A stretch of 64,000 nucleotides of DNA. Source: Nitrospirota bacterium (GTDB lineage Bacteria > Nitrospinota_A > UBA7883 > JACRGQ01). The notes below the pieces were generated by a model, which was not told the DNA's origin, made no database searches, and saw only the letters and a list, made by a program, of their open reading frames with translations. The stretch is from the NCBI GenBank assembly GCA_024275955.1, contig JAJRYD010000020.1, positions 62,001-126,000 of the forward strand, written 5' to 3'. Below are positions 1 to 64,000 of the stretch, one piece after another (within the stretch, counting starts at the first letter, position 1; each line of letters opens with the position of its first letter). The translations under genes were made by a program, and so were the position numbers.

Positions 1-2
1 AT

Positions 3-2960
3 GTCTCGCAACATATTACAGGCACTGGATATGGAACCAACTTCATATCTGATATAGAAAACACTGCCGCGACCAACTGGACACCGCTTGCTGAATCACT
101 GTACCAGATTTCAGGGTACTACGCTCAATCTACCGGAATCAGGTACCAGAGCAGTAATTATTCTACAGGTCTGCAGGGCAACGACCCGTTTTACTTCAGC
201 TCATACAGCGGATACATAAGCTGTAGCAAAAACTTTGTCATCATCATTACGGATGGCGCCGCTACGATGTACTCGAACATACCATCCACCGCGCCGATAG
301 GTACCGGCAACCTGCAGGATTATGATGGTGATGGCGACAGTACACCATCAAGCCCTTACTATCAAAGTGACTACCTCGACGATGTAGCCCTTTGGGCGCA
401 TACAACCGACCTGCGCTCCGACCTTAGTAACAACCAAACACTTACCATATACGCGGTTTACGCTTTTGGTAATGATCCAACCGCGGAAACACTCCTTAAA
501 GATACAGCAAAGAACGGTGGATTTATCGACACCGACGACAGTGGCACGCCGAATATAACAGGGGAGTGGGATGCTGACGGAGACGGTATACCGGATACCT
601 ATTATCAGGCATCCGATGGTGCGTCTCTTGAAACTCAGCTTACGACAGCGATTACCGATATCTTAAAAAGAACAAGCTCGGGAACAGCGTTATCGGTACT
701 TGGAACATCTGCCTCCGGCGCGGGCAACGTATATCAGGCTTATTTTCTTCCAAGCGAAACCGTGGTTAGTGCCGGCGGCACTAGTGATATCGAATGGCTT
801 GGCCACTTAATGTCGCTGAGTGTCGATTCCTTTGGAAGCTTGCGTGATAAAAATAACAACTGCATGGGCTTTACTTTTGACACAAACACAAATCAGACGA
901 ATATACAGATCTTCTCTGAATCGGCCAGTTTGTGTACGACAACCGTTACATCCGAGATGTCTCTTTCTAGTTGGGCCGATTACAACTGGGACGCAGGCGA
1001 ATCGTTAGCCACGAGAGCTTGGGATAGCAGAAATGTTTATGGGTTTCGAGACGCGAATGAAAACGGCACTCCAGATATAGGGGAGCTGGATACGCTCGGC
1101 ACTCTTTTTAATTATTGGAAGTACCTCGGAGCCGCTGATTATAACGAAGCGGTAGATGTGGTTAATTTTGTAAGAGGTGAAGTTAGAACAGGGTTGCGCG
1201 ACAGGACAGATGCAAATGGAAACGAATGGAAACTTGGGGATATTATACATTCCACACCAACGGTTCTCTCAAAGCCGATGGAAGCTTACGATCTCCTTTA
1301 TCAGGATACAACTTACGCGGAATATTTAGCGAAACATAAAAATAGAGATACTATGATTTACATCGGCGCGAACGATGGGCAGATACATGCGTTTACCGGC
1401 AGTGCCGGTTTTGAAATGTGGTCACTGGTGCCGTATAACCTGTTGCCGCACCTTCGCTGGCTAAAAGAGACTACCTACTCGCATGTTTACTATATGGACG
1501 CGAAGGCCAAGGCGACTGATGTGCAGACTTTTAACTGTGATACTGACCATGTAGGTCAGACAAGCGGCAAATGCTGGGGAACCATACTGCTTGCCGGCAT
1601 GAGTATGGGAGGCGGTGAGATAAGCGACAGCGGGTTTGATGTCGATGGAGATGGAGATGCTCCAAGCAGTAACCAGCGGAAGTTTACATCGTCATTCGTA
1701 GCATTGGATGTTACCGATGCCACGGCAACTTCGCCTACGGTGTTGTGGGAGTTTGGGCACAACCTTGATGGAAGATTTCCATCTCTTGTCAGCGGTACAA
1801 ACGAGCTGGGCTTTACCATCTCTTATCCTGCCGTTGCAAAAGTGGGAACCAAATGGTTTGCCATTTTCGGCTCTGGCTCGAAGGCGGCCTATATGCCGGA
1901 TTATGACGGCGACAGCACGCAAACATCAAAGCTGTTTGTTGTTGATATCGAAACCGGAGATTTGGCGGCAAAGTTCACGGTAGCAGATTCCAACTCTATG
2001 CTTTTCGGCCCTATAGCTGTAGATATGGATTTTAGCGCCGCCAATACCACCGTAGGCTCTGCGGATACCTATAATACCGATGCCATCTACATCCCAGAGA
2101 GCTACAAGAGTGGAGGTATTTACAGAGGTAGAATCTGGCGTTTGGTAACCAACGGCGACCCAGACCCGAGCAACTGGGATATGCGACTGCTCTTCACTAC
2201 AAACAGCGGCGAAGCTATCACTTCTGATCCAGCATCAAGCAGTGATGATGACGGGAATGTTTGGATATATTTTGGAACAGGCAAGTATGCTAGCGACGCA
2301 GATAAGACAAATACCGATACACAAACTTTTTATGGCATTAAGGACCCATGCTGGGACCCAGCGACGAACGGATGGGATACAGCATGCCTCTCGTCGTCAT
2401 CATCTGTAACCGCCGCCAGCTATTCTACGGAGTCGGTATCCAACAGTACCAGTGCGTTGATGGATACTACAAACGCGGTAGTTAATACCAGCGGAGCTGT
2501 GTCAGGCGTTACCGGAGGCGTTGGAGCCGCGCCTACTACATGGAGCGAACTCCTTACAGTTGCGAAAGATTCTGACGGCTGGTTTTTTAACTTTTTGCTG
2601 TCTGGAGAGCGTAGCTTGAATAAGCCGACAATAGTAGGGGGGCTCGTCCTCTTCACCAGTTTTGTGCCATCAACAGACATTTGCGCTTTTGGCGGTACCA
2701 GCTACTTCTTCTCCGTTTATTATAAAACTGGTACAGCGTATAAATCGTCGACCATAGGCACGATAGGCAGTTCTAACGATATTATTTTGAGAAGTGAAAC
2801 TACCGGCAAAGCTGGCCTTGCATCGGCTGTTGCCATACATTCTGGGCAGGGAGCAGGAGCAAAAGCGTACATGCAGTTAAGTACCGGCGAGGTTAATGCG
2901 ATATCTTTTGAAACGGCAAGCGATATAAAGAGTGGAATCATTTCATGGAGGGACTTATGA
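3..2960 (+). CDS. pilY1: PilY1-like type IV pilus tip/assembly protein (5' truncated by window edge)
   Basis: The frame is open from the left edge, so the N-terminus is missing; 985 residues are visible. The first part looks like the end of a von Willebrand A-type domain (NFVIIITDGA, about residue 77). Acidic DxDGDGD-type loops that could bind calcium follow. The C-terminal half carries PilY1 beta-propeller signatures: GDIIHSTPTVL near residue 411 and MIYIGANDGQIHAF near 451. The end ISWRDL is typical of PilY1/PilC proteins. Family members sit on the outer membrane or pilus tip and act in pilus extension, adhesion and surface sensing. The next gene overlaps the stop codon, so the two are translationally coupled. 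The family assignment is firm; adhesive specificity cannot be read from sequence. Confidence 0.9.
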   Translation, partial: VSQHITGTGYGTNFISDIENTAATNWTPLAESLYQISGYYAQSTGIRYQSSNYSTGLQGNDPFYFSSYSGYISCSKNFVIIITDGAATMYSNIPSTAPIGTGNLQDYDGDGDSTPSSPYYQSDYLDDVALWAHTTDLRSDLSNNQTLTIYAVYAFGNDPTAETLLKDTAKNGGFIDTDDSGTPNITGEWDADGDGIPDTYYQASDGASLETQLTTAITDILKRTSSGTALSVLGTSASGAGNVYQAYFLPSETVVSAGGTSDIEWLGHLMSLSVDSFGSLRDKNNNCMGFTFDTNTNQTNIQIFSESASLCTTTVTSEMSLSSWADYNWDAGESLATRAWDSRNVYGFRDANENGTPDIGELDTLGTLFNYWKYLGAADYNEAVDVVNFVRGEVRTGLRDRTDANGNEWKLGDIIHSTPTVLSKPMEAYDLLYQDTTYAEYLAKHKNRDTMIYIGANDGQIHAFTGSAGFEMWSLVPYNLLPHLRWLKETTYSHVYYMDAKAKATDVQTFNCDTDHVGQTSGKCWGTILLAGMSMGGGEISDSGFDVDGDGDAPSSNQRKFTSSFVALDVTDATATSPTVLWEFGHNLDGRFPSLVSGTNELGFTISYPAVAKVGTKWFAIFGSGSKAAYMPDYDGDSTQTSKLFVVDIETGDLAAKFTVADSNSMLFGPIAVDMDFSAANTTVGSADTYNTDAIYIPESYKSGGIYRGRIWRLVTNGDPDPSNWDMRLLFTTNSGEAITSDPASSSDDDGNVWIYFGTGKYASDADKTNTDTQTFYGIKDPCWDPATNGWDTACLSSSSSVTAASYSTESVSNSTSALMDTTNAVVNTSGAVSGVTGGVGAAPTTWSELLTVAKDSDGWFFNFLLSGERSLNKPTIVGGLVLFTSFVPSTDICAFGGTSYFFSVYYKTGTAYKSSTIGTIGSSNDIILRSETTGKAGLASAVAIHSGQGAGAKAYMQLSTGEVNAISFETASDIKSGIISWRDL

Positions 2961-3286
2961 GTTTTCGTTCAACGTTTCAATTTGTGATTTTGTTTGCTTT
3001 TATTCTAGCAGTTAGTGGTGCCGTGGCCGATGCGGCACAAGAGACAGATTCTTCACCAAAGTCGTTATCTAGTCTGAATGCGCATATGAAATTATTGCTG
3101 GTTGATAGCTCCTTTATAGTTGCCAATGAAAGGAAATTTATAGTTACTCCCTCAACGGTGATAAAAGATAAAGAAGGAAAAGTGATACCGATTAGACGGC
3201 TCGTTGCCAATCGCCAAGTCAAGATAGAGTATTATTTTGACAAGTCGGGCAACGACCCGATAGCGGTTCTTATACAACAGCAGTAG
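2957..3286 (+). CDS. small secreted protein, translationally coupled to pilY1
   Basis: This 109-residue protein starts at an ATG that overlaps the pilY1 stop (ATGA). A GGAGGG stretch four bases upstream favours this start over the in-frame ATG at 2945. The N-terminus is a classic signal peptide with a hydrophobic stretch and an AVADA-type cleavage region. The mature part of about 80 residues has alternating hydrophobic residues (KFIVTPSTVI, VKIEYYF) suggesting a small beta-rich fold. I do not recognise a family with certainty. Position and coupling suggest a periplasmic or surface accessory of PilY1, which is inference only. Confidence 0.75.
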   Translation: MSFRSTFQFVILFAFILAVSGAVADAAQETDSSPKSLSSLNAHMKLLLVDSSFIVANERKFIVTPSTVIKDKEGKVIPIRRLVANRQVKIEYYFDKSGNDPIAVLIQQQ

Positions 3287-3400
3287 CAATATGAGTTACC
3301 CAGAGAGATACAATTCAGTTTCCCCGTTTGGCTTCACGCTATTTGCAGTTGCGGCTGGCCTAAAGTTAGAAATTAAGCGCTAGAGTCTTTTAACCTAAAA

Positions 3401-4909
3401 ATGGATAGCAAAAAAACATCGACAATAGCGGCATTAAAGAAGCTATTTCCAAATCACTTTCTTCTTTTTTTGACAGGCGCTGGGTTGTCCATTGCCCAGT
3501 TCATTATGGTGCGCGATTTTGTTACCGTACTTTATGGGGAAGAAGTTGTAATAACCCTTGTTGTCTCCGCGTTTTTTACCGGCATGTCAGCAGGCTATCT
3601 TCTTTCTCTAAAGCTTTCTGAAAAGGTTTTTAAGATATTATTTGCCGTCTCAGTTTTTCTCCATCTAACATTTCCATTTTCCTATCGTTATATCGCTGCA
3701 TACATGGCCCATCTGAACTTGGGCGGCATAGGGTTTATATTGCTGTTATTCGCGTACGCGTTTATTTTTTCTACGATATTCTCGGCCATTTTGCCGAGGT
3801 TTGTTCATATGGAAGAGAATAAAGATACCGAACGCGCTCTTGTAGAGTTTTACACCTCGGAGATAATAGGATTTCTAGCCGGATTCATTATAGTAGGGCT
3901 TACATGGAATAGGCCGCTAGGCCCCCTTCTTTTTGTTTACTGGGCAATTATCGGCATAATGCTACTGACCATCTGGCGTAGCTACGCCATTTTCACAGCT
4001 TACGCAGTGCTTGCTATTATCGCTGGATATAATTTTTCGGTTCTCGATAAACACAGCTCTTCCGAGCTTTATAGAGTAAAACACCGTGTCAAAGGAGCCG
4101 AGGTTCTTTATTCCGTAAACTCCCCGTACCAAAGAGTGGAGGTAGTGCGTTCCGGCAAAGGCGATATGATGCTGTATCTGGACGGGCTTTTAAACCTAAA
4201 CTCCACCGACTTGGAAGACCTAAACTATTTTTTGGCAGAATTACCGGCAAAACTTATAAAGCCTTCCAGCACGCTTATAATCGGAAACGGCACACTGTCG
4301 TCCGTGTCGAAGGTCTACCCGCATTCAAAAAAAACAATATCGGTAGAGTTAGACCCATCTGTACTAGAGGCAGGATTCCGTTTCTACACTCCACACGAAA
4401 AGCTATCGGCCTTTACCAACTGGCGGCTCTATAATGATGACGGCAAACATTTTCTTAAGCAGACTGATGAAAATTTTGATCTGATAATTATGGATATACC
4501 ATCACCGCTTACAATACAAGAGGCGGCCCTGCATACGGTAGAATTTTACAAACTTGCGCGCGAGCGGCTTACACCAAATGGAGTTCTTGCCGTTCAGCTT
4601 AGTGGAAAGCTTAGAAAAAATGACCGCTCTCCAGCGCGCATTACAGCCGCTCTTTCTGTTGCTTTTGAAGACCTGCTGGTTCTAAACAGTCCCCGGGCAG
4701 GGAGGGGATTTGCGTATGCTTCACGCAGTTTGCCTTTTAAAGCCAAAATGGTTGCTAAAGAAATATCCGGCTATGATAGAAAAACAAAAATATTTGAAGA
4801 TAAGCAGGTGCGAAAGAAGCTGACAAAAGCAACCGCTTTTTCTATAGATCATATGGACATTGTCTTAAGGCGTGGACTGGAGCGTTTTATGAACAGATAT
4901 TTCGATTAA
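3401..4909 (+). CDS. membrane protein with degenerate spermidine-synthase-like methyltransferase fold
   Basis: A 502-residue protein. Roughly the first 220 residues form several membrane helices of the kind found in 'fused MFS/spermidine synthase' proteins, including FYTSEIIGFLAGF. A soluble Rossmann-type domain follows, with LYLDG, the acidic strand end SVELDPSVLEAG, a DDGKHFL segment and LIIMDIPSP. These line up with the SpeE fold. The glycine-rich SAM loop is altered (IGNGTLSS instead of GGGDGG) and the polyamine-binding DxxDP is DIPSP, so true spermidine synthesis is unlikely. The gene is 15 bases ahead of a second membrane gene that looks like another copy of the same membrane module. 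Function is unknown. Confidence 0.7.
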   Translation: MDSKKTSTIAALKKLFPNHFLLFLTGAGLSIAQFIMVRDFVTVLYGEEVVITLVVSAFFTGMSAGYLLSLKLSEKVFKILFAVSVFLHLTFPFSYRYIAAYMAHLNLGGIGFILLLFAYAFIFSTIFSAILPRFVHMEENKDTERALVEFYTSEIIGFLAGFIIVGLTWNRPLGPLLFVYWAIIGIMLLTIWRSYAIFTAYAVLAIIAGYNFSVLDKHSSSELYRVKHRVKGAEVLYSVNSPYQRVEVVRSGKGDMMLYLDGLLNLNSTDLEDLNYFLAELPAKLIKPSSTLIIGNGTLSSVSKVYPHSKKTISVELDPSVLEAGFRFYTPHEKLSAFTNWRLYNDDGKHFLKQTDENFDLIIMDIPSPLTIQEAALHTVEFYKLARERLTPNGVLAVQLSGKLRKNDRSPARITAALSVAFEDLLVLNSPRAGRGFAYASRSLPFKAKMVAKEISGYDRKTKIFEDKQVRKKLTKATAFSIDHMDIVLRRGLERFMNRYFD

Positions 4910-4924
4910 AGGTGTGAGGTAGTT

Positions 4925-5434
4925 TTGAAAAATATATTCTGCTTTTTAAACGGTTTTATTTTTGCTTTTATGCAGTTCGGTTTTTTACTTATGCTTCAAA
5001 TTAATGTAACTTCTACCTATGTTACCTACGCGCTGGTCACAATATGCTGGATGGCAGGGGCGCTTGCCGGGCTTTGGATAAAAAGTTTAAACCCATTCTG
5101 GCTAATGGCGATACAGCCTGTCGCGTTTTATCTGGCCTACTTGTTGGCTACCTATGCTCCTTTTGCATCATTTACTTTTCCTTTGGCGGCATCTCTCGTG
5201 GCCGCCGCCGGCTTATGGGCCGGACGATTTTTTCCAGAAATGTTAAAAGCTGGTAAACGCACAGACTCGTTATTCTTTCACGAGAACAACGGTTTTATTG
5301 TCGGTGTGCTTTGCTTCTTTGTCGGTTTTACGATGCTTGGCAGGCCATTTTTATTAGCTGTGCCGATGATATTTGTTATCGTTCTTTTACCGCTGTATAA
5401 AAAAGCCGGTATCGCCTTAGCAGGTACCAATTAA
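4925..5434 (+). CDS. membrane protein related to the membrane module of SpeE-like fusions
   Basis: A 169-residue, almost entirely hydrophobic protein with about five or six membrane helices. It starts at a TTG preceded by GGTGTGAGG. The N-terminal pattern (aromatic-rich helix, then a TYVTYALVTICWMAGALAG-type helix) and FFHENNGFIVG near residue 117 match, in order, segments of the membrane part of the gene just upstream (SAFFTGMSAGYLL and FYTSEIIGFLAGF). It therefore looks like the second membrane half of a larger SpeE-like protein, encoded separately. The close spacing suggests one transcript and perhaps one complex. No catalytic domain is present. Confidence 0.65.
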   Translation: MKNIFCFLNGFIFAFMQFGFLLMLQINVTSTYVTYALVTICWMAGALAGLWIKSLNPFWLMAIQPVAFYLAYLLATYAPFASFTFPLAASLVAAAGLWAGRFFPEMLKAGKRTDSLFFHENNGFIVGVLCFFVGFTMLGRPFLLAVPMIFVIVLLPLYKKAGIALAGTN

Positions 5435-5469
5435 AAGTATCCCTATTTTTTATAGACTTCTTAGAAGTG

Positions 5470-5825
5470 ATGATTGTCGATGATGACGAAGCATTTTTAA
5501 AATTCTTTTGGTACGGCTAGAAGGGCTGGATGCCGAAATAGTCGGAGCGAAAAGCGGGAAAGAAGCTTTGCTTTCTATGCAGTCAATACTGTCGCACTTA
5601 ATTATTGCCGATTTGCAGGTGCCGGTTATGAATGGTTTTGAATTGATATGCCATCTAAAAAGCAACTCGAATACCGATTCGATTCCGATTATGGTTGTTA
5701 CATGCGACAATAATCGAGAGACCGTGCAAAAATCGTTTCAGCTTGGCGCGCAGGACTTTATCCCAAAGTCTATCTTAGGGGCTGACATTCTTTTAAGAGC
5801 CAAAAGGCTCATCGGATATTTGTAG
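5470..5825 (+). pseudogene. CheY-like receiver domain interrupted by a -1 frameshift
   Basis: Frame 1 from the ATG at 5470 reads MIVDDDEAFLK, a receiver N-terminus, then stops at 5518. The remainder is in the -1 frame and reads ILLVRLEGLDAEIVGAKSG up to the stop at 5825. Joining them by one -1 step at 5496-5502 gives a 118-residue receiver with no gap or extra residue between DDD and LE. All key residues are present: the acidic DDD, the phospho-acceptor Asp in IADLQVP, the Thr in MVVTCD and the Lys in IPKS. Either a one-base insertion in the T5A4 run broke it, or it is expressed by programmed frameshifting. An in-frame GTG at 5467 is an alternative start. It ends four bases before the convergent gltD stop. 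Confidence 0.7.
5496..5502 (+). other. candidate -1 ribosomal frameshift heptamer T_TTA_AAA
   Basis: The heptamer lies in the zero frame as T TTA AAA, the X_XXY_YYZ arrangement used by -1 frameshift sites, at the point where the two receiver frames must join. It is embedded in a T5A4 run, which is also a hotspot for indel mutation and sequencing error. I did not find an obvious strong stem-loop or SD-like stimulator by eye. Confidence 0.4.
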
Positions 5826-5829
5826 ATTG

Positions 5830-7299
5830 CTAGCTTAGTTTACAGAACGATTGGTTCTTCGATTCCAGCCGTGAGTAGCCGCCCCGAAGAAACATATCAA
5901 TAGACCTTGCGCATTCCCGCCCTTCAGAGATGCAGTTTACAATGAGTGATTGTCCCGTGCGCATATCGCCAGCGGCAAAAACACCTATCATTGATGTCTG
6001 ATAGTCGGGGCCTGTCATTACGTTTCCCCTGTTATCCAACTCTAACCCTAAATCTTTAATAACGCCGCTAGGGTCAGGATACATAAAGCCCATAGCAAGC
6101 ATTACCATATCTACCTTGTATTCAGCTTCGGTTCCTTCTAGTTCCTCAAAAGCGGTTTTGCTTTGCCATTCTATCTTTTTATACTTCACGGCGGTGACGT
6201 TGCCATTATCGTCGGTAACAAACTTTTTTGAGAGGACTGCCCATTCGCGCCGGCATCCTTCTGCTTGTGAAGTTGACGTACTAAACATTCTCGGTCCGGG
6301 GTGTTGGGGCCATGCTGTTTCTGGAGTTCTTCCTTCGGGAGGTTTTGGGAGTAGCTCAATTTGTATAACTGACTTAGCTCCCTGCCTTATGGATGTTCCT
6401 ACGCAGTCAGAGCCTGTATCACCGCCGCCGACTACCAGCACATTTTTATCTTTGGCCAGTATATCTTCGTCTTCCGGTATTTTATCGCCCGCGACCCGTT
6501 TATTGTTCTGTACAAGAAAGTCCATAGCAAAATGAACGCCCTTTGCCTTTTCCCGTCCATCTATCGGCAGGTCTCTAGGTATTGTAGAGCCTCCGGCAAG
6601 TGCAATGGCATCAAACTCGTCTTGCAGTTTGGAAGCTGGAATATTTGCCCCAACGTTTGAGCCTGTTTTAAATATAATTCCTTCAGCTTTCATTATTTCT
6701 ACGCGTCGGCTTATTATTTTCTTATCGAGCTTAAAATTCGGTATACCGTACTGGAGTAATCCTCCTATTCTGTCCGCCTTCTCGAATACTGTTACTTCGT
6801 GGCCAGCCTTATTTAGCTGATCCGCCACTGCGAGTCCAGCAGGGCCAGAGCCTATTACAGCCACCTTTTTGCCGGTTCTCTTTTTGGGCGGATTAGGTTT
6901 TACCCATCCCTCGTTATACGCATGTTCTACAATGGCGAGTTCTATGCTTTTTATAGCTACAGGGTCTTTTATAAGACCAAGTACGCAACCTGATTCACAC
7001 GGAGCAGGGCAAAGTTTTCCCGTAAATTCCGGAAAATTGTTGGTGCTTCTCAAAATTTTATAAGCGATGTTCCATTTTCCTTCGTAGACCATGTCGTTAA
7101 AATCCGGTATCTGGTTATTTAGCGGACAGCTTGGATGACAAAAAGGGGTTCCGCAGTCCATACAGCGGGCTCCTTGCGTCTCCACTTCAGTTTTCGATAA
7201 CGGCACCATAAACTCGAAGAAGCTTTTTATTCTTTCTTCTACAGGTTTGTATTGGTGAGTGCTTCTTCCAAATTCTCTAAATCCTGTGTTTTTTTCCAT
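5830..7299 (-). CDS. gltD: glutamate synthase (NADPH) small subunit
   Basis: A 489-residue protein. The start is set at the ATG at 7299, with AAGGA eight bases upstream; a GTG 15 bases further out is less likely. The N-terminal iron-sulfur region contains CMDCGTPFCHPSCP and CPAPCESGC. An FAD-binding GSGPAGLAVADQL near residue 150 and an NAD(P)-binding VVGGGDTGSDC follow. GltD passes electrons from NAD(P)H through FAD and Fe-S clusters to GltB for glutamate formation from glutamine and 2-oxoglutarate. It lies 22 bases downstream of gltB in the same operon and converges on the receiver gene. Confidence 0.96.
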   Translation of the reverse strand: MEKNTGFREFGRSTHQYKPVEERIKSFFEFMVPLSKTEVETQGARCMDCGTPFCHPSCPLNNQIPDFNDMVYEGKWNIAYKILRSTNNFPEFTGKLCPAPCESGCVLGLIKDPVAIKSIELAIVEHAYNEGWVKPNPPKKRTGKKVAVIGSGPAGLAVADQLNKAGHEVTVFEKADRIGGLLQYGIPNFKLDKKIISRRVEIMKAEGIIFKTGSNVGANIPASKLQDEFDAIALAGGSTIPRDLPIDGREKAKGVHFAMDFLVQNNKRVAGDKIPEDEDILAKDKNVLVVGGGDTGSDCVGTSIRQGAKSVIQIELLPKPPEGRTPETAWPQHPGPRMFSTSTSQAEGCRREWAVLSKKFVTDDNGNVTAVKYKKIEWQSKTAFEELEGTEAEYKVDMVMLAMGFMYPDPSGVIKDLGLELDNRGNVMTGPDYQTSMIGVFAAGDMRTGQSLIVNCISEGRECARSIDMFLRGGYSRLESKNQSFCKLS

Positions 7300-7321
7300 T
7301 ATGCTTTCCTTCACCCGGCGG

Positions 7322-10300
7322 TTATCCCGCCATCGGCTCCATGTTAGATTCTTCGGCCAGTTCTGCCAGCGCTCGTTTGTAATCTCTCGGCATTATTTTT
7401 ATAAACCCCGGCAAAAATTTATGCCAGTTTTTAAGCACATCTCGCGCAGTTCCGCTTTGCGTATATTTAAGATGCTTTTCTATCATCCCCTTAACTTCGG
7501 CTATCTCTTTTGGGTCTTCAAGCTTTTCGATATCGACCATCTCGGTATTTACACGTCCCTTGGATAGCCCTTTAAGATCTTTAAGATACGCAATACCGCC
7601 GCTCATACCTGCCGCAAAGTTTTTCCCTATTGAGCCGAGTATGATTACCCGCCCGCCTGTCATATACTCGCAACCGTTATCTCCAACAGCTTCGACGACA
7701 ACTTTGGCTCCAGAGTTTCTCACGCAAAAACGTTCCCCGCCGATACCGCGTATATATGCCTCTCCGCTGGTAGCCCCATAGAAAGCGACATTGCCGGCAA
7801 TCGCGTTACGGTGAGGGTTAAAACCTGAATTTGACTTTTTAGGAGGATAGAGAATAAGTTTTGAACCAGAAAGGCCTTTTCCAAAATAATCATTCACTTC
7901 GCCCTCTATCTCAAATGTTACCCCTTTGGCTCCAAAGGCGGCAAAGCTTTGGCCGGCCGAGCCTTCAGCCTTTATATAAATAGTATCTTCTGGCAGACCT
8001 TCTTCACCGAATTTTCTAGACACTTCAGCCGAGAGCATAGTTCCGATAGTCCGCTGTATATTTCTTATTTTAATTTTGGCAGAAACCTTTTCTCTTCTTT
8101 CCAATGCCGGCTCGGCCATTTTTATAAGTTCGTGGTCAACAGCACTGCCCATGCCGAAATCCTGCTGGTCGCACTGATAGGCCGAGAAGCCCATAGGTGA
8201 GACAGCTCTGTAGAGAAGCGGCTCAAGGTTGAGATGCTTCGCTTTCCAGTGCGTTATATTTTCCCTTACTTTTAAAAGGTCAACACGGCCGACCATCTCG
8301 TTGATGGTTCTTACTCCAAGCTTTGCCATCTCCTCTCGAAGCTCCTCTGCCATAAAGTTAAAGAAGTTGACAAGGTATTCGGCTTTACCGGAATAGAACT
8401 TTCTCAAAGCAGGGTCCTGCGTTGCTACACCGACAGGGCAGGTATTGTTTTGACATTTCCGCATCATTACGCATCCGCTTACTACTAGGGCGGCTGTCGC
8501 GGTACCCCATTCCTCCGCGCCAAGCAGAGTTGCTATAGCGACGTCACGTCCTGTCATTATCCGCCCGTCTGTTTGTACGACGATTCTGCTTCTAAGGTTG
8601 TTGTCCATTAGTACCTGATGTGTTTCCGCAAGTCCCAGCTCCCATGGAAGGCCGGCATGTTTGATGGAGCTTTGGGGAGATGCCCCTGTGCCGCCATCGT
8701 GTCCAGAAATAAGCACAGCCTCCGCGTGGCCTTTTGCTACACCGGCGGCTATCGTTCCTACTCCAACCTCGGAAACAAGCTTTACATTTATCCGTGCTTT
8801 ATTGTTTGAGTTTTTAAGATCAAATATAAGCTGTGCAAGGTCTTCAATAGAATAGATATCATGATGAGGAGGAGGGGATATAAGACCTACTCCGGGTGTT
8901 GAGTGCCGCACGCCAGCAATAATTTTATCTACCTTTGCCCCTGGCAGATGGCCGCCTTCACCCGGTTTCGCGCCTTGCGCCATTTTAATTTGAAGTTCGT
9001 CGGCATTTACAAGGTAGTTCGATGTTACGCCGAACCTGCCGGACGCTATCTGCTTTATTGATGAGCGCGCGCTGTCGCCGTCGGCACGAGGTTTGAACCG
9101 TTCGATATCTTCGCCTCCCTCGCCGGTATTGCTTTTGCCGCCAAGCCGGTTCATCGCTATCGCAAGGGTCTCGTGCGCTTCTTTACTTATCGAGCCAAAC
9201 GACATTGCGCCGGTGAAAAAGCGTTTAACAATTTCCTTCACAGGCTCTACTTCTTCTACAGGGATAGGTTTTTTAGGATAATTAAAATCTAGAAGGCCCC
9301 TTATGGTATTCAGTTTCTCTGTCTGATCGCTTATTGCCTTCGCGTACTCTTTGTAAAGCTTGTAATCCCCACTTCTTGTAGAACGTTGTAGAAGGTCTAT
9401 CGTCTGCGGGTTGAATGTGTGATGCTCGCCGCGCGCCCTCCAGTTGTATTTTCCGCCAATTTCAAGCTGGACAGAATCCGATTCATCTTCCGACGGGTAG
9501 GCATAGCTGTGCTTTATAAGCGTTTCATCTTCTATGATATTTATATCAATACCGCCTAAGCGTGAGGCTGTGCCGGTAAAGTAACGGTCTATAAAGCGCT
9601 GGCTTAAGCCGACAGCTTCGAAAATCTGCGCGCCTATGTATGATTGTATTGTTGATATTCCCATTTTTGAAAGAATCTTTAAAAGGCCTTTGTCTATCGC
9701 CTTCATGTAGTTCTTTCTTGCTTTGTCTCTTGTTAGTTCGCTATTCAGCTGATTATTGAGGCGCATATCTTCTACCGTTTCAAAAGCTAGGTATGGGTTT
9801 ATAGCACTCGCGCCGTAGCCGAGGAGCAGAGCGAAGTCGTGGACTTCTAATGCTTCGCCAGTTTCAATTATTATTCCGCAAAGAGTTCTTTTGCCTTCGC
9901 GTATGAGATGGTGGTGAACCGCGGCAACTGCCAGCACCGACGGTATCGGAGCGTGCGTTTTGCTAACATCCCTATCCGAGAGGACGATAATGCTATGTCC
10001 TTCATCCACAGCTTTCTCGGTTTTTTTGCATATCTCGTTAAGCGAGCAGTGCATATTGTTATCGCCTGGCACCGCTTTAAATACTATCGGTATTGTGGCT
10101 GTTTTAAAATTCGGTATATTTACTTTTTTGAGTCTTTCCACTTGATGGTTTGTAAGCACAGGGTGCGGAAGCTCTATAACTCTACAGTCCTCTTTTGTTT
10201 CCTCAAGTATATTTCCCTGACCACCGATGAAGGAAATAAGCGACATTACATTAGTCTCCCTTATCGGGTCGATTGGGGGGTTTGTCACCTGAGCGAAGAG

Positions 10301-11884
10301 CTGATAAAAGTAGTTAAACAGCTTTTGTGGCTTATCCGAGAAAACCGCGAGAGGGGTGTCGCTTCCCATGGAACCTATAGGTTCTACACCGCTATTTGCC
10401 ATAGGAGCTAGAATCACCCTTAGGTCTTCGATGGTATTTCCAAATACCGACTGCCGCCGCACAAGAGTGGCATGATCCGGCTGATGAGGCGATCTTACTT
10501 TCTGGAGCTGTCTAAGCTCCAGCTTTTCTTTTTCGAGCCATTTTTTGTATGGCTTGTTGGCATACATCATCTCTTTTATTTCCGCGTCGGGAATAATTCT
10601 TCCCTCATCAAGGCTGGCAACAAGCATTCGTCCCGGCTGAAGCCACCCTTTTCGTACAACCTTTTCCGGTGGGAAAGCGAGTACGCCAGCTTCAGAACCC
10701 ATTACAAGTATGTCGTCATCCGTGAGGAGGTAGCGTGAGGGGCGCAAGCAGTTTCTGTCGAGAGTACCGCCGATGATACGGCCATCGGTAAATGCTATTG
10801 ACGCAGGCCCGTCCCATGGCTCCATCAAGGTCGCGTGATACTCGTAGAACGCTCTTTTATCGTCGTTCATTTCGTGGTCGCTTCCCCATGCCTCGGGAAT
10901 CAGCATCATCATCACATGGGGCAATGAGCGGCCGCTAAGCGCGAGTAGTTCTACCGCGTTATCAATAATGGCGGAGTCGGATTGGGTATCGTCAATTATC
11001 GGTAGAAGCTTTTTAATTTCATCTGGCGTGAAAAGGGTCGATTTGAATACCGCTTCCCTTGCCCGCATCCAGTTTATATTGCCTCTTAGGGTGTTTATCT
11101 CGCCGTTATGCGCGAGGTAGCGAAACGGCTGTGCTAGAGGCCAGCTTGGAAATGTGTTTGTCGAAAAACGGCTATGCACCATCGCAAGAGCAGAGACCAT
11201 CGACTCGTCGGATAGATCCTTAAAGTATGGTGAAACCTGCGGCGCGGTGAGCATTCCCTTATAAGAAAGTGTTTTGTGTGAAAGCGAGCATACAAAATAA
11301 TCTTCAGAGCCTTTGATGCCGCTTGATAGGATTTTTTTTCTGGCGTATTTGCGTATTACATAGAGTTTTCTTTCAAATGCTTCGGGGTCGGAACTATTAT
11401 CGGAAGCCCCTATAAAAACTTGGGCCATGTATGGTTCTACCGCTTTAACCATGTTGCCTAGGTCGCTGTTGTCTGTCGGAATCTTGCGCCATCCAAGAAC
11501 TTTTTGCCCAAGCTCTTCAGCGCATTTGGTAAAGATATCTATTATCTTTTTGCGGTTGGTTTCATTTTGCGGAAGAAAAACATTTCCAGCCCCATACCTA
11601 TCGGGTTCGGGTAGGGTGAGACCGATTTTTTTGCATTCTTTTTTTAGAAACTCGTGAGGGGTCTGGATAAGTATTCCGGCGCCGTCGCCAGAATTTTTTT
11701 CGGCACCGACAGCGCCACGGTGCTCCAAGTTCTCTAGTATCTCGATACCTTTGCGAACTATCTCGTGCGACTTTTTACCTTTAAGGTTTGCGATAAACCC
11801 AACGCCGCAAGCATCATGCTCATAGCTAGGGTCGTACAAGCCACGCTTTTTGGTTGAATAATCATTCTTCATCTCAGTCTTCAT
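7322..11884 (-). CDS. gltB: glutamate synthase large subunit
   Basis: A 1520-residue protein, the full length of the family. The N-terminal amidotransferase begins after a short propeptide: EHDACGVGFIAN places the nucleophile at Cys26-27, to be exposed by processing. The central region and the FMN-binding synthase domain follow (GGTGASPQSSIKHAGLPWE). The 3Fe-4S cysteines are in CVMMRKCQNNTCPVG, and the C-terminal glycine-rich beta-helix domain is present. It catalyses glutamine plus 2-oxoglutarate to two glutamates with GltD. The ATG at 11884 is directly preceded by GAGGA; an ATG four codons later is an alternative. Confidence 0.97.
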   Translation of the reverse strand: MKTEMKNDYSTKKRGLYDPSYEHDACGVGFIANLKGKKSHEIVRKGIEILENLEHRGAVGAEKNSGDGAGILIQTPHEFLKKECKKIGLTLPEPDRYGAGNVFLPQNETNRKKIIDIFTKCAEELGQKVLGWRKIPTDNSDLGNMVKAVEPYMAQVFIGASDNSSDPEAFERKLYVIRKYARKKILSSGIKGSEDYFVCSLSHKTLSYKGMLTAPQVSPYFKDLSDESMVSALAMVHSRFSTNTFPSWPLAQPFRYLAHNGEINTLRGNINWMRAREAVFKSTLFTPDEIKKLLPIIDDTQSDSAIIDNAVELLALSGRSLPHVMMMLIPEAWGSDHEMNDDKRAFYEYHATLMEPWDGPASIAFTDGRIIGGTLDRNCLRPSRYLLTDDDILVMGSEAGVLAFPPEKVVRKGWLQPGRMLVASLDEGRIIPDAEIKEMMYANKPYKKWLEKEKLELRQLQKVRSPHQPDHATLVRRQSVFGNTIEDLRVILAPMANSGVEPIGSMGSDTPLAVFSDKPQKLFNYFYQLFAQVTNPPIDPIRETNVMSLISFIGGQGNILEETKEDCRVIELPHPVLTNHQVERLKKVNIPNFKTATIPIVFKAVPGDNNMHCSLNEICKKTEKAVDEGHSIIVLSDRDVSKTHAPIPSVLAVAAVHHHLIREGKRTLCGIIIETGEALEVHDFALLLGYGASAINPYLAFETVEDMRLNNQLNSELTRDKARKNYMKAIDKGLLKILSKMGISTIQSYIGAQIFEAVGLSQRFIDRYFTGTASRLGGIDINIIEDETLIKHSYAYPSEDESDSVQLEIGGKYNWRARGEHHTFNPQTIDLLQRSTRSGDYKLYKEYAKAISDQTEKLNTIRGLLDFNYPKKPIPVEEVEPVKEIVKRFFTGAMSFGSISKEAHETLAIAMNRLGGKSNTGEGGEDIERFKPRADGDSARSSIKQIASGRFGVTSNYLVNADELQIKMAQGAKPGEGGHLPGAKVDKIIAGVRHSTPGVGLISPPPHHDIYSIEDLAQLIFDLKNSNNKARINVKLVSEVGVGTIAAGVAKGHAEAVLISGHDGGTGASPQSSIKHAGLPWELGLAETHQVLMDNNLRSRIVVQTDGRIMTGRDVAIATLLGAEEWGTATAALVVSGCVMMRKCQNNTCPVGVATQDPALRKFYSGKAEYLVNFFNFMAEELREEMAKLGVRTINEMVGRVDLLKVRENITHWKAKHLNLEPLLYRAVSPMGFSAYQCDQQDFGMGSAVDHELIKMAEPALERREKVSAKIKIRNIQRTIGTMLSAEVSRKFGEEGLPEDTIYIKAEGSAGQSFAAFGAKGVTFEIEGEVNDYFGKGLSGSKLILYPPKKSNSGFNPHRNAIAGNVAFYGATSGEAYIRGIGGERFCVRNSGAKVVVEAVGDNGCEYMTGGRVIILGSIGKNFAAGMSGGIAYLKDLKGLSKGRVNTEMVDIEKLEDPKEIAEVKGMIEKHLKYTQSGTARDVLKNWHKFLPGFIKIMPRDYKRALAELAEESNMEPMAG

Positions 11885-11937
11885 TCCTCAAAATCTATTG
11901 TTGCGATATTTTTCTACCTGTAATGATTGAGAAAAAC

Positions 11938-11966
11938 GGCTGATATGCCCCATAAAAAAATCAGCC
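11938..11966 (-). terminator. possible leader hairpin/attenuator upstream of gltB
   Basis: On the minus strand, GGCTGAT and ATCAGCC form a perfect 7-bp stem with a loop of about 15 bases. It is followed by GTTTTTC, about 55 bases before the gltB start. It has the layout of a weak intrinsic terminator inside the gltB leader. No open leader peptide was recognised. The large loop makes it uncertain. Confidence 0.3.
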
Positions 11967-12305
11967 ACATTCAGGTGAGTCGATTCTAGCACTTTTGACT
12001 TATTTATCAAATTTTTGATGCAAAAGTTGACTTCAAATGTAGATTTAATTTGATATATTGCAGGCATAACTACTTTAAAAATAGCACGTTGCCCTCGTAT
12101 TACAATTCTTTAAAAAAACCAGCAAGAGGCGAACTTATCTCTCCTTTTAAATGCCATCTTGTTGATATTTTTTAAGTTTTTACAGCTTGCAAAGTAATAA
12201 ATGGTAATATTCCAATATTGCTATATTCTATAAACAACTTAAGTTTATAATTCTCAACTATCTGAAAATAAAGGGTAAATTTAGCAGTTTATCAGTGGCC
12301 GGTAT
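11967..12305. other. AT-rich non-coding stretch upstream of gltB
   Basis: About 340 bases without a supportable gene on either strand, AT-rich, with short stop-interrupted frames. It should hold the gltB promoter on the minus strand. I could not pick a convincing -35/-10 pair there. Confidence 0.5.
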
Positions 12306-12738
12306 CTAGGTGATTTCAGCATGCTCCATGAAACAGTTTTTGCCGCGACTGAAATTCCAAAATTGTTCCAGTAGGCGTTGTCCCTCCACAAGCTTTGCAT
12401 CAGACCATACCGCAATTTGAGGGTCGACATTGTTCTCCTCTAACTGCATTAAAATGAATTTGGCGTATGTAATCTTCCAGCAAGCCTCTCCGCCTCAGAA
12501 GATGATATGTTTGCCATACCCCGCCATATAAAGTTCAATGCCGGTTTCTATCCGCTCTCCCGTAGGCGCCGGCAAGTACAACTATCGCGTCTACTCTTTC
12601 CAGCGGGTCTTCAGTTATCAGGGTGGAAGCCAATCGGTTGAGCAGTTGAGCATGAAAGATGGTAAGAAATAAAATAGCTGTAACTAAAATGGAGAGTGTT
12701 AGAAGAAGAGGTTTTTTTGTTTGCTGTTCCATTCTCAT
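12306..12738 (-). pseudogene. decayed DUF218 (YdcF/SanA-like) envelope protein
   Basis: From the ATG at 12738 (or 12732, better spaced from GAGG) the frame gives a membrane anchor and then VDAIVVLAGAYG, the DUF218 start. After that the match continues only in the next frame (GERIETGIELYMAGYGKHIIF), so one extra G in the GGG run shifted the frame. A TGA follows in place of the Ser of the family's SGG motif. The frame then stays open with ITYAKFILMQLEENNVDP to a stop at 12306. The gene carries two lesions and is a remnant. It lies directly downstream of tRNA-Arg on the same strand. Confidence 0.7.
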
Positions 12739-12760
12739 AAACCTCTTTTTAACTTGCAAT

Positions 12761-12787
12761 CCCTCGCGGCTTGGCCGCGGGGGTTTT
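12761..12787. terminator. GC-rich hairpin beside tRNA-Arg
   Basis: CCCTCGCGGC and GCCGCGGGGG pair over 10 bp (one G-T pair) around a TTG loop, followed by TTTT on the plus strand. On the minus strand it lies just past the CCA end of tRNA-Arg with no T tract there. It probably ends the tRNA transcript or stops plus-strand readthrough. Confidence 0.55.
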
Positions 12788-12790
12788 CAT

Positions 12791-12867
12791 TGGCGCGCCC
12801 GACTGGATTCGAACCAGTGGCTTCCAGAGTCGGAGTCTGACGCTCTATCCAGCTGAGCTACGGGCGC
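12791..12867 (-). tRNA. tRNA-Arg (CCG)
   Basis: The minus strand folds as a complete cloverleaf: acceptor GCGCCCG/CGGGCGC, a D arm with AGCTCAGCTGGATAGAGC, and anticodon stem TCAGA/TCTGG with loop CTCCGAC (anticodon CCG at 12833-12831). The T arm contains GGTTCGAATCC and CCA is encoded. Length is 77 bases including CCA. Confidence 0.95.
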
Positions 12868-12918
12868 ACAACGAAGATTATATCCCAATAGGGCTGTATC
12901 GTTTTAAGAATTTGAGGC

Positions 12919-13494
12919 TTATTTAAGAAGAAACGGTTTTATCAATCCCCACAGCTCCTGTTTTCCGGTTCCTTTGAGAGAAGAATATAGCAACGGTTTT
13001 TTGCCAAGCAGTTTTTCTATAGTTCTGGCTGATTTCACTCCAGCCGACTTTGATAACTTATCTGCTTTGCTTGCTACTAAGATATGAGGAATCTTATTGC
13101 CGGTTATCCACTCCAGAAGCATCTCCTCCATTTCATTCGGTTTTCGACGCACGTCTACAATATGGACAATAGCTTTAAGCGTTTCCCGCTGTGAGAGGTA
13201 TTCTTCCACCATAGGTTTCCATTTTTTTATTTCCGCCTTGTCACCTCTCGCAAAACCGTATCCAGGCAGGTCGGTGAAAATAAACTTCTGGTTAATCTCA
13301 AAGAAATTTATAGAGCGTGTTTTCCCTGGCGTGGAGCTTGTCTTCACCAGCTTTTGTCTGTTAAGGAGCGAGTTAATAATCGATGACTTGCCGACATTCG
13401 ACCTGCCGGCAAAAGCAATTTCTGGGAATGTTGCCTGCGCCCATTGTTCCTTTTTAAAACTGCTTTTAAGAAAAGTGGCCGAAATAATTTTCAT
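12919..13494 (-). CDS. engB: ribosome biogenesis GTPase EngB/YsxC
   Basis: A 191-residue TRAFAC GTPase of normal EngB length. The G motifs are visible in order: G1 GRSNVGKSSI near residue 30, G2 TPGKTRSINFF, G3 DLPGYG and G4 ASKADK. EngB-type proteins act in late assembly of the large ribosomal subunit in the cytoplasm. It follows the DUF1015 gene by 26 bases on the same strand, so the two are probably co-transcribed. Confidence 0.95.
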   Translation of the reverse strand: MKIISATFLKSSFKKEQWAQATFPEIAFAGRSNVGKSSIINSLLNRQKLVKTSSTPGKTRSINFFEINQKFIFTDLPGYGFARGDKAEIKKWKPMVEEYLSQRETLKAIVHIVDVRRKPNEMEEMLLEWITGNKIPHILVASKADKLSKSAGVKSARTIEKLLGKKPLLYSSLKGTGKQELWGLIKPFLLK

Positions 13495-13520
13495 AACATT
13501 CCCGCCTCATGCTCCAAATA

Positions 13521-14807
13521 TTAATAAAGCGGATTTATCACAAGGCCGCTTATCAGCTTGGGATAAAAGTATGTAGATTTTTGCGGCATTTTTAAGCCGG
13601 CATCTGTGACTATTCTCATATGATCTACAGGCGTAGGGTTTAGAAAAAATGCCAGCTGAAAGTTTTCTTCATCCACTTTTTCCGCTGTGTTTGCCATTTC
13701 CTGAGAATATTTTACGTTTGTCTGCTCCGCCAACTCTTTTGGGCCTATGCCAAGATGAGCCTCAAGAATTTTACTGTGCAGAACTCCAACATCAAGCTTG
13801 TCAAGTGGGCCTCCACCGGCGTTCGACGCGTATGTCATGAAATGGTATTTACCGTTACCAGAATACAGCCCAAAAGCCGGACCAGAAGCGGCTTGCATCT
13901 TTGTAGAAAGTTTTTCTTCCGCGCCATCATTTCGTCTGTCAGAATCGGATACGATTTCCTCTACCGAGAACTCCGGTGAAAGACTTTTGAGGAAGCTCTC
14001 TAGTTTAAAACTTTTAAGATTGAAAATAAGTCTATTGGTAGGCAATATCGTTAAACCTTCGGACTCGGTATTTGTAAGGTACATCATAACGTATTTAACA
14101 TCGTCAGAGTCGTTTCCGTTTTTAGCCGATTCTTTGCAGTAGTTAAGAGCAGTTTCATATCTGTGGTGGCCGTCGGCAATGAGAATCGGCTTTCCATCTA
14201 GAACGGATGAAAGCTTTTTTATCCACTCTTTATCCGTTACCGCCCACAGCCTATGCCTATCGCCATTATCGGTAGTGATATCTGAATCTGGCTCAGTCTT
14301 TACTGTTTCTGCCAAAATAGCATCGGAGACTTTTTCTTTATCGGTATAGAGTCCAAAAATTTGGCTAAAGTTGCACCTGCACGCGCGGGTAAGGCTTAGC
14401 CTATCGGTTTTAGGGCCGGAGAGTGTTTTTTCGTGAGGAACTATTGACCCGCCGAACTCTTCAATTTTCTTTCTTGCCACAAAACCTATTCTCGTATTGG
14501 ATACTCCTTCAGCTTCGTATCTGTGCGCCAGTACATATATGGAGGCTTCCTTATCTTGTTTTAAAACTCCGCTTTTAAGCATCCTTTTAAGGTCTGCGGC
14601 AGACCTTGTATATCTGTTATCAGTTTGAGTGTCTTTGTCAGATTTTTTTCCAAGAATCAGCCTAACTATGTTATTTTCGCTTTTTTTGTACAGCTCTTCC
14701 TGCTCTTCAGGGTTTATGACATCGTATGGAGGAGCAAGCAGGGCAGGGTAGTCTCCGGCTACTTTCGGGTCGTATCGTAGCCCTTTAAACGGTCTGATAT
14801 TTTCCAT
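13521..14807 (-). CDS. DUF1015 family protein
   Basis: A 428-residue soluble protein. It begins IRPFKGLRYDP and has LLAPPYDVINPEEQ, the conserved opening of DUF1015 proteins. ILIADGHHRYETAL follows near residue 215, the most conserved motif of the family. An AAAGGA-type site precedes the ATG. Members of this family resemble HipA/kinase-neighbouring proteins in some genomes, but no reaction is established. It sits between the FimV-like gene and engB. Confidence 0.9.
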   Translation of the reverse strand: MENIRPFKGLRYDPKVAGDYPALLAPPYDVINPEEQEELYKKSENNIVRLILGKKSDKDTQTDNRYTRSAADLKRMLKSGVLKQDKEASIYVLAHRYEAEGVSNTRIGFVARKKIEEFGGSIVPHEKTLSGPKTDRLSLTRACRCNFSQIFGLYTDKEKVSDAILAETVKTEPDSDITTDNGDRHRLWAVTDKEWIKKLSSVLDGKPILIADGHHRYETALNYCKESAKNGNDSDDVKYVMMYLTNTESEGLTILPTNRLIFNLKSFKLESFLKSLSPEFSVEEIVSDSDRRNDGAEEKLSTKMQAASGPAFGLYSGNGKYHFMTYASNAGGGPLDKLDVGVLHSKILEAHLGIGPKELAEQTNVKYSQEMANTAEKVDEENFQLAFFLNPTPVDHMRIVTDAGLKMPQKSTYFYPKLISGLVINPLY

Positions 14808-14822
14808 TTTTATAGATTCCTT

Positions 14823-16757
14823 TTATGGTGTTGCGATTCTAAATTCAAAGTCGTAATCCTTTAGTTTTTTTAGCGCGTAGCCGGCTTTTTCGCGGTTTTC
14901 AAATGCTCCGATATATACTCTGTATGCCGGTTTTTCATTGTCCATAGTTTCGAGAAGATAAGGAGAATAGCCTTTTTCGAGAAGTTTTTCAAAAGTTTTT
15001 TCAGTAGCTTCTTTTGTCCCATCGGTTACCGCTTTTAACGCGAAAGGCAGTTTTAGAATTTTGGCAAACAGGTTTCCATCGTTCTTCAGCTGGTTTGCAA
15101 GCCGATTCGCAAGCATTTTCGTGCTGGTTCGCCCCACAAGAATTCTATACCCATTACTTCCCAAGTTGCGGTATGTTTCGGCCTCAAACGCCTGATACCC
15201 TGCGTCTCTCAGCGTTTGAATATTTTTTTTAGAGACTTTAAAATGTTTTGAATAAGCAAGATAAACAATCCATGGATGACTGCCTCCCGCGACTCTGTTG
15301 GGAATAAATTGTTCACTTATTATTTTTAAGCCGGTATCTGATTCTCTGATTTTAATTCTTTTCAAGCCGACAGAGGAGAACCTTTTGCTCTGGAACCTCT
15401 GAGTGAAATAGATAGATACAAAAGAGCCGCTCCTAACTATTGAAACATTTTCCAGCATGATTCTTATATTTTTCTGGTTTCGATTGAACGCATACCTTGA
15501 TCGCAGGAAGGTTGATCTTTTCCGGCCCTTTGGGTCGATAAAGTTTTCATCATAATCATCTGCTATGGCAGCTTTATCTTTTGACACCCAATGGTCTTTC
15601 CATTTTCCAAGAAAAGAGTAAATATCTTCGGAGGCGACATGCTCCGTAACCGGAAGGTCGAATTCGACAAGCCCTTTATTCTTTCTAAAATTTGTACTTA
15701 TGATATCGGGCGTAATGAAAAATTCTGCGATATCTTTTTGACCAATCATATCCCGTATACTGCTGGTATCCAGAATTGCTCCTACCTTTATCAGGTTAAT
15801 GTTGCTATTGATAAAAGCTTTCTTGTTATTTTCAAAAAGTGACAGAATCGCCTTTTCATAATGTTTTTTAAATACTCCAAGCTTTTTGGCAATTTTGTAG
15901 AGGTAGTCGCCTTGTCTCACATAGAATTCGCTGTCTTTTAACTCTACTTCGGGTGCTGGTGGTCTTTGAGTTACCACTAAAACTAGCGGCTCGATGAGAC
16001 TGTCACTCTCTACAGGCAGGTTCTCCCTGGCTTTTTTCGCCTCAAGCTGCTTTTTAGTTTCTATGAGATGTTCTACCGTCTCTTTTAGTGGCGGCTCTTC
16101 TTTATCTGCTTTAGGCTTTACAGGCGGCGTTGGTGTTTCTATTGCTGTTTCTGCCAGTTTCATAGCTGTTTTCGGCAGTTCAGGCTCTAGGCTTTGTTTA
16201 ATAGAAGATAATTGGTTCATCTCTTTAGCTTTATCTTCTACTATGGGACCTGTTTCCTTGTTGCTAACTTCGGGTTTCCTTGCAATCTGCGGCTTTATAA
16301 TTACCTCTTCTATATCTTCATTGTCAGGAAGCCCAAGCGATAGAGATTTTTTAAAATCCATCACCATAAAAAAGCTTTCCATTATTGTTCCCCCTCCGGC
16401 ACTAGCTCTTATGACAAGATTAAATGATGGGTGCTGGATAGGTTTTGTCGATGTTATTAGTAGAAGCTGTTCGTCGGGGCCTCTTGAAAGATCGGGTACA
16501 ATCGTTATTTGCAGTGTGTCGATAAAATCAGGTTTCTTGAGTTCGAGAGTTTTATAATCTTTGGTACTGCCGATTTGAGCCGAGATGGGACCTTCTGCTC
16601 TCTCCCAAAGTACGGGAACCTCTGCCGCGAAACCGTTATTAAAGGCGGCCTTAACTCTTATCTCTCCAAGCCCTAGCGCACTTGCTGTTTTAGCTATAAG
16701 AAGCAGGGAGAGTAGCACCCAAAAAAGGTACATCGGAAATATTTTGCAAAATTTCAT
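14823..16757 (-). CDS. FimV-like envelope protein with LysM, NTF2-like and twin SPOR domains
   Basis: About 644 residues from the ATG at 16757; a TTG nine bases further out is possible, and neither has a strong SD. A signal peptide ends near TASA. It is followed by the FimV/HubP N-terminal domain (LGLGEIRVKAAFNNGF, about residues 27-130) and a Pro/Glu/Lys-rich linker. A LysM-like segment (FYVRQGDYLYKIAKKLGV) comes near residue 280. An NTF2-like domain of the Cds6 type (about 365-480; FLGKWKDHWVSKDKAA) follows, then two SPOR-type repeats (GYRILVGRTS and AYRVYIGAFENREKAG). The SPOR and LysM parts should bind peptidoglycan. FimV relatives organise polar type IV pili or secretion. The domain combination is unusual. 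Confidence 0.8.
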   Translation of the reverse strand: MKFCKIFPMYLFWVLLSLLLIAKTASALGLGEIRVKAAFNNGFAAEVPVLWERAEGPISAQIGSTKDYKTLELKKPDFIDTLQITIVPDLSRGPDEQLLLITSTKPIQHPSFNLVIRASAGGGTIMESFFMVMDFKKSLSLGLPDNEDIEEVIIKPQIARKPEVSNKETGPIVEDKAKEMNQLSSIKQSLEPELPKTAMKLAETAIETPTPPVKPKADKEEPPLKETVEHLIETKKQLEAKKARENLPVESDSLIEPLVLVVTQRPPAPEVELKDSEFYVRQGDYLYKIAKKLGVFKKHYEKAILSLFENNKKAFINSNINLIKVGAILDTSSIRDMIGQKDIAEFFITPDIISTNFRKNKGLVEFDLPVTEHVASEDIYSFLGKWKDHWVSKDKAAIADDYDENFIDPKGRKRSTFLRSRYAFNRNQKNIRIMLENVSIVRSGSFVSIYFTQRFQSKRFSSVGLKRIKIRESDTGLKIISEQFIPNRVAGGSHPWIVYLAYSKHFKVSKKNIQTLRDAGYQAFEAETYRNLGSNGYRILVGRTSTKMLANRLANQLKNDGNLFAKILKLPFALKAVTDGTKEATEKTFEKLLEKGYSPYLLETMDNEKPAYRVYIGAFENREKAGYALKKLKDYDFEFRIATP

Positions 16758-16943
16758 AAAACCCAAACCAAAAAATTAAATTTACAGCCTATCTGGAAAA
16801 TATCTCCGCCTGAGCAGCTGATAGAGCAGTTGATAGATTCTATTAGAAATCATGGTAAATTCCAATAAGTTAGCAGATAATCTTGGCCCAAAGTACTGTT
16901 TTTGCTGTTTATTTGACCTGTCTACTGTGATAAATTGGTGCCA

Positions 16944-18734
16944 ATGGTGATAAAACTCCGTTATGTTGCCTTTCTTTTGGTGATTCTGGGTGGGGCGGCA
17001 TATTCCAATTCTTTTTATGTTCCGTTTATCTTTGATGATTTTCATGTCATTTCGGAGAATAGCGGGCTGAGGGATCTTTCGAACCTCAGGGAAGTTTTCT
17101 TCTCAGACTCGCCAGGACGTCCCTTTTTGTATCTGACTTTTGCTCTTAACTATGCGGTTGGCGGCTATGATACGTTCGGGTACCACATCGTCAATTTTTT
17201 TCTTCATATCTGCACATCTCTTCTGGTTTTTATTCTTCTAAAGGAAATACTGGCACGAGAAAATATTAAAAAAGATATTTATCCGTTAGCGGCGGCGATG
17301 GTTTTTATTTTGCACCCCTTGAATGTCGAGGTGGTGACATATCTATCTTCCCGTTCTACAGGGCTGTGCACTTTTTTTTATCTCTTCTCTTTCTGGTTGG
17401 CTATTAAGCATCCACTAGGGTGGAATAGAACACTGTTTTTTTCATGCTGTTTTTTTCTTCTAGGAATGCTGACAAAAGAGCTAATCGCTTCTATGCCGTT
17501 TCTTTTGGCTATTTACATCTTTCAGTTCGATGGCAGGGAGAGGTTAAAGAAGTCAGCACCTTTTCTATCGGTTTACTGGTTTTTGTTTTTAGCTGTCTTG
17601 GTATTTAGGTCGTTTGTAAAAGGTTATTCATTAGAGAAGTTTTCTGATCTGCCTTTTTTAACACCATTGGTCTATTTCAAAACAGAGCTAGCCGTTGTGG
17701 CATTCGGATACCTTCCACGGCTGTTTGTGCCTATCCATCAAATATTTGGTGGAAACAGCAACTGGAAACTCTTTTTTTTAGAGCCTGCTGTTATCGGCGG
17801 TTTAACTGTTTTTGTTTTTTTAATAAGCGCGTCGATATATTTTTTTAATTCACGCAAGATTTTATCTTTTTCCATTATCTGGTTCCTTGTGGCGCTTTCT
17901 GTTACGTCATCATTTATTCCTATTATCGACGCGTATGCTGAGAGGCGGGTATACCCTGCCTTGCCTGCTTTTTGCCTTTTAATCGCCTATTCTCTGCATG
18001 AACTGGGGTATAGGTTTTCAAAAGTAAAAAAAGCGTTGGGGCTTTTTATTGTTTTAGTGTTGCTTGTTTTTTCGATTCTAACTTATCAAAGAAACAGCCT
18101 GCATACCGACCCTGTCTTATTGTGGGAGGATACAATAAGTAAAGCCTCGGCTAAAGAAAGAGTTTATGCCAACCTTGCATACCAATACATAAAGAGAAGC
18201 AAAAATAAAGAGGCTAAAGAGACGCTACTTTTCGGCCTAAAGTACAACCCTGATTATGTTCCGATGCAGATTTTATACTGCTGGTTGCTTGGAATGGAGT
18301 CGCGCTTTGTGGAGATGGAAAAGGTTCTTAAGCAGATAAAACCGATTGAAGCAAAAGATGCGTCACAGGTCAGCAACCTTTATGGAGTTCTTGCAGGAGA
18401 GAAAGGTGATTTTGAAAACTCAATGACTTTTTTCAAAAACGCTCTCAAGCTAAACGATGCCAACCATGACGCTAGGGGAAACGTAGCGGCGCTTCTCAGC
18501 AGAATGGGGAAGCGCGAGGAGGCGATTTTATCGCTTAGGGCCTCGATAAAGAAGTACCCACTCGTAGCAGATTTTCATTATCATCTCGGAAATTACCTCC
18601 TTGAGAGGTCGAGAAGCGAAGCGCTTAAGGAATACTTCCTGGCGCTTCGTCTTGAGCCAGCTCATATCGGCGTGATAAGTGCCATGAGAAAGAGCTTCCC
18701 CAACAGCCTTCCAGCAAAGAGTATCTATGAGTAG
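16944..18734 (+). CDS. TMTC-like membrane protein with C-terminal TPR repeats
   Basis: About 596 residues; ATG at 16944, with an upstream in-frame TTG or the GTG at 16947 as alternatives. Roughly ten membrane helices fill residues 1-400. The first loop carries FIFDDFHVI, the paired-Asp motif seen in GT-C glycosyltransferases of the TMTC/PMT kind, and RPFLYLTFALNY and FILHPLNVEVV are typical of the bacterial relatives. About four TPR units follow to the C-terminus. A periplasm-facing protein glycosyltransferase is plausible, but acceptor and sugar are unknown. It is divergent from the FimV-like gene and ends just before an IS remnant. Confidence 0.75.
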   Translation: MVIKLRYVAFLLVILGGAAYSNSFYVPFIFDDFHVISENSGLRDLSNLREVFFSDSPGRPFLYLTFALNYAVGGYDTFGYHIVNFFLHICTSLLVFILLKEILARENIKKDIYPLAAAMVFILHPLNVEVVTYLSSRSTGLCTFFYLFSFWLAIKHPLGWNRTLFFSCCFFLLGMLTKELIASMPFLLAIYIFQFDGRERLKKSAPFLSVYWFLFLAVLVFRSFVKGYSLEKFSDLPFLTPLVYFKTELAVVAFGYLPRLFVPIHQIFGGNSNWKLFFLEPAVIGGLTVFVFLISASIYFFNSRKILSFSIIWFLVALSVTSSFIPIIDAYAERRVYPALPAFCLLIAYSLHELGYRFSKVKKALGLFIVLVLLVFSILTYQRNSLHTDPVLLWEDTISKASAKERVYANLAYQYIKRSKNKEAKETLLFGLKYNPDYVPMQILYCWLLGMESRFVEMEKVLKQIKPIEAKDASQVSNLYGVLAGEKGDFENSMTFFKNALKLNDANHDARGNVAALLSRMGKREEAILSLRASIKKYPLVADFHYHLGNYLLERSRSEALKEYFLALRLEPAHIGVISAMRKSFPNSLPAKSIYE

Positions 18735-18779
18735 CCTGCTTGCTGATTTTAAATATTTGGAAATTTAACTATTCTGACA

Positions 18780-19635
18780 TTGCCGGATACAAAATGTAGC
18801 GGAATCCGCAGGCAATGCAAAATCTTAAATATCCATCCCAGCGGTTTTTACGCGTGGAAGAAATCTCCACACTCCAGAAGACATTATGAAGACCAGAGAC
18901 TTGTTGGACTGATTAAGCAGTTCTGGCCGGATAGCGGTTCTGTATATGGTTATCGAAAGATACATGAAGATTTGCTAAGTGTCGGTGAGTTGTGCGGCAA
19001 GCATAAGGTAGCCAGATTGATGAGGCAGGCTGGGATAAAAGCTGAGGTTGGCTATAAGCGCAAACCTCGTATAAAGTCTGGGGCACCTTCGCATATCGCT
19101 CCAAACCTCTTGGAGCGAGAGTTTGACTCTGGTAAGCCGAATCAAAAATGGGTTACGGATATTACCTATATCAAGACAGCCGAGGGCTGGTTATTCCTTG
19201 CCGTTGTGCTAGATCTCTTCTCACGGCATATTATTGGTTGGTCTATGAAAAACAGAATGGAAAGGGATATCGTGATTAGTGCATTGATGATGGCTGTATG
19301 GCGCAGGAATCCAAAACAGCCAGTGACTACCCACTCCGATCAAGGAAGCCAGTACACCAGTTATGATTGGCAGAGCTTTTTAAAGTAGCATAACCTTATT
19401 GCCAGTCATAGCCGTAGAGGCAACTGTTGGGACAATGCAGCAGCTGAGAGCTTCTTCCAGTTGCTCAAGCGGGAGAGTCAAGCGTAAGGTCTATAAGACT
19501 AGAGATGATGCAAAAGCAGATATTTTTGACTATATCGAAATGTTCTACAATCCAAAAAGGAGGCATGGTAACAATAAAAATCTCTCGCCAATGGACTATG
19601 AAAAGAGTTACACTATGAAAGTAAAAAGTGTCTAG
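18780..19635 (+). pseudogene. IS3-family transposase OrfB, broken
   Basis: The frame from about 18780 gives the OrfB N-terminal region (HPSGFYAWKKSP, YGYRKIHEDLL) and the DDE core with WVTDITYI and THSDQGSQYTS. A TAG at 19386 interrupts it. The same frame continues with NCWDNAAAESFFQLLKRE, which contains the catalytic Glu. Near 19475 about two bases are missing and the match moves to the next frame (RKVYKTRDDAKADIFDYIEM...) up to the stop at 19635. All three DDE residues survive, but not in one frame. Confidence 0.9.
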
Positions 19636-19653
19636 GAAACCGGGGGCGATTCA
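18780..19653 (+). mobile_element. IS3-family insertion sequence remnant (right end kept, left end lost)
   Basis: The right end at 19624-19653 has the IS3-type terminal sequence ending CCGGGGGCGATTCA. No matching inverted repeat and no orfA lie to the left of 18780, so the left end was lost. The remaining orfB is interrupted by a stop and a frameshift. The element lies between the TPR membrane gene and tRNA-Phe. It should be immobile on its own. Confidence 0.85.
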
Positions 19654-19672
19654 GTAAGAAAAGAATTGTGCA

Positions 19673-19697
19673 AGAGCATATCCGAGCTCTTTTTTTA
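19673..19697 (+). terminator. intrinsic terminator downstream of IS remnant
   Basis: AGAGC and GCTCT form a short stem around ATATCCGA, followed by a run of seven T. It would stop plus-strand transcription before tRNA-Phe. The stem is only five base pairs, so the call is moderate. Confidence 0.5.
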
Positions 19698-19859
19698 TAG
19701 CAATTCCCAGCTAAAGCCTTTGGGAAAGAGTAAACTGCGCACAGGTCTCCATCGCGTTTCCGCAAATTAGTATGCTGTTCTGCGATTGAAGGGCTTTTGT
19801 TGGTTCAACCTCTTGAAAAAAACAATATTGGGTGTTAGTATCCTTCCTTCGGTTAACCA

Positions 19860-19935
<76 letters not shown>

Positions 19936-20128
19936 CTAATAAATAACGGCTTACCGCTTTAATCCGCTAAATACAGGGTGCTCCTCACTCCTTCAAAAGC
20001 AGATACCCCTTTCTGATGTTTCCGATGATTCCGGGCAGATACCATTTTGAGTGCAAAAAGGTCTCCCACTTATTCCCATTTTTTGGTTGATGTAGCGGGT
20101 GGCAATCTTAAAACCATCAGCGTTATGG

Positions 20129-20593
20129 TCAGATTAGGCTTCCGCAATATTTTGCTTTGGTCCCGTATTTTTCAAGCAGAGGTTCCCACTGAACGAGGAA
20201 AATATCCGAGATGTTGTAAAGCGCCTTTCCTGTCATGGAAGGGGTTGTTACCTGCGCGGAACATTCCATATAAATCAACCTGCTGTTTGTAAAAATTTTA
20301 GCTATCCAGAAAACAGGAACGGCAATTTCGGCTCCTGTGGAAAAGATGATTTCCGGTTTCTCTTTTTGCATTATTTTTAAAATAGTAAACAGTGTGGGAA
20401 AAAAATATAATGGGTTTTTGAACCATTTATTGCTTAGGAAATGACAGTTTCTAAGCATACTTGGTGTCGTAGCATTGTATGTGATATGAAAAGTTTCGTA
20501 ACCTTCGAAAACATCACTTAAGCAGAGCATTTCAGTGAGGTGTCCACCGTGGGAGGAAACGAGAGCTACTTTCTTTTTTTTAGTCATCGGCAT
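20129..20593 (-). CDS. Alg14/PssD-like glycosyltransferase accessory protein
   Basis: A 154-residue protein. It opens with KVALVSSHGGHLTEML, the GG-loop of Alg14/PssD proteins, and contains PEIIFSTGAEIAVPVFW and the end LLEKYGTKAKYCGSLI, as in that family. In known cases this subunit is membrane-associated and needs an Alg13/PssE partner to transfer a sugar to a lipid-linked acceptor. No such partner follows: the next 190 bases hold no gene. The start overlaps the upstream methyltransferase stop; an ATG at 20587 is an alternative. It is last in the radical SAM / methyltransferase set. Confidence 0.8.
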   Translation of the reverse strand: MPMTKKKKVALVSSHGGHLTEMLCLSDVFEGYETFHITYNATTPSMLRNCHFLSNKWFKNPLYFFPTLFTILKIMQKEKPEIIFSTGAEIAVPVFWIAKIFTNSRLIYMECSAQVTTPSMTGKALYNISDIFLVQWEPLLEKYGTKAKYCGSLI

Positions 20594-21263
20594 TAATGCC
20601 TATGGAATAGACGAGCATGCCAAAAGTTTTTCCCAATATCTTTTCCGGCGACCACGATACAGGCAGTACATTAATTCCTCCTGATGAAATTATCTTGCAG
20701 TTGTTTCTGCCGTAGAGCTTTAAAAGCTTGCCATGAGTGAACGCTGTTTCTTTGATGCCTTTCATCAGGAGCGGGCGTATAACTGTCCACGGACTCCAAA
20801 GGTTTGGAACAAACGTAACGATTTTGCCGTTAGACTGTAGTAGCTTAATCATGTTGCGTAGAATAATATCTTGCGCGTCACTTTCAAAATGTTCAAAAAG
20901 TCCATCTGAAAAAATTAGGTCAAACCGTGCGGGGCTTCTATCGGGCAGTTCGGGGTCGGTCAGGTCGTCACTAATATACGCCGCGGATTTACCGTCTGTA
21001 TGCTGCTTGGTGGCGTTAAGAGCCTCTTCAGAATAATCTAGCGAAACCGTTATACAGCCGGCATCATTGAACCATTTTGAAAAAACCCCGCTTCCACTCC
21101 CAGCGTCAAGAACTTTCATGCCGGGTTTGACGCTTCTTTTGAGCAATGTCAGAATCCGTTTTTTTGACCAGCTTAGCCGCGCCTGATTTTTTTTATTTTT
21201 CCAAAAAGTATTCCAATCTTTATCTGTAGATTGTGAATTCTGATTTTTGGCAAAATCTTCCAT
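20580..21263 (-). CDS. class I SAM-dependent methyltransferase
   Basis: A 227-residue protein with a Rossmann methyltransferase core. Motif I is MKVLDAGSGSGVFSKWF near residue 54, VSLDYSEEAL marks the acidic strand end, and FDLIFSDGLFEHF is the region before the substrate loops. It starts at an ATG that overlaps the stop of the radical SAM gene by one base (TAATG) and overlaps the Alg14-like gene at its end, so the three genes are translationally linked. A small molecule or lipid/glycan substrate is likely, but not identifiable. Confidence 0.82.
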   Translation of the reverse strand: MEDFAKNQNSQSTDKDWNTFWKNKKNQARLSWSKKRILTLLKRSVKPGMKVLDAGSGSGVFSKWFNDAGCITVSLDYSEEALNATKQHTDGKSAAYISDDLTDPELPDRSPARFDLIFSDGLFEHFESDAQDIILRNMIKLLQSNGKIVTFVPNLWSPWTVIRPLLMKGIKETAFTHGKLLKLYGRNNCKIISSGGINVLPVSWSPEKILGKTFGMLVYSIGINADD

Positions 21264-22696
21264 TAAGGCTTGGTTCTTTTCTTTTTTTCGGAAAAATAGT
21301 TTAGAAAACTTTTTAAGCCATGAAGCTTCCTTTTAATATCACCTATTCCTTTGATATTCGTAGCCATAGAAAACATCTGCTTAGGCCTTAGGTAGAAGCT
21401 CTTAAGCCCGTGATCGATAGCCTCGTTAATATCTTCCTTTGTCATTTGAGGGTAGTTCATCAGCGTTACCTGTTCGTGATTTTTATCTACCCATTCAGTC
21501 CAGTCCTTTGGAATGAGAAAATTATTTTCTTTTGCCCACTGGTACATTTCAGTTCCCGGGTAGACAGCTATTCCAGAAATCTGGATTGTGTCTAACGGCA
21601 GTGAGTTGGCAAACGCTATTGTCTCCTTTGCCGATTCCATAGTTTCCCCCGGCGCTCCAACCATAAAACATCCATGGATGGTGAAACCAAGTTTACTCGC
21701 TTTTTTGGTGAAATTTGTAGCTTGCTTTAGGGTGGTTCCTTTTTTTACTGCGTCTAAAGCTTCTTGCGTTCCAAATTCATACCCCACCATCAGCATTCGA
21801 CAACCGGCACTTCTCATCAATCCCATTAGTTCCAGTTTCATATCTACACGCGCGTTACAGCTCCATGTTATTTTCAACTTTCTTTTAAGTATCTCTTTGC
21901 AGACACCTTCTAGATGCTTTTTATTAGCTGTGAAGGTATCTGTTTCAATCATAAATTCTTTAAGGTTGGGGAAAAGTTTTAGAACGTACTCCATTTCGTC
22001 CACCACCTGCTCTGGATCGCGAAACCGCATTTTGTTGCCGGACATCACCTGCACGTCCCTGCAAAAGGTGCATTGCGCGAAACATCCTCTTCCTGTAATT
22101 ATAGTGAGGAAGGGATATTGCTTTCCCGCATCGTGGTACCACTCAGGTTTAATTTTTCGCCATGCAGGGAATGGCAGTTTTTTTATATCCGGCAGTTGTG
22201 CCGGTCGGTTGTGAGCTATTTTCCCTTCAATTTGGTACGAAATTCCAGATACATCTTTTAGCTGTTCGGCTTTTGCCAGCTCTCTTAGTATAAAGTCGTA
22301 CTCGCCTCTAACGACAACGTCGACAGCCCCTTTTCCTATTTTTAAGGTGTCTTCAGGCTCGGCGGTAACATGGGCACCTATGAGGACGGTTAGCGGCACA
22401 CCCATTTTTTTGGCTATTTTTGCGTAGCAGATATCGTTATAAATTGATGGCGTTGTTGTATGTATAATCGCCATATCCGGCCAGAACTCTTTTATTATCT
22501 CTGTAACTTTCTCCTCTGTAAGGTTCAAGGTAGCTCCGTCCAAAAACCCAACCTGATGGCCTGCCTCCTCTAGCACAGCTACGGCGGTTAGGAGATAGTC
22601 GGGATGGCGCTGGACACGGCCACGAGATTTGGCGGCCCATCTTGCTGAGCGGCAAAAATCGTCGACGAAAGGTGGATTTAATACAAAAATCTTCAT
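21263..22696 (-). CDS. B12-binding radical SAM protein
   Basis: A 477-residue protein. The N-terminal part has a cobalamin-binding-type fold (HPDYLLTAVAVLEEAGHQV, TTPSIYND). The radical SAM core carries GRGCFAQCTFC, with the CxxxCxxC cluster near residue 205, followed by the EFMIETDTFTANK region. Proteins of this architecture often methylate or rearrange unreactive carbons in lipids, antibiotics or cofactors. It is first in a three-gene set with a methyltransferase and an Alg14-like protein, and divergent from dus. The substrate is unknown. Confidence 0.85.
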   Translation of the reverse strand: MKIFVLNPPFVDDFCRSARWAAKSRGRVQRHPDYLLTAVAVLEEAGHQVGFLDGATLNLTEEKVTEIIKEFWPDMAIIHTTTPSIYNDICYAKIAKKMGVPLTVLIGAHVTAEPEDTLKIGKGAVDVVVRGEYDFILRELAKAEQLKDVSGISYQIEGKIAHNRPAQLPDIKKLPFPAWRKIKPEWYHDAGKQYPFLTIITGRGCFAQCTFCRDVQVMSGNKMRFRDPEQVVDEMEYVLKLFPNLKEFMIETDTFTANKKHLEGVCKEILKRKLKITWSCNARVDMKLELMGLMRSAGCRMLMVGYEFGTQEALDAVKKGTTLKQATNFTKKASKLGFTIHGCFMVGAPGETMESAKETIAFANSLPLDTIQISGIAVYPGTEMYQWAKENNFLIPKDWTEWVDKNHEQVTLMNYPQMTKEDINEAIDHGLKSFYLRPKQMFSMATNIKGIGDIKRKLHGLKSFLNYFSEKKKRTKP

Positions 22697-22794
22697 AAAT
22701 TACTCTAAAAACAGCCGTTAAATAAACAATGCATTCGACTTCATGTTAATATAGAATCCTTAATTTCTAAAAAATATTTACAAAGCGGTTTTTT

Positions 22795-23745
22795 ATGTTG
22801 AATAGTGGTATCAGGCTGATGCTGGCGCCTATGGCTGGATATTCCGATCAGCCTTTCAGAAGGTTATGCAAGCTTTTTGGCGCGGACGAGGTGATTACGG
22901 AGCTTATTAGCTCCAATGCCATTGTACGCGGTAATAAGAGAACTTTTAGAATGACCGAACTGCATGAAGATGAAAAGCCCGCCTCTGTTCAGATTTTTGG
23001 ATCCGACCCTGATGTTATGGCAGAAGCGGCCAGACGCGTGGCAACTTCCGGCTGTTCGTTTATTGATATCAACATGGGATGCCCCGCGAAAAAAGTGGTC
23101 AGAAATTGCGCTGGGTCTGCGCTACTGAACGACCCTGACCTTGCCGGCAGGATAGTCAAGAAAGTTGTTGAAGCGGTAGAAATTCCTGTAAGCGTTAAAA
23201 TTAGAACAGGCAAAAACTCTAAGAATAAGACAGGGTTTGATGTTGCGCTTCAGGCGGCACAAAACGGGGCATCGCGCATTACCATTCATGCCAGAACTGT
23301 CGCCGATATGTTTACAGGGCCTATCGACTACGAATTTGTCGCAAAGGTTAGAAAGCATCTTCCCAGTACCGTCGAACTTATCGGCAATGGCGGGATAGAG
23401 AGCCTTGAAGATGCTAAGCGGTGGATAGAGCTTACCTGTGTTGACGGCTTGATGATAGGGCGTGGAGCTGTGGGCCATCCTTCTATATTCAGGTCGATTA
23501 AAAACGGAGAGGCGCATCCGCCGATTGAAAAACTTGATACGGTAATACGTCATTGTGAATGGATGATTGAATATTATGGCCCCAAATATGCCATTGGGCC
23601 TATCAGGGGACATCTGATGAATTATTCTAAAGGATTTGTTTCTGCCAGAAAATTCCGAATAGAGGTGGGCAAGATAGACAGTTTTGAAGAATTGAAAAAA
23701 ACGATAGAACTGTTTTTTACAAAAGAGCTTGAGAGCGCGGCTTGA
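22795..23745 (+). CDS. dus: tRNA-dihydrouridine synthase
   Basis: A 316-residue TIM-barrel flavoenzyme. The FMN-binding start LMLAPMAGYSDQPFRRL, DINMGCPAKKVVRNCAGSAL with the catalytic Cys in NCAGS, and HARTVADMFTGP are as in DusB-type enzymes. It reduces uridine in tRNA using NADPH and FMN. It leads a plus-strand run with the phosphohexomutase 27 bases downstream. Confidence 0.93.
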   Translation: MLNSGIRLMLAPMAGYSDQPFRRLCKLFGADEVITELISSNAIVRGNKRTFRMTELHEDEKPASVQIFGSDPDVMAEAARRVATSGCSFIDINMGCPAKKVVRNCAGSALLNDPDLAGRIVKKVVEAVEIPVSVKIRTGKNSKNKTGFDVALQAAQNGASRITIHARTVADMFTGPIDYEFVAKVRKHLPSTVELIGNGGIESLEDAKRWIELTCVDGLMIGRGAVGHPSIFRSIKNGEAHPPIEKLDTVIRHCEWMIEYYGPKYAIGPIRGHLMNYSKGFVSARKFRIEVGKIDSFEELKKTIELFFTKELESAA

Positions 23746-23772
23746 TTTTTTATTTAGCTACAGGAGAACGCA

Positions 23773-25140
23773 ATGAACAGACAGATTTTTAGAGAATACG
23801 ACATACGCGGTGTGGTTGAGACCGACCTAACGCCTGACCTCGTTGAAAAGCTTGGCAAAGCTTTTGGCTCTCGGGTAATAAGGTCTGGCGGCAGTACTAT
23901 CGCTATAGGAAAAGATGTAAGGCTTTCTGGTGGAGAATTATTTGACAATCTTTCAAGAGGAGTTCTCTCGACTGGGTGCGGTGTCGTTGATATAGGAAGA
24001 GTGCCGACACCACTGCTATATTTTGCCCAGTTTCATATAGATGTACATGGCGGGATAATGATAACAGGCAGTCACAATCCACCGGAGTTTAACGGCTTTA
24101 AACTGCTTATTGATAAAAAATCGGTTCATGGGAAAGAGATACAAAAACTTGCCGATGAAATTGAAAAAGGCGACCACGAGGCTGGGGATGGCAAGCTTTC
24201 CACTGTTGGCATTATCAAACCTTATATCGCTATGGTTAAGGAGAAAATCAAACTTTCTAGAGAGATAAAAGTTGTTATTGATTCGGGCAACGGCTGTGGA
24301 GGCCTTTTGGCCCCTGAGCTCTTTAAAGAGCTGGGGTGTGATGTGATAGAGCTTTTTAGCGAGCCTGACGGCACTTTTCCGAATCATCACCCAGACCCGA
24401 CGGTAGAAAAGAATATGGCTCATCTGAAAAAAGCTGTGCTGGAAAACGGCGCGGAAGTTGGCATCGGCTATGATGGTGATGCCGACAGAATCGGCGTTAT
24501 TGATAACGAGGGCAACCAGCTACACGGAGATCAAATTTTAATGATATTTGCCAAAGATATGCTGTCTCGCAAAAAAGGCGGGAAAGTTATCTTTGATGTT
24601 AAATGCACTAAAAACCTTCCTGAGTATGTTAAGAAGTATGGTGGGGTTCCTATAATGTCGGCGACAGGTCATTCGATAATAAAGCAAAGGCTGAATGATG
24701 AAAAAGCCGAACTTGCCGGAGAGATGAGCGCGCATATCTTTTTCGCAGAAGATTACTATGGATACGATGATGCCATTTTTGCTACGGCTAGGTTTTTGAA
24801 AATAATGGACGGCGACGCCAAACCTGTTTCACGTTTTCTTGAAGATGTTCCCATCACCTCTAACACGCCTGAAATTCGTGTTGACTGCCCTGATGACGTA
24901 AAATTTGAAATCGTCGAAGAGCTGGTAGGCTTTTACCGCGATAAATACGAGGTAGTTGATATTGATGGAGTGAGGATAGAATTTGAGCATGGCTGGGGGC
25001 TTATAAGAGCTTCCAATACCCAGCCTGTTCTTGTGTTGCGTTTTGAGGCCGAGTCGGACGAATATTTGACAGAATATAAAAATGCTGTGTATAAAAAGCT
25101 TATTACTTTTGAGCCGATGAAAGGGATGGAGCGACTGTAG
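23773..25140 (+). CDS. phosphomannomutase/phosphoglucomutase
   Basis: A 455-residue alpha-D-phosphohexomutase, similar in length and layout to AlgC-type enzymes. REYDIRGVVETDL is at the start. The phosphoserine loop is ITGSHNPPEFNGFK near residue 98, the metal loop is GYDGDADRIG near 240, and the sugar loop is GEMSAHIFF near 317. It interconverts hexose 1- and 6-phosphates for cell-surface sugar nucleotides. AGGAG precedes the ATG by six bases. Confidence 0.93.
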   Translation: MNRQIFREYDIRGVVETDLTPDLVEKLGKAFGSRVIRSGGSTIAIGKDVRLSGGELFDNLSRGVLSTGCGVVDIGRVPTPLLYFAQFHIDVHGGIMITGSHNPPEFNGFKLLIDKKSVHGKEIQKLADEIEKGDHEAGDGKLSTVGIIKPYIAMVKEKIKLSREIKVVIDSGNGCGGLLAPELFKELGCDVIELFSEPDGTFPNHHPDPTVEKNMAHLKKAVLENGAEVGIGYDGDADRIGVIDNEGNQLHGDQILMIFAKDMLSRKKGGKVIFDVKCTKNLPEYVKKYGGVPIMSATGHSIIKQRLNDEKAELAGEMSAHIFFAEDYYGYDDAIFATARFLKIMDGDAKPVSRFLEDVPITSNTPEIRVDCPDDVKFEIVEELVGFYRDKYEVVDIDGVRIEFEHGWGLIRASNTQPVLVLRFEAESDEYLTEYKNAVYKKLITFEPMKGMERL

Positions 25141-25158
25141 TCCGCATGGTGTTTTAAC

Positions 25159-26994
25159 ATGGATCTCCTCGGCACTGGCGACAGCTTCGATAAATCACTT
25201 AGGTCACGGGCTTTGGCGATTACCATTCTCGTGTTTGCCGCGTTTCTTGTGCTGGTTGTGCGGCTTTGGTACCTTCAGATAGTGCAGGGTGGCAACCTGC
25301 GAGCGCTTGCCGAGAATAACAGGCTAAGGCAGGTAACCTTTCCAGATTTCAGAGGAAATATTTTTGACCGAAACGGCATAGAGCTGGTGAGCTCAAGGCC
25401 TGCCTTCGACATTGTACTTATCCGTGAAGATATCCCAAAGCTTGATGACCTATTTTTAAGCCTTGAAAAGCTGATACCTTTTGACAAGGGAAAGGTAAAG
25501 ATGGAAATCATGTCGATACCTGCGTTTGAACCGTATGTAATAGCACACGACATATCGAGAAACATCGCGGCCAAAATTGAGGAACACAGGTATGAACTGC
25601 CCGGAGTTTCGCTTGGGGTAAAACCGATAAGAGTTTACCGTTACAACTCTTTCGCTACGCATTTGATCGGATATCTTGGTGAGATATCTCCGCGGCAACT
25701 TAAGGCCGGCATGTTTCAAGGGTATAAGCAGGGAGATATTATAGGTAAATACGGTGTTGAAAAGGTTTTAGAGCCTCTTTTGCGAGGCAGTAAAGGGAAA
25801 AAAATTATCGAGGTCAATGCTACTGGAAGAGAACTTAATGTTGTCAAAAAGTTTGATGCCGGGGCCGGCAAAGATATTTTTCTTTCGCTAGATTTCAACG
25901 CTCAGGTAGCGGCAGAAAAAGCGATGGAAGGGAAAAGAGGGGCGGTTGTCGCTTTGAAGCCGTCTACTGGTGAAGTTCTTGTCATGGTAAGCTCGCCAGG
26001 GTTTGATTTGAATCAATTTGCCGATGGAGTCGACCCTGCCTATTGGAAAAGTCTTTTAAAAAATAGATACCATCCGCTGAACAATCGGGCGATACAAGGA
26101 TTGTACCCGCCAGCATCTACCTACAAAATACTTGTTGCTCTTGCCGGCCTTGAAGAAGGTGTAATTGACGAAGATACTGCTTTTACCTGTTCGGGTAAGT
26201 TTAAGCTGGGTAAAAAAGTTTACCGATGCTGGAACAAGTATGGCCATGGCAAGATAAAATTAAAGCGGGCCATTGAGCAATCGTGCGACATTTATTTTTA
26301 TAATCTTGGTCTGAAACTAGGTGTCGATGGTATTGCAAGCTGGGCTAAAAAATTTGGGCTTGGCCGCATTACAGGTATCGCACTGGAGCATGAAAAAAGC
26401 GGTCTCATTCCAACAAGAGCATGGAAAAGTAAACATCGCCATGAAGAGTGGATAAAAGGGGAGACACTTTCAACAGCAATCGGTCAGGGCTTTAATCTTG
26501 TTACTCCTTTGCAGATGGCATCGCTTATAAGTAGTTTTGCTAATGGCGGTCAGCTTTTACAGCCGCAACTGCTCAAGCTCCATGATAGTGATGCTGACAT
26601 GAAAGAACTCGGCCTTAGCCAGGTTCCCTTTATACCGGAAAATTTAGAAAAGGTGCAGGATGCTCTTTATGGCGTGGTGAACCGTAAGGGTGGAACTGGG
26701 CGGAGAGCTAGAATAAAAGGATATACAGTTGCCGGCAAGACAGGAACGGCTCAGGTGGTAGGACAGACAGAAGTAGATCTCGAGACTGACAAAGAAGATA
26801 TTCCAGAAAAGTTTAGAGACCACGCGTGGTTCATAGGATACGCTCCTTACGAGGCTCCAGAAATAGCGGTCGCCGTTATCGTGGAACACGCTGGTCACGG
26901 AGGCTCTGTCGCCGCTCCGGTAGCTCAAAAGGTGATGAAGAGCTACCTTGAAAGTCTAAAAGCCCGCGCTAAAGAGGCTACGAATAAACTTTGA
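25159..26994 (+). CDS. mrdA: penicillin-binding protein 2 (peptidoglycan transpeptidase)
   Basis: A 611-residue class B PBP. A single membrane helix near residues 18-38 is followed by the pedestal region (FRGNIFDRNG). The transpeptidase domain has all three motifs: the SxxK Ser-Thr-Tyr-Lys in YPPASTYKIL, the SCD motif in IEQSCDIYFYNLG, and KTGTAQV. PBP2 cross-links lateral wall peptidoglycan together with RodA, whose gene overlaps its stop codon by one base. mreBCD is not upstream; the phosphohexomutase gene is. Confidence 0.95.
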   Translation: MDLLGTGDSFDKSLRSRALAITILVFAAFLVLVVRLWYLQIVQGGNLRALAENNRLRQVTFPDFRGNIFDRNGIELVSSRPAFDIVLIREDIPKLDDLFLSLEKLIPFDKGKVKMEIMSIPAFEPYVIAHDISRNIAAKIEEHRYELPGVSLGVKPIRVYRYNSFATHLIGYLGEISPRQLKAGMFQGYKQGDIIGKYGVEKVLEPLLRGSKGKKIIEVNATGRELNVVKKFDAGAGKDIFLSLDFNAQVAAEKAMEGKRGAVVALKPSTGEVLVMVSSPGFDLNQFADGVDPAYWKSLLKNRYHPLNNRAIQGLYPPASTYKILVALAGLEEGVIDEDTAFTCSGKFKLGKKVYRCWNKYGHGKIKLKRAIEQSCDIYFYNLGLKLGVDGIASWAKKFGLGRITGIALEHEKSGLIPTRAWKSKHRHEEWIKGETLSTAIGQGFNLVTPLQMASLISSFANGGQLLQPQLLKLHDSDADMKELGLSQVPFIPENLEKVQDALYGVVNRKGGTGRRARIKGYTVAGKTGTAQVVGQTEVDLETDKEDIPEKFRDHAWFIGYAPYEAPEIAVAVIVEHAGHGGSVAAPVAQKVMKSYLESLKARAKEATNKL

Positions 26995-28121
26995 TGCAAA
27001 AATATTCGCCAGACTCACAGCTGGGGACAAGCTGGTATTCGCTTTTCGACTGGTCGCTTTTTATACTAACCATACTGATATCGTGCATAGGGATTCTTTT
27101 TATATACAGCGCCACTTTTTCTAGTGAATCCGAGTTCCTTCGCGGCATTTATACACGGCAGATAGAGTGGATGATTTATGGTCTCATAATTCTATGCCTC
27201 TTCGCGGCAGTTGATTACCGTCTTCTTGAACGTCCGGCCTATCTTCTTTACTTCATTATGATTTTATTGCTACTTCAGGTTCTTTTTAACGCCCGCGTTA
27301 TATCTGGTTCCGCGCGGTGGCTGAGCATGGGGGGGATGAATATTAAGCCGTCTGAAATTATGAAAGTCGCCCTAATTATAATGCTCGCAAGATTTTTTGA
27401 CGATTCTAGGGATAGAGGCGATATCGGTTTTAAACAGCTGTTCAAGCCGACATTGATTGCCCTTATTCCAGCTATAATAATTGCCAAACAGCCTGACATG
27501 GGAACAGCGGTAATCATTATGTTTATTTTTGTAGCGATGGCGTTTACCAATGGGATTAAGAAAAAGACACTCCTTGCGATAACTGTATCTACAGTAGTGG
27601 CAATACCGATGTTTTGGTTTAGCCTTAAGAATTACCAGAAAGATCGTATCCTCGCGATGCTAGACCCATCATCCGACCCGCTTGGAATTGGATACCATAC
27701 GATACAATCAAAAATAGCTATAGGGAGCGGCGGGCTTTTGGGGCAGGGTCTTTTTGCCGGCACACAAAGCAAGCTTAACTTTCTTCCGGAAAAGCATACC
27801 GATTTTATATTTTCTGTTTTTTCGGAAGAGGTAGGGTTTGTAGGAGTCATTATACTTCTTCTTCTCTACCTATTTATGCTACTCAGGATGATGGATATTG
27901 TTCTTAAAGCATCTGATAGGGGCGGCTCCCTTATGGCAGTTGGGGGCGCCGCTATGATTGCTTTCCACTTCTTTTACAATGTGGGAATGACGCTTGGCAT
28001 CACACCTATAGTCGGGATACCTATGCCGTTTTTTAGTTACGGCGGGTCGTCGCTGATAGCCAATTATATGATTATAGGAATAATGCTTTCCGTGCATATG
28101 AGACGCTTTCGGCATGACTAA
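26994..28121 (+). CDS. mrdB: RodA peptidoglycan glycosyltransferase (SEDS)
   Basis: A 375-residue polytopic SEDS protein. Typical segments are GSARWLSMGGMNIKPSE, KQPDMGTAVII (with the catalytic-site Asp region) and FLPEKHTDFIFSVFSEE. The end has GIPMPFFSYGGSSL. It polymerises lipid II for cell elongation with PBP2. The ATG at 26994 overlaps the mrdA TGA (TGATG). A TTG one codon earlier is less likely. Confidence 0.95.
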   Translation: MQKYSPDSQLGTSWYSLFDWSLFILTILISCIGILFIYSATFSSESEFLRGIYTRQIEWMIYGLIILCLFAAVDYRLLERPAYLLYFIMILLLLQVLFNARVISGSARWLSMGGMNIKPSEIMKVALIIMLARFFDDSRDRGDIGFKQLFKPTLIALIPAIIIAKQPDMGTAVIIMFIFVAMAFTNGIKKKTLLAITVSTVVAIPMFWFSLKNYQKDRILAMLDPSSDPLGIGYHTIQSKIAIGSGGLLGQGLFAGTQSKLNFLPEKHTDFIFSVFSEEVGFVGVIILLLLYLFMLLRMMDIVLKASDRGGSLMAVGGAAMIAFHFFYNVGMTLGITPIVGIPMPFFSYGGSSLIANYMIIGIMLSVHMRRFRHD

Positions 28122-30585
28122 ACACCCGTACGGAAAGTGGCTGGATAAGGTGCAAAACCCATCGCAATATCTTGGTGAAGAAATTAACGCGGTTATAAAA
28201 GATGCCGGACTTATCAGCTGTCGAATGGCATTATGCTTTCCAGATATCTATAAAATAGGGATGTCGAACCTAGGGGTGAAGATACTCTATTCCATAATTA
28301 ACTCCCACAAAGATCTTTGGGCAGAAAGAGTTTTTGCCGTGGAGGGTGACCTTGAAGATATATTAAGGGAGAATGCAGAGCCGTTGAGGTCGCTCGAATC
28401 GCATAGCCCGCTTTGTGAATTTGATATTCTCGGTTTTTCCATTTCCACTGAACTATGCTACACAGAAATCCTTAATATGCTAGAGCTTGGGGCTGTCCCG
28501 CTTTTGGCTAAAGACAGAAAAGATGCCGACCCTTTTGTCATAGCAGGAGGGCCGTCTGTTTATAATCCCGAACCGATTGCCGATTTCTTTGACTTTTTTG
28601 TTCTTGGTGAAGGTGAAGATGTCCTGCCAGAAATCTGCAAGAAGGTAGGGGAGTGCAGGAAAGCCGGAATAAGGAGGGCGGAAATAATCAGGCAAATTTC
28701 TGCCATCAAAGGTGTTTACGTTCCATCGTTTTATGATATTTCGTACGATGGCGCGAAGGTAAAATCGATAACTAAAAAAGACGAGAACCTTCCCAACCCA
28801 GCAAAGGTTTATATTGAAGATATAAATGACTCTCCTTATCCGCTTGATATGATAATCCCTTATGGTCAGCCGGTTTTTGATAGGCTTTCGGTAGAGATAG
28901 ACCGTGGATGCACTGGCGGCTGTAGGTTTTGCCAAGCTGGTATTACTTACAGGCCGGTTAGGGAGAGAAACCCCAAAAAGGTTTTGGAAATAGTAGAGAA
29001 AGGACTTGCCGCCACAGGGTTTGACGATGTTTCGCTCGCTTCACTTTCCAGCGGTGATGTCGGCAATATAGAGCCGCTTGTAAAACTGCTTATGGACAAA
29101 ACCGAAAAGGATAAAGTGTCGCTATCGCTTCCGTCGATGCGCTCTGGAACTCTTACCGATGAACTGATAGCCGAGATAAGCAGGGTGCGCCAGACTGGGT
29201 TTACTATAACCGGAGAGGCTGGTAGTGAAAGGCTGAGAGCTGTTATAAACAAAAAGATTTCCGACGAAGAGATAATAGACACCGCGAGAAAGGTTTTGAG
29301 AGGCGGATGGCGTAACCTAAAACTATATTTTATGATAGGCCTGCCTACCGAAACCGATGAAGATGTGGAATCAATCGTAAGCCTTGTAAAGAAAATAGAC
29401 GCGCTTATCGAAAACGGGAAGCGGTTTAGAAAGATAAACGTAGGGGTTTCGCAGTTTGTTCCAAAACCGTTTACGGCGTTTCAGTGGGTTCCTATGGATA
29501 GCGTGGAAGAGCTTTTGCGGAAAAAGATAATTCTTATAAAAGCATTTAAGAAGATGAAGGCCGCTTCGCTTAAAGGACACGAGGTTGAAATGTCCTTCAT
29601 TGAAGGTGTGTTCGCTAGGGGAGACAGACGGCTTGGGGCAGTTATACAAAAGGCGTTTAAAAAAGGCTGTAGACTGGACGGCTGGAGCGATAAATTCCGT
29701 TATGACTTTTGGCTGGATGCTTTTGAGGAATCCGGCATCGAACCTTCAGACTATACAGTTAGAGAAAGAGAACAGGGCGAAACTTTTCCGTGGGAACATA
29801 TCGACATCGGGGTGAGCAGAAAATACCTTTTCCGTGAATACTCGCTTTCCCGCCAAGAAGAAATTACCAACGATTGCCGAACAGATAAATGTCTTGCCTG
29901 CGGGCTTCATAAAAAGCATAAGAGACTTGAAGAACTGATAGAACCTCTGGAAAGGATGAAGGCCGAGAGTGATAACTCTGATGGGAAAGATGCTTTTCGT
30001 TATAGGTTTGCGTTCAGGAAAGTAGGCCTTGCCCGATATCTTTCCCATCTTGAGATTAAGACGGCGTTTGGAAGGGCGGTAAGAAGAGCCGGACTTCCTG
30101 TAGCTTACTCGCAAGGCAAGCACCCGCATCCCAAATTTCATTTTGGGCCTGCGGTATCTGTAGGAATAAGCTCTCTTTGCGAATTTATAGATGTCGACCT
30201 AACGCAAGAAATAGCTACTGTGGAACTTTTGGATACAATGAGAGACAAATTTGAAAAAGGGCTGGAGTTTTATGACGTAAGCTTTCTTGAGAGAAAGTAC
30301 AGTTCAATACAGGCATCTACACTCAAGACGGTTTTTAGCATAGGTTTTGGTCCTGAAGCTATCTATACGCCGGAAGATATTCAAAAAGCACTGGAAGGGC
30401 AGAAAGGGGTTTTAGCGAGTGTTGCTGAGCCGAGTGACGGTTGCGTTGCCCTCTTGAGGATAGAAACCGAGACACCGGGGATACTTTCAAAAATAAGAAA
30501 AGGTTTGCCCTACTTTATTGCCGGCAATGGGATTACGATAGAAAAGTCTAAAGTAGATATGGGAGTAGAATCTATTACAACTTGA
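28114..30585 (+). CDS. radical SAM protein fused to a DUF2344 domain
   Basis: An 823-residue protein. The N-terminal region (GLISCRMALCFPDIYKIGMS) and a B12-binding-like part lead to the radical SAM cluster DRGCTGGCRFCQAG near residue 263. SLPSMRSGTL and FTITGEAGSERLR are conserved in the TIGR03960-type family. From about residue 625 a DUF2344 domain follows (KVGLARYLSHLEIKTAFGRA). The two parts are separate genes in some bacteria and commonly lie next to ribonuclease E/G or ribosomal genes. Here the start overlaps the rodA stop by eight bases. The reaction is unestablished; a role in RNA or ribosome modification is inference. Confidence 0.88.
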   Translation: MTKHPYGKWLDKVQNPSQYLGEEINAVIKDAGLISCRMALCFPDIYKIGMSNLGVKILYSIINSHKDLWAERVFAVEGDLEDILRENAEPLRSLESHSPLCEFDILGFSISTELCYTEILNMLELGAVPLLAKDRKDADPFVIAGGPSVYNPEPIADFFDFFVLGEGEDVLPEICKKVGECRKAGIRRAEIIRQISAIKGVYVPSFYDISYDGAKVKSITKKDENLPNPAKVYIEDINDSPYPLDMIIPYGQPVFDRLSVEIDRGCTGGCRFCQAGITYRPVRERNPKKVLEIVEKGLAATGFDDVSLASLSSGDVGNIEPLVKLLMDKTEKDKVSLSLPSMRSGTLTDELIAEISRVRQTGFTITGEAGSERLRAVINKKISDEEIIDTARKVLRGGWRNLKLYFMIGLPTETDEDVESIVSLVKKIDALIENGKRFRKINVGVSQFVPKPFTAFQWVPMDSVEELLRKKIILIKAFKKMKAASLKGHEVEMSFIEGVFARGDRRLGAVIQKAFKKGCRLDGWSDKFRYDFWLDAFEESGIEPSDYTVREREQGETFPWEHIDIGVSRKYLFREYSLSRQEEITNDCRTDKCLACGLHKKHKRLEELIEPLERMKAESDNSDGKDAFRYRFAFRKVGLARYLSHLEIKTAFGRAVRRAGLPVAYSQGKHPHPKFHFGPAVSVGISSLCEFIDVDLTQEIATVELLDTMRDKFEKGLEFYDVSFLERKYSSIQASTLKTVFSIGFGPEAIYTPEDIQKALEGQKGVLASVAEPSDGCVALLRIETETPGILSKIRKGLPYFIAGNGITIEKSKVDMGVESITT

Positions 30586-30646
30586 TGTTGGTTCTAGAGG
30601 GCTGTAACTAGAGATTGGTAATTGACATCTGAAATGCCAAACAGGT

Positions 30647-30678
30647 AAAAAGCCCCGCAAGAATGATCCTGCAGGGCT
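30647..30678 (-). terminator. intrinsic terminator of pnp
   Basis: On the minus strand AGCCCTGCAGG...CTTGCGGGGCT forms an imperfect GC-rich stem directly followed by TTTT, 25 bases past the pnp stop. It fits an intrinsic terminator for the rpsO-pnp transcript. Confidence 0.7.
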
Positions 30679-30703
30679 GTAAGTCTGATTATAAGCTACT
30701 TGG

Positions 30704-32812
30704 TTACTCTGGGCCGGGCTTGCCGTCTGCCAATGCTTCTTTGTGGCTAAGGCGTATCTTTTTGGTGCGTGAGTCTATCTCGATAATCTTTACCCAGATT
30801 TCCTGTCCTTCGTTAATTATATCTGTTACCTGATTAACCCGCCTATCGGCCAGCTGTGAGATATGTACCAGACCTTCGGTTCCCGGGCTTACCTCTACAA
30901 ACGCTCCAAAGTCTACGATTTTAATTACTTTGCCGAGTATCATCTCTCCAACTTCAGGCTGGTGGATAATACCTTCTATCATCTTTTTAGCCTTAGCAGC
31001 ATCTTCTGAATTTGGTGCGAAAATCTTCACGCTACCGTCATCTTCGATATCGACTTTAGCGCCGGACTCTTCGGTAATTTTGCGGATGTTTTTTCCACCA
31101 GGCCCGATAATCATCCCGAGCATATCTTTTGGAACTTTTATCGTCATCATCTTTGGAGCGAACTGAGAGATGTCGGCATTTGCCGACGGCATAGCTTTGT
31201 TCATTTCGGCAAGTATATGGAGCCTTGCTTCGCGTGCCTGCTTAAGAGCTGTTTCCATAAGTTCGTGGGAGATACCGGCAACCTTTATATCCATCTGAAT
31301 AGCGGTGATGCCATCGGCGGTACCTGTTACCTTAAAGTCCATATCGCCAAGAGCATCTTCGAGACCAAGAATATCGGTAAGGATTGCATGTCTGTCGCCT
31401 TCTGATACGAGGCCCATAGCAACGCCGGCTACCGGAGCTTTAATTTTTACACCGGCATCCATTAGCGATAGCGAACCGCCACAGACGGAGGCCATAGATG
31501 ATGAGCCGTTTGACTCGAATATTTCGGAGACGATTCTTATCGTGTAAGGAAATTCATCATGATCAGGGAGAACATATTGAACGCCTCGTCTTGCCAATGT
31601 TCCATGGCCTATCTCGCGTCTTCCCGGGCCGCCGGCAAACTTTACTTCGCCGACAGAGAACGGAGGGAAGTTGTAATGAAAAATGAACGGGGTGAAGACT
31701 TTTCCTTCTATATTGTCAAACATCTGCTCGTCATCGCCCGTGCCGAGTGTGGTGACAACCAGAGCCTGCGTCTCGCCTCTAGTAAAAAGCGCGGAGCCGT
31801 GGGCCCTTGGCAAAACTCCCATGCGTATAGTTATCGGCCGTACATCGGTAAGTCCGCGGCCATCTGCCCTAATGCCTTCTTCCAGAATCATTTTGCGTAC
31901 TGTCTCTTTTTGAATATCGCCAAAAGCATCCTTAATATCGCCTTTGAGTTCGTCCTTGTTGTCTTCAGTGGTAAGCGTCTCTATAACCTTTGCCTTTAGC
32001 TCGGAAAGATTTTTGGCGCGAGCCTCTTTTTCTTTCGTCGTTACGGCTGTTTTTATCTCTGTCGCGAACTGCGATTCCACTTTCCCGTGCCACTCGGTAT
32101 CTTTTACCGGAGCATCGAAGGTGAGGTTTTCTTTGGTGCCTGCTTTTTCGACGAGGTCTTTTTGAAGCTGGCAGACTTTTTTAATTTCTTCGTGCGCAAA
32201 AAAGAGAGCCTCGACCATCTTGGCTTCTGGAAGTTCTTTTACTTCGCCTTCAACCATAGTGATAGATTCAGCAGTTCCGCCGACAATCATGTCGAGTTTG
32301 CTTTTCTCCCTCTGGTCGATAGTCGGGTTTACTACCAACTGGTCGTCCACAAGACCGATGCGTACAGCGGAGACAGGGCCATTAAAAGGTATATTGGAAA
32401 TGCAGAGCGCCGCCGATGCCGCCGTTACCGCGAGAATGTCGGCATCGTTTTCGCCATCGTGCGAAAGCGCGTAAAGAAGCACCTGTGTTTCATTTTGAAA
32501 GCCTTTTGGAAAAAGGGGCCTTAGCGGTCTGTCGGTAAGACGCGAGGTTAATGTCTCTTTTTCCGTAGGCCTTGCTTCACGTTTAAAAAATCCACCGGGG
32601 ATTCTTCCAGCGGCGTAGAATTTTTCTCTGTAGTCTACTGTGAGAGGGAAGAAGTCGAAACCTACTTTAGGCTCATCCTGAGCTGTCGCGGCGCAAAAGA
32701 CTATGGAATCGCCGAACTGTACGAGTACCGCGCCTCCAGCCTGTCTCGCCATTTCGCCTGTTTCGATTGATAATTTAGAATGTCCAAAATCTATTTCTGT
32801 GCGGGTTTTCAT
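30704..32812 (-). CDS. pnp: polynucleotide phosphorylase
   Basis: A 702-residue protein of standard length. Two RNase PH-type domains are present; the second carries the metal-site aspartates in GDMDFKVTGTADGITAIQMD. A KH domain (IIGPGGKNIRKI near residue 560) and an S1 domain (VDFGAFVEVSPGTEGLVHIS) follow. It degrades RNA 3' to 5' with phosphate and acts in the degradosome. The order rpsO then pnp is widespread, and hairpins in the spacer may allow autoregulation. Confidence 0.97.
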   Translation of the reverse strand: MKTRTEIDFGHSKLSIETGEMARQAGGAVLVQFGDSIVFCAATAQDEPKVGFDFFPLTVDYREKFYAAGRIPGGFFKREARPTEKETLTSRLTDRPLRPLFPKGFQNETQVLLYALSHDGENDADILAVTAASAALCISNIPFNGPVSAVRIGLVDDQLVVNPTIDQREKSKLDMIVGGTAESITMVEGEVKELPEAKMVEALFFAHEEIKKVCQLQKDLVEKAGTKENLTFDAPVKDTEWHGKVESQFATEIKTAVTTKEKEARAKNLSELKAKVIETLTTEDNKDELKGDIKDAFGDIQKETVRKMILEEGIRADGRGLTDVRPITIRMGVLPRAHGSALFTRGETQALVVTTLGTGDDEQMFDNIEGKVFTPFIFHYNFPPFSVGEVKFAGGPGRREIGHGTLARRGVQYVLPDHDEFPYTIRIVSEIFESNGSSSMASVCGGSLSLMDAGVKIKAPVAGVAMGLVSEGDRHAILTDILGLEDALGDMDFKVTGTADGITAIQMDIKVAGISHELMETALKQAREARLHILAEMNKAMPSANADISQFAPKMMTIKVPKDMLGMIIGPGGKNIRKITEESGAKVDIEDDGSVKIFAPNSEDAAKAKKMIEGIIHQPEVGEMILGKVIKIVDFGAFVEVSPGTEGLVHISQLADRRVNQVTDIINEGQEIWVKIIEIDSRTKKIRLSHKEALADGKPGPE

Positions 32813-32853
32813 TTATTATTTTTCTCCTATATTCCACGCATTCATAATTTACC

Positions 32854-32897
32854 CGCGAGCCTTTTTTTATGAGTCGCGGAACCGGCCACTCTGGCCG
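32854..32897 (-). promoter_or_regulatory. paired hairpins in the rpsO-pnp spacer
   Basis: Two inverted repeats lie in the 112-base spacer on the minus strand: CGGCC/GGCCG around AGAGT, then CCGCGA/TCGCGG around a loop containing seven A. No T tract follows, so they look more like processing or regulatory stems than terminators. In other bacteria this spacer carries RNase III sites for pnp autoregulation. Confidence 0.4.
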
Positions 32898-32924
32898 CCA
32901 ACTTGACAGGTATACGGTTAAAAA

Positions 32925-33194
32925 CTACTTTCTGATACCAAGAGCTTCGATAGTGTTTTTGTACCTGCTAAATTCTTTCTTTTTAAGATAATCAAGAAGC
33001 TTGCGGCGGTTATTAACCATCGCGATAAGGCCGCGCCTTGAGTGATTATCTTTCTTGTGGGTTCTCAAATGTCCCGAAAGATATTCGATTCTATTGCTAA
33101 GGATAGCGATTTGAACTTCCGGGGAGCCGGAGTCGCTATCGCTCTGTCTGAACTTTTCGATAATCGCGGTCTTGTCCTCTTTTGCTAGTGCCAT
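32925..33194 (-). CDS. rpsO: 30S ribosomal protein S15
   Basis: An 89-residue protein of exact family length. [31 protein letters not shown] and [13 protein letters not shown] are diagnostic of S15, which binds 16S rRNA early in small-subunit assembly. It is upstream of pnp on the same strand. Confidence 0.97.
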
Positions 33195-33304
33195 GCCCTA
33201 CCTGTTCTTACTTTAAAAATATTAAATCAAATCTATACAATCCGAAATTTATACCATTATGGGGACTGGAAAGTAAAGAGATAAAAGCAGTAACTTCAAG
33301 GTTT

Positions 33305-35023
33305 TTACATACCGGCAAAATCTGGCCCGCTACCGTGATAGGCACCATTTACCTTTAGGTTCTTTTCCGGGCAGACCAACTCGCATGTCCTGCACTGAAC
33401 ACAGTTTTCAAGGTTCATATGGTGACGCTTACCACCGTCTTTCTCGGCTACTTCGTGAACCTCCGCTGTGCAGTCGCCAACGCATGGAGGTGGATTATTG
33501 TTTATCCCATATTTTTCAATACATTCACTGCAGGTTTCTGAATCAAATTCTTCGATATGCTCGTTTCCATCATGGTAATGGGTATTTGCGTAAAAAACGA
33601 CATCTGCCGTCGAATAGATGCTTTTTTTGTCATACCCGGCTGGTTCGCTAAGCGGTTCGGGTTTGTAGGCTGGGTCGCTCGCAGTTCTGTCGTCTTTGAG
33701 GGAAATTTCCCCTATATCGGCTTTACCATCCATCATCTTTTTGGCAGAGATAGCTGTAGGTATCGCTTGCGGGGAGGCAAGTATCGTAACTAGGCCGCCT
33801 ATATATGGCCCAAATGAGTCGAGATTGCCCACAAAGCTCGGGATATAGCTGGAGAGAAGCTCTTTGTGTACGCCAAAAGCATGCCTGAAGTAGCGTGCTT
33901 CCTTTAGCTCTTTGCCTACCCACCCGTTCATAAGCTTTTCCTTGAACGCTCCGAGTAACTTTGTTGAACTGTCGCCTTTCTGCAACGCTTCAAAAATAGT
34001 TTCACCAGCTGTTATTCCGCTTTCCATCGCTTTATCCATACCGGAGAACCCTTTTATATCCATAACTCCCAAAGCGTCGCCGACAATAACAGCACCGTCT
34101 ACCGCAAACTCTTTTGGCACTGCGTAGTAGCCTGCCTCTGGTATCACCGCGGCGGCGTAGCTTAGCACTGTTCCGCCAGCTATCATCTTTTGCAACATCG
34201 GATGCTTTTTGAGATTTTGTAAAACCTGCGGCGGCTGGATGTTTGGGTTTTTAGAATCAAGCCCAGATACCATTCCTATAGCTAGGCGGTTGCCGGAAAG
34301 CCCGTAGATAAAACCACCTCCAAACGTACCATCCAGCAATGGGTAGCCAAGTGTGTGCCAGACTTTTCCAGAATAGTCTTTTTCTACTTTCCATATCTCT
34401 TTTGTGCCAACTGCCCATGTTTGAGATGAGTTAGCCAAATCATTTTTGGCTATCAGTTCCTGAGAGAGGAATCCTTTGTCGGCAAAGACCGTTATCTTGG
34501 CGTAGCAGTTGTCTCTTTCCGGTTCGCCGGTGTTATCTACTTTTACTCCGACAACAGCTCCATTTTCGTATATGATTTCGCTTGCCGTGAATCCTCGATA
34601 AAGATCTACCACTGTATTTCTGTAATCAAGAGTTTTTACTTTTTCCTTAAGGTGCGATGCCATCCATTTGGCGACGTTGCTTTGCGAAAGGATGAGGTAT
34701 CCCTTTTTATTAAAGTCCGGCGGAGAGAAAATAGACGGAATATTCCACGAAGACTGTTTGCCCATAAAGGTGACGTAGCTCTCGCTACATACGCCCTCTA
34801 TAGGGAAGCCGTTCGTTTCGTAATCTGGAAAAAGTTTTTTGATGGAGCGAGGGTTGCTTACGGCGCCGCTCATGCTATGCGCGCCAAAGCGCCGACCCTT
34901 ATCGAAAACCGCTACTTTTAGTTTGCTTTTGTTCTCTATAGCAAGGTCGACGATTCTGTGAGCCGCAGATAAGCCGGAAGGGCCGCCGCCGATAACGATT
35001 ACGTCATATTCTATTTTTGCCAT
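33305..35023 (-). CDS. ETF:quinone oxidoreductase (FixC/ETF-QO type) with ferredoxin tail
   Basis: A 572-residue protein; the start is chosen at the ATG one base after the etfA stop. FAD-binding DVIVIGGGPSGLSAAHRIV is at the N-terminus, and GFSGMDKAMESGITAGE is in the second flavin region. The C-terminal about 100 residues hold cysteines CSECIEKYG and NCVQCRTCELVCP, a 4Fe-4S ferredoxin-like cluster as in ETF-QO. The enzyme should take electrons from ETF and pass them to membrane quinone. It is the last gene of the etfB-etfA operon. Confidence 0.92.
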   Translation of the reverse strand: MAKIEYDVIVIGGGPSGLSAAHRIVDLAIENKSKLKVAVFDKGRRFGAHSMSGAVSNPRSIKKLFPDYETNGFPIEGVCSESYVTFMGKQSSWNIPSIFSPPDFNKKGYLILSQSNVAKWMASHLKEKVKTLDYRNTVVDLYRGFTASEIIYENGAVVGVKVDNTGEPERDNCYAKITVFADKGFLSQELIAKNDLANSSQTWAVGTKEIWKVEKDYSGKVWHTLGYPLLDGTFGGGFIYGLSGNRLAIGMVSGLDSKNPNIQPPQVLQNLKKHPMLQKMIAGGTVLSYAAAVIPEAGYYAVPKEFAVDGAVIVGDALGVMDIKGFSGMDKAMESGITAGETIFEALQKGDSSTKLLGAFKEKLMNGWVGKELKEARYFRHAFGVHKELLSSYIPSFVGNLDSFGPYIGGLVTILASPQAIPTAISAKKMMDGKADIGEISLKDDRTASDPAYKPEPLSEPAGYDKKSIYSTADVVFYANTHYHDGNEHIEEFDSETCSECIEKYGINNNPPPCVGDCTAEVHEVAEKDGGKRHHMNLENCVQCRTCELVCPEKNLKVNGAYHGSGPDFAGM

Positions 35024-35024
35024 C

Positions 35025-36095
35025 TTATACACCTGCGCCTTTGGTTTTGAATTTTTCTAAGAATGCCTTTTTTAGAAGTGGAACAACTTCATAAAGATCG
35101 CCCACAATTCCGTAGTGGGCAAAGCCGAATATAGGCGCGTCTGGATCTTTGTTTACCGCTATTATTGTTTTAGAGTTCGACATGCCGACCCTATGCTGTA
35201 TCGCGCCGGATATTCCCAACGCTATATATAGGTTTGGGCGGACAGTTTTGCCTGTCTGCCCAACCTGATGCGCCTGCGGTATCCAGCCGGCATCGACAGC
35301 TTTTCTGCTGGAGCCGATTACCGAGTCTGGAAAAACAGAGGCTAGTTCTTTTACCGCCGTTTCAAAACCTTCCATCACCCCAAGACCGAACCCGCCGGAG
35401 ACAATAACTTTCGCTTCGGTAAGGTTTACCGCTTTTGAGACATCGCGCACTGTTTCGATTACTTTTGTGCGGAAGTCATGCTCTTCAAAACTTACAGGAA
35501 CTTTTATAATTTCGCCTTTTCGTGAGCTGTCTGTTGGAACAGCTTCCATAACTCCGATTCTGGCAGTAGCCATTTGCGGTTTTTTCCATGGGCCGAGTAT
35601 TCTTGCTTTTAGCGATTCCCCAAAGCTTGGGCGTATGGCGTAGAGGATATTGTTGAACGTGCCGACTTTTAACGGATCGGCTTTGCCTTTATGCTGGTAG
35701 TCGCCTATATCTAGTTCTGTGCAGTCGGCTGTCAGCCCTGTTTCGAGGTAGGCGGCTACTCTTGGAGCAAGATCGCGCCCTATCGTGGTGGCACCCATAA
35801 GGATTATCGGAGGCGGCTCTCCAATATGTTTTAGGATGGCGAGTATAGCGCGCCGATAGGGAAGGGTGGTGTACTCTTCCAACTGCGTGTCGTTTACCAT
35901 ATAGACATCGTCAGCTCCGCCATGTATAAGCTTTTCGGCTATCGGCTCGATGTTACTGCCGATAAGGTACGCGCTTACTCCGACACCAAGTTTTTTAGCG
36001 AGCATTCTCGCCGCTCCGATAAGCTCGAAGGTAACAGCCTGCAGGTCGCCCTGAAGCTGTTCCGCTACGACTGTTACATTACCTGTATTAGCCAT
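35025..36095 (-). CDS. etfA: electron transfer flavoprotein alpha subunit
   Basis: A 356-residue protein, slightly longer than many EtfA proteins. The conserved C-terminal FAD domain carries VSGGFGLGVMEGFE, GSSRKAVDAGWIPQAHQVGQ and GISGAIQHRVGM. With EtfB it carries electrons from acyl-CoA or other dehydrogenases to the quinone oxidoreductase encoded next. It overlaps etfB by eight bases. Confidence 0.95.
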   Translation of the reverse strand: MANTGNVTVVAEQLQGDLQAVTFELIGAARMLAKKLGVGVSAYLIGSNIEPIAEKLIHGGADDVYMVNDTQLEEYTTLPYRRAILAILKHIGEPPPIILMGATTIGRDLAPRVAAYLETGLTADCTELDIGDYQHKGKADPLKVGTFNNILYAIRPSFGESLKARILGPWKKPQMATARIGVMEAVPTDSSRKGEIIKVPVSFEEHDFRTKVIETVRDVSKAVNLTEAKVIVSGGFGLGVMEGFETAVKELASVFPDSVIGSSRKAVDAGWIPQAHQVGQTGKTVRPNLYIALGISGAIQHRVGMSNSKTIIAVNKDPDAPIFGFAHYGIVGDLYEVVPLLKKAFLEKFKTKGAGV

Positions 36096-36927
36096 TTATA
36101 AGTTCTCCGATTCCTCTGTCGTCTTTTTGGAGTTGTTCCGCGAGTTCATTTACTTCATCCAAAGCAGAACGGCCCTGATACATGACGCAACTGCCTCCAA
36201 GCTCTCCTAGTTTCCATGTTTTGCCGACAACTGTTGGGCTACCTACAAGACCGGCTTTGGAGGCGTCGGCTCCTATATCGTCGAGGTTGACCGATTTTAC
36301 CCGTTTTTCCCGTTCTTCGGGGTGGTGAAGAAACTCTTTTACGGCGGCGACCTCGGCAAACCGTTTTGGGGCAAGCGGTGCGGCGCTGTTTGCCATCGTG
36401 ATAAGTACAGGAAGAGTCGATTCAAGTTTCTGGTGTCCACCTTCCACCACGCGCCTTGCTATCACCTTACCATTGTCTACTTTCATGCTTTCACAGTAGG
36501 TTATTTGCGGGACGTTGTGTCTCTCTGCTATTTGCGGCCCCACCTGCGCGGTGTCGCCATCGGTTGTCTGAAGGCCGGTTATCATTATATCTACACCGCC
36601 AACATACTTTGCCAATGCCGAAAGCGCGTATGCGGTGGCAAGCGTATCGGAAGCGGCAAGCCGTTTGTCGGTAAGGAGTATCCCGTAATCTGCTCCGTAG
36701 TCGAACGCGTCTATAAGTATTTCCTGCGCTTTAGGCGGACCCATAGTTACGCAGGTTACCTCCGCGCCGTTTTCTTTTTTAAGCTCAATAGCTTTTTGTA
36801 GGGCAAACCTGTCGAACGGGTTAAGCATACGTTTCGCGCGCGCCCTGTCTATGGTGCCGTCCGGGTTTACACCAGCCTTTGATTTTGTGTCTGGTACCTG
36901 TTTTATGAAAACCAATACTTTAAGCAG
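36088..36927 (-). CDS. etfB: electron transfer flavoprotein beta subunit (CTG start)
   Basis: 279 residues if translation begins at CTG 36927, which lies six bases after a perfect GGAGG. This gives MLKVLVFIKQVPDT, the usual EtfB N-terminus. The in-frame TTG at 36915 would cut into the first beta strand. RMLNPFDRFALQKAIELK, the nucleotide-binding TGLQTTDGDTAQVGPQ and the late VEGGHQKLESTLP are typical of EtfB. It forms a heterodimer with EtfA. Confidence 0.94.
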   Translation of the reverse strand: MLKVLVFIKQVPDTKSKAGVNPDGTIDRARAKRMLNPFDRFALQKAIELKKENGAEVTCVTMGPPKAQEILIDAFDYGADYGILLTDKRLAASDTLATAYALSALAKYVGGVDIMITGLQTTDGDTAQVGPQIAERHNVPQITYCESMKVDNGKVIARRVVEGGHQKLESTLPVLITMANSAAPLAPKRFAEVAAVKEFLHHPEEREKRVKSVNLDDIGADASKAGLVGSPTVVGKTWKLGELGGSCVMYQGRSALDEVNELAEQLQKDDRGIGELING

Positions 36928-36933
36928 ATTTGG

Positions 36934-36938
36934 CCTCC
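36934..36938 (-). promoter_or_regulatory. Shine-Dalgarno GGAGG supporting CTG start of etfB
   Basis: GGAGG on the minus strand lies six bases ahead of the CTG at 36927. No ATG, GTG or TTG lies between it and the TTG at 36915, which would be 18 bases away. The spacing therefore decides for the rare start codon. Confidence 0.6.
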
Positions 36939-36970
36939 TGTTTCTAGTTGGAGCTAAGTAAATATAAGAA

Positions 36971-36993
36971 GGCGGATAGTGCTGCTATCCGCC
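36971..36993 (-). terminator. hairpin terminator after atpE
   Basis: GGCGGATAG and CTATCCGCC form a perfect 9-bp stem with a 5-base loop, followed on the minus strand by TTCTTATATTT. It lies about 25 bases past the atpE stop and ahead of etfB. It likely ends the F0 operon. Confidence 0.7.
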
Positions 36994-37018
36994 CCCTGTT
37001 TGTTTCTCGACGTAAAAA

Positions 37019-37342
37019 TTAGAGCGGATTTGCGTAGAGCAGAATGAGAACTATAACGAGAGTATAGATAACCAATGATTCGATAAGTGCCAAACCGATA
37101 AGCATGTTTGGGAACAACTTATTATAGAACCCCGGGTTTCTTGCCATACCTGTAAGAGCACCGGAGATGGCATGTCCCATTCCTATTCCTCCGCCAAGCG
37201 CCGCGAGGCCAAGGCCAAGAACACCACAGCCGATAACCATAAAGGTCATCTCACCGCCACCGCCGCCTTCAGAGGCAAACGCGGACGAAGCGATTGTCGC
37301 AACAGCCAATATGGCAAGGTTAAAAATCCTACTTACTTTCAT
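37019..37342 (-). CDS. atpE: ATP synthase F0 subunit c with signal-like leader
   Basis: A 107-residue protein, longer than the usual 75-90 because of a 24-residue signal-like leader ending SAFASEGG. Two hairpin helices follow. The first is glycine-rich (GLGLAALGGGIGMGHA); the second carries the ion-binding Glu in ALIESLVIY. The first helix lacks the Gln of Na+-type rings, so proton coupling is more likely, though this is inference. It is the last gene of the split operon atpZ-I-B-E. Confidence 0.94.
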   Translation of the reverse strand: MKVSRIFNLAILAVATIASSAFASEGGGGGEMTFMVIGCGVLGLGLAALGGGIGMGHAISGALTGMARNPGFYNKLFPNMLIGLALIESLVIYTLVIVLILLYANPL

Positions 37343-37380
37343 AGTCTCTATTCTCCCTTTAAATTTTCAGTTATTTAAAT

Positions 37381-38043
37381 CTAATGTTCATCACTCAAAG
37401 CACCCTGCAGATAAACCATCGTTAGCAGTATAAAAACCAATGTCTGGAGGATGCTTGTAAATACCATAAATGCCATCATAGGAAGAGGCAGTAATAACGG
37501 AATAAGGAAAAGCAGAACCAGCATAACCAGATCTTCTCCCTTTATGTTGCCGAACAGACGCATGGTGAGCGTCAACGGCCTGGCAATATGACTGATAATC
37601 TCGATAGGGAGCATGAGCGGCACAAGCCACCAGACAGGCCCCATGAACTGTTTGAAATAGGCAAAGCCGTGTTTCCGCAGGCCGACCGTATGATAGAGAA
37701 GCATTACGGTAAGCGCCATGCCGAGGTTGGTATTTATGTTAGATGTCGGCGGGTTGCAACCCGGAACGATAGCTATAAGGTTGCTACAGACGATAAACAA
37801 AGTAAGAGTGCCTATGAGAGGCATAAACCTCCGTCCGTTATGCCCGATGGTTTGATCCATAAAGTCGGCAAGATTTACGATAATTACCTCGAAAAGATTT
37901 TGCAGTCCGGTTGGTATCATGCTTATAGAGCCACGCACCACAAAAGTGGCGATGCCAAGAAGAATCATAATTACCCATGTATAGGTAACATGAGGATGGT
38001 GTTCCAGCCCCGGAATCTCTATATACATAAATGGTTCTGTCAT
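37381..38043 (-). CDS. atpB: ATP synthase F0 subunit a
   Basis: A 220-residue polytopic protein. The essential arginine is in LTLTMRLFGNIKGED near residue 162, and the N-terminal NLFEVIIVNLADFM segment fits subunit a. With the c-ring it forms the ion path of F0. Its start overlaps the atpI stop by four bases (ATGA). Confidence 0.95.
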   Translation of the reverse strand: MTEPFMYIEIPGLEHHPHVTYTWVIMILLGIATFVVRGSISMIPTGLQNLFEVIIVNLADFMDQTIGHNGRRFMPLIGTLTLFIVCSNLIAIVPGCNPPTSNINTNLGMALTVMLLYHTVGLRKHGFAYFKQFMGPVWWLVPLMLPIEIISHIARPLTLTMRLFGNIKGEDLVMLVLLFLIPLLLPLPMMAFMVFTSILQTLVFILLTMVYLQGALSDEH

Positions 38044-38402
38044 GCTGTTACCTTCAAGAGATTTTTATAAGAAAGGAAAATAGCTCCAGCTACCGCTGAA
38101 AGTCCAACCAAAAAGAAGATAGGCGGAACCCCTGATTTTATCGCGATGTAAAGAACAGCTACCAAAGCGGCGTAGCGTGTAATGTACGAGATAAAAGCGA
38201 GCCGTTTCGCGGAGGATGGCTCTGCTCTTGGAGTGATGATTCTTTTTAGCGCTCTGGAAGAGAGGATAAAGTTTACAAGGGCAATAAGGCCGCCGGCAAT
38301 AACCGCGGTGGAAGCTTCGCTAGAATAAAAAATGCCTGCCACTGCGGCGAGTATCGCTGTGATAGCGGTAGCTCTGGCTGTTATCTGAAAATTTAAATTC
38401 AA
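38040..38402 (-). CDS. atpI: ATP synthase subunit I-like protein
   Basis: A 120-residue protein with four membrane helices and a basic loop between the second and third (SSRALKRIITPR). Proteins of this size between atpZ and atpB belong to the AtpI/AtpR group, which helps assemble the c-ring. Identification rests on topology and operon position more than on sequence motifs. Confidence 0.75.
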   Translation of the reverse strand: MNLNFQITARATAITAILAAVAGIFYSSEASTAVIAGGLIALVNFILSSRALKRIITPRAEPSSAKRLAFISYITRYAALVAVLYIAIKSGVPPIFFLVGLSAVAGAIFLSYKNLLKVTA

Positions 38403-38409
38403 TTTATAC

Positions 38410-38637
38410 TTAATCCTTTGTCTTATCCACTATTGTACGATAAATATTCAAAAATCCCGAGCATATCCCGAGTCCCCCGAACAAAAGCATCATTATCGGC
38501 GCCGTGCCAAACTTTTTATCTACCCAGTAACCAAAACCGAACCCGAGGAAAATCGAAACCACCAGCTGTGTTCCGACCATCGTGAGGAGGGTATATTCAA
38601 AATAACCCCCGCCTTTTTCTTCTTTTTTATCGCTCAA
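38410..38637 (-). CDS. atpZ: AtpZ-like small membrane protein
   Basis: A 75-residue protein with a charged start, then two membrane helices with FLGFGFGYWVDKKFGTAP between them, the hallmark of AtpZ/AtpI-1. It opens the F0 operon, seven bases before atpI. AtpZ is associated with ion supply or c-ring assembly in other bacteria. Confidence 0.8.
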   Translation of the reverse strand: MSDKKEEKGGGYFEYTLLTMVGTQLVVSIFLGFGFGYWVDKKFGTAPIMMLLFGGLGICSGFLNIYRTIVDKTKD

Positions 38638-38786
38638 AATCGGTTAAAACTATCACCAAAACAAGAGGAAATGCTACCAGTAACTAAGGTTGGAGTCAAA
38701 CAGATTTAAGCTATTTTTAGGGTAATTTTTGAAGAATTCCTATCTTCCTTTTCAATTAGTGAATAATGCCGGAAGTATAAGAAAAG

Positions 38787-39740
38787 CTACAACGTTGTGG
38801 ATAAGTAAAATGTAAAATCGGGAGCCGCTGTATCGACATCTTCAAGAAACCCGACGGTAATTATCCGGCCGGAAGCCATTTTGTACCTTCCGCCAACCGT
38901 GATTTCGTTCCATTTTTTCTCAATAATAGGCACTTCGGAGCTGGTTCCTTGTATTGTTATCGAAAACCTTCGGAAAATGGGATAGCTAAAGCTTCCACGG
39001 ATGAAATAGTAATTATTAAGAGCATATTTTTCACCTCTATCAATGTAGCCCGGTGCAACAGCGCCAAAGTTAAGGTCGAATGTCAATTTTTCGAACCGCC
39101 TCTCTGCGAGCAGAAGTACAGCAAATTCTGGTGAGCCGTTTCCAAGGCCTGATGTTGTCGAAGCAGTTGGAGCCTCCAGAATCATCTTAATAGAAATTAT
39201 TGATTTTTCAGCACTTAAAAGCTCTTTTTTGGCCCAAAGCGCGATATCGCCTAAAAGAAATTTATTGGGCGTGGGGGAGTTCCACTCTTTTCCTTTGTAG
39301 GCAAGTCTGTAGCGGTATCTGTTGCGCGGTTCATCTTCTGGTCCGGGGGAATCATCTACGCCTATTGTTTTATGGAAATCGAGTATTACCTGATCCAAAA
39401 ATCCTGCTCCGAGGTAGAGAACCGGAATATTAATGCCTAGTTCAAGGCCGTTTGAGTAGCCTTTTCTCATCTCAACAGCTATTTCGGTTAAATCCATATC
39501 AAATTCAGCTATCCAGTCATCTTTATACCTAAAATTAAAAATACCTGAGTAATTCATAGTGAAGTCCACTTTCGTATCTTCCTCCAACAGTGTGCGGGGA
39601 CTGTCGAATGTCGGAAACAAAATACCAAAAAACATAGGGGAGTGGTTTCTTATAGGAATAGGTTCTGAATAGGAAAGTTTAGGAGATGATAGAGCTAGTA
39701 GAACTATTATATGGTAGACTACAAAAAAAAATTTGGACAT
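38787..39740 (-). CDS. DUF3187-like predicted outer membrane beta-barrel protein
   Basis: 317 residues from the ATG at 39740, chosen because MSKFFFVVYHIIVLLAL begins a signal peptide; the longer frame to 39815 would put it inside argH. After cleavage near KLSYS comes PIPIRNHSPMFFGILFP, as in DUF3187 proteins. Many alternating amphipathic strands follow up to a final aromatic strand (DFTFYLSTTL). An outer-membrane location is likely; its role is unknown. The start lies only 16 bases from the divergent argH start. Confidence 0.75.
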   Translation of the reverse strand: MSKFFFVVYHIIVLLALSSPKLSYSEPIPIRNHSPMFFGILFPTFDSPRTLLEEDTKVDFTMNYSGIFNFRYKDDWIAEFDMDLTEIAVEMRKGYSNGLELGINIPVLYLGAGFLDQVILDFHKTIGVDDSPGPEDEPRNRYRYRLAYKGKEWNSPTPNKFLLGDIALWAKKELLSAEKSIISIKMILEAPTASTTSGLGNGSPEFAVLLLAERRFEKLTFDLNFGAVAPGYIDRGEKYALNNYYFIRGSFSYPIFRRFSITIQGTSSEVPIIEKKWNEITVGGRYKMASGRIITVGFLEDVDTAAPDFTFYLSTTL

Positions 39741-39756
39741 TTCTTGGGAGTATACA

Positions 39757-41130
39757 TTGAAAAATCGTAGTTGGGGTGGCCGGTTCAAAAACTCCCAGAC
39801 TACCGAGTTCCTCAAATATTCCGCTTCAATACATTTTGATTATCTTTTAGCTCCGTTCGATATTGCACAAAATATCGCCTACGCGGCCGCCCTGCAAAAA
39901 GCAAAAATATTGAATGGAACCGAATACAAAAAGATAACAAAAGCTCTTAGGAAGATAGATACCGAAATTGCGGACGGTACGTTTGACTACAGAATTGAAG
40001 ATGAAGATATTCATATGAATATCGAAAGGGCGCTTAACCAAAAGATAGGCTCCTTGTCCGGAAAAATCCACACAGGAAGAAGCCGAAACGACCAAGTTGC
40101 TACGGTTACAAGGATGTATATGCTGGAAAACTGCAAATCAATTATCGAGATGCTGAGAAAACTTAGGAAAACCAGCTTAAAACAGGCCGAAAAATATCTC
40201 AATCATCTAATGCCGGGATACACTCATCTTCAGGCCGCCCAGCCGGTTAGAATCGCCCATTGGTTCCTAGCGTATCAACAGATGTTTGCCAGAGATGAAA
40301 AACGGTTTGTTGACCTGCTCGACGCGGCGGATGTTATGCCGCTTGGGGCTGGGGCTTTGGCTGGAAATAATTTTGGCATAGAAAGAAAGTTTTTGGCTAA
40401 AAAGCTAGGGTTTAAAAGGATCACGGAAAATTCAATCGACGCTGTTTCTGACCGCGATTTTGCTCTCGACTTCTGCTACGCGGCATCTGTTTTGTTTACG
40501 CATATCTCTAGGCTTTCCGAAGAGCTTGTCATCTTTTCAACGGGAGAGTTTAACGCCGTCTCTTTACCTGACGAACTTTGCACAGGCTCCAGCATAATGC
40601 CGCAAAAGAAAAACCCAGACTTGCCGGAACTGCTTCGCGGAAAGACCGGAAGGCTGAACGGCAATTTGATAAACCTGCTTACTATGCTCAAGGGACTGCC
40701 ACTTGCCTACAATAAGGATATGCAGGAAGACAAGCCACCGCTTTTTGACAGCTGTGAGCAGACTGTTGCATCGCTTCCGCTTGTTATTAAGCTTTTAGGT
40801 GAGACTAAATTTAATACAAAGCATCTAAGGTCTAAAATTAATCGTGGCTTTCTTACTGCTGTAGATATTGCTGATTATCTTGTATTAAAAAAGATGCCTT
40901 TCAGACAAGCACACCATATTGTCGGCAAAATTGTGGCTGAGTGCGAAAAAAAAGAAAAAACATTTTCGCACCTAACGCTAAGCGACTTTAAAAAACACTC
41001 GAAACTTTTTGAAAAAGATGTTTTCAGCTACGCCGACCCCGCACTTTCTCCAGACAGAAAAAAAGGTGTCGGGATGACATCGGAAACATCGATACTTGCG
41101 GAGATTAGAAAGCTTAAAAAGAGGCTCTGA
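39757..41130 (+). CDS. argH: argininosuccinate lyase
   Basis: 457 residues from a TTG at 39757, with GGGAG six bases upstream; this gives the usual N-terminus KNRSWGGRF. HTGRSRNDQVAT near residue 100 and the signature GSSIMPQKKNPD near 275 are diagnostic. It cleaves argininosuccinate to arginine and fumarate. A tiny lipoprotein gene begins within the stop codon (TGATG). Confidence 0.96.
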   Translation: MKNRSWGGRFKNSQTTEFLKYSASIHFDYLLAPFDIAQNIAYAAALQKAKILNGTEYKKITKALRKIDTEIADGTFDYRIEDEDIHMNIERALNQKIGSLSGKIHTGRSRNDQVATVTRMYMLENCKSIIEMLRKLRKTSLKQAEKYLNHLMPGYTHLQAAQPVRIAHWFLAYQQMFARDEKRFVDLLDAADVMPLGAGALAGNNFGIERKFLAKKLGFKRITENSIDAVSDRDFALDFCYAASVLFTHISRLSEELVIFSTGEFNAVSLPDELCTGSSIMPQKKNPDLPELLRGKTGRLNGNLINLLTMLKGLPLAYNKDMQEDKPPLFDSCEQTVASLPLVIKLLGETKFNTKHLRSKINRGFLTAVDIADYLVLKKMPFRQAHHIVGKIVAECEKKEKTFSHLTLSDFKKHSKLFEKDVFSYADPALSPDRKKGVGMTSETSILAEIRKLKKRL

Positions 41131-41246
41131 TGCGGCAATTTCGAGTGATCGCTATTTTGTTGTTTATTTTCATCTATGGGTGCGGATTCAAAACACCGCC
41201 CACGCCCCCCCCTGAGCCGGAAGACCAGCAGGAACAAAAAAAATAA
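41130..41246 (+). CDS. small LptM-like lipoprotein
   Basis: A 38-residue protein too short for most gene finders. MRQFRVIAILLFIFIYGCGF is a signal sequence with a lipobox ending at Cys18. A proline-rich, acidic tail (TPPTPPPEPED) follows. This matches the small lipoproteins (YifL/LptM type, CGxKxP start) often encoded after argH and before lysA in proteobacteria; here lysA does not follow. The start overlaps the argH stop by one base, so the two are coupled. A role in LPS-transport maturation is known only for relatives. Confidence 0.7.
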   Translation: MRQFRVIAILLFIFIYGCGFKTPPTPPPEPEDQQEQKK

Positions 41247-41275
41247 ACAGGGGTGTACCGACTAAACAGGCATCT

Positions 41276-42211
41276 TCAAATCGTAAGCCGCATGCCATCA
41301 CGGGCGGCAATCACTATCCCGTCGTAAAACTGGGATGCTATGTTTTCTATATCTGTTTCATCGTTTTCTGGAGAGATATGCGTAAGTACCAGAGTTTTAA
41401 CGCCTGCTTTTTTTGCTACCGCTCCGGCCTGCGAAGTGGTGGTGTGCCATCTAAGCGGAGCGTTATCGCTCGCTGTCGCCTCCATCAGCAGACAATCAGT
41501 TTTCGTTGCCAGTTTGATGATATTGCTACATGGTGAAGTATCGCCGGAATAAGTGAAAGATTTAACGGGTCTGTCCGCCTTATTTTCTTCCAAATCTGGT
41601 TCAGCATCTTCTTCGCCGTTAGGCTGACTGTTGTACTCAAAACGAAAGCCGAGAGATGGAGCAGAATGTTCCATCTCGGCCATAGTAACTTTAACTCTTC
41701 CTGATCGGTAGAAGAGTTCGCTTTCCACCTCTTCCAGATAGTTCTCCTCTTTTTCTTCGTTTTTTTTTGTCTCTTTACGCTTTACCTGCTGACGCTCCTT
41801 GCTCGCTTTAGCTCTAAGTTCTTCTTCTGGTTCCGGCTTGCGGTGTTCGATAACCTTTAGCTTATAGTCATCGGAAATAATCTGACTGCCGTAACTGAGG
41901 AGAAGATTTTTTAAACTCACATGAAAACCTGACGGGCCATGTACGGCTAAATTGTTTTTAGGTTCTTCATTGAGACAATGTTTGCGGGTAAAGAGGATTG
42001 CGGGAAGGTCGTTTACATGGTCTACATGAAAGTGGGAGATGAAAATATCGTCAATAGAACCGACATCTATTCCATATCTGGATAACTGTCTGCATGTTCC
42101 AGGGCCGGCATCAATAAGAAATATTTTGCCGCATGCCTGTAAAAGATAGCCTGCCGAGCCTCTATCAACAGATTGGGCGGCTGAGCCGGAGCCTAAAATT
42201 CTTAATTCCAT
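41276..42211 (-). CDS. MBL-fold metal-dependent hydrolase, RNase Z-like
   Basis: A 311-residue metallo-beta-lactamase-fold protein. The metal motif SHFHVDHVNDLP is near residue 60, and an Asp-containing YSGDTSP and the late HISPEND supply further ligands. The layout resembles the RNase Z / ElaC group. An extra charged, Lys/Glu-rich segment of about 40 residues near residues 124-163 interrupts the fold. It follows ppiD by 45 bases on the same strand. tRNA 3' processing is possible, but a different phosphodiesterase role cannot be excluded. Confidence 0.75.
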   Translation of the reverse strand: MELRILGSGSAAQSVDRGSAGYLLQACGKIFLIDAGPGTCRQLSRYGIDVGSIDDIFISHFHVDHVNDLPAILFTRKHCLNEEPKNNLAVHGPSGFHVSLKNLLLSYGSQIISDDYKLKVIEHRKPEPEEELRAKASKERQQVKRKETKKNEEKEENYLEEVESELFYRSGRVKVTMAEMEHSAPSLGFRFEYNSQPNGEEDAEPDLEENKADRPVKSFTYSGDTSPCSNIIKLATKTDCLLMEATASDNAPLRWHTTTSQAGAVAKKAGVKTLVLTHISPENDETDIENIASQFYDGIVIAARDGMRLTI

Positions 42212-42256
42212 TTTCCACTTTAAATGCCGGTGAACAGGTTTTGCCGTGCCAGACAG

Positions 42257-44137
42257 CTACAAAAGTTCAGGCCTTATTTCTATAAGCCCCTCTTCTTCCG
42301 CACTCCGCCAAAGACTTTCCTTCCATTCAGAAACAACAGCTGTCCGTTTTCGTTTTAGGAGGTCTGTTTTTGTTTCTTCCCGCGCGCTCTGGTATTTACC
42401 TGCGTCGGCATCCTTTCTTTCCTTTAGCTCTACTATCATATACTCATTACCTTTAGCTACAATATCAAACGCCCCTGATTTTAATCCGAAGCCGGCGTTT
42501 TTTACCTCAAGCGGCACTTGGCCGGCATCGTTGCCTCTCTTGATAAGCCCGCTTTCAAGAACCTTAGTGTTGAACAGTGCCGCTTCTTTTTCAAGGGTAC
42601 TGCCGTCATTCAGCCGCTTAACGGTTTCATCTGCCTTGCTTCTTGCAAGCTCTATCGACTTCTGCTTCTTGAGATGCTCTATAATTTGATTCCTCACTTC
42701 GGAGATATCTTTATCCCTTGATTGAACTTTTTCAACAAGGCGAATGGCATACGCTCCATCTTTCATCTGGATTGGGGTGCTTGCCTCTCCCTTATTAAGG
42801 GAGAAGGCTCTATCCACAAGTTTTGCCGAATCGCCGTCGATGAGAAGGCTCTCGTTTCTGCGGGCAAGTTTTTGACTAAAGTCAAACCCGTTCAAGCTTG
42901 CTATTGTCTCCCAGTTGTCAGCTTTGCCACTGCTCAGAGCCTGCTTCAGGGCGCTCTTCGCTTTTTTGCCTGCTTGTTTTTTGGAAAGCTTCTTCTTAAC
43001 TTCCTGCATAACATCTTCGAACTTGGCAGTGGAAGCTTTTTGATGTTCGTTGAGCTTTATAAGGTGAAAACCAAAACCTGTCCGCACAGGCGCCGAGACT
43101 TCCCCCGGCTTTAGCGAAAGCGCGGCGTTTTCAAAAGTCGCCACCATCGTTCCACGGTCGAACATTCCAAGATCGCCTCCATTGGCGGCGGATGGCCCGT
43201 TTGAATATTTTTTTGCCATTTCACTAAAGTCCGCGCCATCTCTTATTTCTTTTAGATACTGTTCGGCCTTTAGTCTAAGGGCATCCTCTTCGTCTTTAGA
43301 TGCCGTTTTGGGAACGCTTATAAGAATATGGCTGGCATGAATTTTTTCAGACTGCTTATACCTGTCAATATTGGCATCATAATCTTTTTTTGCCTCTTCA
43401 TCTGAAATGTTTACCGCGCCTGCAAATTTTTCGTTACTGGCATGAAGAAGTTCGATAAGCCGGCCTTCTGGGTCAATAAAACGGGATTTGTTAAGATTGT
43501 AATATTCCGCAATTTGCTCTTCAGGAATTGACATACCTTCCTCGAACCCAGAAGCCTTAATGGTAAAATACCGGACGTTTACCTCACTGTTAGCTTTGGC
43601 GTATTCCTCTTTAATCTCCTGTTCAGTGACCTGAATATTGTCTGAAATCATTTGAATCATCTTGAGCATGATAATGCTTTCTTCCATGTTCTTTTTAAAA
43701 CCGGCAGGTGTCAGCCTATTGCTTTTTAAAATAGAAAAATAACGGTCTTTATCAAAAGCTCCGCTGACATGAAACGCAGGGTTTGACTGTATCTCATACT
43801 GCAATTCCTCTTTTGATACTGTTATGCTCGCTTCTCTGGCGGCCTTAGCCTGAAGAACTTCAGAAACCATTTCTCTGATTACCTGCTGGCCTATGTTGAG
43901 CTGTTTAATCGTCTCGGCGGGGATTTGGTTGCCAATCTGGTTGAGTATGCTATCGTATCGCTTCATATATTCCGGTCGGGTGATAGCTTCATCGCCCACC
44001 GTTGCTACCGAAGCATAGCCGGTTTTGTCTCCCATGCCCCAAACAAGGAAAATCGTTCCGACAAAAGCGGCTACCAGCCCCCAGAGTATTATTTTGACAA
44101 GTAGACCAGACGCGTTATCTCTTACAATCTGTAGCAT
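42257..44137 (-). CDS. ppiD: PpiD-like periplasmic peptidyl-prolyl isomerase/chaperone
   Basis: A 626-residue protein of PpiD size. One N-terminal membrane helix (ILWGLVAAFVGTIFLVWGMG) and a SurA-type chaperone region are followed by a parvulin domain near residues 265-360 (IHASHILISVPK, GGDLGMFDRG, FGFHLIKL). A second PpiC-like and helical region completes it. It should be anchored in the inner membrane and help newly exported proteins fold. It lies eight bases after ybgF in a pal-ybgF-ppiD order. Confidence 0.9.
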   Translation of the reverse strand: MLQIVRDNASGLLVKIILWGLVAAFVGTIFLVWGMGDKTGYASVATVGDEAITRPEYMKRYDSILNQIGNQIPAETIKQLNIGQQVIREMVSEVLQAKAAREASITVSKEELQYEIQSNPAFHVSGAFDKDRYFSILKSNRLTPAGFKKNMEESIIMLKMIQMISDNIQVTEQEIKEEYAKANSEVNVRYFTIKASGFEEGMSIPEEQIAEYYNLNKSRFIDPEGRLIELLHASNEKFAGAVNISDEEAKKDYDANIDRYKQSEKIHASHILISVPKTASKDEEDALRLKAEQYLKEIRDGADFSEMAKKYSNGPSAANGGDLGMFDRGTMVATFENAALSLKPGEVSAPVRTGFGFHLIKLNEHQKASTAKFEDVMQEVKKKLSKKQAGKKAKSALKQALSSGKADNWETIASLNGFDFSQKLARRNESLLIDGDSAKLVDRAFSLNKGEASTPIQMKDGAYAIRLVEKVQSRDKDISEVRNQIIEHLKKQKSIELARSKADETVKRLNDGSTLEKEAALFNTKVLESGLIKRGNDAGQVPLEVKNAGFGLKSGAFDIVAKGNEYMIVELKERKDADAGKYQSAREETKTDLLKRKRTAVVSEWKESLWRSAEEEGLIEIRPELL

Positions 44138-44144
44138 GACTTCC

Positions 44145-44987
44145 TCACTTTTTCTTTTTTAATTCCAGAATCATTTCTTGAGTCATTGTAGACTCAAATG
44201 AATCTGGGTAGTTTTTATTTAATTTCTCAAGAGAAGAAAGAGCGCCTGCTTTTTCTCCAATCTTTTTCTGCAATTCTGCCGCCTTGAAAAGAGCTTTTGG
44301 CGATTTGTTTGAAGATGGATACCTCTCGGCTACCAGAAGGTAACTGTTTATAGCCTCTTTAGTTTTGCCCATCTTTCTGTAAGATTCTCCCGCCCAGTAT
44401 TGCGAGTTGTCGCTTAGGTCGGTCTTTGGAAATCTTTTTATGTATTCCAAGAAGCCGTTAGCCGCCTTTATAAAATCGCCGCCAAGAAAATCGTTATACG
44501 CCTTTCGGTATATTTCTTCTGCCGGCACTTTGGGTGGTATCGGCTTTGAGGCTTTCTTTTTTCTGCTTTTTTTCTTTTTGGGTTTTGCTTTCAGCCTTTT
44601 TTCGACTAGCGTTCTTAGTTCACCTATTTGCAAAGATAAAGTCGCGTACGCCTCTTCCATATCGTCGCGCAGTTGGTCAGTCTTTTTATTGCTCTTCATA
44701 CTCGATGCTGAGACGGTATCTTTAATATCTCCAATCTGTTTTGAGAGCTTTTTTAGCTCGTCTATTACAGCCTGCGTAAAAAAATTATTCTCCTCCACCT
44801 TGCCGATAAGATTTTCGACAGTCGTGCCGAGTGTCTCTACTTCGCTTTTTATGTCAGCTTGGTTTTTTATCAGGGTCGCTTTATCGGAATTCTTTGGCGC
44901 GCCTTTACTAGAGACTGCGTAAATAGCTTCGGGCGAAGAGAGGGCGAAAAGAAGAAGGAGCGTGGTTGCTTTAAGTTTCAGTTTCAT
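44145..44987 (-). CDS. ybgF: Tol-Pal system protein YbgF/CpoB
   Basis: A 280-residue protein. A signal peptide (ending near EAIYA) is followed by a coiled-coil region, a Lys/Pro-rich linker, and TPR repeats (AEEIYRKAYNDFLGGDF, NSQYWAGESYRKMGK, SPKALFKAAELQKKIG). This is the YbgF/CpoB architecture, which links outer-membrane constriction with wall synthesis. The ATG has no Shine-Dalgarno sequence: a terminator-like hairpin and nine T directly precede it. Its expression is therefore likely limited to readthrough or an internal promoter. Confidence 0.88.
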   Translation of the reverse strand: MKLKLKATTLLLLFALSSPEAIYAVSSKGAPKNSDKATLIKNQADIKSEVETLGTTVENLIGKVEENNFFTQAVIDELKKLSKQIGDIKDTVSASSMKSNKKTDQLRDDMEEAYATLSLQIGELRTLVEKRLKAKPKKKKSRKKKASKPIPPKVPAEEIYRKAYNDFLGGDFIKAANGFLEYIKRFPKTDLSDNSQYWAGESYRKMGKTKEAINSYLLVAERYPSSNKSPKALFKAAELQKKIGEKAGALSSLEKLNKNYPDSFESTMTQEMILELKKKK

Positions 44988-44990
44988 ACC

Positions 44991-45029
44991 AAAAAAAAAT
45001 GGGGATTCACCGTAAGTAGTGAAATCCCC
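44991..45029 (-). terminator. strong intrinsic terminator between pal and ybgF
   Basis: On the minus strand GGGGATTTCAC and GTGAATCCCC pair (one bulged T), followed by A and a run of nine T. It lies 25 bases past the pal stop and only three bases before the ybgF ATG. This is a textbook intrinsic terminator placed within a gene cluster. Confidence 0.8.
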
Positions 45030-45053
45030 AAATAGTCAGCTTCTTTCAGTTTG

Positions 45054-45614
45054 CTACTTGGCGTTGACCATGAACGCCGCTCTTCGGTTCTTAGACCACG
45101 CGCTCTCATCATGCCCTGCATCTTCCGGCCTTTCCTCTCCATAGCTTATGGTGTAGACCTGGCTTTCGTCTACGCCAAGCGAAACAAGGTAGGCTTTCGC
45201 GGCTGTTGCACGTTTTTCACCAAGGGCTAGGTTGTATTCTTCGGTTCCACGCTCGTCGCAATGGCCTTCTACCTGCACGGAAGTGCCGGGGTGGCTTTTT
45301 ATCCATTCGGCATTGTTGCCGAGCGTTGATCTGGTTTCATCGCTTAAGTTGAATCTATCAAAATCAAAGTAAACAGGGCTGAGGACTGTGGAAGGGTCGA
45401 AGTCCATATCGCGCATCTCTTCGGCTTAGCGCATTCTTTCCAGCTCTTCTTGCTCCATCCGGCTAAGTTCTTCCAGCTCCTGCTGGCGCAGTTCCTCGGC
45501 TGTCGGCTGAACTTCGGTTGCGGCATCTTTTCCTTTGGAGGCACAGGAGGTAAACCCGAAGGCAACAATCACTAAAAAGATAATCCCTATTGATTTTAAC
45601 CGTTTCATAAACAT
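45054..45614 (-). pseudogene. pal: Pal peptidoglycan-associated lipoprotein split by an in-frame ochre codon
   Basis: From the ATG at 45614 (AGGGG five bases upstream) the frame gives a lipoprotein signal with lipobox FGFTSC and a Glu-rich coiled stretch (EELERMR). A TAA at 45428-45426 interrupts it. The same frame continues directly with AEEMRDMDFDPSTVL and a complete OmpA-type domain: VYFDFDRFNLSDETRSTL, the peptidoglycan-binding VEGHCDERGTEEYNLALG, and WSKNRRAAFM. Without readthrough, the lipid anchor and the wall-binding domain are separate polypeptides. A CAA-to-TAA or GAA-to-TAA change is the simplest cause. An ATG at 45416 could allow restart, but the product would have no signal peptide. 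Confidence 0.85.
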
Positions 45615-45720
45615 CCATACCCCTCTTAAATTCAAGAAAAGAAAATTAAAAATAACAAAGAGATACTAGCAAACATGTATAAAACATGCAACCTTTATTG
45701 CCTACCCTGATACTCGTTTT

Positions 45721-45731
45721 TGCTATATAAT
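45721..45731 (+). promoter_or_regulatory. extended -10 promoter element of aroA
   Basis: TGCTATATAAT contains an extended -10 (TGnTATATA) and a perfect TATAAT. Its end lies six bases before the aroA ATG, so transcription would begin at or within a base or two of the start codon. No good -35 is seen at the right distance. Confidence 0.5.
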
Positions 45732-45737
45732 CCCCGC

Positions 45738-47003
45738 ATGAAAATCATCTCATCAGGTTCGAAACCAAAAGGGGCCGTCCATGTCCCGCCGTCCAAATCT
45801 CACTCTATAAGAGCTCTTTTTTGGGCTACTCTTGCTGATGGACTATCGACAATTAAGGGGCGGTTAAAGTCGGATGATGTCGATTCGGCTATTCATGCGT
45901 GCAGATGCTTGGGGGCGGAGATAGAGGAAAATGGAAAGATACTTACAGTCAACGGTACAGGTGGAGATATTACAGCTACCGAAAATATAATAGACGTCGG
46001 AAACAGCGGTACCACAGCCCGCTTCGTAACCTCTCTCGCATCGCTTTCCAGAAAGCCTGTCACGATTACCGGCGACGAGTCTACCTGCAGACGTCCTATG
46101 GGGGCTTTGTTTAAGTCGTTGAGAGATTTGGGTGTATCTATAGAAAAGTCGACAGACGGCAAGTTTTTACCTGCTACGGTGCGAGGACCTATTCGCGGCG
46201 GGGTTACAGCAGTAGATGGAACATCTTCCCAGTTTCTTTCATCGCTCCTTGTACATTCTCCTTTTAGCGATAAAGCTGTTACCTTGAGGCTGAAATCTTT
46301 AAACGAAAAACCGTATGTAGATATGACCCTAAACTGGATGAGCCGGCTTGGCATAGAGTTTGAGCATAATGGCTATGCCGAGTTCCGAATACCGCCCAGA
46401 CAGTCTGTCAAAAGCTTTGATGCCGAAATCCCTTCCGACTTTTCTTCGGCCACCTTTTTCCTCTCTCTTGCCGCTATAGAAGGAACAGAGCTGGAGCTTT
46501 TGGGGCTTGATATGGAAGACTCGCAAGGTGACAAGAAAGTAATTGATTTTCTTATTGATATGGGGGCAGATATCAACTGCGGAGAGAGTATCAAGGTAAA
46601 AGGGCGAAAGCTTAAAGGGAGGGTGCTTGATCTAAACAGCACCCCCGACGCACTCCCAGCGATGGCTGTGGTCGCCTGTCTGGCAGAAGGAACTACCGAG
46701 CTGATTAACGTTCCTCAGGCAAGGATAAAAGAGACAGACAGAATAGCTGTGATGACTCAAGAGCTTAGAAAAATGGGCGCAGATATTAAAGAGAGAGAAG
46801 ATGGCCTTGTTATACAAGGAGGAAGGTTAAACGGTGCAAAAGTTGAAGGACACTTTGACCATAGAGTGGTAATGAGTCTTTCTATTGCAGGCTTTGCGGC
46901 TGAAGGGAAGACGGAAATCTCTACGGCTGAAGCTATAAATATTACATTTCCAAACTTTGTAGAGCTGATGCAGGAATGCGGCGCAAATATCAAAATGGAG
47001 TAG
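45738..47003 (+). CDS. aroA: 5-enolpyruvylshikimate-3-phosphate synthase
   Basis: 421 residues from the ATG at 45738. PPSKSHSIRALFWATLADG at the N-terminus, VGNSGTTARF near residue 87, and DHRVVMSLSIAGFAAEG near 375 are the EPSP synthase signatures. It joins shikimate 3-phosphate and PEP in aromatic amino acid synthesis. No Shine-Dalgarno precedes the ATG, and a -10 element ends six bases upstream, so a leaderless message is likely. It is divergent from pal. Confidence 0.95.
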   Translation: MKIISSGSKPKGAVHVPPSKSHSIRALFWATLADGLSTIKGRLKSDDVDSAIHACRCLGAEIEENGKILTVNGTGGDITATENIIDVGNSGTTARFVTSLASLSRKPVTITGDESTCRRPMGALFKSLRDLGVSIEKSTDGKFLPATVRGPIRGGVTAVDGTSSQFLSSLLVHSPFSDKAVTLRLKSLNEKPYVDMTLNWMSRLGIEFEHNGYAEFRIPPRQSVKSFDAEIPSDFSSATFFLSLAAIEGTELELLGLDMEDSQGDKKVIDFLIDMGADINCGESIKVKGRKLKGRVLDLNSTPDALPAMAVVACLAEGTTELINVPQARIKETDRIAVMTQELRKMGADIKEREDGLVIQGGRLNGAKVEGHFDHRVVMSLSIAGFAAEGKTEISTAEAINITFPNFVELMQECGANIKME

Positions 47004-47500
47004 GGGAGCTTTTCTCTACCAACTTTAAAACCTCGCTAGGCTACTGCTCTGCCGTCTTCGACCAAAAGGGAAAACTTGTGCGGTTCTCCCTTCCAGCCTC
47101 GAAAGAAACTTCAAAAGTTTATATAAAGAATTTTCAGCAAAAACATGTCAAACTATTTGAAAATAAAGTAAAAAAATATTTTAAGAAAGACAAGATAGAT
47201 TTTAGTGATGTCAGAATATCGCTTGAGGTGGAGACTGTTTTTAGGAAAAGAGTTTATACCGCCTTGCGGAAAGTAAAGAGCGGTAGCTGGGTAACGTATG
47301 GCGAGCTAGCTAGTATGGCTGGTTTTCCATCTGCCGCCAGAGCTGTCGGCACTGCGGTTGCCAGAAATCCAATCCCTCTTATCATCCCATGCCACAGAGT
47401 TTTGCCGGCATCTGGGCAAATCGGCAGGTTCAGTGCTGATGGCGGAATAGCTATGAAATGTAAAATGCTTGAGATTGAAGGAGTTAAAGTAAAAGAGTAG
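46976..47500 (+). CDS. ogt: methylated-DNA--protein-cysteine methyltransferase
   Basis: A 174-residue protein overlapping the end of aroA by 28 bases. The acceptor-cysteine motif is in IPLIIPCHRVLPASG near residue 142. The preceding WVTYGELASMAGFPSAARAVG is the DNA-binding helix region of Ogt/AGT proteins. It repairs O6-alkylguanine in a suicide reaction. An in-frame GTG downstream of 46976 is a possible alternative start. Confidence 0.92.
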   Translation: MRRKYQNGVGELFSTNFKTSLGYCSAVFDQKGKLVRFSLPASKETSKVYIKNFQQKHVKLFENKVKKYFKKDKIDFSDVRISLEVETVFRKRVYTALRKVKSGSWVTYGELASMAGFPSAARAVGTAVARNPIPLIIPCHRVLPASGQIGRFSADGGIAMKCKMLEIEGVKVKE

Positions 47501-47514
47501 CGGGGGAGGGTGCC

Positions 47515-48270
47515 TTAGCTATCAAACTTCCAGCTTTTGAGCTTTTCCATGAACTTTTGGTCGGTAAGGTCATAGCGTATAGGGGTTATGGTGGTATACC
47601 CTTCTTCGACCGCTCTTATATCTGTTTGCGGGTCTGGGTCTGCTAAATCCATTTCGCCGCCTTGCCAGTAGTATTGAAGGCCTCGCATATCGTGCCGTTT
47701 TTCAAATTTTACCTGAAATTTCCTGTCAGAGTGCCTACATACCTTTACCCCCTTATGCTCTATGCTCGGCTCTGGAAAATTTACATTAAGGAGAGTTCCA
47801 TCCGGCAAACCTTTTTCAGCCGTTTCTTTGATAATCGGCAATGCCAGCCTGACAGCTCGTGAAAAATCGTGGTCAATAAAACTATTCATAGAGAGTGCAA
47901 CAGACGGTATCCCAAGAATAGTTCCTTCGGTAGCGGCAGAAACAGTGCCAGAGTAGATAATATTCGCGGCGTAATTACCGCCATGATTTATGCCGGAAAC
48001 AACTATATCCGGCTTTCTTTCCATAAGCGCCAGCACCGCTATTTTTACGCAGTCGGCAGGCGTGCCGTCTACCGCATATCCAAAACGGTCGCCGTTCTCG
48101 AATACTTCCCTAACTCTTAGAGGGTCGGCGATGGTTATGGCATGTCCCACAGCACTTTGCTCGCTCTCCGGTGCAGTAACAAAAACCTCTCCAAGATTTT
48201 TAAGCCCACTGTAGGCCGCTTTCAGCCCGGGGGCGTTGATCCCGTCATCGTTAGAGAGAAGTATGAGCAT
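47515..48270 (-). CDS. surE: 5'/3'-nucleotidase SurE
   Basis: 251 residues from the ATG at 48270, which gives MLILLSNDDGINAPGL, the metal-binding N-terminus of SurE. SGINHGGNYAANIIYSGTV near residue 80 is the second signature. It dephosphorylates nucleoside monophosphates in survival and stress metabolism. It converges with ogt. Confidence 0.94.
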   Translation of the reverse strand: MLILLSNDDGINAPGLKAAYSGLKNLGEVFVTAPESEQSAVGHAITIADPLRVREVFENGDRFGYAVDGTPADCVKIAVLALMERKPDIVVSGINHGGNYAANIIYSGTVSAATEGTILGIPSVALSMNSFIDHDFSRAVRLALPIIKETAEKGLPDGTLLNVNFPEPSIEHKGVKVCRHSDRKFQVKFEKRHDMRGLQYYWQGGEMDLADPDPQTDIRAVEEGYTTITPIRYDLTDQKFMEKLKSWKFDS

Positions 48271-48394
48271 TAAGAACTTGTACCACATTTTGTTTGCCAG
48301 CCATACCTGTACCGCAGTATCCCTTAACTACCGTATCTTCCACCGCACACTCTTGCGCTATCACCCCAAAATGGAAGGTGTGTGGTCTAATCTA

Positions 48395-48422
48395 TTGTTT
48401 TTTATGTTAGCATGGGTAGAAT
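48395..48422 (+). promoter_or_regulatory. candidate sigma70-type promoter of the mla operon
   Basis: TTGTTT and TAGAAT lie 16 bases apart, 28 bases before the mlaE start. The match is moderate and the surroundings are AT-rich, so it is a reasonable but unproven promoter. Confidence 0.35.
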
Positions 48423-48450
48423 TTATAACTACTAAACAGAGGAATACCGA

Positions 48451-49269
48451 TTGGACTCTGGAACGGAAAACCTGAACACTGTATCGTCGCCTAAATGGCT
48501 AGAGCCGATTGCCCGCCTCGGCTCTTTTAGCAGGCAGTTCGTAGCCGATATCGGGCATGTCGGTATATTTACGAAAGATACCATAGTCTGGATGTTTCGC
48601 CCCCCTTACAAAATCAACGCGGCGATAGAGCAGATGGTAGAAGTCGGCGTGATGTCTTTCCCAGTCGTCGCGTTCACCGCTATATTCAGCGGTATGGTTA
48701 TCGCCCTGCAGACATACAACGGCTTTGTCCGTTTTGGTGCCGAGAGCATGGTCGGAACAGTTGTCGCCCTCACACTCACCAGAGAGCTTGGGCCTGTGCT
48801 TACCGGCCTTATCGTTGCCGGTCGGGCAGGCTCTGCCATGACAGCATCGCTTGGCACTATGCGGGTAACCGAGCAGATTGACGCCCTCTACACACTAGCG
48901 GCAAACCCGATAAAGTATCTCGTTGTTCCAAGAGTTATCGCCGGGGTAATAATGTTGCCGGTGCTGGCTATCATCTCCGACATCATCGGCATCTACGGCG
49001 GATATGTCGTTGCTGTCTTAATGCTCGATTCCAACCCCGTTACCTACATGGAACGCTCATTTAACATAATGGAAAATGTAGACCTGTTTTCTGGCCTCGC
49101 GAAAGCGGCGGTATTCGGTTTTATTATTTCGATAATCGGATGCTATTTTGGGTTCTTTACCGAAGGCGGGGCCGAAGGGGTCGGCAAGGCTACCACACGC
49201 TCTGTCGTTGTCGCGTTTCTTTTAATATTCGTCACCAACTACATTATGACCGCGGTCTTTTTTAGATAA
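48451..49269 (+). CDS. mlaE: MlaE-type lipid transport permease
   Basis: A 272-residue inner-membrane permease starting at TTG, with AGAGGA eight bases upstream. SGMVIALQTYNGFVRFGAE, TRELGPVLTGLIVAGRAGSA and TEQIDALYTLAANPIKYLV are strongly conserved in MlaE/TTG2B proteins. It forms the membrane part of an ABC system moving phospholipids between the envelope membranes, with MlaF and MlaD encoded next. mlaB and mlaC are not in this cluster. Confidence 0.95.
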   Translation: MDSGTENLNTVSSPKWLEPIARLGSFSRQFVADIGHVGIFTKDTIVWMFRPPYKINAAIEQMVEVGVMSFPVVAFTAIFSGMVIALQTYNGFVRFGAESMVGTVVALTLTRELGPVLTGLIVAGRAGSAMTASLGTMRVTEQIDALYTLAANPIKYLVVPRVIAGVIMLPVLAIISDIIGIYGGYVVAVLMLDSNPVTYMERSFNIMENVDLFSGLAKAAVFGFIISIIGCYFGFFTEGGAEGVGKATTRSVVVAFLLIFVTNYIMTAVFFR

Positions 49270-49276
49270 CAAACGA

Positions 49277-50050
49277 ATGATTTTTATAGAAAACCTTTAC
49301 AAAGCATTTGGAGATAAAAAAGTTCTTCAAGGTGCCAACCTGCATTGCCCACGCGGCGAAAGCACTGTTATCATCGGCGGTTCGGGAACCGGCAAGTCGG
49401 TACTTATAAAACATATCATAGGGCTTTTAGAGCCAGACTCGGGCCGCGCTGTTGTAGACGGCAAAGTAGTTTCCGAGCTAAACGAACACGACCTTAACGA
49501 ACTGCGCAAAAAATTCGGCATGCTTTTCCAAGGCGCGGCTCTGTTCGATTCGCTTACCGTAGGAGAGAACGTAGGTTTCGCACTCACGGAGCAAAGCGTA
49601 ATGCCAAGACCAAAAATTAAGGACAGGGTTTTGGAATGTCTAGACATGGTCGGCATGCCGGACATTTACGACTTGATGCCGGATGAGCTTTCAGGCGGAA
49701 TGAGAAAACGGGTAGGGCTTGCAAGGGCTATAGCGATGAAACCGGAAATAATACTGTTCGACGAGCCGACTACTGGCCTAGACCCTGTTATGGCAGATGT
49801 CATTAACGACCTGATAATAAAAACTACAAAAGCACTAAAAGTAACTTCTGTTACAATCACGCACGATATGGTTAGCGCAAATAGAATTGCAGATAAGATT
49901 GCGATGCTCTACAAAGGGAAAATTATCGCTTATGGAACGCCGGACGAAGTAATGTTTCACCAAACTGATCCGGTGGTAAAGAAGTTCGTGGAGATAGGGC
50001 GGATAATTCGGCAAACGGAAGCTGTGCAGGGAAGAGGTAATAACATATGA
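49277..50050 (+). CDS. mlaF: MlaF-type ABC transporter ATP-binding protein
   Basis: A 257-residue ATPase with Walker A GGSGTGKSVLIKHI near residue 34, signature ELSGGMRKRVGLARAI, Walker B IILFDEPTTGLDP and a switch His in VTITHDM. It powers the MlaE permease. It starts seven bases after mlaE and overlaps mlaD by four. Confidence 0.95.
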   Translation: MIFIENLYKAFGDKKVLQGANLHCPRGESTVIIGGSGTGKSVLIKHIIGLLEPDSGRAVVDGKVVSELNEHDLNELRKKFGMLFQGAALFDSLTVGENVGFALTEQSVMPRPKIKDRVLECLDMVGMPDIYDLMPDELSGGMRKRVGLARAIAMKPEIILFDEPTTGLDPVMADVINDLIIKTTKALKVTSVTITHDMVSANRIADKIAMLYKGKIIAYGTPDEVMFHQTDPVVKKFVEIGRIIRQTEAVQGRGNNI

Positions 50051-51465
50051 AAAATCTTGGCAACGACATCAAGGTCGGCCTCTTTATCATTCTTGGCTTT
50101 GCCGTCCTTTTGTTTATGTCGTTTAAGATGGGAAGCCTTACAATCGGCAACGGTAACGGCCAGAACTATATTTACATTTACTTCAATTCAATATCCGGCC
50201 TTAACGAAAAGGCGAAGGTAAGGATGCAGGGAGTTACCATAGGAGAGATATTTAGTATTACTCTTGAAGACCGCAAGGTCAAAATAACGGCAAGCCTTAA
50301 TGGCGACTTTCAGATACCGCGCGACTCAGTGGCGACCATTCAGACATCTGGTCTGCTTGGAGATAGATATATAAATATCCAGCCGGGAATCAAAGACGAA
50401 TTTCTTGGCAATAAAGAGACTATAGAGTTTAGCGAAGACCCTGTAAGCATCGACCAGATACTAGCAAAACTTTCCGGCGCTATAGATGATGTTAGAAAAT
50501 TTGCGGATGGTCTCAACGGTTTCTTTGAAGAAAGTAGCGGAGAAGGTGGAAGCATATCTTCCATTATGAGCAATGTGGGTGAAGCCTCTGAACTGCTCAA
50601 ACTAATGCTTGCGGAAAACAGGGTCGCACTAAGGGAGGGAATAGGCAACATCCGCGATTTTTCCGCCAAGCTCGACGCTGTAATAGGCGAAAACAAAAAG
50701 AACATAAAAGAGGGCCTCGAAAATATTAAGAATGTTACCGGCAATCTGGATGGCGTGATAGTCGAAAATAGGGAAAACTTCAAGAAGACAATGGAGAACC
50801 TTAGAACAGGTTCCGACAAGCTTGATGAAATAATGAAAAGCATGCAGCAGGTTACAGGGAAAATAGAGCGTGGCGAGGGAACGATAGGCAGGCTCGTGCA
50901 GGACGAGGAGATTTACGAAAATATAAACGAAACTCTAAGCGGCGCTCAAGGAATGCTTGGAAAGATAGACAATATTAAAATCGGTTTAGGGATAAGGGCC
51001 GAAAGACTTTCTAAGCAGGAAAAGACCAAGTCCTACTTCTCATTGCGGATAAAACCGCGAGAGGATAAATATTACATGTTTGAAATTACGGAGGACGCGA
51101 GAAGGCACGATTTAAAAGTCCGCAATACGGTTAACTCTCTCCTTTATACGATGCTTGTAAATAAAAGGTTTGGCGATGTGGGGCTGGAAGCCGGCCTAAT
51201 GGAATCGAGCGGCGGTGTGGGGCTCGATTTCTATGCGTTTAGAGATTCGCTTCGCTTCTCTGCCGATCTGTTCAACCTGAGCGGGTACGATAATAACTCC
51301 CCCAACCCACAGCTTAAAGTTACCGGCAGGTATTACATTCAAAAATATGTTTACCTATATATGGGCGGTGACGAACTTCTTAACGATTACTACAAGACAT
51401 TCTTCGGCGGTCTTGGAGTTATGGTTGATGAAGATGACCTAAAGTTTTTCTTCAGCCTTTTATAG
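50047..51465 (+). CDS. mlaD: MCE-family lipid-binding protein (MlaD-like)
   Basis: A 472-residue protein. An N-terminal membrane anchor (LFIILGFAVLLFMSFKMG) is followed by an MCE domain (YFNSISGLNEKAKVRMQGV and IQTSGLLGDRYINI). A long helical region near residues 150-300 repeats NIK/NLR-type segments. The C-terminal part is beta-rich with DSLRFSADLFN, resembling outer-membrane strands. It is much longer than E. coli MlaD (about 180 residues), so the helical part may span more of the periplasm. Confidence 0.9.
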   Translation: MKNLGNDIKVGLFIILGFAVLLFMSFKMGSLTIGNGNGQNYIYIYFNSISGLNEKAKVRMQGVTIGEIFSITLEDRKVKITASLNGDFQIPRDSVATIQTSGLLGDRYINIQPGIKDEFLGNKETIEFSEDPVSIDQILAKLSGAIDDVRKFADGLNGFFEESSGEGGSISSIMSNVGEASELLKLMLAENRVALREGIGNIRDFSAKLDAVIGENKKNIKEGLENIKNVTGNLDGVIVENRENFKKTMENLRTGSDKLDEIMKSMQQVTGKIERGEGTIGRLVQDEEIYENINETLSGAQGMLGKIDNIKIGLGIRAERLSKQEKTKSYFSLRIKPREDKYYMFEITEDARRHDLKVRNTVNSLLYTMLVNKRFGDVGLEAGLMESSGGVGLDFYAFRDSLRFSADLFNLSGYDNNSPNPQLKVTGRYYIQKYVYLYMGGDELLNDYYKTFFGGLGVMVDEDDLKFFFSLL

Positions 51466-51480
51466 CTGTCTTGCGTGTAA

Positions 51481-52578
<1,098 letters not shown>

Positions 52579-53039
52579 GTAGCCGACAAGCTCCACACCA
52601 AAATAGCCCAGCTACCTTAGAGGTAATAGGTTTCAATTTCCATTGATGGTTTTGGTACCGGACATTCCTTACTCATCCATCTGGTCAGGTTCCATCCCCC
52701 TCAAGCTTGATAAAGTTTTTGTGAGTAATATCTGCGCAAAAGCAGATACCCAATCGCTCACTGAGCAAATGTTAAAGCAATCGCTAAGGGAGTGAAAACT
52801 AGGAAAAGCTCTGACCAGCGGCAAAGGTGCTTTGACCTCCCAGCCGATTTTTGAAAAAGAAATTATATGCTTGATTGAACCTTACTGGGTACAGACTCGT
52901 GCAAATAAACAAAACTATCCCTGATTCGATAGAAAACGTTACACCTTAATTATGGAAGCAGTTGTATTATAAGATTTTGTGGTTTATTTGTGTCTAAACT
53001 GGGTATAGAATAGACCGATGTTAAGGCTAGGACTATAGA
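52579..53039. other. 461-base gap between tgt and the receiver-TPR gene
   Basis: No intact gene is supportable. On the plus strand, an ATG near 52644 opens a frame of about 50 codons (MVLVPDIPYSSIWSG) that stops at TGA and continues in the same frame for about 45 codons. It looks like possible decayed coding sequence, but I recognise no family. The promoter of the next gene should lie at the right end. Confidence 0.3.
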
Positions 53040-54254
53040 ATGGCCCAAGAGTGGATTATACCTGGGGTCGAGAAAAAGACCGCAAATTCTCCAAATATCA
53101 CGATTCTTCTGGCTGTCGGCTCGATCAACCTCCGTCAGGCTATCAAAAATATGTTTCGCGCAATGGGCGACTTTAAGGTGCATGAAGCGGGTACGGGTGA
53201 GAAAGCTTTAAGAATTTTAAAAGACGAGAAGGAAAATGATAAAGATTATTTCGTAATATTCGATTTAGATTTGCCGGGCGATACCCCCGGCATTAATGTT
53301 GCCAGAGAGATAAGGTCGACCAAAAGGCTGGAGAATCTGGCCCTTGTCCTTCTTGCCGCAGATGCCAGCCGTGACAATGTGGCACTTATAGCCGAGCTTG
53401 AAGTAAGCGGATGTCTTGTTAAACCTTTTGGATTGGGAGCTTTGGAAAAAAAGTTTTTACAAATAACGAGAGAACGGTCCAACCCGCCAGAACATATAAA
53501 GATGATATATCGGGGCGAAAAATTATTGAGCGAGTCTAATCATAAAGATGCTCTTGATATCTTTCTCGCCTCGCAGCAGATTAAAAACTCTGCGCGTGTA
53601 AATGTCCATATAGGGGAGGCGTTTGAGAAACTTAGCCGATTCGATATGGCACATAGCCACTACGATAAGGCGATTGATGCCAATGATAAATATGTAAGAG
53701 CCTATAGCTTTGCCGCAACCTTGTATATGAAGCTTTCCAAAAATAATTTGGCATTACCATACCTGGAAGAGGCTACAAGATTAAGCCCCTTCAACGCGTT
53801 TCGACAATACTCTCTTGGCGGAATTTATCTAAATGGGGGTGATGAACCCGGCGCTTATGGAGCTTTTGAGCGTGCCGTCAAGATTAACCCTGGATTCAGC
53901 ATGGAAATAGCAGAAAAGTTTTTGGATTACGGCAATTCGGAAAGCGCGGAATTTTTTTTCCGAAAGTCCCTCGCGGTAGAGAGAAACAAGGTCGATGTAT
54001 TTAACAGGCTAGGCATAGCCTTAAGGAGGCAGGGCAAGTGGCAGGAAGCGGTTAATATTTACAAAAAGGTCGTTCGGATAGATTCGAACAATGCTGGAAT
54101 CTATTTTAACATGGGACGCTCATACTTTGCGGGTGAGATGTTAGAACAGGCCGCAACCTGTTTCAAAAATGCTTTACGCCTAGACCCTTCACTATTAGAA
54201 GCAGATAATGAGCTTAAAAAAATAGAGAAGATGGCTAAAACTAAAAATAATTAA
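53040..54254 (+). CDS. degenerate receiver domain fused to TPR repeats
   Basis: A 404-residue protein. Residues about 18-140 form a response-regulator-like domain: the phosphorylatable Asp region is VIFDLDLPGD and the Lys is in LVKPFG. The acidic pair is replaced (LLAVGS) and the Thr/Ser is Ala (LLAAD), so normal phosphorylation is doubtful. From about 150 to the end there are about seven TPR units (for example AVNIYKKVVRIDSNNAGIYF). It is a probable protein-interaction scaffold. AGGA precedes the ATG. Confidence 0.85.
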   Translation: MAQEWIIPGVEKKTANSPNITILLAVGSINLRQAIKNMFRAMGDFKVHEAGTGEKALRILKDEKENDKDYFVIFDLDLPGDTPGINVAREIRSTKRLENLALVLLAADASRDNVALIAELEVSGCLVKPFGLGALEKKFLQITRERSNPPEHIKMIYRGEKLLSESNHKDALDIFLASQQIKNSARVNVHIGEAFEKLSRFDMAHSHYDKAIDANDKYVRAYSFAATLYMKLSKNNLALPYLEEATRLSPFNAFRQYSLGGIYLNGGDEPGAYGAFERAVKINPGFSMEIAEKFLDYGNSESAEFFFRKSLAVERNKVDVFNRLGIALRRQGKWQEAVNIYKKVVRIDSNNAGIYFNMGRSYFAGEMLEQAATCFKNALRLDPSLLEADNELKKIEKMAKTKNN

Positions 54255-54267
54255 ACGCCCCGAACAG

Positions 54268-54939
54268 TTATTTATAGATAGGGTTTCCGTTCTTCCAGTA
54301 CCCTTCAAAAATTTTACTGCCGTCGTCCCTGTATTCGATACCATAGCCATCTGGCTTACCGTATTTCAATTCCCCATCGTATACCTTGTTCTCGTTAGCG
54401 TTGTACAAGGTTCCCCTGCCATGATATTTATTGTTTTTAAAGTTTCCAACATATTTTTTTCTACCGTCAGGGAAGTATTCCGTTCCACTGCCGGTTTGTA
54501 TACCGCTTTCCCATTCTCCGTCGTACGATTTGTTACCATCGGGCGGGAGGTACATAGTCCCCCTGCCGTGACGCTTACCAGCTTTGAACCAGCCGACATA
54601 CTTGCCGCCATCTGTCCAAAAGTAACTGCCGCGCCCATCGGTCTTGCCATCTTTAAACTCGCCGGTATATCTACTGCCGTCTGCGTAGGAATAAGTTCCC
54701 TCGCCATTCGGTTTTCCATCTGCAAACTCACCTGTATATTCAGCCCCACTAGAGTAGAAGTAGCTCCCGTAGCCATGAGGCTTTCCATCGATAAACTCGC
54801 CTGTATATTTAGTCCCATCAGCCCAGTAGTATGTTCCGTTACCGTTACTGCATGTTCCCTCGCATCTATCGCCAGCGGCATAAGCAGTGGCAGACAAAAA
54901 GATAAGCGAGATCGCCAAAGTAAACCATCTAAATTTCAT
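54268..54939 (-). CDS. exported MORN-repeat protein
   Basis: A 223-residue protein. A signal peptide (ending ATAYA) is followed by eight tandem MORN repeats of about 23 residues. Typical units are KYTGEFIDGKPHGYG and RYTGEFKDGKTDGRG; the last ends FEGYWKNGNPIYK. MORN sheets bind membranes or proteins. Because it is exported it should act in the periplasm or at the surface. It converges with the receiver-TPR gene. Confidence 0.9.
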   Translation of the reverse strand: MKFRWFTLAISLIFLSATAYAAGDRCEGTCSNGNGTYYWADGTKYTGEFIDGKPHGYGSYFYSSGAEYTGEFADGKPNGEGTYSYADGSRYTGEFKDGKTDGRGSYFWTDGGKYVGWFKAGKRHGRGTMYLPPDGNKSYDGEWESGIQTGSGTEYFPDGRKKYVGNFKNNKYHGRGTLYNANENKVYDGELKYGKPDGYGIEYRDDGSKIFEGYWKNGNPIYK

Positions 54940-54965
54940 ATATTCAACCTAAGCGAAATTCTACC

Positions 54966-55007
54966 AGAGGATGGACGCAGATTGAAAGGGTCAGCAAGAG
55001 GATGGAC
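54966..55007. repeat. 11-bp direct repeat in the MORN-LysR spacer
   Basis: AGAGGATGGAC occurs twice (54966-54976 and 54997-55007), 31 bases apart start to start, upstream of lysR and the MORN gene. It could be a regulator site or chance. Confidence 0.3.
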
Positions 55008-55164
55008 TGGTTTTAAGCTTCCTACCGCTTCATCAGTACTATTCTATAGCTGTGGCTATAAATTCTAATATGGGTAATAAACTGCTTTAATGATAGTATT
55101 AACGCCAGAATGCCGACTAGATTAGATGCCAGAACCGCGAGATGGAAATACGGAGTAGCGTAGC

Positions 55165-56130
55165 ATGCTTGATTTTAAATACTTGGTTTTTCTTTCGGCG
55201 GCGAGGCGTTTAAGCTTTTCCAAGGCCGCAAAGGAGCTTTCACTGACTCAACCTGCGGTAAGCTTCCAAATCCGGCATTTGGAAAACTCTCTAGACACCA
55301 AGCTTTTTATCCGCTATCCAAACAGGATAGAACTTGCTCCTATAGGCAAGCTTCTTCTCAAAGAGGTGGAAGATATAAACCTACATGCCAATCAGGCAAA
55401 AGAGCTTTTAATGAAAAAGCTTGGAAAGCTTTGGGGAACCGTTGTCGTTGGAGCATCCAGCACCATTGGAAACTATTTTCTTCCATCTGTACTGGCGCAG
55501 TTCAAAGGCAAGTTTGATGATGCCGGCCTTAGGGTACTTGTTGGCAATACAAACGAGGTACTTGCCTATCTTGCCGATGGAATTGTTGATTTTGCCATAG
55601 TCGAAGGGCCGGTAAAAGTGCGTCAGTGGGACGTGGAGGAAGCTTTTGTAGATGAGCTTATGGTCATAGCGCCTACAAGTTTTTCATCCACAGAGAATGG
55701 GGTTATTACTAAAGAACAGCTTGCCGCACAGCCTTTTATTTCTCGCGAGTCTGGGTCCGGCACACGCGCCATTATAGACGCTCTAAAAGATGGACAAAAA
55801 CAGCTTATACCACCTTCCAACATAGAGCTTGAGCTTGGAAGCAACACCGCTATCAAACAGGTAGTGGAGTCGGGTCTTGGAATTTCTATTGTTTCACTTA
55901 TGACTTTGCAAAAAGAGATAAAAGCAAAATCAATATCAATCCTTAGAATTGCCGATTTTCCTATTTACCGGAAAATATCTTTTGTCTTTAACCGTGGAAT
56001 GGAAAAAACAATGTTGATGGAAGAACTTATAACGCTATGCAAAGAGAAGGCAAAGAAGATGACAGTTGGCTCAGACTCTAATTTCTCTACCGCCATCAGC
56101 AAGTCTGATAAAAAACCTCACTCGCCTTAG
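55165..56130 (+). CDS. LysR-family transcriptional regulator
   Basis: A 321-residue protein. The helix-turn-helix is near residues 15-45 (SFSKAAKELSLTQPAVSFQ). The C-terminal substrate-binding domain carries GTVVVGASSTIGNYFLP and FISRESGSGTRAIIDAL, a pattern seen in regulators of the CysB/ArgP-like group. No divergent target gene sits beside it, so its regulon is unclear. GGAG-type bases precede the ATG. Confidence 0.9.
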   Translation: MLDFKYLVFLSAARRLSFSKAAKELSLTQPAVSFQIRHLENSLDTKLFIRYPNRIELAPIGKLLLKEVEDINLHANQAKELLMKKLGKLWGTVVVGASSTIGNYFLPSVLAQFKGKFDDAGLRVLVGNTNEVLAYLADGIVDFAIVEGPVKVRQWDVEEAFVDELMVIAPTSFSSTENGVITKEQLAAQPFISRESGSGTRAIIDALKDGQKQLIPPSNIELELGSNTAIKQVVESGLGISIVSLMTLQKEIKAKSISILRIADFPIYRKISFVFNRGMEKTMLMEELITLCKEKAKKMTVGSDSNFSTAISKSDKKPHSP

Positions 56131-56226
56131 CCTACAGATATCAATCTACCAGCATACCATTTCAATATTGCGCTTCCGGCGTTGTGCCAAGAGGTTTTGC
56201 ATTTAACTTCTAAAAAGAATAATACG

Positions 56227-58059
56227 TCAATCCGAACTGCGGCTGTACGCCTGAAACCTCGAAACAGCTTTAGCAATAAACCTGCCGGTTAAGAAACTGA
56301 AAAATACGGCATACCCAAAAAGCAAAAACCCGGCGATAAGATTTGCTATTTTCTGTTTTAGCGGAACCTTGAACAAAAATGGTTTGTATGAGATAAACGC
56401 TTCCAGAGCTCCTTTCTGGTCAGCTTTAAAGTGGTCTCCCGGCGCGCAACTGTTTTCCTCCGGGTAAACGTAGCAGGCAGGGTTTTTCATATTAAACATT
56501 CCTTCCCTTACTGTAAAAACAGAGCCAGGCTGTAGATTTTTAAGCGGGAAGCTTTCGAGTCGATATCCGAAAATTGGTTCGTAGCAAAACATGTAGGAAA
56601 ACCCTTTCGCTATTGAGTTGTTGCGGTTCTCCAATGGGAGGGGGGTTCCTTTACCATCAAGCAGTAGCGATATTTCGCTAATTTTGGGAGCAAACCCTTT
56701 GCCGCCACTCTTTGCGTACGCTTTTAGGATAGGCTCATACTCATAATTCTGCGCGTGGTAGTAACTTCTATCTAGAAAAATGTTTATCATTACAACTACC
56801 GCAATACCGACAATGGCAACATGTTTTTTATACTTTTCCAAAAAGGATTCTTTTTCCAAGATTACCGTGGTGAGCATTATTACTGGTAGAATATAGAACG
56901 AAAACCAGCGAAGCAGGGTGCTACTCTGTTTAAAAAATGGAATGCTTTTCAAAAAAGTGTTCCATGAGACAGAATAATAGTTTAGCAAAAGCGGAACCAG
57001 AAAGGTCAGCATCAAGGCTATCGCCAAAAATCCTTTTGCTGGATTGATATTTTTTAAAACACGCCGAAAAGTGCCAGCATAGAGAAAGCTTAGGCATCCG
57101 GCTGTTAAAATTATGAGAGGAAGAAAAGTTATTCCAAATTCAAATTCATGCCTCCCCAGTTTCCACTGCTGATTGACCATAACTGTGTTCGCGTAAATAT
57201 AATCTGGCATCCAAAAAAGGGATTCTAATAAAACTAGGAGGAGAGTGGAAATTTCCGGAATTCCCGGTAAGGGATAAAAGTCTCTCGGAAAATGTTTTAG
57301 AAAACTTATGCCACTAATAATTGATGGCAGTGTCAAAGCAATCGCGAGTGATGTGGCAGAAACAAACTTTAAGAGAAGGTGCCGTAGTCGAAAACTATCT
57401 ATATTCAAGAGCCCATAAATAAGACCTATCGCCAAGACCGACAGCATAAGAGGAGGAAGAAGCTGGGACATTCCAGAGTAGTAGGCGTAAGCTACAAGAA
57501 ACCCCGCGAGCGCGCTGTCGACAAAGAGCCTCTGCTTGGTATTTGCAGGACGGATAATGATGAGTGCTATCATCGGTGCCAGCATGTAGCTGTGAAACGT
57601 GATATGCCCTGTTAGCAGTGAATGTGAATAAAAAGTATTAAAGAGAAAAAGCGTCGCTCCAAAAACGGCTGTAGCAGTACTGATCTTAAAAATGTTTTTA
57701 GCGAGAAAATAGAATCCAAAAAAACCTATGCCGCCAAACAGTGTCGCGGTTAGCTGTATGGCAAGTAGAGGGTTGACGAAGAGTGTCAAAAATTGCGGAA
57801 CGGAAAAATATGCCGCTTGCGGGTTGGCAAATTTTGGAAGCCCTCCGCAGAATGACGGCGTGAACCATGGAATGCTAAAGAGCCCGTTGACCTTCTGCCA
57901 ATAATACCCGTCAAGCATGTTTGGAAAAAAGTAGGCCAAATCGTGGCCCAATTTCCCAAATCGGTTAGGATAGAAATCGGAATATATAACGTGGTAAATC
58001 GCTAGAAGCACGGCAGAAATCAAAACCAGACGATATCTTTTCAGATAGACACTAAACAT
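56227..58059 (-). CDS. large polytopic membrane protein, GT-C-like
   Basis: A 610-residue protein with about 11-12 membrane helices and an extracytoplasmic C-terminal part. The first loop has LGHDLAYFFPNML and WFTPSFCGGLPKFANPQAAYF, a pattern seen in bacterial GT-C or YfhO-like membrane proteins. I recognise no specific family and no clear catalytic Asp pair beyond HD in the first loop. It is a single gene flanked by lysR and tRNA-Asp. A surface glycan role is possible but unproven. Confidence 0.6.
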   Translation of the reverse strand: MFSVYLKRYRLVLISAVLLAIYHVIYSDFYPNRFGKLGHDLAYFFPNMLDGYYWQKVNGLFSIPWFTPSFCGGLPKFANPQAAYFSVPQFLTLFVNPLLAIQLTATLFGGIGFFGFYFLAKNIFKISTATAVFGATLFLFNTFYSHSLLTGHITFHSYMLAPMIALIIIRPANTKQRLFVDSALAGFLVAYAYYSGMSQLLPPLMLSVLAIGLIYGLLNIDSFRLRHLLLKFVSATSLAIALTLPSIISGISFLKHFPRDFYPLPGIPEISTLLLVLLESLFWMPDYIYANTVMVNQQWKLGRHEFEFGITFLPLIILTAGCLSFLYAGTFRRVLKNINPAKGFLAIALMLTFLVPLLLNYYSVSWNTFLKSIPFFKQSSTLLRWFSFYILPVIMLTTVILEKESFLEKYKKHVAIVGIAVVVMINIFLDRSYYHAQNYEYEPILKAYAKSGGKGFAPKISEISLLLDGKGTPLPLENRNNSIAKGFSYMFCYEPIFGYRLESFPLKNLQPGSVFTVREGMFNMKNPACYVYPEENSCAPGDHFKADQKGALEAFISYKPFLFKVPLKQKIANLIAGFLLFGYAVFFSFLTGRFIAKAVSRFQAYSRSSD

Positions 58060-58109
58060 CCAAAAAAGAGTATCGCATTTGAGGCTTTGAGTCAGTAAAA
58101 CCTTTAAAG

Positions 58110-58186
58110 TGGCGGGGTTGACGAGATTCGAACTCGCGACCTCCTGCGTGACAGGCAGGCGTTCTAACCAGCTGAACTACAACCCC
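58110..58186 (-). tRNA. tRNA-Asp (GTC)
   Basis: The minus strand folds with acceptor GGGGTTG/CAACCCC, D arm AGTTCAGCTGGTTAGAAC, and anticodon stem CCTGC/GCAGG with loop CTGTCAC (anticodon GTC at 58152-58150). The T arm contains AGTTCGAATCT and CCA is encoded. Length is 77 bases including CCA. Confidence 0.95.
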
Positions 58187-58490
58187 ATCGGCATACCGAA
58201 GATGGATTGTAGTTCGCTTTGGAAACTCAGTCAATCAAAAATAGCTGACAGTTCCTCTTTGTTGATGCTGTATCCGTAATCGCTAGTTACATGTCCCAAG
58301 TTCATATCACCCAAAAGCTCTCGTAGTTTACATAATATACATTATCGGCAAAAAGCAGAGGGAGGCCAAAAGAGTATGACCAGATGCGCGAAATACTAGC
58401 AGAGGCTCTCTTCTCCTCCTTAAGAATCGGAAACTTGTGTAAGCCAGCTCTATTTGCGTTAAAATGGCGACAAGCAGTAGGAGCAATAAT

Positions 58491-59027
58491 ATGAGATGCA
58501 TGATTTTCCTGTTTACCATAATCGCTTTTCTTTCGGCTGACTTTGGCATAAGCGATGCCAAAGACTACAAAAGAACAAGCGATAAAAAGCTCGAAAAGGT
58601 TCTGACAAAAATGCAGTACCAAGTTACACGCAAAAACGGCACCGAACCGCCATACAGAAACGAGTATTGGGACAGCAAGAAAAATGGCATCTACGTCGAC
58701 ATAGTTTCTGGTGAGCCGTTATTCAGCTCGCTCGATAAGTACGACAGCAAGTCTGGCTGGCCAAGCTTCACCAAAGCGCTGGAAGACAGCAATATCGTTG
58801 AAAAAGAAGATAACAGCCTCTTTATCACTCGGACAGAAGTGAGGAGTAGAGATGGCGACTCGCATCTTGGCCATCTGTTCAAAGACGGCCCTCCACCGAT
58901 GAACAACAGGTATTGCATAAACTCTGCCGCACTAAGGTTTGTATCTATGGAAGATTTAGAAAAAGAAGGCTACAGCGAATACCAAGCGCTATTCGGTAAT
59001 CAAAGCTCAATTAAGGAAACGAAATGA
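58491..59027 (+). CDS. msrB: exported peptide-methionine (R)-S-oxide reductase, zinc-free one-Cys type
   Basis: 178 residues from the ATG at 58491, with AGGAG seven bases upstream; this start yields a signal peptide ending near ISDA. The MsrB core shows [19 protein letters not shown] and the catalytic [11 protein letters not shown] near residue 150. The zinc CxxC pairs and the recycling Cys before GWPSF are absent ([10 protein letters not shown]). The mature protein thus has a single Cys. It reduces oxidised methionine in the periplasm and overlaps msrA by four bases. Confidence 0.92.
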
Positions 59028-59650
59028 AATGGATATCGGCGTTTGTACTTCTTCCCCTTATTTTCGTTTCCAGCGGAATAGTTGCCGCAGAGCAAAAAGC
59101 AACTGAAATGTCAGGCACCCAAGTTGCGAACCTAGAGACCGCAATATTCGCTGGAGGCTGTTTCTGGTGCATGGAGCCGCCGTTTGAAAGACTCAACGGT
59201 GTTCTTGATGTCGTTTCCGGCTATACAGGCGGTCACACCTCAAACCCGACATACGAGGAAGCTTCATCCGGCACTACCGGCCACACGGAGGCGGTGCAGA
59301 TATCGTATGACCCATCAAAAATAAGCTACGAGAAACTACTTGAAGTTTTTTGGATGAATATAGATCCCACAACATCCAACGGGCAATTTGTTGATGTAGG
59401 CAAACAGTACCGCCCTGGCATTTTTTACCATTCTAAAAAGCAAAAAATGCTTGCCGAAGCATCTAAAAAAAACCTGGCGCAGAGCGGACGGTTCAATAAG
59501 CCTATAACTGTGGAGATTACCGAAGCATCGCCCTTCTATCGAGCAGAGGAATACCATCAGGATTACCACAAGAAAAACCCGCTACGCTACAAATATTATC
59601 GCTTCAGCTCCGGTAGAGACAAGTTCCTCGATGAGGTCTGGAAAAAATAA
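59024..59650 (+). CDS. msrA: exported peptide-methionine (S)-S-oxide reductase
   Basis: A 208-residue protein. A signal peptide (ending near GIVAAE) is followed by the catalytic [13 protein letters not shown] near residue 45. [30 protein letters not shown] and [13 protein letters not shown] are all typical of MsrA. Cysteines occur only in GCFWC, with no C-terminal recycling pair. It is coupled to msrB by ATGA overlap, so both epimers of periplasmic Met-sulfoxide are covered. Confidence 0.95.
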
Positions 59651-59741
59651 AGCTCGCGTAGGAATTCTCATTTTCTTTCCTCGCCCACTCATCAAGTTTT
59701 TACGGGCAAGCTCTCTTGCTTTGCTATCTGCTGGAAAAACT

Positions 59742-60632
59742 TTATGATTGGGATATGCCGAGAAACTGTTCCGCTCGCTCCAGCTCTAGTTGGGCAAGCC
59801 GGAGAAGATCTGGAGTGTCACTAACATCTAGCCCCAAGTCATGCCAAGCTCCTTCGCTGGAAGAATCCGGCATAAGATGGACAGAATTTTCAAAAGCTCC
59901 CTGGCTGGCGACGATAAAATCGGCAATGTGAACAGCCTGACAAAGTATTTTATCGCCAGCTGGGCATCTATCTGGTGTGTGATGGTTTTCTACTATGTTT
60001 ATAAGCCGTTCGCTGAGGTTCCATCTTTTAAAAACTCTTGCCGCTATATATGCGTGGTTTAAGCCCAATTTTTCATCTTCAACAACTAAAGTTGATCTAT
60101 GGGTCTTAGCGGCATCTTTGACGACCTCTTGGAAAAGATCGCTAAAATGTATATCCAACAGAAAAATCCCGACATCATGGAAAAGACCGGCAGTAAAGGC
60201 AAGTTCCATATCACTAGAAGAAAACCCAAGCTTTGCGACAATTTCCTTAGAAAGCAACGCGCATGAAAGGCTATGTTGCCAAAACGACTTCAAAGGAACC
60301 CGTTCGGAAGTTTTCGAGAACATATTTACAGCACCAAACGCCATGCAAACATTTTGAACTTCGCTGATTCCAATTCTGACAAGAGCCTGCCTTACAGATG
60401 TAACCTCACCGCCTAAAGAGATGTAAAACGGCGAATTGACAAGCTTTAGAATATGGGCAGTCAAAGCAATATCAGATTCGATAATTGCGGCAAAATCCCC
60501 TATTCCCGCGCCCTGATCAGCAATTTTCTCGTTTAATTTTAGTATCGCGTTTGGAAAAGATGGTAAATCTTCCAGCGCGTCTATCGTCTTTAGAATATCT
60601 TTGGCAATACCTGCCTGCTTGCTGTCTGTCAA
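59742..60632 (-). CDS. HDOD-domain signalling protein
   Basis: A 296-residue protein with an HDOD domain over residues about 12-215: LPSFPNAILKLNEKIAD, IIESDIALTAHILKLVNSPFY, VRQALVRIGISEVQN. FTAGLFHDVGIFLLD follows, with an HD pair, and HHTPD. HDOD proteins are usually non-catalytic regulators of motility or cyclic-di-GMP signalling. Its start overlaps the cheR stop by four bases, tying it to the chemotaxis cluster. Confidence 0.88.
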   Translation of the reverse strand: MTDSKQAGIAKDILKTIDALEDLPSFPNAILKLNEKIADQGAGIGDFAAIIESDIALTAHILKLVNSPFYISLGGEVTSVRQALVRIGISEVQNVCMAFGAVNMFSKTSERVPLKSFWQHSLSCALLSKEIVAKLGFSSSDMELAFTAGLFHDVGIFLLDIHFSDLFQEVVKDAAKTHRSTLVVEDEKLGLNHAYIAARVFKRWNLSERLINIVENHHTPDRCPAGDKILCQAVHIADFIVASQGAFENSVHLMPDSSSEGAWHDLGLDVSDTPDLLRLAQLELERAEQFLGISQS

Positions 60633-61471
60633 CTTTTTACCTTGTAGTAAATTGCGCCATCGCTTTTTATAGTTTGAAACGCTGATGAATAATTTAGCAT
60701 AGACTCCGAAGCACCGAGAAAAAAGGTTCCGCCGCTATTTAGTGAGGCGGCATACTTTGAAAACAGTGTTTTTTTAAAATCTTGCGAAAAATAAATAGCA
60801 ACATTTCTGCAAAAAATGATATCAAACTTGCCCAAGGACTGAAAGCTATCCTGCAGGTTAAAGCGATTAAACTCCACAAACTTTTTAACATCCGCTTTAA
60901 TAGAGTAAATATCATTATCAGCATCAAAGTATTTCTTTTTCATCTCCTCAGGCAACCCCCTCGAAATTGTAAAAGAATCGTACTTTCCGTTCATTGCTAA
61001 AAAAAGAGCACTATTGGAAATATCTGTGGCAAATATCTCAACTACGGATGGGTGTAAAATATGGTTTTCCCTTATAAATTCCATCACAGTCATAGCAATA
61101 GAGTAAGGTTCTTGCCCAGTGGAGCAACCAGCCGACCAGATTCTGATTTTTTCCTTTTTACCTGTTTTTATATTTTTAAGAAATTCAGGAAGAAGTGTTT
61201 TCTGAAGTGAGTTGAATGGGTGCTTATCACGAAACCAAAGCGATTCATTGGTCGTCATCGCATCTACGATTTTATCCCGCAGGCCCATGCCGCCATTTTT
61301 TTTTGCGTGTATGTAAAATTCTTTAAAATTTTTGCAGTCTGTTTCGTTCATCAAGCTTTTCAGCCTGCTTTCCACCAGATAGCTTTTTTCATCTCCTACC
61401 AGAATCCCGCAAGTATCATGAATGTATCCCCTCAAAAGAAGAAATTCTTCTCTGCTGATAGTTGTTGTCAT
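60629..61471 (-). CDS. cheR: chemotaxis protein methyltransferase CheR
   Basis: A 280-residue protein. The N-terminal all-helical domain ends at TTNESLWFRDKHPF. The SAM domain has IRIWSAGCSTGQEPYSIAM near residue 107 and DIIFCRNVAIYF near 218. It methylates glutamates of the chemoreceptor encoded upstream. It overlaps cheB and the HDOD gene by four bases each. Confidence 0.95.
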   Translation of the reverse strand: MTTTISREEFLLLRGYIHDTCGILVGDEKSYLVESRLKSLMNETDCKNFKEFYIHAKKNGGMGLRDKIVDAMTTNESLWFRDKHPFNSLQKTLLPEFLKNIKTGKKEKIRIWSAGCSTGQEPYSIAMTVMEFIRENHILHPSVVEIFATDISNSALFLAMNGKYDSFTISRGLPEEMKKKYFDADNDIYSIKADVKKFVEFNRFNLQDSFQSLGKFDIIFCRNVAIYFSQDFKKTLFSKYAASLNSGGTFFLGASESMLNYSSAFQTIKSDGAIYYKVKS

Positions 61472-62556
61472 CTTATAAAAGCGCTGTGCAGTTTGTTTTC
61501 GATATACGAAGGTATTTCTTCAAGATCAATACTTACATCTGAAAGGTCAGCTTCATCCACAGCTTTTGGCATAGCATAAATAACGCATGTTTCTTTGGAT
61601 TGAGTTATGCTCAAACATTGTTTCTGCTTAAGTTCCATCACGCCTTTCATCCCATCCTGTCCCATGCCGGTTAGAATAACGGAAATTACACCTTTATCGC
61701 CAAACACTTCTGCCAATGAGCGGTAAAGAACGTCAACTGCCGGCTTACAACTATTCTCTGGAGGACCATCGTCAAATCTTACGATAGTGTCACCGTTGTC
61801 TTCAGCGACAATCATATGCGTACCACCTGGAGAGATGAGCAATTTTCCACGTTCTAGTTTTTCGCCATCCTTAGCTTCAACAACATTGAGGGGGGAAAGT
61901 TTGTTAAGTGCTTCGGCCAGCGAAGCGGTGAAGCCTTTGGGCATATGCTGGACCAAAACTATCGGTAATGGAAAATTGGCAGGAAACTTGGGAATCATCT
62001 TAGACAAAGACTCCGGCCCGCCAGTAGAGACACCAATAGCAACTACACCAAACTTTGTCGGCAATAAAAATGAAGACTTCTTTCTCCGCGGCGGCTCGGG
62101 AAGAGTGGGAGGTGCCGGCTTTTTGCTTTCAATAGCTTTGCCAAGAGATATCAGCCTCATCATCACGATATTGATTACTTTTTTTATTTCTCCTGTAATC
62201 GTAGCAACGTTTTGAGTGAAATCTTTTGAGGACGGTTTTTCTATAAACTCTAAGGCTCCATTTTCCAGAGCTTCTACAATCTGTTTTGACTCACGTGTAC
62301 CGACTGAGCTTACCATTATGACCAAAGTGTCGGGGTGGCGTTTGCGTATTTCCTTTAAAGTCTCCAACCCATCCATCTCAGGCATGTTGACATCAAGAAA
62401 TACCAAATCTACCGCGGTAATCGCCATCTTCTTAAGGGCGATTACCCCGTTAGATGCTGAACCGATAATCTCGAGGTCGTCAAGCTGGCTAACTACCTCA
62501 GAAAGAATCTTTCGGTAGATAGCCATGTCATCCACGACCATTACTTTTATTGCCAT
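61468..62556 (-). CDS. cheB: chemotaxis methylesterase CheB
   Basis: A 362-residue protein. A receiver domain comes first (VVDDMAIYRK, VFLDVNMPEMDG, FIEKPSSK), then a linker, then the methylesterase domain with the catalytic Ser in GVSTGGPESL. QHMPKGFT and VILTGMGQDGMKG carry the His and Asp of the triad. It demethylates receptors when phosphorylated. It lies 41 bases after the receptor gene; cheA and cheW are not in the window. Confidence 0.95.
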   Translation of the reverse strand: MAIKVMVVDDMAIYRKILSEVVSQLDDLEIIGSASNGVIALKKMAITAVDLVFLDVNMPEMDGLETLKEIRKRHPDTLVIMVSSVGTRESKQIVEALENGALEFIEKPSSKDFTQNVATITGEIKKVINIVMMRLISLGKAIESKKPAPPTLPEPPRRKKSSFLLPTKFGVVAIGVSTGGPESLSKMIPKFPANFPLPIVLVQHMPKGFTASLAEALNKLSPLNVVEAKDGEKLERGKLLISPGGTHMIVAEDNGDTIVRFDDGPPENSCKPAVDVLYRSLAEVFGDKGVISVILTGMGQDGMKGVMELKQKQCLSITQSKETCVIYAMPKAVDEADLSDVSIDLEEIPSYIENKLHSAFIR

Positions 62557-62597
62557 GCTTTTCCTTCTGCCTGCAAATTATTTAAGTTGGCAGTGAT

Positions 62598-64000
62598 TCA
62601 GTTGACCTCTTTTTCAAGCCGGTCAAGCAATAAAAACATTTCGTTTGTCAGGGTTTCAAATCCAGAATATATTTCGACAGCCTTTTGCTTGTTCTCGCTA
62701 TTCATCAGCTCTACTATCTCTTTTCCAACAGAATGAATCTGCTCATGCCATTTATCTATTTCCTTAAAAGTAGCTAGATGGCCAAACTCCCTTTGCCCTT
62801 CATTAAAATACCATTTACCGAAAACACAATCGCGGTGATTAAGCACTTCGTTCAAGGCTATTGTCTCTTTCCCCATAAGCATAGCGTTTAATTTTGCTTT
62901 CCATATATTGTGAGCCGCTTTTACCGGCGCGGAGTCAAACCGTTTTGACTCGACTTTGAACTTAGCGACAATCTGTTGAAGCGCGCTGGCTCTATCTGCC
63001 AGCTCAAGAGCATCTTTGTTGGTCTTACCTGCTCCATCAGCCGATTGCGATACGGCATCGCTAACATGCTGGATATTTTTTGTGACTTCCTGTGCCGCTT
63101 TCGCCGCCTCGACTATATTGCTGGTAATTTCAGACGTTGCTTGCGAGGTTTGCCCGATAGATCTAGCAATCTCGTTGCTTGTAGCCGACTGCTCTTCCAC
63201 TGCCGCCGCTATAGAATTTGAAATGGAACTAACTTCCTCAATAACACCAGATATAGATTTCATTGCCTCTGATGCCTCGCGAGTGTTCTTTTGAATTTCT
63301 TCAATTTTCTGACCAATACCTTCGGTAGCGGTAGATGTCTGTCTGGCCAAGTCCTTAACCTCGTTGGCGACAACGGCAAATCCTTTACCAGCTTCGCCGG
63401 CAGATGCCGCCTCGATTGTCGCGTTAAGCGCAAGAAAGTTGGTCTGTGATGCTATGTCGTTAATAACATCAAGCACCTTGCCGATTTCTTTTGAAGAGAT
63501 AGAGAGCTTTTCCATCATCTCATACGCCTTTTTGGCCTGGTCGTTCGCGTCGGAGGCTATTTGGGCTTCCCTTGTAGCATTTTTGGCTACCTCCCCTATT
63601 GAGGCGCTCATCTCTTCCACCGCCGCCGCGACAGTATTGATAGATTCCGAAACATTCTCAGAAGATTCGGCCATATTATTTATATTGCTTGAGAGTTCTT
63701 CCGCTCCAGCCGCGATACTTGAAGACCGTGAGTTTACCTCTTCCATATTAGATGCCATGTCGGTAGAAAGAGCGGTAAGCTTTTCAGATGAGCCGGCAAT
63801 GCTGACACTCTCTGCATTTATATTGCTCACCATCGCCGAAAGGCTTTTTGACATCTGGTTTAGCGACTGCGAAAGCCTAGAGATTTCATCCTCACCCTCA
63901 GATTCGGTGCGGTGAGTAAAGTCACCATCTGCGACTTGCTCGGCAAGCTCTATGTTCTGCCCGATTCTGGCAATAATTCTTATGGCAAGAAAATATGTCA
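62598..64000 (-). CDS. methyl-accepting chemotaxis protein with C-terminal CZB domain (5' end outside window)
   Basis: The frame is open to the right edge, so the sensor part is missing; about 466 residues are visible. Next to the edge is a HAMP-like segment ([15 protein letters not shown]). The signalling domain has the hairpin [17 protein letters not shown] and [16 protein letters not shown]. The C-terminal 120 residues form a CZB zinc-binding domain: [25 protein letters not shown] and HEQIH, the three-His-one-Cys layout. CZB receptors respond to zinc or hypochlorite-type signals in known cases. Confidence 0.93.

Follow-up and report, generated by a model that had tools for sequence, protein, structure and literature searches.

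A receiver domain divided between two reading frames in the genome of a Nitrospirota bacterium is probably a recent pseudogene fragment of the C-terminal receiver of a hybrid histidine kinase. The locus lies in the window, by which we mean the whole stretch of 64,000 nt that was analyzed (GCA_024275955.1, contig JAJRYD010000020.1, positions 62,001 to 126,000). Set against its unbroken relatives, the locus has both of the marks by which a pseudogene is recognized, a frame break and a missing kinase part. The frame break, the homology, the absence of the kinase, the single frames of the relatives, and the other broken genes nearby and in the genome are all direct observations.

Two reading frames of one receiver domain

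The features of the locus are as follows, in window coordinates.

5470..5520, forward strand: frame-0 piece with the first strand and the acidic pair (translation; profile match of the joined product)
5487..5825, forward strand: −1 frame piece with the rest of the receiver (translation; PF00072 match alone)
5487..5517, forward strand: stretch that holds the frame change; homology gives no finer placement (join scan)
5496..5502, forward strand: T_TTA_AAA heptamer within a T5A4 run (sequence; not kept in relatives)
5505..5554, forward strand: possible hairpin 3′ of the heptamer (predicted fold, −19.2 kcal/mol)

From ATG 5470, frame 0 reads MIVDDDEAFLKFFWYG, which begins MIVDDDEAFLK, and ends at TAG 5518-5520 after only 16 residues. 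In the −1 frame, an open stretch runs from 5487 until TAG 5823-5825, and a single −1 step joins the two pieces into a receiver domain of 118 aa. Against PF00072 (Response_reg, curated cut-off 30.2 bits), the joined product scores 67.9 bits as compared to 55.3 bits when the −1 piece is taken by itself, and this higher score indicates that the short frame-0 half is truly part of the domain. The acidic pair D4/D5, the phospho-site D48, T78, and K100 are all present in the joined product, and only when both frames are joined are the score and the active-site residues of a PF00072 member found together. A continuous open frame with a start, as expected of a functional receiver gene, is precluded by the frame-0 stop. 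The initial annotation had described a CheY-like receiver whose halves are related by a −1 shift and whose active-site residues are all conserved, and the translations, the profile scores, and the five residues bear this out.

Probable origin of the domain among hybrid-kinase receivers

Among the relatives examined, none is closer than the receiver of G010:C260, from a genome of the same family; the two share 50% identity across 116 residues. This receiver forms the C-terminal domain of a hybrid kinase whose sequence was read as PAS-HisKA-HATPase-REC, and it ends at the same position as the window receiver. The window copy groups as the sister of G010:C260, with a support of 99/98, in a tree built from 38 receivers. 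Of the remaining close receivers in the class, nearly all are C-terminal domains of hybrid kinases in one open frame, and PAS-HisKA-HATPase-REC hybrid kinases are abundant in the same bacterial family. The phylum is sparsely sampled, the source genus having no second member in the comparison set, and no orthologue more than 50% identical was found in the class and phylum search (24 genomes, none of the same genus) or in a search of genome contigs.

The window copy is thereby like the C-terminal receivers of hybrid kinases in its active site, its C-terminal end, and its place in the tree, whereas it differs from them in that the PAS-HisKA-HATPase part is missing and the receiver is split over two frames. 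If joined, it would also resemble the single-domain (CheY-like) response regulators as a lone receiver of ∼118 aa. However, it is not one open frame, and its nearest relative is a hybrid-kinase domain rather than a single-domain protein.

A kinase-tail profile built from 37 hybrid kinases gives nothing significant 5′ of the receiver. The frame at 5431-5469 (LKVSLFFIDFLEV) is faintly similar to a HATPase tail and was considered as a remnant, but it was rejected as it adds only 2.5 bits to the 37-kinase profile. Because an upstream kinase remnant is undetectable, the hybrid-kinase origin is argued from the sequence relationship alone. The gene upstream (4925-5434) matches G006 over residues 1-158 of 169, and G006 has both of the genes found upstream in the window, with no receiver after them. 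These genes (3401-5434, forward strand) encode two membrane proteins, one carrying a spermine-synthase-like domain and the other, of 169 aa, matching no Pfam family, and their adjacency is kept in several genomes of the class.

No clear ribosome-binding site precedes ATG 5470, which is weak evidence as only 20 of the 44 genes in the window have one. A promoter scan gave no excess over chance, and no terminator-like site was found near the fragment. The fragment lies tail to tail with gltD. A hybrid histidine kinase of G007 (L092, G007:C85) has the same layout; the shared gltD position was rejected as a sign of kinship and is taken as coincidence only, given that the G007 receiver is not the sister of the window copy in the tree.

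Placement of the frame change

Every possible join was scored against a profile of 37 hybrid-kinase receivers from related genomes. Within 5487-5517 the −1 step can follow any codon with a score of 114.9-116.3 bits, a range of 1.4 bits with the heptamer site at 116.3, and alternative joins of two bases give 107-114 bits. In this comparison, homology favors a one-base step but does not allow its placement on T_TTA_AAA. The join had initially been annotated as exact at the heptamer; the one-base −1 step and the heptamer itself stand, whereas the exact placement does not, as joins across 5487-5517 score alike.

In the coding sequence of the window, an in-frame X_XXY_YYZ heptamer occurs in 4.2% of 31-nt stretches and a mononucleotide run of at least 5 in 21%. 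The heptamer at the frame junction is a mild coincidence, and the T5A4 run is also a plausible indel site. The initial annotation had named conservation of T_TTA_AAA and of the split in orthologues as a check, and neither is kept in the relatives examined. All 37 hybrid-kinase receivers, the best only 50% identical to the window copy, are single open frames with no split at its position, and none carries TTTAAAA there (one of the 37 has a different in-frame slippery heptamer nearby).

Possible decay within the receiver

Conservation of the domain extends to the active site and not beyond it. Of the 35 columns with a conservation of ≥75% among the relatives, 11 are altered in the window copy, as many as in the worst relative (range 0-11, mostly ≤7). 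Leave-one-out profile scores are ∼122.7 bits for the window copy, 127-162 for 36 of the 37 relatives, and 109 for the remaining one. The score and the departures, with the active site spared, would fit either early decay or a divergent receiver. The codon usage of the joined fragment (0.717) is at the low end for genes in the window (5th percentile 0.716), a value too weak for use. The retention of all active-site residues is a point against the pseudogene reading, since it means that any decay would have to be recent.

Gene decay or a base-calling error

The main rival to a pseudogene mutation is that one base of the T5A4 run was miscalled or misassembled, which would hide an intact stand-alone receiver of ∼118 aa starting at GTG 5467 or ATG 5470. 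An error is favored by the short homopolymer run around which the break lies, by the intact active site, and by the draft state of the genome (56 contigs). We nevertheless consider it unlikely based on the condition of other genes, including two in the window.

18780-19632, forward strand: IS3-type transposase (HTH_21, rve), interrupted first by a stop in frame near 19386 and downstream of that by a frame change
about 12280-12786, reverse strand: DUF218-like gene, in which a frame change and a stop interrupt the reading frame

Read through, the DUF218-like gene scores 25.4 bits (E 1.5e-5), slightly below the curated cut-off. Because both genes have stops besides frame changes, and stop codons are not a product of indel errors, they point to real gene decay in the genome, beyond base-calling errors alone. 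Systematic indel errors were also considered as a cause; such errors are not rampant, given that the main ORFs in the window and the majority of the receivers in the genome are unbroken.

The genome has 68 Response_reg matches, and that of the window is the only one above the cut-off that was flagged with internal stops. Partial matches reveal two more frame-split receivers. In C52:56.2k (L135, G000:C52:55900-56800) profile positions 1-76 match in one frame and the tail in another, and in C29:66.7k (L134, G000:C29:64500-67600) the pieces are in different frames; the remaining pieces of both were assigned by eye and from match positions. No slippery heptamer was found at the main breaks of either receiver. 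A mutation or a sequencing error had been proposed at the outset as the competitor of programmed frameshifting; a pseudogene mutation is now the best-rated explanation and an assembly error its main rival.

Programmed frameshifting as an improbable alternative

Programmed −1 ribosomal frameshifting at T_TTA_AAA would produce the receiver of 118 aa in a fixed, low amount. As in the −1 frameshift genes dnaX and IS3/IS911, an X_XXY_YYZ heptamer lies within the overlap of two frames and is followed by a possible hairpin, and the active site of the product is intact. The hairpin has a z of −2.55 against dinucleotide shuffles, and 1.8% of 58-nt stretches of the window fold as well. However, its outer pairing starts 2 nt past the heptamer, the strong inner stem (from 5514) starts 11 nt past it, and both spacings fall outside the 4-10 nt rule that the authors of PMC4066793 apply, which comes from IS3-family elements. 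U_UUA_AAA is also absent from the most efficient E. coli motifs of that study (V_VV.A_AA.R, H_HH.U_UU.Y, U_UU.A_AA.G, C_CCC_CCC, and A_AA.G_GG.G), and no Shine-Dalgarno-like stimulator was seen 5′ of the heptamer by sequence inspection. Unlike dnaX and IS3/IS911, the window copy shows no conservation of the signal, no upstream stimulator was seen, the hairpin spacing is outside 4-10 nt, the join is not localized, and the frame-0 product of 16 aa is not useful. Further points against recoding are that the gene is a kinase-less fragment and that the two other frame-split receivers of the genome have no heptamers at their main breaks. With the relatives unbroken and without T_TTA_AAA at this place, the initial suggestion of a programmed event at a canonical slippery heptamer finds no support, and we regard it as very improbable.

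A lineage-specific variant, in which a single-domain receiver evolved from the hybrid-kinase tail after kinase loss and has its synthesis limited by a −1 frameshift at codon 11, is slightly less probable still. The least probable alternative is translation of the −1 ORF by itself from TTG 5508 into a 105-aa non-phosphorylated binding domain without the first strand and the acidic pocket; the ORF exists, but it is missing that strand of the fold, no Shine-Dalgarno-like sequence was seen before 5508, and no similarly truncated protein was seen among the relatives examined.

A probable leftover of a larger sensor-kinase gene

For the pseudogene fragment, the sequence relationship suggests an ancestral hybrid histidine kinase of the PAS-HisKA-HATPase-REC type. 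Its kinase part would have been lost and the receiver tail left behind, and a one-base frame change, probably a real fixed mutation, would have broken the receiver around the first helix. No complete receiver would be made from such a locus; the most to be expected is a peptide of 16 residues or a truncated protein lacking the acidic pocket.

Were the shift programmed, the locus would be a rare frameshift-controlled signaling receiver, and no finding here demands that. The case illustrates that a slippery heptamer found where two frames meet can hint at recoding even though homology leaves the join unplaced, and that heptamer-free frame breaks in the same genome temper such a hint. Most likely the locus is an ordinary one, the remnant of a larger sensor-kinase gene now in decay rather than a site of deliberate ribosome slipping.
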